From the NCBI GenBank assembly GCA_009908845.1, contig JAAAOQ010000160.1:1-38631 (forward strand): a stretch of 38,631 nucleotides of DNA. The letters are read 5' to 3'. The position numbers were made by a program, and so were the translations under genes. This document shows, in pieces, positions 1 to 38,631 of the stretch (position 1 is the first letter of the stretch; each line of letters opens with the position of its first letter). The stretch comes from Gammaproteobacteria bacterium. GTDB lineage: Bacteria; Pseudomonadota; Gammaproteobacteria; Chromatiales; Chromatiaceae. The notes beneath the pieces are model-generated. The model did no database searches, was not told the origin of the DNA, and was given only the letters and a program-made list of their open reading frames with translations.

Positions 1-132
1 ATCCTGGACCACGAGTCGGACGCCGGCCAGGCCTACGCCGACATGGTGGCCCGCTATCTCGGCGAGGAGCGCCCGATGCGCTTCCTCGATGCGGAGCGGA
101 AGGGATTGTTCAGCCGACTATTTAGGGGGTGA
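1..132 (+). CDS. minD: Septum site-determining protein MinD, C-terminal fragment (5' truncated by window)
   Basis: Frame 1 reads ILDHESDAGQAYADMVARYLGEERPMRFLDAERKGLFSRLFRG* from base 1 to TGA at 130-132; MinD-like C-terminal amphipathic helix; minE follows immediately. Confidence 0.9.
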   Translation: MLDHESDAGQAYADMVARYLGEERPMRFLDAERKGLFSRLFRG

Positions 133-133
133 G

Positions 134-409
134 ATGGTGGGCCTTCTGGACTATTTCCGCAGCGCAGCCGGCGCCCAGAAAGGGTCCGCCTCGGTTGCTA
201 AAGAACGCCTGCAGATCCTGGTCGCACATGATCGTGCCGCCCGTGGTCGCCCCTCATACCTGCCCAAGCTGGAGCAAGAGATCCTGGCCGTGATCCGCAA
301 GTACGTCGAGGTCGATACCGATGCCGTCTCGGTGACCTATGAGCAGGAGGAAAGTCACGAGATCCTTGAGCTCAATATCGTGTTGCCGGAGAGCTCGGCG
401 CGGAGTTGA
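134..409 (+). CDS. minE: Cell division topological specificity factor MinE
   Basis: MVGLLDYFRS...KERLQILVAHDRAARGRPSYLPKLEQEILAVIRKYV; start taken at internal ATG 134 of ORF 89..409. Confidence 0.95.
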   Translation: MVGLLDYFRSAAGAQKGSASVAKERLQILVAHDRAARGRPSYLPKLEQEILAVIRKYVEVDTDAVSVTYEQEESHEILELNIVLPESSARS

Positions 410-410
410 T

Positions 411-881
411 TCAAACGCCCTCCAGCTCGAGGATGAACGACCACTGAGCTGCGGTGACCGGCATGATCGATAGCCGGTTTCCTCGGCGGATCAAAGGGAA
501 GTCTTGCAGCGGCCCGTCTGCGTACTGTTTCAGCTCAGCCAGCGTGATGGTGCGCTCGAGGTGGCGCAGGTAACGGACGTCGACGAGATACCAACGCGGA
601 TTGTCCGGGTCACTCTTGGGGTCGAAATACTCGCTGTCCGGGTCGAACGCGGTCGGGTCAGGGTAACCGCAACGGATGATCTCCATGAGTCCGACGATCC
701 CCGGCTCCTTGACGTTGGAATGGTAGAAGAAGGCCTGGTCGCCAGGCCTCATCTGGTCGCGCATCATGTTGCGCGCTTGGTAGTTGCGGACACCGTCCCA
801 AGGCTCGGTCTGGCCCTCGCGGGCCTGAAGATCATCGATACCGAAGACGTCCGGCTCGGACTTCATTAGCCAGTGGGCCAT
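411..881 (-). CDS. EVE domain-containing protein
   Basis: MAHWLMKSEPDVFGIDDL...WDGVRNYQARNMMRDQMRPGDQAFFYHSN: EVE/thymocyte nuclear protein 1-like family signature; start chosen at MAHW. Confidence 0.9.
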   Translation of the reverse strand: MAHWLMKSEPDVFGIDDLQAREGQTEPWDGVRNYQARNMMRDQMRPGDQAFFYHSNVKEPGIVGLMEIIRCGYPDPTAFDPDSEYFDPKSDPDNPRWYLVDVRYLRHLERTITLAELKQYADGPLQDFPLIRRGNRLSIMPVTAAQWSFILELEGV

Positions 882-944
882 TGGTCGCTCCTCTGGATCA
901 TTGGTCTCGATCATTCAAATGGCTCTCGCGTTGGGCGCCACCGC

Positions 945-1949
945 TCAATCTCCGGAGACGGTCTTGGCGAGGTGATGGAACGCGCTAAGACGTGCTGGAG
1001 CGATCCGACCCTGCTTGTGTGCGGCCTGGATCGCGCACTCCGGTTCCTCGAGATGGCGGCAGTTATTGAACCGGCAGCCTCCGAGATAGGGACGGAACTC
1101 GGGGAAACCCTGCTCGAGCTCGCAGCGGTCGATGCGCCCGAGACGGAAACTGCGCACGCCGGGCGAGTCGATCAGCCGGCTGCCCGCGTCCAATCGGTAG
1201 CTCGTTGCCGCCGAGGTCGTATGCCGTCCAAGCCCGGTGGCCGACGATAAGGCACCGACTTGGATCGGGCGATTCGGGAGCAGCGCCTGGATCAGCGACG
1301 ATTTGCCGACCCCCGACTGACCAACCAGGATTGCGGTTCTCTGGGTGAGATGTTGGCGCAATGGCTTCAGCGAAGCAGGTTGTTCGAGACTCAAAGGCAG
1401 TATCGGATAGCCGATGTCGCGGTAGTGGGCGAGCCCGGTCAGGAAGGCGGCCCGCTCCTGTTCTCTTAGCAGGTCCATCTTGGTGCAGAGGATCAGCGTT
1501 GAGACGCCGATGCGTTCGGCGGCAACGAGATACTGATCCGTCAGGAATCCGGTTGGCGGCGGCTGCGGCGCGATAACGACCGCAATGAGGTCGAGGTTTG
1601 CGGCCAAGGGCTTGTCGCGGCCATCGGCGACCGGGCGGCTGAGCAGGTTCTGTCTTGCCTCGATGGCAGTGACGACACCGGTCGACGGACCGGAAGCTTG
1701 CCAGATGACAAGGTCGCCGCAGACTGGTTCGCCGATGTGCTGTCGGGACACGCAATGATAGGTATGGCCGGTGTCGTCCTCGACAACGAGGTTTGCCCCG
1801 TGGCGTACGACGACCAGCCCGCCACGGGGTCTGTCGTCCTCGAGCTCAGCGCGCGCCAACTCGACGCGCGCCTCAAGCTTGCTTCGGCGCCGCTCTTGGA
1901 TGCGCTGGATGCGCGCTCGCTGCCGTTCCGAAAGACGCCGTCGAGCCAT
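945..1949 (-). CDS. rsgA: Small ribosomal subunit biogenesis GTPase RsgA
   Basis: Circularly permuted GTPase motifs (GQSGVGKSSLIQALLP, DSPGVRSF) and C-terminal zinc-binding CRFNNCRHLEEPECAI. Confidence 0.95.
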   Translation of the reverse strand: MARRRLSERQRARIQRIQERRRSKLEARVELARAELEDDRPRGGLVVVRHGANLVVEDDTGHTYHCVSRQHIGEPVCGDLVIWQASGPSTGVVTAIEARQNLLSRPVADGRDKPLAANLDLIAVVIAPQPPPTGFLTDQYLVAAERIGVSTLILCTKMDLLREQERAAFLTGLAHYRDIGYPILPLSLEQPASLKPLRQHLTQRTAILVGQSGVGKSSLIQALLPNRPIQVGALSSATGLGRHTTSAATSYRLDAGSRLIDSPGVRSFRLGRIDRCELEQGFPEFRPYLGGCRFNNCRHLEEPECAIQAAHKQGRIAPARLSAFHHLAKTVSGD

Positions 1950-1969
1950 GCCGCCTGGTCGCGCCAGGA

Positions 1970-2266
1970 TCAGCGTTCGAACTCGTAGTACTTCTCGTTC
2001 AGCAGTCCCGTGACCGCATCCACTTGGTCGTCGAACCAGGTCAGCCCGAGATTCTGCTCACACATGCGGACCTGGCTGTGCAGTGCGTCAAAGGAGTTGA
2101 CCCGGCGATCGGAGCGGGTGTAGACCTCGCTTCCATGGCAACTCGTGCAGTTTTCCTGAACCAGCGCCTTGGCATCGATGCCCTCATCGGCGATGGCTTG
2201 AGAAATGGTTGCCGACGAGAGGAAGATGGTCAATGCGGCGACGGGGACAATCGAGTGTCGGTTCAT
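1970..2266 (-). CDS. Small secreted c-type cytochrome
   Basis: [26 protein letters not shown] signal peptide, one CTSCH haem motif, about 98 aa; start at internal ATG (2266) of ORF 1970..2443. Confidence 0.8.
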
Positions 2267-2369
2267 ATCGGTTCTCCGAAGTAAGTGGTTGACCGTAAGT
2301 GGTGGACTTAGGGCCGCAGTCTCGAGGCGGTCTCGGCAGTCAGCGGTCTCGATACAGAATGGGGTGAAT

Positions 2370-2912
2370 GTGGCGAACGAAGACAATCTGATCTGGATCG
2401 ATCTGGAGATGACTGGGCTCGATCCGATGCGAGACCAGATCATCGAGATCGCAACGCTGATAACCGATGCGCAGCTACGGATCTTGGCGGAAGGGCCGGT
2501 GATCGCGATCCATCAACCCGATCATGTACTGGCGGCGATGGATGACTGGAATCGCAAACACCATCAGCAGTCGGGCCTGATTGATCGGGTTCGCGAGAGC
2601 GATCACGATGAACAATCCGCCGAGCGCAAGACATTGGCGTTTCTCGAGCGTTGGTGCAAGGCCGGTGCATCACCGTTGTGTGGAAACAGTATCTGCCAGG
2701 ATCGGCGTTTTCTGGCGCGTTGGATGCCGCGGCTCGAGTCCTTCTTCCACTATCGGAACCTCGATGTCAGTACGCTGAAGATTCTAGCGCAGCGTTGGGC
2801 GCCTGAGGTGGCGAAGGGGGTCAAGAAGGATGGCGCGCATCTCGCGCTCGCTGACATCAAGGAGTCGCTCGCGGAGCTTGCGTACTACCGCGCCGAGCTG
2901 TTGCGCGTCTAG
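2370..2912 (+). CDS. orn: Oligoribonuclease
   Basis: [32 protein letters not shown]...[18 protein letters not shown]: DEDDh exonuclease; probable GTG start at 2370. Confidence 0.95.
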
Positions 2913-2974
2913 GTTTGCGGCGATCCCTGGGAGGTCTTCGGTCATGCTTCGAATCCGCTTCAGTCGAGGTCTCG

Positions 2975-4489
2975 ATGCCGCGCGAGCTGCCTGAGTCGCA
3001 ACGATTGCCGCGTGCGCTCTATCGCGCAGAGCAGGTGCGAGCGCTCGATCGGGCGGCGATCGAGCAGGAGGGCATCCCCGCGCTCGAACTCATGGAGCGC
3101 GCCGGGGCCGCGGCCTTTTCGGTCCTGCGGGCGCGCTGGCCGGAGGTGCGCTCGATCGTCGTACTGGCCGGGCCGGGCAACAACGGTGGGGACGGATATG
3201 TGCTCGCGCGCCTGGCTCATCAGCACCAGATCGCTGTGCGGCTGTTGATGCTCGGCGAGCATCAGGGGCTCCGAGGGGCGGCTGCAGCGGCAGCACAGGC
3301 CTATCAGGATGCCGGCGGCGTTGCCGAACCGTTCACGCGGGTACCGCCGGACGCCGAGCTGATCGTGGATGCCCTGTTCGGCACCGGTCTTGGGCGACCC
3401 CTCTCCGGGACCTGGGCCGAGGCGGTCGCGCAGTGCAATGCATCCCGTGCGGCGATTCTGGCGCTCGATGTGCCATCCGGTCTGCAGGCCGACACCGGGG
3501 AGATCCTTGGGGTGGCGGTTGAAGCAAGCGCCACGGTCAGCTTCATCGGTCTGAAGCAGGGGTTGTTCACGGGGCGTGGCCCGGACTGCACCGGCATCGT
3601 CTGCTTCGATGGGCTCAGGGTGCCCGCCCGGATCTATGCCGCGGAGGTCTTGTCGGCGCGTCGGATCGACTGGAATCAACAGGTCCGATTGCTGCCGCGA
3701 CGGCGGCGCAGCGCGAACAAGGGTGATTTCGGTCACCTGCTGGTCATCGGTGGCGCGGCCGGGATGGGTGGCGCGCCGCGGCTGGCCGGGGAGGCTGCAC
3801 TGCGGACCGGCGCCGGCCGGGTCTCGATCGCAACGCATCCAGGGCATGCCTCGGTGCTGAATCTGACGCGGCCGGAACTGATGGTGCACGGTGTTCGTGA
3901 GCCGGCCGAGCTCGACGCGCTGCTGCACCGCAGTAGTCTGATCGCGCTCGGCCCCGGGCTTGGTCAGGCCGACTGGGGACTGGCCCTGTTCGAGCGCGCG
4001 CTGGCGTTGGATCGGCCGCTGGTGGTGGATGCCGATGGGCTCAATCTGCTGGCGCGCGCGCCCCGGCGACGCGATGACTGGGTGTTGACCCCGCATCCGG
4101 GCGAAGCGGCTCGGCTGTTGGATATCTCCGTGTCCGAGGTCGAGGCCGACCGCTTCGCGGCCGTACAGCGCCTGTATGAGCGCTACGGTGGCGTGGTCGT
4201 GCTCAAGGGCGCTGGCACGCTGATAACCGGTCCTGGCATGCGTCCGATCGCTGTCTGCGCCCAGGGCAATCCCGGAATGGCTAGTGCGGGGATGGGGGAC
4301 GCCTTGACCGGCATCATCGCTGCGTTGATCGGGCAGGGTCTCGAGCCGTCACTGGCGGCGGAGGCGGGCGTCTGTCTCCATGCGGCGGCCGGTGATCGAG
4401 CCGCCGAGCGCGGGCAGCGGGGCCTGATCGTCAGCGATCTGATCGCTGAGCTGCAGCCGCTGCTCGCCGAGTCCGATGGCGAGCGATGA
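2975..4489 (+). CDS. nnr: Bifunctional NAD(P)H-hydrate epimerase / ADP-dependent NAD(P)H-hydrate dehydratase
   Basis: YjeF_N (VLAGPGNNGGDGYVLARL) and carbohydrate-kinase-like domain (VLKGAGTLITGP...GNPGMASAGMGDALTGIIAAL). Confidence 0.95.
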   Translation: MPRELPESQRLPRALYRAEQVRALDRAAIEQEGIPALELMERAGAAAFSVLRARWPEVRSIVVLAGPGNNGGDGYVLARLAHQHQIAVRLLMLGEHQGLRGAAAAAAQAYQDAGGVAEPFTRVPPDAELIVDALFGTGLGRPLSGTWAEAVAQCNASRAAILALDVPSGLQADTGEILGVAVEASATVSFIGLKQGLFTGRGPDCTGIVCFDGLRVPARIYAAEVLSARRIDWNQQVRLLPRRRRSANKGDFGHLLVIGGAAGMGGAPRLAGEAALRTGAGRVSIATHPGHASVLNLTRPELMVHGVREPAELDALLHRSSLIALGPGLGQADWGLALFERALALDRPLVVDADGLNLLARAPRRRDDWVLTPHPGEAARLLDISVSEVEADRFAAVQRLYERYGGVVVLKGAGTLITGPGMRPIAVCAQGNPGMASAGMGDALTGIIAALIGQGLEPSLAAEAGVCLHAAAGDRAAERGQRGLIVSDLIAELQPLLAESDGER

Positions 4490-4974
4490 CCAGACGATCG
4501 GTTCGCTGCGAGCTTGCAGGCGAGGCAGCGCAGCTTGAGTTCGGCGCACGGCTTGCGCGTGCCCTTGGGGGACGCGACGCGGTGATCTATCTGCGCGGAG
4601 AGCTCGGCACCGGTAAGACCACGCTGGTGCGAGGGCTGCTGCGCGCGCTCGGTTACACCGGGCCGGTGCGCAGTCCGACCTACACTCTGGTCGAGCCCTA
4701 TGACAGCATCGTGCCAGCGGTTGTGCACCTGGACCTCTATCGGTTGAGTGATCCCGAAGAGCTCGAGTATCTCGGCGTGCGCGATCTGAGCGCCCGCATG
4801 GGCTTGATGATGGTCGAATGGCCAGAGCGCGGAGCAGGCGTGCTGCCGCCGGCGGACATCGAGATCGAGATCGAGCACGCCGGGCTGGCCCGGCGAGTGT
4901 CGGTGAGCGGGCCCTCGGATTGGGCGCCCGTGATGGCTGCATTGGCCGTAGCGGGTCCTGACTCGGACGCGTAG
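4486..4974 (+). CDS. tsaE: tRNA threonylcarbamoyladenosine biosynthesis ATPase TsaE
   Basis: YLRGELGTGKTTLVRGLLRALGYTGPVRSPTYTLVEPY; ATGA overlap with nnr. Confidence 0.95.
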   Translation: MTRRSVRCELAGEAAQLEFGARLARALGGRDAVIYLRGELGTGKTTLVRGLLRALGYTGPVRSPTYTLVEPYDSIVPAVVHLDLYRLSDPEELEYLGVRDLSARMGLMMVEWPERGAGVLPPADIEIEIEHAGLARRVSVSGPSDWAPVMAALAVAGPDSDA

Positions 4975-5228
4975 CGCTGCAAGCGGTGTCCTGACGGCTG
5001 AAACCTCGGAGCCGGTCGCTGAAAGGTCTCATGAGGCCGTGGCCGCGGGCATCCACCCGTCAGTAGCAAGCGGCCCGGAATCCTCATCCAATCCGCGCTC
5101 TTATCCGGCCGAGGCAGCGGCCAGCGGTCGTTTCTAGCATCACGGTTGTGGCGTTGCGGGATGGTCGTAGAAAGGCGACAGCGTGCTCAGGTCAGACTGA
5201 GGAATCGCTTTCAAGCAGCCGTTTAGGC

Positions 5229-5257
5229 TTGGAATGTCCGTTCCGACCGACTATGCT
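5229..5257 (+). promoter_or_regulatory. Putative sigma70 promoter upstream of amiB
   Basis: TTGGAA (5229-5234), 17-bp spacer, TATGCT (5252-5257), in the tsaE-amiB gap about 60 bp upstream of the amiB ATG. Confidence 0.4.
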
Positions 5258-5318
5258 TTTTGGGGTAAATATACCACTCGTGTCGCGGCGGCAGGGCCGC
5301 CGAACGGATCGCCTGCAG

Positions 5319-6683
5319 ATGTTCAGGAAGCATGCTCGAAACAGTCTCCTCGCAGCACTGATGCTCATGACGGTCGCTGCAGCCGCCGGGCAGGTCAGTG
5401 TCGACGGTGCGCGTATCTGGAATGGCCCGGACCACACTCGATTCGTTGTCGATACCGAGGCCCCGGTCGAGCACAAGGTCTTTGCGCTCAAGGACCCGCA
5501 CCGGCTCGTCATCGACTTGATCGATGCCCGGCTCGACGGCGGGCTGCCCGACCCGGCCGCGGACGACCGGGTCGTGGCCGGACTGCGCAGCGGTATTCGC
5601 GCCGGCGACGATCTGCGCCTGGTACTGGACCTCAAGCAGCCCGCCCGGGCGAAGAGCTTCAATCTCGAACCGAACGGCACCTACGGGCATCGTCTGGTGA
5701 TCGACCTGATGCCTAAGGTGGAAGCTGGGCGCAGCGCGCCGCTGACGGCCGCCTCCATCAATCGCAGGTCTGGATATCCATCGGTGCACGGGGCCCGCCC
5801 GGCGACTCGCGATCTGGTGATTGCGGTCGATGCCGGACATGGCGGTGAAGACCCGGGCGCGATCGGTGCGCATGGGACGCGCGAGAAGGATGTGACGCTG
5901 GCGATCTCGCGCAAGCTGGCGCGACGGATCAACGCCCATCCCGGCCTACGCGGGGTGCTGGTGCGCGATGGTGACTACTATATCCGGCTGCGCGAGCGCA
6001 TCGAGATCGCGCGTAAGCATAAGGCCGATCTCTTCGTCTCGATCCATGCCGACGCCTTCAAGGATCGACGCGTGCGGGGCTCGTCAGTCTTTACCCTCTC
6101 TGCGGGCGGGGCGACCAGCGAGGCGGCGCGCTGGCTGGCTGAGCGCGAGAACCGGGCGGACCTGATCGGCGGTGTCGACCTCAAGAAGCGCGACGACATC
6201 CTGGCGACCGTGCTACTCGAGATGAGCCAGAACGCGACGCTCGAGCTGAGCGATGTCGCTGCCGACAAGGTGTTGGCCAAGCTTCGCGGACTCGGGGAGG
6301 TGCATCAGAAGCGAATCCAGAAGGCCGGTTTTGCGGTGCTCAAATCGCCGGATATCCCGTCGATGCTGGTCGAGACGGCGTTCATCTCGAACCCGAGCGA
6401 GGAACAGCGTCTCCGGGACAGGGCCTATCAGGACAGGCTTGCGCAGGCCATCCTCGACGGGATCATCGAGTATTTTGCCGAGTATCCCCCGCCTGGCACG
6501 CGCTTCGCCAAAGCGAGATCGGCGATCACGGCGAGCGAGCGCCGCCACCGTATCGAGTCGGGCGACACCTTGTCCGAGATCGCGCAGAGCTATGGGGTCA
6601 AGCTCGGATCGCTGCGTCATCTGAACCGGCTCGACGGCGATCGCATCCGTGCAGGACAGGTGCTGATCATCCCCGAGAGTTGA
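5319..6683 (+). CDS. amiB: N-acetylmuramoyl-L-alanine amidase with AMIN and LysM domains
   Basis: AMIN-like N-terminus; Amidase_3 signature VIAVDAGHGGEDPGAIGAHGTREKDVTLAISRKL; C-terminal LysM HRIESGDTLSEIAQSYGVKLGSLRHLNRL; start at internal ATG 5319. Confidence 0.92.
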   Translation: MFRKHARNSLLAALMLMTVAAAAGQVSVDGARIWNGPDHTRFVVDTEAPVEHKVFALKDPHRLVIDLIDARLDGGLPDPAADDRVVAGLRSGIRAGDDLRLVLDLKQPARAKSFNLEPNGTYGHRLVIDLMPKVEAGRSAPLTAASINRRSGYPSVHGARPATRDLVIAVDAGHGGEDPGAIGAHGTREKDVTLAISRKLARRINAHPGLRGVLVRDGDYYIRLRERIEIARKHKADLFVSIHADAFKDRRVRGSSVFTLSAGGATSEAARWLAERENRADLIGGVDLKKRDDILATVLLEMSQNATLELSDVAADKVLAKLRGLGEVHQKRIQKAGFAVLKSPDIPSMLVETAFISNPSEEQRLRDRAYQDRLAQAILDGIIEYFAEYPPPGTRFAKARSAITASERRHRIESGDTLSEIAQSYGVKLGSLRHLNRLDGDRIRAGQVLIIPES

Positions 6684-6984
6684 GGCGCGACGTCGGACTG
6701 CGGTGCGCGGACCGCGCGGAGGTCGGCGCCGCGGGGCCGGTGCTTTGAGTGGCGTCGAGCCGACTTGCGGTTCTCGGCCGGTCCCGTCGACCGGCGGCGT
6801 CGGCCGTTCCCGTCGGCTGTCAGGGCGTCGGCATAACCCTCCGCCCTGACTGTCGGACAGGGTGAGCCCAACGGCGCTGACTGTTCCTGCGCGTTCTGTC
6901 CGGCGATCAGGCGGAATGGCTATCACGGCCGTTCGGGCGCCGCTCTTGCTTGCCGCAGCGGCTGCTTTTTGGTTCCATCAGTGG

Positions 6985-8859
6985 ATGCCGTCTATTCGTC
7001 CATTGCCGCCGCTGCTCATCAATCAGATCGCTGCCGGCGAGGTGATCGAGCGCCCGGCGTCTGTCGTCAAGGAACTGCTCGAGAACAGTCTCGACGCCGG
7101 GGCCGGCGAGATCCGGGTCGATCTGGAGCAGGCTGGGGTCAAGCGTATTCAGGTCCGCGATGATGGCTGTGGTATCGCCCGTGACGAGCTTGCGCTCGCT
7201 GTCGCACGCCATGCGACCAGCAAGATCACGAGTCTCGACGATCTCGAGGCAGTGGCCAGTCTCGGCTTTCGCGGCGAGGCCCTGCCGAGCATCGCCTCGG
7301 TTGCCCGCGTCGAGCTGACATCGCGGCGGGCTGGGCAGCCCCATGGCTGGCGGCTCTGCAGTGACGGCGGCGATCTCGCCGACGAGCCGGAGCCGGCCGC
7401 GCACCCGGTCGGCACCTCGGTCGAAGTGCGCGATCTGTTCCATCGGGTGCCGGCGCGGCGCAAGTTCCTGCGCACCGAGCGCACCGAGCTCGGCCATATC
7501 GAACAGCTGCTGCGACGCCTGGCGCTTGCCCGTCCCGAGGTTGGGTTCCGCGTCCAGCACAACGGACGTGAGCTGCTCGACCTCAGACCGCAGGCCGAGG
7601 CGCAGGGATCAGCCTCGCAAGCGCGTCAGCTGCGGCTACAGGCGTTGCTCGGAGATGCCTTCATGAGCCATGCGCTTGAGCTCGACGAGCGTGCGGCCGG
7701 GCTCGAGCTGAGCGGCTGGGTTGCACGCCCGGCCTTCTCGCGCAGTCAGGCGGACCTTCAGTTCTTCTTCGTCAACGGTCGGATGGTGCGGGACAAGCTG
7801 GTGAGCCATGCGGTGCGCCAGGCGTTTCAGGATGTGCTCCATCATGGGCGCCAGCCGGCCTATGTGCTCTATCTGCGGCTCGATCCACGTCAGGTCGATG
7901 TGAATGTCCATCCGGCCAAGCAGGAGGTGCGTTTCCGTGAGGGCCGGCAGGTGCATGACTTTCTGTTCCGTAGCCTGCATCGGCGTTTAGCTGCCGGGGT
8001 GCGGGGGACTGACCTAGCAGGGCCGGTGAGTCAACCGGAGTCGCCTGAGGCCGGCGTCGCGGCCGGCGGGGGGGCACAGCCGACGGCTCAGGCGCAGGAG
8101 CCAGCCGCGCCTGCGCGGCAGTCGCCGCTGCCGCTGCGCGTCGGCGATGGACGCGGCGCCTATGCGGCGGAGCTTGCCTGGCAGCAGCCCGCAGGCGCGG
8201 CTGCCGAGCCCATGACTGGGGCCTCGGCGGCGGAGCAGCCGCTCGCTGGTGCACCGGCTGCTACCGAAACAGCGATCCCGCCACTCGGTTACGCGATCGG
8301 GCAGGTCAACGGCATCTATATCCTGTCCGAGACCGAAGACGGTGTGATCATCGTCGATATGCACGCGGCCCATGAGCGCATCGGCTATGAACGCCTCAAG
8401 GCAAGCTGGGCGGAGGGGGCTGTGCGGCAGCAACCCCTGTTGGTCCCGATCGCGGTCGCCGTCTCGCAATCTGAGGCGGATCAGGCCGAGCAACAGCAGG
8501 CGTTGCTCGAGTCGCTCGGTATCGGGGTCGATCGCGGTGGGCCTGAGCGCCTGATCCTGCGTGCCGTTCCGGCCATCCTTCAGGACGCCGACCCGGAGCA
8601 GCTGCTGCGGGATCTGCTGGCCGATCTAGCGGCCGACGGCGGGACCGATCGGATTCAGGCTGAGATCAACCGGGTCCTCGCGACCATGGCCTGCCATGGC
8701 TCGGTGCGCGCGAACCGTCAGCTGACGCTGCCGGAGATGAATGCGCTGCTGCGGGCAATGGAGCGGACCGAGCGCGCCGATCAGTGCAATCATGGCCGGC
8801 CGACCTGGGTGAGACTCTCGCGTCAGGCGCTGGATCAGCTGTTCTGGCGCGGGCGTTGA
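6985..8859 (+). CDS. mutL: DNA mismatch repair protein MutL
   Basis: MPSIRPLPPLLINQIAAGEVIERPASVVKELLENSLDAGA; GHKL ATPase and C-terminal domain; start chosen at 6985 rather than ORF start 6862. Confidence 0.96.
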   Translation: MPSIRPLPPLLINQIAAGEVIERPASVVKELLENSLDAGAGEIRVDLEQAGVKRIQVRDDGCGIARDELALAVARHATSKITSLDDLEAVASLGFRGEALPSIASVARVELTSRRAGQPHGWRLCSDGGDLADEPEPAAHPVGTSVEVRDLFHRVPARRKFLRTERTELGHIEQLLRRLALARPEVGFRVQHNGRELLDLRPQAEAQGSASQARQLRLQALLGDAFMSHALELDERAAGLELSGWVARPAFSRSQADLQFFFVNGRMVRDKLVSHAVRQAFQDVLHHGRQPAYVLYLRLDPRQVDVNVHPAKQEVRFREGRQVHDFLFRSLHRRLAAGVRGTDLAGPVSQPESPEAGVAAGGGAQPTAQAQEPAAPARQSPLPLRVGDGRGAYAAELAWQQPAGAAAEPMTGASAAEQPLAGAPAATETAIPPLGYAIGQVNGIYILSETEDGVIIVDMHAAHERIGYERLKASWAEGAVRQQPLLVPIAVAVSQSEADQAEQQQALLESLGIGVDRGGPERLILRAVPAILQDADPEQLLRDLLADLAADGGTDRIQAEINRVLATMACHGSVRANRQLTLPEMNALLRAMERTERADQCNHGRPTWVRLSRQALDQLFWRGR

Positions 8860-8865
8860 CCGCGG

Positions 8866-9855
8866 ATGGACAACGCCTCACCTAACGCGAGCCCAGCATC
8901 TGACGCAAGCCCGGCCCCAAGCGCGTTGCCGCCGGTGATCCTCATCACTGGCCCGACCGCCTCCGGCAAGACCGAGCTGGCCTTGGCGGTCGCCGAGCAC
9001 TTCCCGTGCGATCTGATCAGTGTCGATTCGGCGATGGTCTATCGCGGCATGGATATCGGGACCGCGAAGCCTGGGCCCGAGTTGCTGTCCCGTTATCCAC
9101 ACCGGCTCGTGGACATCTGTGAGCCGACCGAATCCTACTCGGCGGCACGGTTTCGCACCGATGCGCTTGCGGCGATGGGCGAGATTACGGCGGCGGGTCG
9201 GGTTCCGCTGCTGGTCGGCGGCACCATGCTCTACTGGCGTGCATTGGCGGGTGGTCTATCACCGCTGCCAGAGGCGCAGCCGCAGGTCCGTGCAGGCCTT
9301 GCCGAGCGACACGCGCGCCGCGGCGCAGCAGCGATGCACGCCTGGCTCACCGAGGTGGACCCAGCGACGGCCGCACAGGTCCATCCGAACGATCCGCAGC
9401 GCGTTCAGCGTGCACTGGAGGTGTTCTTGGTGACCGGTCGTCCGATGAGCGAGCTTCGGGTCGGCGGGTCGCAAAGCGGGTTGGCGTATCGGGTGCTCAA
9501 GCTGGTGCGTTCACCGCGCGACCGGGCGGTCCTGCATCAGCGTATCGCGCGGCGCTTCGATGCGATGCTTGCGTCCGGGTTCGAGGACGAGGTGCGCCGG
9601 CTTCGGGCGCGCAACGATCTCGATGCGGATCGACCTGCGATGCGCTGTGTCGGTTACCGTCAGCTATGGGCCTACCTCGAAGGTGCGCTCGACTATGCTG
9701 AGATGCATGCCCAGGCCGTCGCGGCGACGCGCCAGCTGGCCAAACGCCAGTATACCTGGCTCCGTGCCGAGTCGGACTGCAACTGGTTGTGGGATCAAGA
9801 GGGGCTCGAGCGCGATGCGCTCGAGCGGGTGCGGGCCTTCCTCGAGGCCGGTTGA
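8866..9855 (+). CDS. miaA: tRNA dimethylallyltransferase MiaA
   Basis: VILITGPTASGKTELALAVAEHFPCDLISVDSAMVYRGMDIGTAKP. Confidence 0.96.
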   Translation: MDNASPNASPASDASPAPSALPPVILITGPTASGKTELALAVAEHFPCDLISVDSAMVYRGMDIGTAKPGPELLSRYPHRLVDICEPTESYSAARFRTDALAAMGEITAAGRVPLLVGGTMLYWRALAGGLSPLPEAQPQVRAGLAERHARRGAAAMHAWLTEVDPATAAQVHPNDPQRVQRALEVFLVTGRPMSELRVGGSQSGLAYRVLKLVRSPRDRAVLHQRIARRFDAMLASGFEDEVRRLRARNDLDADRPAMRCVGYRQLWAYLEGALDYAEMHAQAVAATRQLAKRQYTWLRAESDCNWLWDQEGLERDALERVRAFLEAG

Positions 9856-9892
9856 GGGCTGCTGTCCGATCCGCCGGGCACTCCTTGGAAAC

Positions 9893-9983
9893 GCCTTAGA
9901 AGCCCTATCAGAATGACGTTTGTGGCCTTCTAAATCAGACATTTGCGCAAGTCAAGCGGGCGTTTTGATAGTGCTTCTAAGGC
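9893..9983. repeat. 91-bp element bounded by 21-bp imperfect inverted repeats
   Basis: GCCTTAGAAGCCCTATCAGAA (9893-9913) against TTTTGATAGTGCTTCTAAGGC (9963-9983); 19 of 21 positions complementary; 49-bp interior. Confidence 0.7.
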
Positions 9984-10148
9984 CGCCGGCCGCGGCAGCT
10001 TCGGGGGAGCAAATAATGGACAAGCCCTTGGCGAGGCGCTTGCGAGCGTCGAGCGAGGCTCCGGCCGACGTTGGGTGGGTCCATTGCGCTTTGCAGCCGC
10101 ATAGGCCCTTGCCGCTGTGCTATCGTGCAACGTTTAACTGCAGTATTC

Positions 10149-10180
10149 TCAGGTGCTGTCGTCATCACGACAGCACCTGA
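10149..10180 (+). promoter_or_regulatory. Perfect 14-bp hairpin in the hfq leader
   Basis: TCAGGTGCTGTCGT-CATC-ACGACAGCACCTGA, ending 23 nt before the hfq ATG; no U-tract on either side. Confidence 0.75.
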
Positions 10181-10203
10181 TAAAACAATAAGGGGAAGCG
10201 CCC

Positions 10204-10455
10204 ATGTCCAAAGGGCAAAGTCTGCAAGACCCATTCTTGAATGCCTTGCGCAAAGAACGGATTCCGGTCTCGATCTTCTTGGTGAACGGAATCAAGCTAC
10301 AGGGTCAGATCGAGTCGTTTGACCAGTTCGTCGTGCTGCTGAAGAACAACGTCAGCCAGATGATCTACAAGCACGCCATCTCCACTGTGGTGCCGACGCG
10401 TAACGTGAAGCTACCGCAACCGCAGGAGGGCGTCGCACAGGAGGATGACAGCTGA
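10204..10455 (+). CDS. hfq: RNA chaperone Hfq
   Basis: [64 protein letters not shown]. Confidence 0.98.
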
Positions 10456-10512
10456 TCTCGATGCGAGTCCGCGAGCCCTTGACCAGCGCCGTTGTGCCCG
10501 GGGGGTGCTCAG

Positions 10513-12075
10513 ATGTTTGAGCGTCCGCGGGGCGGCGAGCGCTCGCTGCTGGTCCAGATTGCGATGGGAGAACCGGTCCCGCCCGATGCGGTCGAAGAGT
10601 TCCAGCTGCTGGCAAAAGCGGCGGGCGCCGAGGTGGTCGGCACCCTCGGCGGGTCACGCGGTACCCCTGACCCGCGGCTCTTCATTGGCTCCGGCAAGGC
10701 CGAGGAACTGCGGGACTTGGTTGCGTCCGCCGGTGCTGAGCTCGTCATCTTCGATCACGCGCTCAGCCCGGCCCAGGAACGCAACCTCGAGCGCCTGCTC
10801 GCCTGCCGGGTGCTCGACCGCAACGGGCTGATCCTAGACATCTTCGCCCAACGCGCGCGCTCGGCCGACGGCAAGCTGCAGGTCGAGCTCGCACAGCTGA
10901 AGCATCTCTCGACGCGACTGGTGCGCGGCTGGACCCACCTGGAACGGCAGAAGGGGGGCATCGGCCTGCGCGGACCCGGTGAGACCCAGCTCGAGACCGA
11001 CCGCCGCCTGCTTGGTCGGCGGATCGCGCTGCTGAACGAACGGCTCTCCCATGTCGAGACACAACGTGGTCAAGGTCGGCGTGCGCGGGACCGGGCCGAG
11101 ATACCGGCCGTCTCGCTTGTCGGCTATACCAATGCCGGCAAGTCGACGCTGTTCAATCGGCTCACCGAGGCCGGGGTGTTTCAGGCCGACCAGCTCTTCG
11201 CGACACTCGATCCGACGCTGCGCCGGCTGTCGCTGCCCAATGGTCCAGCAGTGGTCCTCGCCGATACGGTCGGCTTCATCAACGGCCTTCCGCATGAGCT
11301 TGTTGCGGCCTTCCGTTCGACGCTCCAGGAGACGCGCGAGGCGTCGCTGCTACTGCACGTGATCGATGCTTCGTCGCCAGAGCGTGACCGGCGGATCGGC
11401 GATGTCGAGTCCGTGCTGGACGAGATCGGCGCTCAGGAACGCCCGCAGCTGCTCGCCTACAACAAGATCGACCTGGATGCGGATCAACGCCCTCGTCTGG
11501 ATCGCGATGCCGAAGGTCGGCCTTGGCGGGTCTGGTTGTCTGCGCAGACCGGCGAGGGCGTCGAGCTGCTGTTGCAGGCGCTGAGCGAGCGACTACGCGG
11601 CGAGGTCGCGCAGGAATCCTTGCTGCTCGGCCCGGAGGACGGGGGGCTGCGTGCCTGGCTGTTCGAGCATGCCCGTGTGCTTGAAGACGCCGGAACCGAT
11701 GCCGGAGGCTGGCGTATGCGGGTCGAGGTGTCACGGCATCAGCTGCAGCGTGTGCTGCAGAAGGATCGGCGCTGGCAGCGCGGCCGCCTAGCCGATCAGA
11801 AGGCGACGGGTGGTGTGCGCAGCGGGGAGATCGATGACGGGCACACTGGTCAGCAGGCGGTCGATTCGGCGCCAGCGACGACCCTTCCGGCGCTCGATAC
11901 GCTGCAATCGAGGGGGTCGCATCCTGGCGGCAACGGTGAGGGTTCCAAACCGGGCGATGCGCATGGCGCCCTAATACGTCCGCAATCCGAGTCGGACGCC
12001 GTCCCGGCGTCCACCCTTGAGACGGGCGATCTCGCGGGCATGCTCTGCAATGGCGGCTCCCAGTGGTCGGACTAG
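10513..12075 (+). CDS. hflX: Ribosome-associated GTPase HflX, with extended C-terminal tail
   Basis: GIGLRGPGETQLETDRRLLGRRI, VSLVGYTNAGKSTLFNRLTEA, LADTVGFI; start at internal ATG 10513. Confidence 0.95.
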   Translation: MFERPRGGERSLLVQIAMGEPVPPDAVEEFQLLAKAAGAEVVGTLGGSRGTPDPRLFIGSGKAEELRDLVASAGAELVIFDHALSPAQERNLERLLACRVLDRNGLILDIFAQRARSADGKLQVELAQLKHLSTRLVRGWTHLERQKGGIGLRGPGETQLETDRRLLGRRIALLNERLSHVETQRGQGRRARDRAEIPAVSLVGYTNAGKSTLFNRLTEAGVFQADQLFATLDPTLRRLSLPNGPAVVLADTVGFINGLPHELVAAFRSTLQETREASLLLHVIDASSPERDRRIGDVESVLDEIGAQERPQLLAYNKIDLDADQRPRLDRDAEGRPWRVWLSAQTGEGVELLLQALSERLRGEVAQESLLLGPEDGGLRAWLFEHARVLEDAGTDAGGWRMRVEVSRHQLQRVLQKDRRWQRGRLADQKATGGVRSGEIDDGHTGQQAVDSAPATTLPALDTLQSRGSHPGGNGEGSKPGDAHGALIRPQSESDAVPASTLETGDLAGMLCNGGSQWSD

Positions 12076-12448
12076 TCATCCCCCGACGCGCCTGAGCCGT
12101 TGCGAAAGCTGTGAGCCGAACGGCCTTGGCTGCAGAGGCCCCGCAGGACCGATAGGTCTTCTGGTCGCGTCCGTTGTGGCCTCGAGACCTGCCAACGTAC
12201 AATGCTGGGTTCGAATGCGGAGAGCGCATGCTTGATAAGCGATACCTGGGCGGCACTTTCGACCTGTTCACGCTGTCTGCGTTAGCGTCGGCTCGGGTGA
12301 TAGGCAAAGGCCGCGGAAGCAACGAAGCGCTTGACTGAGGATTGAGCACGGCCTGCAGCTCGCCGAGGCCCGGCTCACGGATGGGTCACCTCTCATTGCT
12401 GTCGTGCGAAAGACTGTCACGGTACAACACAGATGAATCGGAGCAACT

Positions 12449-13624
12449 ATGGCCTGGAATGAACCGGGAGGTGGCAACCGGGACCCCTGGGGTAGCAACC
12501 AGGGCGGCCCTGGCAATCAGGGTGGGCCGCCTGATCTCGATGAGATCGTCCGCAAGCTTCAGGAGCGGGTGAGCGGACTATTCGGTGGTAACAAGGGATC
12601 GGGCAGTGGTGGCGGCGGGCCAAGCGCCGCGGACATCAGCTTCAAGACCATCGGCATCATCCTGGCCGGTCTCTTCGTGGTCTGGCTGTTCACCGGTATC
12701 TACATCGTCGATCCCGCCGAGCGCGGCGTCGTGCTGCGATTTGGTGCTTACGTCAAGACGACCGCCCCGGGACCGCATTGGCACATTCCTTGGCCGATCG
12801 AGCGTGTCGAGATCGTCAACGTCGATGAGATCTCCTCGTTCAGTCACAAGGCGGCCATGCTGACCCAGGACGAGAACATCGTTGATGTTGAGCTGACGGT
12901 GCAGTCGCGCATCCAGGATGCCGCGAACTTCCTGTTTCAGGACCAGGCGCCAACCAAGACGCTGCGCGATGCGACCGAGACCGTCGTACGCAAGACGATC
13001 GGCGGGTCAAAGCTCGATTTCATCCTGACCGAGGGCCGCAGCGCGGTCGCGGCGATGATCCAGCAGGGCGTGCAGGACCTAATGGACGAATACAAGACGG
13101 GCCTGCTCGTGACCTCGGTCAACATGCAGCCTGCAAAGCCCCCGGAGCAAGTCAAAGACGCATTCGATGACGCGATCAAGGCGCGCGAGGACAAGGAACG
13201 GCTCGAGAACAAGGCAGAGGCCTATGCAAACGAGATCCTGCCGCAAGCACGAGGTGAAGCGGCGCGGGCGGTGGCCGATGCGAAGGCCTACCGGGATCGC
13301 GTGATTGCCTCGGCTGAAGGTGAGACCTCGCGCTTCAATGCGATTCGCACCCAGTTCGAGAAGGCGCCCGAGGTGACGCGGGAACGTATCTACCTAGAGA
13401 CGATCGAATCGGTGCTGAGCGGCAGCAACATGGTGCTGATCGACGTGCCGCAGGGCAACAGCCTGATGTACCTTCCGCTCGACCAGATCATGCGTAAGCA
13501 GCAGACATCGGCATCCTCGTCGTCCGGGACCTCGATGCTCGATCGTTCCAGCAACACTCAAGACAGCTCGCGTACCGCATCGACCCCGATCCGTGATGTC
13601 TCTCGTGAGCGGAGATCGCGCTAA
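12449..13624 (+). CDS. hflK: FtsH protease modulator HflK
   Basis: MAWNEPGGGNRDPWG Gly-rich N-terminus, TM segment, SPFH/band 7 domain; followed by hflC. Confidence 0.96.
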   Translation: MAWNEPGGGNRDPWGSNQGGPGNQGGPPDLDEIVRKLQERVSGLFGGNKGSGSGGGGPSAADISFKTIGIILAGLFVVWLFTGIYIVDPAERGVVLRFGAYVKTTAPGPHWHIPWPIERVEIVNVDEISSFSHKAAMLTQDENIVDVELTVQSRIQDAANFLFQDQAPTKTLRDATETVVRKTIGGSKLDFILTEGRSAVAAMIQQGVQDLMDEYKTGLLVTSVNMQPAKPPEQVKDAFDDAIKAREDKERLENKAEAYANEILPQARGEAARAVADAKAYRDRVIASAEGETSRFNAIRTQFEKAPEVTRERIYLETIESVLSGSNMVLIDVPQGNSLMYLPLDQIMRKQQTSASSSSGTSMLDRSSNTQDSSRTASTPIRDVSRERRSR

Positions 13625-14550
13625 TGGATGACACCAAGAAGATCCTCATTCCTGCTGCTGTCGCGTTGCTGGCCCTGATCGTCTATGCATCGACCTTCAC
13701 GGTGCAGCAATGGGAGACGGCCATCAAGCTGCGGCTCGGTGAGATCGTGCGTAGCGGCTACGAGCCGGGACTGCATGTCAAGGTTCCTTTGCTGAACAAC
13801 ATCATGCACTTCGATGCGCGCATTCAGACGCTCGACTCGCGTCCCCAACGGTTTCTGACGATCGAAAAGAAGGATGTGATCGTCGACTCCTACACCAAGT
13901 GGCGCATCGATAACGCCGCCCAGTTCTTCCGGTCGACCGGTGGCAACAGCGGTCGGGCCGAGCGCCTGCTCTCGGAACGGGTCAACACTGCGCTGCGCGA
14001 CGAATTCGGTAAGCGCACCATTCAAGAGGTGGTGTCAGAGGACCGTATCGAGCTGATGAAGGCGCTGACGAAGGAGACCGACACCCAGGCCGCCGAGCTC
14101 GGCGTCGAGGTGTTGGATGTCCGAGTCAAGAAGATCGATCTGCCGCCGGAGGTCAGCGAGTCGGTCTACAACCGGATGCGGGCCGAGCGAGAGCGCGTCG
14201 CGCGCGATCTGCGCGCCAAGGGTGCGGAGGCGGCTGAGCGCATCCGTGCTGACGCGGATCGTCAGCGCACTGTGATTATCGCCGATGCCTATCGCGAGGC
14301 CGAGGAAACCCGCGGTCAGGGCGATGGTAAGGCGGCCGAGATCTATGCGAACGCCTACCAGAAGAATCCGAGCTTCTATGCGTTCTATCGAAGCCTGGAT
14401 GCCTACCGGCGTACCTTCGCGCAGAAGGACAGCACGCTCGTGCTTGCTCCCGATTCGGAGTTCTTCCGCTTCTTCAACTCGCAGGACCCCGGTACCTCGG
14501 CAAGCCTGACCGACTCGGCGAGCCTTCCGGGAATGGCGTCTCAGCCTTAG
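13624..14550 (+). CDS. hflC: FtsH protease modulator HflC
   Basis: SPFH protein, start overlaps the hflK stop (TAATG); FGKRTIQEVVSEDRIELMKAL...DVRVKKIDLPPEVSESVYNRMRAER. Confidence 0.96.
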   Translation: MDDTKKILIPAAVALLALIVYASTFTVQQWETAIKLRLGEIVRSGYEPGLHVKVPLLNNIMHFDARIQTLDSRPQRFLTIEKKDVIVDSYTKWRIDNAAQFFRSTGGNSGRAERLLSERVNTALRDEFGKRTIQEVVSEDRIELMKALTKETDTQAAELGVEVLDVRVKKIDLPPEVSESVYNRMRAERERVARDLRAKGAEAAERIRADADRQRTVIIADAYREAEETRGQGDGKAAEIYANAYQKNPSFYAFYRSLDAYRRTFAQKDSTLVLAPDSEFFRFFNSQDPGTSASLTDSASLPGMASQP

Positions 14551-14587
14551 GTTGGTCCGCGAATCGCGCGGGCCGACAGGTCTTTGG

Positions 14588-14619
14588 GCAAGGCGGCCGA
14601 ATGGATTCGGCCGCCTTGC
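14588..14619 (+). terminator. Strong hairpin downstream of hflC, possible terminator without U-tract
   Basis: GCAAGGCGGCCGAAT-GG-ATTCGGCCGCCTTGC, perfect 15-bp inverted repeat 37 bp after the hflC stop; no T-run follows. Confidence 0.5.
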
Positions 14620-15049
14620 GTGTATCTCGGTGCGGCCATTGACCGCTGCGCACTGGTCCGGGTCAGGCAAGGGTCTGGTTTGACGGCGATCTTGTGGCGT
14701 TTGGCCGTCGCCGTCGACTGTCGGCCGCTTGGGTCGACAAGGCATCTCATCGCGCCACAGTGGGACAGTGCATTGGCTGTCTCGTACCTGCCCGCGCGCC
14801 GGCGCCGTTGCGTTCGGTCTTCGAGTCGGGTATGGCTCGACCCTATTGTCCTGTTCTTGCAATCGTCTCTTGCAATCGTCTATGGCCTGTGCGGCATCGG
14901 CAGCAGCGCGCTGCGGTTTGCGATGCCCTGACGCGCCGGATGGACAGGTCAACAGGGTTCTGTAATCATCGCGTCTTGTTTCCAGGTCTCCAGGACCTCT
15001 GACGCCGCCAACACATCCAGACGCCCGAGTTGCACGTCGAGCTATCCCC

Positions 15050-15235
15050 ATGTGGCATGCATTGCTGCTGGCGCTCTCGCTGATGCTTGTCATCGAGGGG
15101 CTGATGCCTTTCATCGCGCCCAATCTGTTCCGCCGGCTGTTATTGCAGGTCGCCTCGCAGGAGGCGCGCGAGCTGCGTGTCGCGGGGCTTGTGAGCATGC
15201 TCAGCGGCGTTGCTCTGCTGTATCTGATCAACTGA
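15050..15235 (+). CDS. DUF2065 (YjeT-like) small membrane protein
   Basis: MWHALLLALSLMLVIEGLMPFIAPNLFRRLLLQVASQEARELRVAGLVSMLSGVALLYLIN; canonical hflC-DUF2065-hisZ context. Confidence 0.88.
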   Translation: MWHALLLALSLMLVIEGLMPFIAPNLFRRLLLQVASQEARELRVAGLVSMLSGVALLYLIN

Positions 15236-15246
15236 GTCCGAAGCCG

Positions 15247-16431
15247 ATGAACGACGAGCGTTGGCTGTTGCCGACCGGCATCGAAGAAGTGCTGCCCGCC
15301 CGTGCTGCTGAGCTCGAGCGATTACGGCGTCGCCTGCTCGACCTCTATCAGAGCTGGGGTTATGAGCTCGTGATCCCGCCGTTCATCGACTACCTGGAGA
15401 GCCTGCTGACTGGGACGGGGCGCGACCTGGACCTGCAGACCTTCAAGCTGACGGATCAGTTGAGCGGCCGACTGCTCGGCATTCGGGCCGATATGACCCC
15501 GCAGGTCGCCCGTATCGATGCGCATCATCTGCGGCGGGACCTGCCGACGCGGCTGTGCTACCTCGGCACGGTGCTGCACACCCGCAGCGATGGGTTCGCC
15601 GGCAGCCGCAGCCCGTTGCAGATTGGTGCCGAGGTCTACGGACATGATGGCCCTTCGAGCGATGTCGAGGTATTGCGCCTGCTCGTGCGAACGCTGGAGA
15701 CGGCGGGTATCGAAGCGCCTTACCTGGACCTCGGCCACGTCGGCGTCTATCGTGGCCTGATCCAGCAGGCGGGATTGTCGCGCAGTGACGAGCTGCGCCT
15801 GTTCGATGCGTTGCAGCGCAAGGCGGGTCCTGAGGTCGAGACCATCATTGCCAAGACCGGCGTCTCTGGCTCGGTCGGTGACATGCTGCTGTCGTTGGTG
15901 GAGCTCAACGGCGATGATGCGCTGGCGCGCGCGAGCGCGATCCTGAGTGGTGCTGATGCGCCTGTAAGGGCTGCCGTCGATCGTCTGAAGCAGGTCGCCG
16001 AAGAGCTTGGGCGTTGGTTGCCCGACCTGCCGGTGCATTTCGATCTCGCCGAGCTTCGGGGTTACACCTATAAGACTGGGGTCGTGTTTGCGGCCTTCGT
16101 GCCTGGCTGGGGCCTGGAGATCGCTCGGGGCGGGCGTTATGACGAGATCGGACGCGTGTTCGGCCGGGCCCGTCCCGCGGTTGGCTTCAGTGCTGATCTC
16201 AAGGGGCTGATTGCGCTTTCCGGAGAGGGCGGCGCCAGTGTTCAGGCCTGTGACGGCGTGCTGGCGCCCTGGGATGCGGACCCGGCCCTGGCACGCTATA
16301 TCGAGCGCCTGCGCGCCGAGGGACGCCGGGTGATCTATGCGCTGCCCGGCCAGAAAGGGGCACCGCGGGACTTCAATTGTTGCGAGCAGCTGGCGCGCGT
16401 CGATGGTGACTGGCGGCTGATTCCAGGCTAA
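15247..16431 (+). CDS. hisZ: ATP phosphoribosyltransferase regulatory subunit HisZ
   Basis: HisRS-like fold without tRNA-binding domain: WLLPTGIEEVLPARAAELERLRRRLLDLYQSWGYELVIPPFIDYLESLLTG; start at internal ATG 15247. Confidence 0.94.
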   Translation: MNDERWLLPTGIEEVLPARAAELERLRRRLLDLYQSWGYELVIPPFIDYLESLLTGTGRDLDLQTFKLTDQLSGRLLGIRADMTPQVARIDAHHLRRDLPTRLCYLGTVLHTRSDGFAGSRSPLQIGAEVYGHDGPSSDVEVLRLLVRTLETAGIEAPYLDLGHVGVYRGLIQQAGLSRSDELRLFDALQRKAGPEVETIIAKTGVSGSVGDMLLSLVELNGDDALARASAILSGADAPVRAAVDRLKQVAEELGRWLPDLPVHFDLAELRGYTYKTGVVFAAFVPGWGLEIARGGRYDEIGRVFGRARPAVGFSADLKGLIALSGEGGASVQACDGVLAPWDADPALARYIERLRAEGRRVIYALPGQKGAPRDFNCCEQLARVDGDWRLIPG

Positions 16432-16490
16432 CGCCTGAGTCATGGCCAGATCGAAGGCCGCATCGCCAGCTCGTAACCTCGGCTCTGTAG

Positions 16491-17810
<1,320 letters not shown>

Positions 17811-17875
17811 GCGTCTCCAGCGGCTGGTTGCCTCGCGATGCCAGGCCTGGTTCATCCATCGCGGAGCCGAGTGAG

Positions 17876-18136
17876 ATGCCCGAGACGAGTTTGATTAACG
17901 AGAGTTTGAGCTTGATGGCCATTGGCATGGGCATCGTGTTCAGCTTCCTGCTGCTGCTCGTGGTCCTGTTACGTGCCATGTCTTGGATCGCCGGGCGGCT
18001 CTCCTCGGGATTGCCAGAGGCGTCTGCGCCCTCGGCTGCAGTGTCGACGGGCAGCGACGCGCTCGGCGCATCGAACGACGAATTGATCGCCGTGATCAGC
18101 GCCGCGATCGCGCGCTATCGCTCGAGCCGGCGATGA
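17876..18136 (+). CDS. oadG: Oxaloacetate decarboxylase gamma subunit (OadG)
   Basis: Single-TM protein MPETSLINESLSLMAIGMGIVFSFLLLLVVLLRAMSWIAGR immediately upstream of oadA/oadB; start at 17876. Confidence 0.85.
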   Translation: MPETSLINESLSLMAIGMGIVFSFLLLLVVLLRAMSWIAGRLSSGLPEASAPSAAVSTGSDALGASNDELIAVISAAIARYRSSRR

Positions 18137-18185
18137 ACTGGAGATTGCTCGCTCTCGTCCCTGCACGGCGGCTGATGCCCTGGAG

Positions 18186-18216
18186 TCGGTACCCAGAGGG
18201 GATTCGGTACCCAGAG
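18186..18216. repeat. 13-bp direct repeat with 18-bp period upstream of oadA
   Basis: TCGGTACCCAGAG at 18186-18198 and again at 18204-18216. Confidence 0.75.
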
Positions 18217-18256
18217 ATCCTGGTCGCTAGATGGACCCCAAACCGGAAGACAGCCC

Positions 18257-20053
18257 ATGAGTGAATCGAAACCCCTCGGCATTACCGACGTCGTGCTGCG
18301 GGATGCGCATCAGTCGCTGTTGGCGACGCGCATGCGCATCGAGGATATGCTACCGATCGCCTCGAAGCTCGATCAGGTCGGCTATTGGTCCCTAGAGAGC
18401 TGGGGCGGCGCGACGTTTGACGCCTGCATCCGCTATCTCGGTGAAGACCCTTGGGAGCGGTTGCGTCAGCTCAAGGCCGCAATGCCGAAGACCCGTCAGC
18501 AGATGCTGCTGCGCGGACAGAATCTGCTCGGCTACCGGCATTATGCCGACGATGTGGTGGACACCTTCGTCGAGCGCGCGGCCAAGAACGGCGTCGATGT
18601 ATTCCGCATCTTCGATGCGATGAACGACCTGCGCAATCTCGAGCAAGCGATCCGTGCTGCACTCGAGACCGACGCCCATGCCCAGGGCACGATGTCGTAC
18701 ACGGTCAGCCCGGTCCACAACATCGACTACTGGGTCGATATGGGACGGCGGCTCGAGGACCTTGGCTGCCACTCGCTCTGCATCAAGGACATGGCCGGCC
18801 TGCTGCGGCCCTACGTCTGCAGGGAGCTCATCACCCGGCTCAAGGAGCATTGCAGCATCCCGATCGCGATGCAGTGCCATGCGACGACTGGCATGAGCAC
18901 GGCGACCTACATCAAGGCCGCCGAGGCCGGGATCGACATGGTCGACACCGCGATCTCATCGATGAGCATGACCTATGGCCATTCGCCGACCGAATCACTG
19001 GTCGCGATCCTCGACGGTACGCCGCGCGATACCGGACTGGATCTGCTCTTGCTCGAGGAGATCGCGGCCTACTTCCGCGACGTCCGCAAGAAGTACGCGC
19101 GGTTCGAGGGCTCGCTGCGCGGCGTCGACTCGCGCATCCTGGTCGCTCAGGTCCCTGGCGGCATGCTCACGAACATGGAGAACCAGCTGCGTGAGCAGGG
19201 CGCCCAGGACCGAATGGACGAGGTCCTGGCCGAGATCCCCCGGGTGCGCGAGGACCTGGGCTTCATCCCGCTCGTGACGCCGACCTCGCAGATCGTCGGC
19301 AGCCAGTCGGTCCTCAATGTGCTGATGGGGGAGCGTTACAAGAGCATCACCAACGAGACCGCCGGGGTGCTGCGGGGCGCCTATGGTGCAACGCCGGCGC
19401 CGGTGAACGCCGAGCTGCAGGCGCGCGTGCTGAAGGATGGCGAGAAACCGATCACCGGCCGTCCGGCCGATGATCTGTCGCCGGAGATGGACCGGCTGAC
19501 GGCAGAGCTCCGCGAGATCGCGAAGGGGCGCGGGATCAGGCTGACCGATGCGGCTGTCGACGATGTGCTGATCTACGCGATGTTCCCGCAGGTCGGTCTC
19601 AAGTTCCTTGAGAACCGCGGGGATGCATCGGCCTTCGAGTCGCCGCCTTGGGAGCTCGACGCCGCTGAGGCGGCGCCCGCGAAGGCGGCGCCGGCAGCGA
19701 CGCCTGTCAGTGACGGCGGGCCGGAATCCTATCGCGTCGAGGTCAACGGCAAGGGTTATGACGTCACCGTTTCGTCGCAGGGCATCGTGGATCAGGTGCG
19801 TTCGGTGGAGACGGCGGATGAGGTTCCAACCGCGATCGAGGGTCGGGTGATCACGGCCCCCTTGGCCGGCAACATCGTCCGCGTTGCGGTTGGGGCTGGT
19901 CAGACTGTCGGGCCGGGCGATGTATTGCTCGTGCTCGAGGCGATGAAGATGGAGACCGAGGTGCGGGCGCCATCGGCTGGGAGCGTCGCCGAGATCCGCG
20001 TCAAGGAGGGCGACAGCGTCGCGCTCGGCGCGCCATTGCTTGCCTTGGGCTGA
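18257..20053 (+). CDS. oadA: Oxaloacetate decarboxylase alpha subunit (carboxyltransferase plus biotinyl domain)
   Basis: [27 protein letters not shown]...; Ala/Pro linker; biotin site [11 protein letters not shown]. Confidence 0.95.
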
Positions 20054-20057
20054 ATCA

Positions 20058-21191
20058 ATGGATGAGCTCCTGAAGCTTTGGCAGTCCATGGGCATCGCCA
20101 ACATGGACTGGGGGCAGGCCCTGATGATCGCGGTGGGCTGCGGGCTGGTCTACCTGGCGATTGCCAAGAAGTTCGAGCCCTTGCTGCTCGTGCCGATCGG
20201 CTTCGGAGCGATCCTCTCGAATATTCCGATTGCCGGGATCGGCGGACCCGACGGGATGATCGGGATGATCTACGAGGTCGGTGTTGAGACCGGTGTCTTC
20301 CCGCTGCTGATCTTCATGGGCGTCGGCGCGCTCACCGACTTCGGCGCGTTGATCGCGCGTCCGTCGACACTTCTGCTCGGCGCCGCCGCGCAGTTCGGGA
20401 TCTTCGCGACGCTGATCGGGGCGGTCGCGCTGAACTTCATGCCGGGCTTCGACTTTACGCTGCAGGACGCCTCGGCGATTGCGATCATCGGTGGTGCTGA
20501 TGGGCCTACTGCGATCTTCCTCGCCTCGCGTCTGGCGCCTGATCTGCTTGGCGCGATCGCCGTCGCTGCCTACTCGTACATGGCGCTGGTACCGATCATC
20601 CAACCGCCGATCATGCGTTTGCTGACGACCAAGCAAGAGCGGGTGGTTGTGATGCAGCAGCTGCGCCCGGTTTCGCGCTTGGAACGTATCCTGTTCCCGT
20701 TCGTGGTGCTGCTGCTGTGCGCGCTGCTTCTGCCCTCCGCGGCACCGCTGATCGGGATGCTCACCTTCGGCAACCTGCTGCGCGAGAGCGGGGTGGTCGA
20801 GCGCCTCAGCCGGGCGGCGCAGAACGAGATCATCAATGCCGTGACGATCATGCTGGGGCTGGCGATCGGCTCCAAGCTGTCCGCGGACAAGTTCCTGACC
20901 GTCGAGACGCTCGGTATCCTGGTGCTCGGCGCGCTCGCCTTCTCGATCGGCACGACCGCCGGCGTGCTGATGGGCAAGATCATGTACCGGGCGACCGGCG
21001 GCAAGGTCAATCCGTTGATCGGCGCCGCCGGCGTCTCGGCGGTGCCCATGGCCGCGCGCGTGGTTAATCGGGTTGGCCTGGACGAGAACCATCATAACTT
21101 CCTGCTGATGCATGCGATGGGGCCGAACGTAGCAGGGGTTATTGGTTCAGCGGTCGCGGCCGGCGTGCTCCTTGCGCTGACGGGGAGCTGA
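20058..21191 (+). CDS. oadB: Sodium-translocating oxaloacetate decarboxylase beta subunit
   Basis: Multi-TM protein with conserved [44 protein letters not shown]. Confidence 0.95.
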
Positions 21192-21216
21192 TGCCTGCGC
21201 TAGGGGCGCCTCTGAA

Positions 21217-21246
21217 TTGACAGAGGCGATGCCTTCGTATTATGAT
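21217..21246 (+). promoter_or_regulatory. Near-consensus sigma70 promoter upstream of yceD-rpmF
   Basis: TTGACA (21217-21222), 18-bp spacer, TATGAT (21241-21246). Confidence 0.7.
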
Positions 21247-21255
21247 TAAAGGCTT

Positions 21256-21837
21256 ATGTCGGTTTGTTTGCCGGACCTCATTGACCCACGTCGTGCGGCC
21301 GCCCAGAAGGCCGTTTTCGAAGGTGAGCTGAGCCTGGCAAGGCTGCCAAGGCTCAACGCCCTGCTCGTTGATGGCGAGCGGCTTCCGGGCTTAGGCGGCC
21401 AGGCTTCGGAATCCGAGCAGGCGCGTTATCGACTGACCTTCGGGCACGACGAGGATGGCCGCGCGGTGGTTGTCGGCAGCATCCACGCGGAGCTGCCGCT
21501 GCGTTGTCAGCGCTGTAATGAGGGCTATCGGCTGCCGGTGGATGCGCCGGTCCGGCTGGCGCTGGTCGAAGGCGTCGACGAGGCGAATGCCCTGCCGGAT
21601 CACTATGATCCGCTGCTGCTCGACAATCGCTTGATGCGTCCAGCGGATCTTGTCGAGGATGAGCTGATCTTGGCGGTCCCGGCGATCCCGCGCCATCCAG
21701 ACTCGGACTGTGTACCGCCGAAGATTCCCGGCGCTGATACGGACGAGGGCGCAGTAGATGAGACGGATGCGGCGGTCGAGGCCCATCCATTCGCGGCCTT
21801 GGCGCACTTCAAGGCCCGGCGAGAAGACAACGAATAG
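21256..21837 (+). CDS. yceD: YceD family protein (DUF177, large ribosomal RNA accumulation protein)
   Basis: PLRCQRCNEGYRLPVDAPVRLALVEGVDEANALPDHYDPLLLD; upstream of rpmF. Confidence 0.9.
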   Translation: MSVCLPDLIDPRRAAAQKAVFEGELSLARLPRLNALLVDGERLPGLGGQASESEQARYRLTFGHDEDGRAVVVGSIHAELPLRCQRCNEGYRLPVDAPVRLALVEGVDEANALPDHYDPLLLDNRLMRPADLVEDELILAVPAIPRHPDSDCVPPKIPGADTDEGAVDETDAAVEAHPFAALAHFKARREDNE

Positions 21838-21879
21838 GGCGATGCGCCACCCGAGCACCCGACCCAGGCGGAGATCGAA

Positions 21880-22056
21880 ATGGCTGTTCAGCAAAACCGT
21901 AAAACCCCTTCCAAGCGCGGCATGCGCCGCTCCCACGATGCGCTCTCGCGCCCAACCCTGTCTGAGGACGGGACGACGGGCGAGATCCATCGTCGCCATC
22001 ATGTGACGCCAGACGGTTTCTATCGTGGCCGTAAGGTCGTCGACAAAGAAGACTGA
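21880..22056 (+). CDS. rpmF: 50S ribosomal protein L32
   Basis: Read directly (58 aa, below ORF track cutoff): [58 protein letters not shown]. Confidence 0.97.
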
Positions 22057-22177
22057 ACGCTCCGTGCGCTACGGTTGATGGGTCAGATCGTAAGGCCTGA
22101 TGCCCCGCTGCAAAGCGCGGCCCGCGTCCGCTGTGCTGGCGCTGGCCGAGCTCTTCTCGTCTTAAGGAGTCCCCATT

Positions 22178-23233
22178 TTGGCTGCTGCTCGACAGACCCT
22201 TGCGTTGGATGCGATGGGCGGTGACCACGGGCCGGAGAGCGTCGTTCCCGCTGCGCTGCGCTTTCTTGGTGAGCGCCAGGACCGGCGGCTGATCCTAGTC
22301 GGGCGTGAGGAAGCGATTCGGGCCTATCTTCCGGCCTCGGCGCGTTCGGACGAGCGTATCGAGATCCGCCATGCCTCTGAAGAGGTCGGCATGGATGAAC
22401 TGCCCTCGAAGGCGCTGCGCGGCAAGAAGGATTCGTCGATGCGCGTTGCGATCGATCTCGTCAAGCAAGGTGAGGCCGATGCCTGCGTGAGCGCTGGCAA
22501 TACCGGTGCCCTGATGGCGACAGCACGTTTCGTCCTCAAGACCCTTCCGCATATCGATCGTCCAGCGATCATCACGGCAATCCCGGCGCTGAAGGGGCAG
22601 ACCCATATGCTCGACCTCGGTGCGAATGTCGATTGCAGCGCTGAGCATCTGTTCCAGTTTGCGGTGATGGGCAGCGAGCTTGTGCGGGCCGTCCAGGATG
22701 TGCGTAGCCCTCGTGTAGGCCTGCTCAACATCGGCGCTGAAGAGATCAAGGGCAATGACCAGGTCCGGGCCGCCCATGAGCTGCTCGTCGCGAGCTCGCT
22801 GAACTATGTGGGCTACGTCGAAGGCGACGACATCTATATCGGTGATGTGGATGTCGTCGTCTCGGACGGGTTTGTCGGCAATGTCGCGCTGAAGGCGAGC
22901 GAAGGCGTCGCGAAGCTGATCGCGCAGATGCTCAAGAGGCGTTTCAAGCGAACGCTGCTGAGCCGCGTCTCGGGATTGCTGGCGCTGCCGGTCTTGCGGG
23001 GTTTCCGCGACGAGGTGGACCCGAGACGCTACAATGGCGCCAGCTTGCTCGGACTGCGCGGGATCGTCATCAAGAGCCATGGCGGGGCCGATGCCGTTGC
23101 CTTCGAGCATGCGTTGCGGATCGCCGATCAAGAGGTTCGATCGCGTGTGATCGCGCGAATCGAACGTGAGGTCGAGAATCATCTCGGCGAAGCACGGGCG
23201 TTGTTGGCCGGGCCGGCCAGGGTTTCGGCGTGA
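22178..23233 (+). CDS. plsX: Phosphate acyltransferase PlsX (TTG start)
   Basis: [23 protein letters not shown]...[20 protein letters not shown] at 22178 preceded by AAGGAG. Confidence 0.95.
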
Positions 23234-24189
23234 ACCGGTTCGCCCAGGTGTTGGGTACGGGCGGTGCGCTGCCCGCAAAGGTGCTGACCAATCAAGAGCT
23301 CGAGCGGCTGGTCGATACCTCCGATACCTGGATTCGCGAGCGCACTGGAATCCGTCAGCGCCACATTGCGGCCGATGATGAAACCTGTGTCGACCTGGCC
23401 GAGCGTGCAGCACGTGCGGCGTTGGATGCGGCCGGCGTTGCGCCGGCAGAGCTCGACCTCATCATCGTCGCGACCACGACCCCTGATCAGACCTTTCCGA
23501 GCAGCGCCTGCCTGCTTCAAGAGCGGCTTGATAATCACGGTGGTGCCGCATTCGATGTCCAGGCGGTCTGCACCGGGTTCATCTACGCCCTGGCCGTAGC
23601 CGAGAAGTTCATCCGAACCGGGAGCGCCGAGCGGGCACTCGTCGTCGGTGCTGAGACCCTCTCGCGCATCCTCGATTGGACCGACCGCGGCACCTGCGTC
23701 TTGTTCGGTGACGGCGCCGGAGCGGTCGTGCTCGGCGCGGCGGACGAGCCGGGAATCATCTCGACGCACCTGCATGCGGATGGTGCCTACCGGGAATTGC
23801 TGCAGGTTCCTGCTGGTATCGGGAACGGCGGGAACGGGTCACCTTACATGCAGATGAAGGGCAACGAGGTCTTTCGTGTCGCGGTGACGACGCTCGGCGC
23901 CATTGTCGATGACACACTCGCCGCCAATAGCATGACCCGCGCCGACATCGACTGGCTGGTGCCGCATCAGGCCAATCTTCGGATCATTCAGGCGACCGCA
24001 CGGAAACTGGATCTGGCGATGGAGCAGGTCGTCGTCACCGTCGATGCGCATGGCAATACCTCAGCGGCGTCGATTCCGCTCGCCTTTGACCAGGCTGTAA
24101 GGGATGGCCGCATCCAGCGCGGCCAGACCGTGATGATGGAGGCCTTCGGCGGCGGGTTTACCTGGGGCTCCGCCTTGCTGCGTTATTGA
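23230..24189 (+). CDS. fabH: Beta-ketoacyl-ACP synthase III (GTG start)
   Basis: [39 protein letters not shown]...[10 protein letters not shown]; overlaps plsX stop. Confidence 0.97.
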
Positions 24190-24205
24190 GACTCTGGAGC
24201 TTTGC

Positions 24206-25150
24206 ATGAGCACGCATCCCGCCTTCTTGTTTCCCGGTCAAGGCTCGCAGTCGGTCGGCATGCTGTCCGAACTGGCGCAGGCGCATCCGCAGGTGCGCGC
24301 CACCTTCGATGAGGCCTCGGACGTTCTCGGCTACGATCTCTGGGCGCTCGTCCAGTCCGGGCCGGAGGAGGCATTGAATCAGACCGAGCACACTCAGCCG
24401 GCAATGCTCGCGGCCGGTGTTGCGGTCTGGCGGTGCTGGCGGGAGCAGGGTGGTGCAATGCCCTCGGTCATGGCGGGGCATAGTCTCGGCGAGTACAGTG
24501 CACTCGCCTGCGCTGGCGCCTTGACCTTCGCTGACGCCGTCGGGCTCGTTGCCGAGCGCGCGCGCTTGATGCAGGTGGCGGTGCCAGCGGATGTTGGTGC
24601 GATGGCTGCGGTTCTTGGCCTCGATGACGAAGCGGTCGCGCTGGTTTGTCGAGAGCAAGCGTCAGAGCAGGTTCTGGAGCCAGTCAATTTCAACGCACCT
24701 GGCCAGGTGGTGATAGCGGGCGAGCGCGACGCGGTGCTGCGAGCGGTCGAGGCGGCGAAGGCGGCCGGCGCGAAGCGTGCCATGCTGCTCCCAGTGAGCG
24801 TCCCGTCCCACTGTGCCTTGATGCGGGATGCGGCAGCGCAGCTCGCCGTCCGACTCGAGCAGACCGAGCTGCATGCGCCATCGATCCCGGTGCTGCACAA
24901 TGTCAGCGTCGAGGCTGCAGAGTCTCCCGAACAGATTCGAGACCTGCTGATGCGGCAGCTGTATAGCCCAGTGCGCTGGGTGGAGACCGTGAGGGCTATC
25001 GCCGACCGGGGGGTTCAGCTCGCAATCGAGGCGGGTCCTGGCAAGGTTTTGACCGGATTGGTAAAGCGGATCGATAAACGGTTGATGACGCTGCCGTTGT
25101 TTGATCCGGATGGATTGTCTAAGGCGGTGGAGGCGAGCGCAAATGGATGA
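24206..25150 (+). CDS. fabD: ACP S-malonyltransferase
   Basis: AFLFPGQGSQSVGMLSEL...MAGHSLGEYSALACAGAL. Confidence 0.97.
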   Translation: MSTHPAFLFPGQGSQSVGMLSELAQAHPQVRATFDEASDVLGYDLWALVQSGPEEALNQTEHTQPAMLAAGVAVWRCWREQGGAMPSVMAGHSLGEYSALACAGALTFADAVGLVAERARLMQVAVPADVGAMAAVLGLDDEAVALVCREQASEQVLEPVNFNAPGQVVIAGERDAVLRAVEAAKAAGAKRAMLLPVSVPSHCALMRDAAAQLAVRLEQTELHAPSIPVLHNVSVEAAESPEQIRDLLMRQLYSPVRWVETVRAIADRGVQLAIEAGPGKVLTGLVKRIDKRLMTLPLFDPDGLSKAVEASANG

Positions 25151-25898
25151 ATCGATTCTTGCTGGAGAGGTCGCGCTGGTAACCGGCGCAAGCCGAGGGA
25201 TTGGCGAGGCGATCGCGGCCGAACTCGGCCGGCTTGGTGCGAAGGTTGCCGGTACCGCAACGACCGATAGCGGTGCATCTCGGATCGCAAACCGGTTCGC
25301 TGCAGCTGATATGGCTGGAATCGGCCTCCGTCTTGATGTGAGGGATCAGGGCTCGATCGATTCAACGCTGGCTGCGATCGAGAGCCAGCTCGGTGCGATG
25401 CCGAGCATCTTGGTCAATAATGCTGGGATTACTCGCGATAACCTATTGATGCGGATGAAAGAGGATGAGTGGGACGAGATCCTGGACACCAATCTGTCGT
25501 CCGTCTTTCGGCTCTGCAAGGCCTGCTTGCGCCCGATGACCAAGGCGCGCCGCGGACGCATTATCAATCTCAGCTCGGTGGTCGGCGCCAGCGGCAATGC
25601 CGGTCAGTGCAACTACGCTGCTGCAAAGGCCGGCATGGTCGGCTTCACCAAATCACTCGCGCGTGAGGTCGGTCCGCGTGGTATCACTGTCAACGCGGTA
25701 GCGCCCGGCTTCATCGACACCGACATGACCCGGGACCTGCCCGAGGGTCAGCGCGAGGCACTCCTTTCGAGCATCCCGCTCGGACGTCTTGGGGCGCCCG
25801 GCGAGATCGCCGCTGCGGTCGCGTTTCTGGCATCTCCAGGTGCGGCCTATGTCACCGGTCAAACCATTCATGTCAACGGCGGCATGCTGATGGTCTGA
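25143..25898 (+). CDS. fabG: 3-oxoacyl-ACP reductase
   Basis: EVALVTGASRGIGEAIAAELGR, NNAGITRDNLLMRMKEDEWDEILDTNLSSVF, YAAAKAGMVGFTKSLA; start at internal ATG 25143. Confidence 0.96.
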   Translation: MDESILAGEVALVTGASRGIGEAIAAELGRLGAKVAGTATTDSGASRIANRFAAADMAGIGLRLDVRDQGSIDSTLAAIESQLGAMPSILVNNAGITRDNLLMRMKEDEWDEILDTNLSSVFRLCKACLRPMTKARRGRIINLSSVVGASGNAGQCNYAAAKAGMVGFTKSLAREVGPRGITVNAVAPGFIDTDMTRDLPEGQREALLSSIPLGRLGAPGEIAAAVAFLASPGAAYVTGQTIHVNGGMLMV

Positions 25899-25985
25899 TC
25901 GAGTTCCGGTTGATAAAAAGAATGATGAATCGTTTAGGGTGTTGGCTCGCAGCTGAATGAGCTTTCGCCGGCTGATGTTTGTCTC

Positions 25986-25991
25986 TAAAAT
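25986..25991 (+). promoter_or_regulatory. Possible -10 element of an acpP promoter
   Basis: TAAAAT about 58 bp upstream of the acpP ATG in an AT-richer gap; a weak -35 (TTTCGC) lies 17 bp upstream. Confidence 0.3.
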
Positions 25992-26048
25992 GGCGCGGCC
26001 TCTGATCGCGGGGGTGACGTGTCTCTACATCCTGAGGGTAAACCAATC

Positions 26049-26285
26049 ATGAGTAGCGTTGAAGAGCGGGTGCGTAAGATCGTCGTCGAGCAGCTCGGCG
26101 TTAAGGAAGAGGAGGTCACCATGGACGCCTCATTCGTCGATGATCTGGGTGCCGATTCGTTGGATACGGTCGAGCTCGTTATGGCCTTGGAGGAGGAGTT
26201 CGAGACCGAGATCCCGGATGAAGACGCCGAGAAGATCACCAAGGTCAAAGAGGCGGTTGACTACGTCAACGAGCATCTCGGTTAA
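26049..26285 (+). CDS. acpP: Acyl carrier protein
   Basis: [63 protein letters not shown] with the DSL phosphopantetheine site. Confidence 0.98.
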
Positions 26286-26441
26286 GGTGCCTATCGCGCA
26301 GAGGCGGCGCGAGCCTGAGAGGCTCGGCCCTGTTGGCGCGGTTTCGCCGAGGACGCGTGTTTCGGGACAGCTTGCAAGCTCGGTTCCGGTGCTGCAGCGG
26401 CCACAGGTTGCTCGTGGCTCACTCGATTTGAGGGGTATTTC

Positions 26442-27680
26442 ATGTCAGGCAGAAGGGTAGTCGTCACCGGACTCGGTATCGTTGCGCCGGTGGGTCTCGA
26501 CATTCCGTCCGCTTGGGACAACATCCTTGCGGGGCGCAGCGGGATACAACCAATCACCCATTTTGACGTGAGCTCCTTCAGCAGCCGTTTCGGCGGACCG
26601 ATCTATGGGTTCGACGTGACGCAATACATCTCCAAGAAGGAGTCCCGTAAAATGGATGCCTTCATCCATTATGGGATCGCTGCAGGTAGCCAGGCCATCG
26701 AGGATTCCGGCCTTGAGGTGACCGAGGAGAACTGCCGTCGCATCGGCGTTGTGATCGGCTCCGGGATCGGCGGCATCACCGGAATCGAGAACAACTATGG
26801 TGCCTATCTCGAGGGCGGGCCGCGCAAGATCTCGCCCTTCTTCGTACCGGCCAACATTGTAAACATGGTTGCAGGTGATCTCTCGATCAAGTATGGCCTC
26901 AAGGGGCCAAACTACTCGATCGTCTCCGCCTGTGCGACCGGTACCCACAATATCGGCGATGCCGCGTATATGATCCGCCATGGCGTGGTCGATGCGATGG
27001 TCGCCGGTGGTGCTGAGATGGGGACCTCCCCGGTTGGCCTAGGCGGTTTTGCTGCGGCCCGCGCACTCTCCACTCGCAACGATGACCCGCAGGGGGCGAG
27101 TCGGCCCTTCGACAAGGATCGCGATGGCTTCGTGCTCAGCGATGGCGCCGGTGTGATGGTGCTTGAGGAGTATGAGCATGCCAAGGCCCGTAACGCCACG
27201 ATCTATGCCGAGGTCGTCGGCGTGGGCATGAATTCGGATGCCTACCACATGACGGCGCCCTCGCTGACCGGTGATGGCGCGAGCGAATGCATGCTGCTGG
27301 CGTTGGCGGACGCGGGGCTCGACAAGGGGGCCGTCGACTACATCAATGCCCATGGTACCTCGACGCCGGCGGGCGATATTGCCGAGACCAAGGGGATTAA
27401 GCGGACCTTCGGTGACGGTGCCTATCGGCTCGCTGTCAGCTCGACCAAGTCGATGACGGGTCATATGCTTGGTGCCGCGGGCGGGGCTGAAGCGATCTTC
27501 ACCGTGCTCGCGATCCGCGATCAGGTGGCGCCTCCGACGATCAATTATCAGACGCCGGACCCCGATTGCGATCTCGATTACGTGCCGAATACGGCTCGCG
27601 AGATGAAGATCGATGTGGCCTTGAGCAACTCGTTCGGCTTTGGAGGAACCAACGGCACCCTGGTCTTCAAGCGCGTCTAA
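26442..27680 (+). CDS. fabF: Beta-ketoacyl-ACP synthase II
   Basis: [35 protein letters not shown]...[13 protein letters not shown]...[11 protein letters not shown]. Confidence 0.97.
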
Positions 27681-28602
27681 CCAGGCGGCGCCGGCCCAAC
27701 CCGAGAGGCCGCAGCCGGAGGCGCTCGCTGCGAGTCCAGGCTTGGAAGCGGAGCTCGGAAGCGCGGTTCGCTGCCTCGTCAACGGGGAGGCGATCTCGGA
27801 GGTCCCGGTCTCGGACCGGGGGCTCGCTTACGGTGACGGTCTGTTCGAGACATTGGCAGTCCGGGCTGAGCGGCCCTGCTGCTGGCTCGCCCACCTCGAT
27901 CGGCTGGCGTTCGGTGCGGTCCGCTTGGGTCTCCCGCTGCCATCGCCGGCTCGGCTGCAGCATGAGGCCGCGGTCCTTTGCAATGGCGTCGCACGAGGGA
28001 CGCTGAAGATCATCCTCACACGCGGCCCCTCGCAACGGGGATACCGTCTGCCGCCGAATCCGCAGCCGACGCGGATCGTGATACTGACCGAGGCGGCGTC
28101 TGCAGCCGATGATCGGATTTTCGCGCGCGGCGCACGCGTTCGGATCTGCCATGGCCGACTCGGTATCAATCCTCAGCTTGCCGGAATCAAGCACCTGAAT
28201 CGGCTCGAACAGGTCATGGCGCGCTCTGAGTGGTCCGATCCGGCGATCGACGAGGGCCTGATGCTGGACACCGAAGGCGCCCTGGTGTGCGGCACGATGA
28301 CGAATCTCTTCATGATCGATCACAATGGCTTGCATACGCCACGGATCGATCGTAACGGTGTCGCCGGGACGGCCCGTGCGCGCTTATTGGCGGAGGCCAG
28401 CCGCGCTGGGCTGGCGGTTCATGAACGTCGGCTGACGCTCGGGGACCTCATCCGGGCGCCTGCGGCCGTGCTGACCAACTCGCTGATGGGGATCTGGCCG
28501 ATTCGGTTCGTTGAGGATCATGAGCTGGACCCGTCGAGGCTGCCGTGGCCATTGCTCGAGCGGGTCCAGGCCCAGCTGCTGCGACCGGGTGCGGATCAGT
28601 GA
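27640..28602 (+). CDS. pabC: Aminodeoxychorismate lyase (start uncertain)
   Basis: Class IV PLP lyase: [30 protein letters not shown]...[13 protein letters not shown]; between fabF and mltG. Start may be 27640 (overlapping fabF) or a downstream codon such as TTG 27742. Confidence 0.9.
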
Positions 28603-29630
28603 GGGTCCTTGCTCGCGGACTGCTGTCGCTGATACTGGTCGGGGTCGCGGTGCTCGGTATCCTTTGGGTGGAGTATCAACAGTTCCTGAGGACCCCGGTC
28701 GCGCTCGACGATGACCAAGGCTTGATCGAGATCGCCCCGGGCACGACGCTCTTTGCGCTCGCCGAGCGGCTGACCGCGGAAGGCGTGATCGATGATCCCT
28801 ACTTTTTCGCGGCGCTCGCCTATCAGAAGGGCCTGCAGGATCAGCTCAAGGTCGGCGAGTACGATATCTCCGCGGATGCGCGCCCGTTGGATCTCCTGGA
28901 ACGCTTCGCGAGCGGTCGTTCGATCCAGTATCCGGTCACACTGATCGAGGGGCGCACCTTCGATGAGGCCGTCGTTGGACTGGCCGATCATCCGGCGCTG
29001 CAGCACGAACTGCTCGGGTTGCCGACCGCCGAGATCATGGAGCGTGTCGGCATCGATGCCGCCCATCCGGAGGGATGGTTGTTTCCGGATACCTATCTGG
29101 TCATGCGCGGCAGCTCCGATGTCGAGCTGCTGCGGCGCGCGCATCAACGGATGCGATCGGTCCTTGCCGAGGAGTGGGAACAGCGTGCGAAGGGTTTGCC
29201 GATCGAGACCCCCTATGAAGCGCTGATCCTGGCCTCGATCATCGAGAAGGAGACGGGGGTCGCCGAGGAACGTCCGGCTATCGCTGGCGTGTTCGTTCGG
29301 CGTTTGCAGCGCGGCATGCGCCTGCAAACCGACCCGACGGTCATCTATGGGATGGGGGATGCCTACGACGGCAATATCCGCCGTTCCGATCTGCGCGAGG
29401 AGACCCCGTACAATACCTATGTGATCGACGGTCTGCCACCAACGCCGATCGCTCTGCCCGGACGCGAGGCGATCCATGCGGCCCTGCATCCAGCCGATGG
29501 TGACACCCTCTACTTCGTGGCGAAGGGTGACGCCAGCCATTATTTCTCTGCGACGCTCGAGGAGCACAACTGCGCCGTGCGGCACTATCAGCTCAACCAG
29601 CCTTGTCGCGCACTGCGGGAGTCACGCTGA
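28599..29630 (+). CDS. mltG: Endolytic transglycosylase MltG
   Basis: N-terminal TM; YEALILASIIEKETGVAEERPAIAGVFVRRLQRGMRLQTDPTVIYG; probable GTG start 28599. Confidence 0.94.
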   Translation: MRVLARGLLSLILVGVAVLGILWVEYQQFLRTPVALDDDQGLIEIAPGTTLFALAERLTAEGVIDDPYFFAALAYQKGLQDQLKVGEYDISADARPLDLLERFASGRSIQYPVTLIEGRTFDEAVVGLADHPALQHELLGLPTAEIMERVGIDAAHPEGWLFPDTYLVMRGSSDVELLRRAHQRMRSVLAEEWEQRAKGLPIETPYEALILASIIEKETGVAEERPAIAGVFVRRLQRGMRLQTDPTVIYGMGDAYDGNIRRSDLREETPYNTYVIDGLPPTPIALPGREAIHAALHPADGDTLYFVAKGDASHYFSATLEEHNCAVRHYQLNQPCRALRESR

Positions 29631-30280
29631 TGGCAGCCGAGCGCGGCCGTTTCGTCACGTTCGAAGGTGTTGAGGGTGCTGGCAAATCCACTCAGCTCGA
29701 GCTATTGCTCGATTGGCTGCGGCATCGAGGTGTCGATCCGCTGGTCACCCGCGAGCCTGGCGGCACCGCGACAGCCGAGCAGATCCGGGCGCTACTCCTT
29801 GATTCGGCGAATACCGGAATCGCGCCGGATACGGAGCTACTCTTGGTCTTCGCGGCCCGAGCCGATCACATCGCGCACTGTATCGAGCCGGCGCTGGCTG
29901 CCGGGCGCTGGGTACTCTGCGACCGGTTCACCGATGCGACCTACGCCTATCAGGGCGGAGGTCGGCAGCTGGATTGGCAGCGTATCGCTTGGCTCGAGCG
30001 CTTTGTGCAGCGCGGGCTCGAGCCGGACCTGACACTGTTGTTTGACCTTCCCGTCCGCCAAGGACTGGCACGCGCCCATGCCCGCTCGGCGATGGATCGG
30101 TTCGAGCGCGAGGATCTGGCGTTCTTCGAGCGCGTTCAGGCGGCATACCAGCTCCTTGCCAAGCAGCATTCCGACCGCATCGAGGTGATTCCAGCCGATC
30201 GGCCGGCCGCCGAGATTGCGGCGGATGTCCGCCGGTGCATCGCATGGCGGCTGCTCGATGCCCGGTTGAGCGATGAGTGA
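29630..30280 (+). CDS. tmk: Thymidylate kinase
   Basis: GRFVTFEGVEGAGKSTQLELLLDWL...TREPGGTATAEQIR; start at ATG 29630. Confidence 0.96.
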   Translation: MAAERGRFVTFEGVEGAGKSTQLELLLDWLRHRGVDPLVTREPGGTATAEQIRALLLDSANTGIAPDTELLLVFAARADHIAHCIEPALAAGRWVLCDRFTDATYAYQGGGRQLDWQRIAWLERFVQRGLEPDLTLLFDLPVRQGLARAHARSAMDRFEREDLAFFERVQAAYQLLAKQHSDRIEVIPADRPAAEIAADVRRCIAWRLLDARLSDE

Positions 30281-31313
30281 GCATATAGGCTCCGGTTGCG
30301 CCGATGATGCCTTGCCGCCCTGGCTGGAGCCGACCTGGCGACGGCTCAGACAGGCGCATCGTCGCGACCGGCTCGGCCAGGCGCTGCTCATCAGCGGGCC
30401 GGCAGGGGTTGGTAAGCACCGTCTGCTCGAAGAACTGATCCGCCTGGTCCTCTGCGGCGAGCCTTGTCCCGATGACCGACCCTGCGGTCATTGTGCCGAC
30501 TGTCGCTTGCTCGACGCGGGGAATCATCCTGACAGGGTCCTGGTCGAGTCGGACTCGGCTAGCGCGAGCGGCGAGATCCGAGCTGATCAGGTCCGCGAGG
30601 TCTGCAGCCGTGAAGGTCTGACGCCGACCCGTGGGACCTCAAAGGTCTTGGTGCTCCACCCGGCCGAGGCGATGAACGCATTCGCCGCAAACAGCCTGTT
30701 GAAGACACTCGAGGAGCCTGTCGGCTCGAGCATTTGGATACTGGTCTCGGAGCGCCCCCAACGATTGCCGCAGACCATTCGGAGCCGCTGCCAGTCGATC
30801 GAGCTCTCGGTGCCGCGCGAGCAGGATGCACTGCCCTGGTTGAGTGCGCGCTTGCGTGATCAGGCCCCGCAGCAACAGCATGACGGGAGGCTCTGTCTGA
30901 GGGTGGCGCACGGGGCGCCCTTACGGGCGCTGGATCTGGCGCTCAGTGGCAAGCTCGAGGCCCGTAAGACCGTCATGGACGGGTTGGCCGCGATCGGCAA
31001 GGGGCAGCGGGACCCCATCGCGCTTGCCGCTGAATGGCAATCGTTCGAGACCGCCGATCTGATTGCGCTGATGATTGATTGGGTCGGTGACTTGCTAAGG
31101 CTTTCCGCGGATACGGACGGCACGCGCCTGACCAACCTCGATCTTCAGGGGGTACTTGAAGCGCTTGCGCCACGCCTCGATCCTCCGGAAGGCCATCGGC
31201 TGCTGCAGCATCTATATCGGGCGCACGGCCTGTCCGACGCGCCGCTCAACAAGCAGCTCCTGCTCGAATCGCTCCTCGTGCGCTGGGCAGTGGTCGTGCA
31301 GCGGCGGCCATAG
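30273..31313 (+). CDS. holB: DNA polymerase III delta' subunit
   Basis: LLISGPAGVGKHRLLEELIR, CGHCADCRLLDAGNHPD zinc module, EAMNAFAANSLLKTLEEP. Confidence 0.94.
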   Translation: MSEHIGSGCADDALPPWLEPTWRRLRQAHRRDRLGQALLISGPAGVGKHRLLEELIRLVLCGEPCPDDRPCGHCADCRLLDAGNHPDRVLVESDSASASGEIRADQVREVCSREGLTPTRGTSKVLVLHPAEAMNAFAANSLLKTLEEPVGSSIWILVSERPQRLPQTIRSRCQSIELSVPREQDALPWLSARLRDQAPQQQHDGRLCLRVAHGAPLRALDLALSGKLEARKTVMDGLAAIGKGQRDPIALAAEWQSFETADLIALMIDWVGDLLRLSADTDGTRLTNLDLQGVLEALAPRLDPPEGHRLLQHLYRAHGLSDAPLNKQLLLESLLVRWAVVVQRRP

Positions 31314-31331
31314 GTTCAGCGAGCACTGCCG

Positions 31332-31703
31332 ATGGACCGAACCTCGAGCCAAACCGACAATTCCGGCGGTCGGCGCCGTATCCTCAGCCTGGTCATCAAG
31401 GATCGTAAGGCGCTGCACGCGGCCTATATGCCATTCATCAAGAATGGCGGCCTGTTCGTGCCGACCACGAAGACCTATCGGCTCGGCGACGAGCTGTTCC
31501 TGCTCGTCCAGTTGTTGGACGAGCCCGAGCGCATCCCGATCGCTGGGACCGTGGTTTGGGTCACACCGGTCGGGTCGGAGGGCAACCGCGCCGCGGGCGT
31601 TGGGGTCCAGTTCAACGAGCAGGACAAGAGCGATGTGCGTCGCAAATTCGAGCAATACCTACCCGGTGGTGCCGAGGCGCAGCGCCCAACCCACACGATG
31701 TGA
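31332..31703 (+). CDS. PilZ domain protein
   Basis: FIKNGGLFVPTTKTYRLGDELFLLVQLLDEPERIPIAGTVVWVTPVGSEGNRAAGVGVQF; holB-pilZ-tatD context. Confidence 0.9.
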   Translation: MDRTSSQTDNSGGRRRILSLVIKDRKALHAAYMPFIKNGGLFVPTTKTYRLGDELFLLVQLLDEPERIPIAGTVVWVTPVGSEGNRAAGVGVQFNEQDKSDVRRKFEQYLPGGAEAQRPTHTM

Positions 31704-31712
31704 GGACGCATG

Positions 31713-32525
31713 ATGTTCGTCGATTCCCATTGCCATCTCGACCGGGTCGATCTGTCGCCCTATGCGGGCGACTTCGACGCGATGATCGCCGAGGCCCGCC
31801 GTGGAGGGGTGCAACATATGCTCTGCGTCTGCATCGATCTCGAGCACTATGGGCCGATGCGACGGCTCGTCGCCGACTACGGCGATATCTCGGTGTCCGT
31901 CGGTGTCCATCCGAACGAGCAGTCGGCTGCGGAGCCGGAGGTAGAGCAGCTGATCAAGATGGCCTCCGATCCAGCAGTGGTCGCGATCGGCGAGACCGGG
32001 CTCGATTATCACTACAATGATGGCGACCTCGACTGGCAGCGCCAGCGCTTCGAGACCCATATCGCGGCAGCGCGCGCCGTCGGCAAGCCGCTGATCATCC
32101 ATACCCGCGATGCACGCGCTGATACGATCGAGCTGATGCGGGCTTCGGATGCGGGAGCGACCGGCGGTGTGATGCACTGCTTCACCGAGAACTGGGAGAT
32201 GGCTAGCCAGGCGTTGGACCTCGGGTTCTATATCTCGTTCTCCGGGATCTTGACCTTTAAGAACGCCGGTGACCTGCGCGATGTTGCGGCGCGGGTTCCA
32301 TTGGACCGTCTATTGATCGAGACCGATTCGCCCTACCTGGCGCCGGTCCCGCATCGGGGTAAGAAAAACGAGCCGCGCTTCGTTCCCCATGTCGCGGCGC
32401 AGATCGCAACGCTGCACGATCTTCCGGTCGAGCAAGTCGCCGAGATCACGACCGCGAACTTCTTTACGCTGTTTGAGCGGGCGACCGAGCAGCGCGTCGA
32501 CCTGGTCGAGGCTAGAGCAAGCTGA
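31713..32525 (+). CDS. tatD: TatD family metal-dependent hydrolase
   Basis: MFVDSHCHLDRVDL...AIGETGLDYHYNDGD...HTRDARADTIELM...ETDSPYLAPVPHRGKKNEP. Confidence 0.95.
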   Translation: MFVDSHCHLDRVDLSPYAGDFDAMIAEARRGGVQHMLCVCIDLEHYGPMRRLVADYGDISVSVGVHPNEQSAAEPEVEQLIKMASDPAVVAIGETGLDYHYNDGDLDWQRQRFETHIAAARAVGKPLIIHTRDARADTIELMRASDAGATGGVMHCFTENWEMASQALDLGFYISFSGILTFKNAGDLRDVAARVPLDRLLIETDSPYLAPVPHRGKKNEPRFVPHVAAQIATLHDLPVEQVAEITTANFFTLFERATEQRVDLVEARAS

Positions 32526-32568
32526 GACGCAGCTCGCGCCTCAGGCTGAGCACTCGCTATCCGTTCCG

Positions 32569-33426
32569 CTAGCCTTCGTCCAGATTGGCTAGCCGCTCGC
32601 TGATCTCCCAAACCCGGGCGTTCGTGGCAGGTTCTCCTACCTGTGCAGGGAGCGAGATGATCTCGCAGTCGCCGAAATATTCACCGCTGACATCGGCGAC
32701 CTCGGGCGATTCGAGCAGATAGATCACCCGCTCAGCTGCCTTCTCTGGTTGCGCGAGCGCCCAACCAACCAAGAGGCTCACCGCCTTCCAGAAAAACCCC
32801 TGGGCGCCGTCAGTCCCGCCAAGGTTGGATTTGAATACGCCCGGAAATACGCAGTTGACGGTGACGCCGGTGCCTCTGATGCGCTTGGCGAGCTCGCGCG
32901 TGAAATGGAGCATACCGAGCTTCGATTCGACATAGGCACGCATCATCCTGAATGATCGTCCCTCCCAGTTCAGGTCGCCAAGCTCCATCGAATAGTTGAT
33001 ACGCGTCCCGACATTGACGATGCGCGCCGGGGCGGCTGCCTTCAGGGACTCGAGCAATAGGTTCGTCAACAGGAAGGGTGCCAGATGGTTGACGGCGAGC
33101 GTGCATTCGATGCCGTCTTCGGTGATACAGCGTTTGGGGAATGCGGTACCGGCGTTACTGACGAGCACGTCCAATGCCGGTGCCCGCTCCTTGACCTCCT
33201 CGGCAAGGCGCCTGACTTGGGCTTGCGATTTGAGATCGGCGATCAACAGCTCCAGCCGCTCATTGCCCGTTGCGGCCTCGAGCTCCGCGCGCGCCTGCTC
33301 ACCGCGCTCAGGGTCTCGGGCCACCATCAGTACCCGCGCACCCCTGGCTGCTAGTGCGCGTGAAATCGCTTTGCCGAGGCCGGAGTTGGCGCCGGTCACC
33401 AATGCGGTCTTGTCTTTGAGATCCAT
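32569..33426 (-). CDS. SDR family oxidoreductase (retinol dehydrogenase-like)
   Basis: KTALVTGANSGLGKAISRALAARGARVLMVARDPERGEQARAEL; NAG motif; YVESKLGMLHFTREL. Confidence 0.88.
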   Translation of the reverse strand: MDLKDKTALVTGANSGLGKAISRALAARGARVLMVARDPERGEQARAELEAATGNERLELLIADLKSQAQVRRLAEEVKERAPALDVLVSNAGTAFPKRCITEDGIECTLAVNHLAPFLLTNLLLESLKAAAPARIVNVGTRINYSMELGDLNWEGRSFRMMRAYVESKLGMLHFTRELAKRIRGTGVTVNCVFPGVFKSNLGGTDGAQGFFWKAVSLLVGWALAQPEKAAERVIYLLESPEVADVSGEYFGDCEIISLPAQVGEPATNARVWEISERLANLDEG

Positions 33427-33566
33427 CGAGGCTCCTCATGCAAGGGGTCTATCGAGCCAGCGGCGCCCGGGTTTCGGGTCTCGGTACCCGGAATCGAGCA
33501 CTTGGCATTCTGTCGCGCTTGGCTGATGATGCGAGATTTCGACCAAAGCCGACAAGGATTGCACTC

Positions 33567-34790
33567 ATGGTGCCGCCGATGCCTCCAAACTCGCCGGAGC
33601 CACCGGATGCTGCGGGGTTTCTTCACCACGACGCCTCGGCAGAACCATCCAACCCGTCAACCGCGTCTGGGATCAACGGCCAACGGCTCGAGACGCTGCA
33701 GTCATCGCTTGTCGAGCGGATTGCCGCAGTCGACGACGAACGGCGCCGAACGGCGACGCAGATGCAGCGGGCGATCGAGACGAACAGGGGCGAGATGCTG
33801 CAGCAGTGCCGCCGACAACGCGTCCTGCTTGCCCTCGCCGCAAGCCTGATCATACTCCTGACGGCCGTCGCCGTCGGTTATCTGCAGTATCGGCTCGGCG
33901 CAACGTCACGCGCCCTAGCGGATGCGGTTGCGCGGCTGGAGGAACGGGTGACAGCGTTCGTGGCGACACCGCCTGCGAGCGCCAGTCGTGGCTCGAAATC
34001 GGAAAGCAGCGCTAGCCCTTCGGCGCTCGAGGCGAGCGCCGAAGGGATTGAGGATCAACTCTCGGTGCTTCGCCAACGGGTTGCCAGCCTGAGCAACGAT
34101 CTCGCTGCAGTCCAGGCTGGGAGCGAAGCGCCGGCGAATGCGGTAACAGAAACCGCGGCGACGCCGGAGACCATCGCCGCGGCACCTTCTAGCACCACGA
34201 GCGCTGATGGAGCTGTCGATGCCACGGCGGACCAGCAGGACCTCGTCGCGTTCGGTGCTGTGGCGATGCTCGATTCGATGATCGATCGCCGCTGGCGTGA
34301 GGTCCAGGAGGAGTACCAGCGCCTAGCGCTCGAGGTTGCGTCGCCCGCAGTGCGCTCGCGCGATGTTGACGACGGCGGGGAGGGTAGTGATGCCGATCCC
34401 GAGATCGATTCGGATACGGGGTCGGCCGGTGAGGAAACGGCCCAAGGATCAGAACCCGCTAGACCACTTCCTGAGGCTCGCCCGGCTCCGAGCCGCCTCC
34501 AACTCGAGGAACGCCCATTCGTGCTGCAGCTGATCGGCGTCTACGATCGCGTCCGGCTTGATGACTTCATCGCCGATCACTCATTGCCGGAGCAGGTCTA
34601 TATCCGCGAGGAGCGGTTTCGCGGCCGGCCTTGGTTCGTGCTCTTCCATAGCTTGCATCCGGACCAATCATCGGCTCGGAAGGCGATGCAGTCTTTGCCG
34701 CCCGAGCTGGCAGCCCTCGAACCCTGGATTCGAAAGCTGCCAGAGGGCGTTGAGCTCGAGGTGATGCAGCGTCAGGACGCGCAACCCTAG
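33567..34790 (+). CDS. DamX-like membrane protein with C-terminal SPOR-type domain
   Basis: Central TM VLLALAASLIILLTAVAVGYLQY; C-terminus FVLQLIGVYDRVRLDDFIADHSLPEQVYIREERFRGRPWFVLFHSLHPDQSSARKAMQSLPPELAALEPWIRKL resembles DamX SPOR; start at ATG 33567 after AAGGA. Confidence 0.7.
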   Translation: MVPPMPPNSPEPPDAAGFLHHDASAEPSNPSTASGINGQRLETLQSSLVERIAAVDDERRRTATQMQRAIETNRGEMLQQCRRQRVLLALAASLIILLTAVAVGYLQYRLGATSRALADAVARLEERVTAFVATPPASASRGSKSESSASPSALEASAEGIEDQLSVLRQRVASLSNDLAAVQAGSEAPANAVTETAATPETIAAAPSSTTSADGAVDATADQQDLVAFGAVAMLDSMIDRRWREVQEEYQRLALEVASPAVRSRDVDDGGEGSDADPEIDSDTGSAGEETAQGSEPARPLPEARPAPSRLQLEERPFVLQLIGVYDRVRLDDFIADHSLPEQVYIREERFRGRPWFVLFHSLHPDQSSARKAMQSLPPELAALEPWIRKLPEGVELEVMQRQDAQP

Positions 34791-34900
34791 CCAGGTTGCG
34801 CGCACTCGCACGCTGAAGAACGCTGGCCAAAGGTGCCTTTGCCTGCTCGATGGGAAGATGAGGTCCGGTGTGCAGGCACCCTCACAGGGCGCTTCTCGGG

Positions 34901-35644
34901 TCAGAGCTCGTCGATCGAGGCACCCTTTGAGGAGAAGACGACGCGCATGTCGAGGTGCTCGAGCTTGCTCAGCACCGAGGGGTCCTCGTCGATGTCGAAC
35001 ACCCAGGAGGCGGTGCGACCCTCGACCTCGGTGGCGTTGGTCTCGATGATCTCGGTGGGAACGCTCACACGGTTGGCGATCCGCATCCCTGCAAACATCG
35101 CTGCCATCTGCTGCATCATCTGTGTCTGCATCGGGTCCTCAGCTGAGTCTTCAGCTGAATCGTCGCTGGGCATAGGCTCAGCGTCACCGCTGCGCTGCCG
35201 CAGCACATAGTGGCCCTTGGCGTCCCGTGTGAGACTGATCTCGCTGTCCTCGAAGAGGTCGGTCTTGGCCAAGGCGGCCAAGCTGTCGAACCTGACCTTG
35301 AGGTTCATATAGCGCCAGCCGTCAATGGTTTCGGCGTTGGTCGACACCAGCTCGACGCCCTCGATGGGCTCGGACTCGAAGCGCTCGCGAACATCCTCTT
35401 CATCGAAATCGAAGTCGAAGGGCGTTTCGGTATCCATCCCGAGATCGGTGCCGGCATTCTCGCCCATCGCCTGGCCCATCTGCTCCATCGTCTCGAGCTG
35501 CGAGATCCTCTGCTCTGACATCCCGTAGCGGATGTCCAGGGTACCGGACCCATCATCCTCCAACGTCAGCGTCTGATCGACCTTGATACAACTGGTCACC
35601 GAGAGCGCAAGGGCCAGAAGCCATAACCAACGCAATGTCCGCAT
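34901..35644 (-). CDS. Putative lipoprotein of unknown function, acidic
   Basis: MRTLRWLWLLALALSVTSCIKVDQTLTLEDDGSGTLDIRYGM: signal with lipobox-like VTSC; acidic repeat DDSAEDSAED. Confidence 0.75.
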   Translation of the reverse strand: MRTLRWLWLLALALSVTSCIKVDQTLTLEDDGSGTLDIRYGMSEQRISQLETMEQMGQAMGENAGTDLGMDTETPFDFDFDEEDVRERFESEPIEGVELVSTNAETIDGWRYMNLKVRFDSLAALAKTDLFEDSEISLTRDAKGHYVLRQRSGDAEPMPSDDSAEDSAEDPMQTQMMQQMAAMFAGMRIANRVSVPTEIIETNATEVEGRTASWVFDIDEDPSVLSKLEHLDMRVVFSSKGASIDEL

Positions 35645-35893
35645 AAGGAGACTCCAACAGTGAATGGACGTCCGACATTCCTACGTCATGCCGCAAAAAG
35701 CAAGCGCTCGGTCGGTACCGGCAACAAGCCGATCAGATGACCTGCGATGCCGAAGCCGTTACACTTAGGGGATGGTCTGGGCGCCGGCCTGTCCGGTGCC
35801 GACTGAAGACGCTTCCTTCCCGGTCGTCCCCCAGTCGGTCTCCTCGTATCGCTGTGAGGGCCGGTCGGATCAGCGTCGACCCATCAGATCAAT

Positions 35894-35978
<85 letters not shown>

Positions 35979-35993
35979 TTTAGAATCAATGGC

Positions 35994-37106
35994 TTACAAG
36001 CTCCGTAACGCGTCATCTTGCTGGTCCTCTTGTTCAGTGTGACTAGAATGTGACTCATCGAGCGTGTCGACGACCACCCTCAGGTTGTCCGGCGCCAGGT
36101 GGGCATAGCGCTCGGTCATCAGGACCGTGCTGTGCCCGAGCAGGTCACGGATGGTGGCCAGCGGGATGCCCGCCTGCACCAGCCAGGCGGCGCACGTGTG
36201 TCTCAGGTCGTGGAAGGTCAGCTCAGTGATCCCGGCATCGCGGCACGCCTTGTTGAACGCCCCGCGAATGTCATAGGCCGGGTGCCCATCGCGATAGGCG
36301 AACACCCAGGGGCTCGCCGGGCAGTGTTCGGCCCGAAAGCGCGCTCGCCGCAACAGCGCTTCGCGCGTCCTGCTTCCCAGCGGCAAGGCGCGGCGTTTCT
36401 TCGCCTTGGTGTGTCTCGCTTCCAAGTAGATCAGGTTGTTGCGCAGATCGACCCGGTTCCATTCGAGGCCGAGCAGCTCGCCGCGCCGGCATCCGGTATG
36501 CAGGGCCACCGAGATCAGATCGGCGAGAAAAGGCGCTCGCCTGGCCTCCTGTGCCGCCGCGATGAGCGCCTTCGCCTCCTTCTTGGTGATCCAGCGTATG
36601 CGACCCTCGGGCTCCGCCAGCCAGCGTTTGGCGATTGGATTGGGCAGCCGCCAATCCAGATCTCGGTTGACGCAGGTGATCGCGGCCGACAGCAGCGCGA
36701 GCTCGCGGTTGATTGTCGAATCCGACACCCCTTCGATGCGGCGGGCAGTCACGTAGTCGCTGATCTTGGTTGCTGTCACCTCCTGCATGATGCAGCCGGC
36801 GAAGTGTCGGCGCAGCGCAGGGAGCCTGTAGCGGTCGGTCTCACTGCTGCGCTTGACTCCTTTCGATGCCTTGAGATAAGCCACCATCAGGTCCTCGAAG
36901 GTCCGTTCCGGCGGTTGGTCCCATTGCCGCTGTTGCCGCGCCTCGAGCTTCCATTTCGCGAGGAGCGCGGCGGCCTCTGATCGCTCGGTCGTTCCAGTAG
37001 AGCATCTAACTCGGCACTTGCTCGCGTCGATGTATGTCGCCCACCAGTAGGGTGAATTCGGCCGACGATAGAGCCCGTCTTTGTCTTGTCTGCGCTTTTT
37101 CGGCAT
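35994..37106 (-). CDS. Tyrosine-type site-specific integrase
   Basis: C-terminal catalytic motifs HTGCRRGELLGLEW, HDLRHTCAAWLV, LLGHSTVLMTERYAHL; 15 bp from the tRNA-Leu CCA end. Confidence 0.95.
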   Translation of the reverse strand: MPKKRRQDKDGLYRRPNSPYWWATYIDASKCRVRCSTGTTERSEAAALLAKWKLEARQQRQWDQPPERTFEDLMVAYLKASKGVKRSSETDRYRLPALRRHFAGCIMQEVTATKISDYVTARRIEGVSDSTINRELALLSAAITCVNRDLDWRLPNPIAKRWLAEPEGRIRWITKKEAKALIAAAQEARRAPFLADLISVALHTGCRRGELLGLEWNRVDLRNNLIYLEARHTKAKKRRALPLGSRTREALLRRARFRAEHCPASPWVFAYRDGHPAYDIRGAFNKACRDAGITELTFHDLRHTCAAWLVQAGIPLATIRDLLGHSTVLMTERYAHLAPDNLRVVVDTLDESHSSHTEQEDQQDDALRSL

Positions 37107-37327
37107 GTGCTGATCTCCCGCACATCCGGCCCCGCGCAGACCGGATTATGACTCTGAGTGTCTTTATTGTCCACGAACGCCTGCAGGCTCGAGACTTTCA
37201 CGCGCACAGCGCGTCCGATGCGCAGCGGTTGCAGCTCGCCGGCATTGAGCAGACGGCGCACGGTGCGGGTGCTCACCGCGAGCGCGGCGGCGGCCTCATC
37301 CAGAGTCAGGGCGAGCGGCTCAGGCAT
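36887..37327 (-). CDS. Helix-turn-helix (excisionase/MerR-like) protein, putative Xis
   Basis: LTLDEAAAALAVSTRTVRRLLNAGELQPLRIGRAVRVKVSSLQAFVDNK; RBS GGAAGGAGG; C-terminal part overlaps the int start in another frame. Confidence 0.75.
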   Translation of the reverse strand: MPEPLALTLDEAAAALAVSTRTVRRLLNAGELQPLRIGRAVRVKVSSLQAFVDNKDTQSHNPVCAGPDVREISTCRKSADKTKTGSIVGRIHPTGGRHTSTRASAELDALLERPSDQRPPRSSRNGSSRRGNSGNGTNRRNGPSRT

Positions 37328-37589
37328 CGGAGGCCTCCTTCCGGCGCACGGCTGGCACGCTGATCCCGGCGAGGCGTAACGCCGCGCGGGCGGCGTCGCG
37401 CTCGGTGTCCAGGGTCGCGGTCTCGGGGGCCTCGATCAGCAGGGCGATGGCGAGCAGGAGATCAGGGGCGGCGGCGATCAGGCGACCTTGGTTGGCGTCG
37501 ATGCCGGGATAGAGGCGGGCGATCGGGGTGCCGTCATCGGCGCGGATCAGGCGGGCGTCGCAATGCCAGGGACTGGGCAGGTAGGACAT
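37320..37589 (-). CDS. Small phage/ICE-type hypothetical protein
   Basis: MSYLPSPWHCDARLIRADDGTPIARLYPGIDANQGRLIAAAPDLLLAIALLIE; RBS AAGGAGCC; stop overlaps the HTH ORF start. Confidence 0.65.
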   Translation of the reverse strand: MSYLPSPWHCDARLIRADDGTPIARLYPGIDANQGRLIAAAPDLLLAIALLIEAPETATLDTERDAARAALRLAGISVPAVRRKEASDA

Positions 37590-37745
37590 GGTGGTGGCTC
37601 CTTGTGGGCTCGGTCGGCGCTGTCGGCGACCGGGGTGCGCCGCGCCTCTGCGGGCGCTTGCGCGGGGGGACGATCGAGGGGCTGGCCCGATCGGTGCTCG
37701 GTGGGTCGCTGGTGGCTCCTCTCGGCTGCTCGCGGTCGATGACCG

Positions 37746-38254
37746 CTAGAACGGGATGTCGTCGTCGAAATCGGCCTGGGCGCTCGGCGCCTGGGCGCGG
37801 AAGTGGGCGGCCTGCGGCTGCTGGGGCTGGTGCGGCGGTGGCTGGTGCCCGGCCTGCGGCGGCTGGTGCGGTGGTGGCGCTGCGGCGGGCGCACTTGGCG
37901 GCGCGGTATAGGCGGGATGCACGCCGGCGGTGGATGGCGCCGCGCGGGCGTTGCTGCTGGCGCCGTCGAGCATGAGCAGATCGCGGACCTGGATCTCGGT
38001 GGTGTAGCGATCGGTACCGCTCTGATCCTGCCACTGGCGGGTGCTGAGCTGGCCGGCGACAAAGACGCGCGAGCCCTTGCGCAGGTATTGCTCGGCGATC
38101 TCGGCAAGCCGGCGCCAGAGTACACAGCGATGCCATTCGGTGCGCTCGCGCGGCTCGCCGCTGGCGCGATCGGTCCAGGCCTCGTTGGGGTGTAGCGGGT
38201 CTCGGGGTCGGCGCCGAGGTGGCCGATCAATTCGACGCGGTTCAGCGAGCGCAT
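37746..38254 (-). pseudogene. ssb: Single-stranded DNA-binding protein, frame-disrupted with internal deletion
   Basis: Frame [24 protein letters not shown]; frame [77 protein letters not shown]...DFDDDIPF*. The expected NGxAVxNxxLAT segment is absent at about 38185-38195. Confidence 0.85.
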
Positions 38255-38342
38255 CGCGCTGTCCTCCTGGTCGTGAGGGCCAGGGCAGCTGACAGGTGGG
38301 GCTGCGCTGGCGGATCGGGTTGGCGGGCCACCTGGGCGGGCC

Positions 38343-38631
38343 TCAGGCGGGCGCTCCGGTTGCGTCCCCGCGCGGCTGTCCCGGTGGACGCTCGGGCGCA
38401 CGCGCGCCGGCCTCACCGGGGCGCGGCGTGCCGGCTTGGCCGTCGGCGCCTTGCAGCTCGGCGGCGAAGCGGGTCAGCCGCGCCATCAGGCGCTCGGCCT
38501 GGGGTGCGCTCAGCTGCTCGAGCGCGGCGCAGCCGAAGACGCGCTGGCACCAGGCGCGCGCGCGCTCGGGGTCGATGGCGTGGGTGCGCAGCTGCTCCTG
38601 CAGGCGGCGCTGCTGCGCCGCGCTGAGGCGC
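38343..38631 (-). CDS. C-terminal fragment of a mobile-element protein, possibly a phage-type recombinase/annealing protein (truncated by window)
   Basis: Read directly: RLSAAQQRRLQEQLRTHAIDPERARAWCQRVFGCAALEQLSAPQAERLMARLTRFAAELQGADGQAGTPRPGEAGARAPERPPGQPRGDATGAPA*; upstream of ssb. Confidence 0.5.
   Translation of the reverse strand, partial: RLSAAQQRRLQEQLRTHAIDPERARAWCQRVFGCAALEQLSAPQAERLMARLTRFAAELQGADGQAGTPRPGEAGARAPERPPGQPRGDATGAPA

Follow-up and report, generated by a model that had tools for sequence, protein, structure and literature searches.

Is the ssb gene near the right end of this contig broken in the living genome, recoded into an unusual SSB, or broken only in the draft assembly? 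The window, that is, the whole 38,631-nt stretch of contig C183 (JAAAOQ010000160.1) analysed here, is chromosomal below position 35978 (mutL, miaA, hflX, hflK/C, purA, fab genes, tmk, holB, tatD). The sequence-only reading had placed the gene on an island, and it does belong to a prophage inserted in tRNA-Leu, with integrase and excisionase genes beside the tRNA and with repeated att ends (Table 1). The 24-nt 3' end of the tRNA-Leu recurs exactly only at C163 (L186):2278-2301, where ARAGORN finds no whole tRNA; next to the repeat lie two HTH genes, one repressor-like and one replication-like, and the site is thus the other attachment end, attR. The att ends lie on two contigs (C183 and C163), and most of the prophage is not on the window contig. 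The variable arm differs between the attachment end at C163:2250-2320 and the window tRNA-Leu (GTGGGGAAACCC against GTGGGTAATCCC). The element is a temperate phage or resembles one, and its early, integrase-proximal end, with the recombination and integration genes, holds ssb. The truncated gene upstream of ssb resembles, with 38% over 66 aa (pairwise E 2e-9), the protein assigned by Pfam ERF on contig C226 (L189) of the same genome.

Table 1. Features of the prophage end carried by the window
Feature	Coordinates	Strand	Basis and remarks
tRNA-Leu, prophage attachment site (attL side)	35894..35978	+	ARAGORN
Tyrosine integrase of the prophage (int)	35994..37106	-	Pfam Phage_integrase 122.7 bits, PHROG 1
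Excisionase-like HTH_17 protein (xis)	36887..37327	-	Overlaps int by ~220 nt; conserved in L034/L114
Small ORF, 89 aa	37320..37589	-	Similar small ORF 3' of ssb in L129 (41% over 83 aa)
ssb 3' part in the other frame, NEAWTD...DFDDDIPF, 146 codons + stop	37746..38186	-	Pfam SSB 79.7 bits, PHROG 44
Lesion, 37 nt absent	38186..38189	-	Alignment with L181, L129, L034; breakpoint ambiguous by 1-2 nt
ssb 5' part, codons 1-22 + one C	38188..38254	-	Alignment with relatives
Shine-Dalgarno-like AGGAGGA	38262..38268	-	7 nt 5' of the ssb ATG (38254); read from sequence
C-terminal tail of a recombination gene upstream of ssb	38343..38631	-	Resembles the C226 ERF tail; cut by contig end

The gene (38254..37746, minus strand) is, as had been proposed, split between two reading frames, with ribosome-binding site and start codon present and the remaining conserved residues continuing in another frame. 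In three island homologues (L181, L129 and L034), T22 is separated from the (N/T)EAW motif by 39 nt (13 residues), whereas 2 nt (CC) remain in the window; the lesion is therefore exactly 37 nt, in agreement with the earlier estimate of a 3n+1 loss of roughly 37 nt. The predicted loss of an OB-fold segment stands as well, with 13 residues affected rather than about 12. Local BLAST against the nearest relative (G197:C116) is also interrupted at the same point (query 313). The 22 residues of the 5' part share 20 with the intact ssb of L129 and 19 with that of L181, and 54-58 of 75 residues after the lesion match these two closest relatives; strong matches on both sides exclude chance similarity of the two parts. 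In the nearest relative the lost segment reads QSGDAVCTLSIAT; it is a core OB-fold stretch, present in all relatives examined, and can be aligned gap-free with solved SSBs such as 7f2n and 3tqy. A six-frame motif scan found no relocated copy of it elsewhere in the window.

What is left of the gene is well preserved, as the sequence-only reading had noted: its differences from relatives are mostly third-position, the motifs are intact on both sides of the lesion, and there is no sign of decay. The downstream frame is a significant match to the Pfam SSB family (PF00436; 79.7 bits against a cut-off of 26), a partial one that covers only ~33-103 of the profile, the N-terminal part of the OB-fold lying in the other frame. 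It ends in the acidic tip of bacterial-type SSBs, ADFDDDIPF, followed by the stop codon.

Alignment with the ssb genes of related prophages, suggested earlier as a check, showed that the lesion is confined to the window copy. The closest homologues, those of G197:C116 (L181), G050:C50 (L129), the Thiohalocapsa MAG contig JAIPFF010000023.1 (L034) and the IMG/VR contig L114, are intact, read in a single frame and retain the 39-nt segment, unlike the window copy, and the gene order ssb ... xis, int is common to the window, L034, L114 and L181. More broadly, every one of the 158 distinct homologues that extend far enough upstream keeps the segment (143 scored by an automatic motif test and 15, with variant motifs, by eye), and none of them carries the lesion. 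A 20-mer from the conserved EWHR region matched many viral ssb genes, all scored ones being intact; among viral contigs sought for the junction, none matched the exact upstream 21-mer. Among the matches listed by a family-wide Pfam scan, all SSBs were near full-length, though weak partial copies may lie beyond them. A plasmid search gave partial matches only, at 60-80% identity, one of them to the Allochromatium vinosum DSM 180 plasmid.

Two further observations concern the neighbouring genes. The overlap of xis and int (36887-37106) has a counterpart of similar length in L034 (7756-7978), and L034 and L114 have xis products 54-56% identical to that of the window, over much of the overlap too; from this conservation, the overlap may be dual-coding. 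The AAA_24 (Sak4-type) protein of L034 (3006-4286) and the C226 ERF protein have similar C-terminal extensions, which suggests a tail domain common to unrelated phage recombinases.

In its intact form, the prophage ssb would normally encode a bacterial-type OB-fold SSB with an acidic tip, serving a recombinase of the ERF/Sak4 type. Phage SSBs pair with their recombinases, and in the Staphylococcus aureus phages 80alpha and phi11 a bacterial-type SSB stands beside a Sak/Sak4/ERF annealing protein (PMC5499656). The window ssb likewise has OB motifs and the acidic DFDDDIPF tip, and the module is similar in its ERF-like gene tail, in the AAA_24 gene that L034 has in its module and in the proximity of xis and int. 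Unlike the modules of 80alpha and phi11, however, the window ssb has a frameshifting 37-nt gap, and the contig ends within the recombinase gene.

The gap itself probably marks an assembly seam, formed where two related prophages made the assembly branch. Contig C226 carries a further prophage recombination module, consisting of ERF, two genes without assignment (by our reading, one for a nuclease and one for a coiled-coil protein), a small gene and ssb. This second ssb (L189:1-62) runs off the contig after ...CGCTACACCC, on the base homologous, within 1-2 nt, to window position 38188, where the lesion begins; over the 67 nt leading up to this shared break the two genes have 79% identity. The assembly has 548 contig ends in 4.16 Mb, so that by chance ~0.002 contig ends would be expected to fall within 2 nt of the lesion site at three other ssb loci, although the coincidence is weaker than this figure suggests, since contig ends may be enriched in prophages. 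The lesion-bearing gene lies only 377 nt from the end of C183, in a draft genome, presumably of the Chromatiaceae, of 274 contigs that is 87.5% complete with 4.4% contamination. Both the shared break base and this position favour a seam. No continuation of the C226 ssb was found elsewhere in the genome, where SSB C-terminal matches occur only on C183, C34 and C52. In L181, a C226-like small gene precedes ssb and window-like xis and int follow it, indicating that the right half of C183 suits either left arm. Farther along C226 (5064-8244), beyond the ERF gene, lie genes for a DprA-like and a radical SAM/B12-binding protein, which could be phage cargo or chromosome.

We infer the following course of events. 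The population would contain two related prophages, or strain variants, whose sequences differ up to ssb codon 22. There the assembler would meet a branch in which either of two left arms could lead into a single right arm; one left arm would have been left as the end of C226, and the other faultily joined to the right-hand part of C183, with the loss of 37 nt. The absence of decay on either side of the gap and the absence of the lesion from all homologues scored fit such a seam. Against it, C183 contains no N and the chromosomal genes checked on it are all whole, so that the assembly is not generally poor, and poor assembly as a blanket explanation finds no support. There is also no visible repeat at the junction long enough to collapse, the microhomology being 1-2 nt at most, and repeat collapse was accordingly rejected; moreover, short-read assemblers do not normally drop 37 nt silently. 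Among the contigs examined, which are part of the assembly, none showed k-mer overlap with the right end of C183, and no common motif was seen at the ends of a sample of 24 contigs. With one clean gap in an otherwise conserved gene, intact copies elsewhere and a contig edge nearby, the locus resembles an ordinary frameshift pseudogene or draft-assembly indel; what sets it apart is the second contig ending at the same homologous base, which ties the lesion to the assembly graph.

Of the causes that the sequence-only reading had offered, a very recent deletion also survives, and it is the C226 end that moves the balance toward a seam. A real 37-nt deletion, which would make the prophage ssb a young pseudogene tolerated because of intact host ssb genes or because selection for prophage replication has ceased, is the next most likely cause, which we hold only tentatively. 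Short deletions of this kind, at 1-2 nt of microhomology, are commonplace, and the undecayed remainder of the gene, with its mostly third-position differences, is what a recent event would leave. The recommended search for an intact ssb elsewhere in the genome found two, on C34 (162 aa) and on C52 (shorter, phage-type), so that the cell does not depend on the island copy. Furthermore, deletion of the phage ssb in 80alpha and phi11 lowers the titre ~100- to 500-fold without abolishing it (PMC5499656), and a lysogen could thus carry such a deletion. A real deletion, however, would make it a coincidence that C226 ends on the homologous base.

The remaining cause offered, a recoded or rearranged but functional SSB, did not hold up and appears very unlikely. 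A -1 shift at the C run (ACC CCA) would bring both parts into frame and yield a shortened, still working SSB, but the two-frame architecture occurs in none of the 158 homologues, no X XXY YYZ heptamer is visible by reading (the junction being only ACC CCA ACG), and the 13 missing residues belong to the core OB segment kept by all relatives. Nor does the downstream frame offer an ATG, GTG or TTG start before 37973, which falls in the disordered tail, while the upstream frame continues past the lesion as unrelated sequence, 235 codons in all. A working SSB is very unlikely to be made from the window sequence, and there is no indication that the gene represents a new type of SSB. Equally improbable is that ssb codons 22-35 are a recurrent break site, for example one targeted by an endonuclease or a site-specific mobile element, so that C226 would be the form interrupted by a repeated insertion and the window would carry the scar of an imprecise loss: this would account for the coincident C226 end, but no interruption or scar occurs there in the 158 homologues, and neither the C226 terminus nor the window shows the end of an element.

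An assembly seam thus being the probable origin of the gap, the locus carries a caution, namely that a clean, conserved-looking frameshift near a contig end can be such a seam, which comparison with the end points of the genome's other contigs can expose. If the deletion is real, the prophage ssb is a further case of prophage gene decay, and the host SSB may stand in for it in part.
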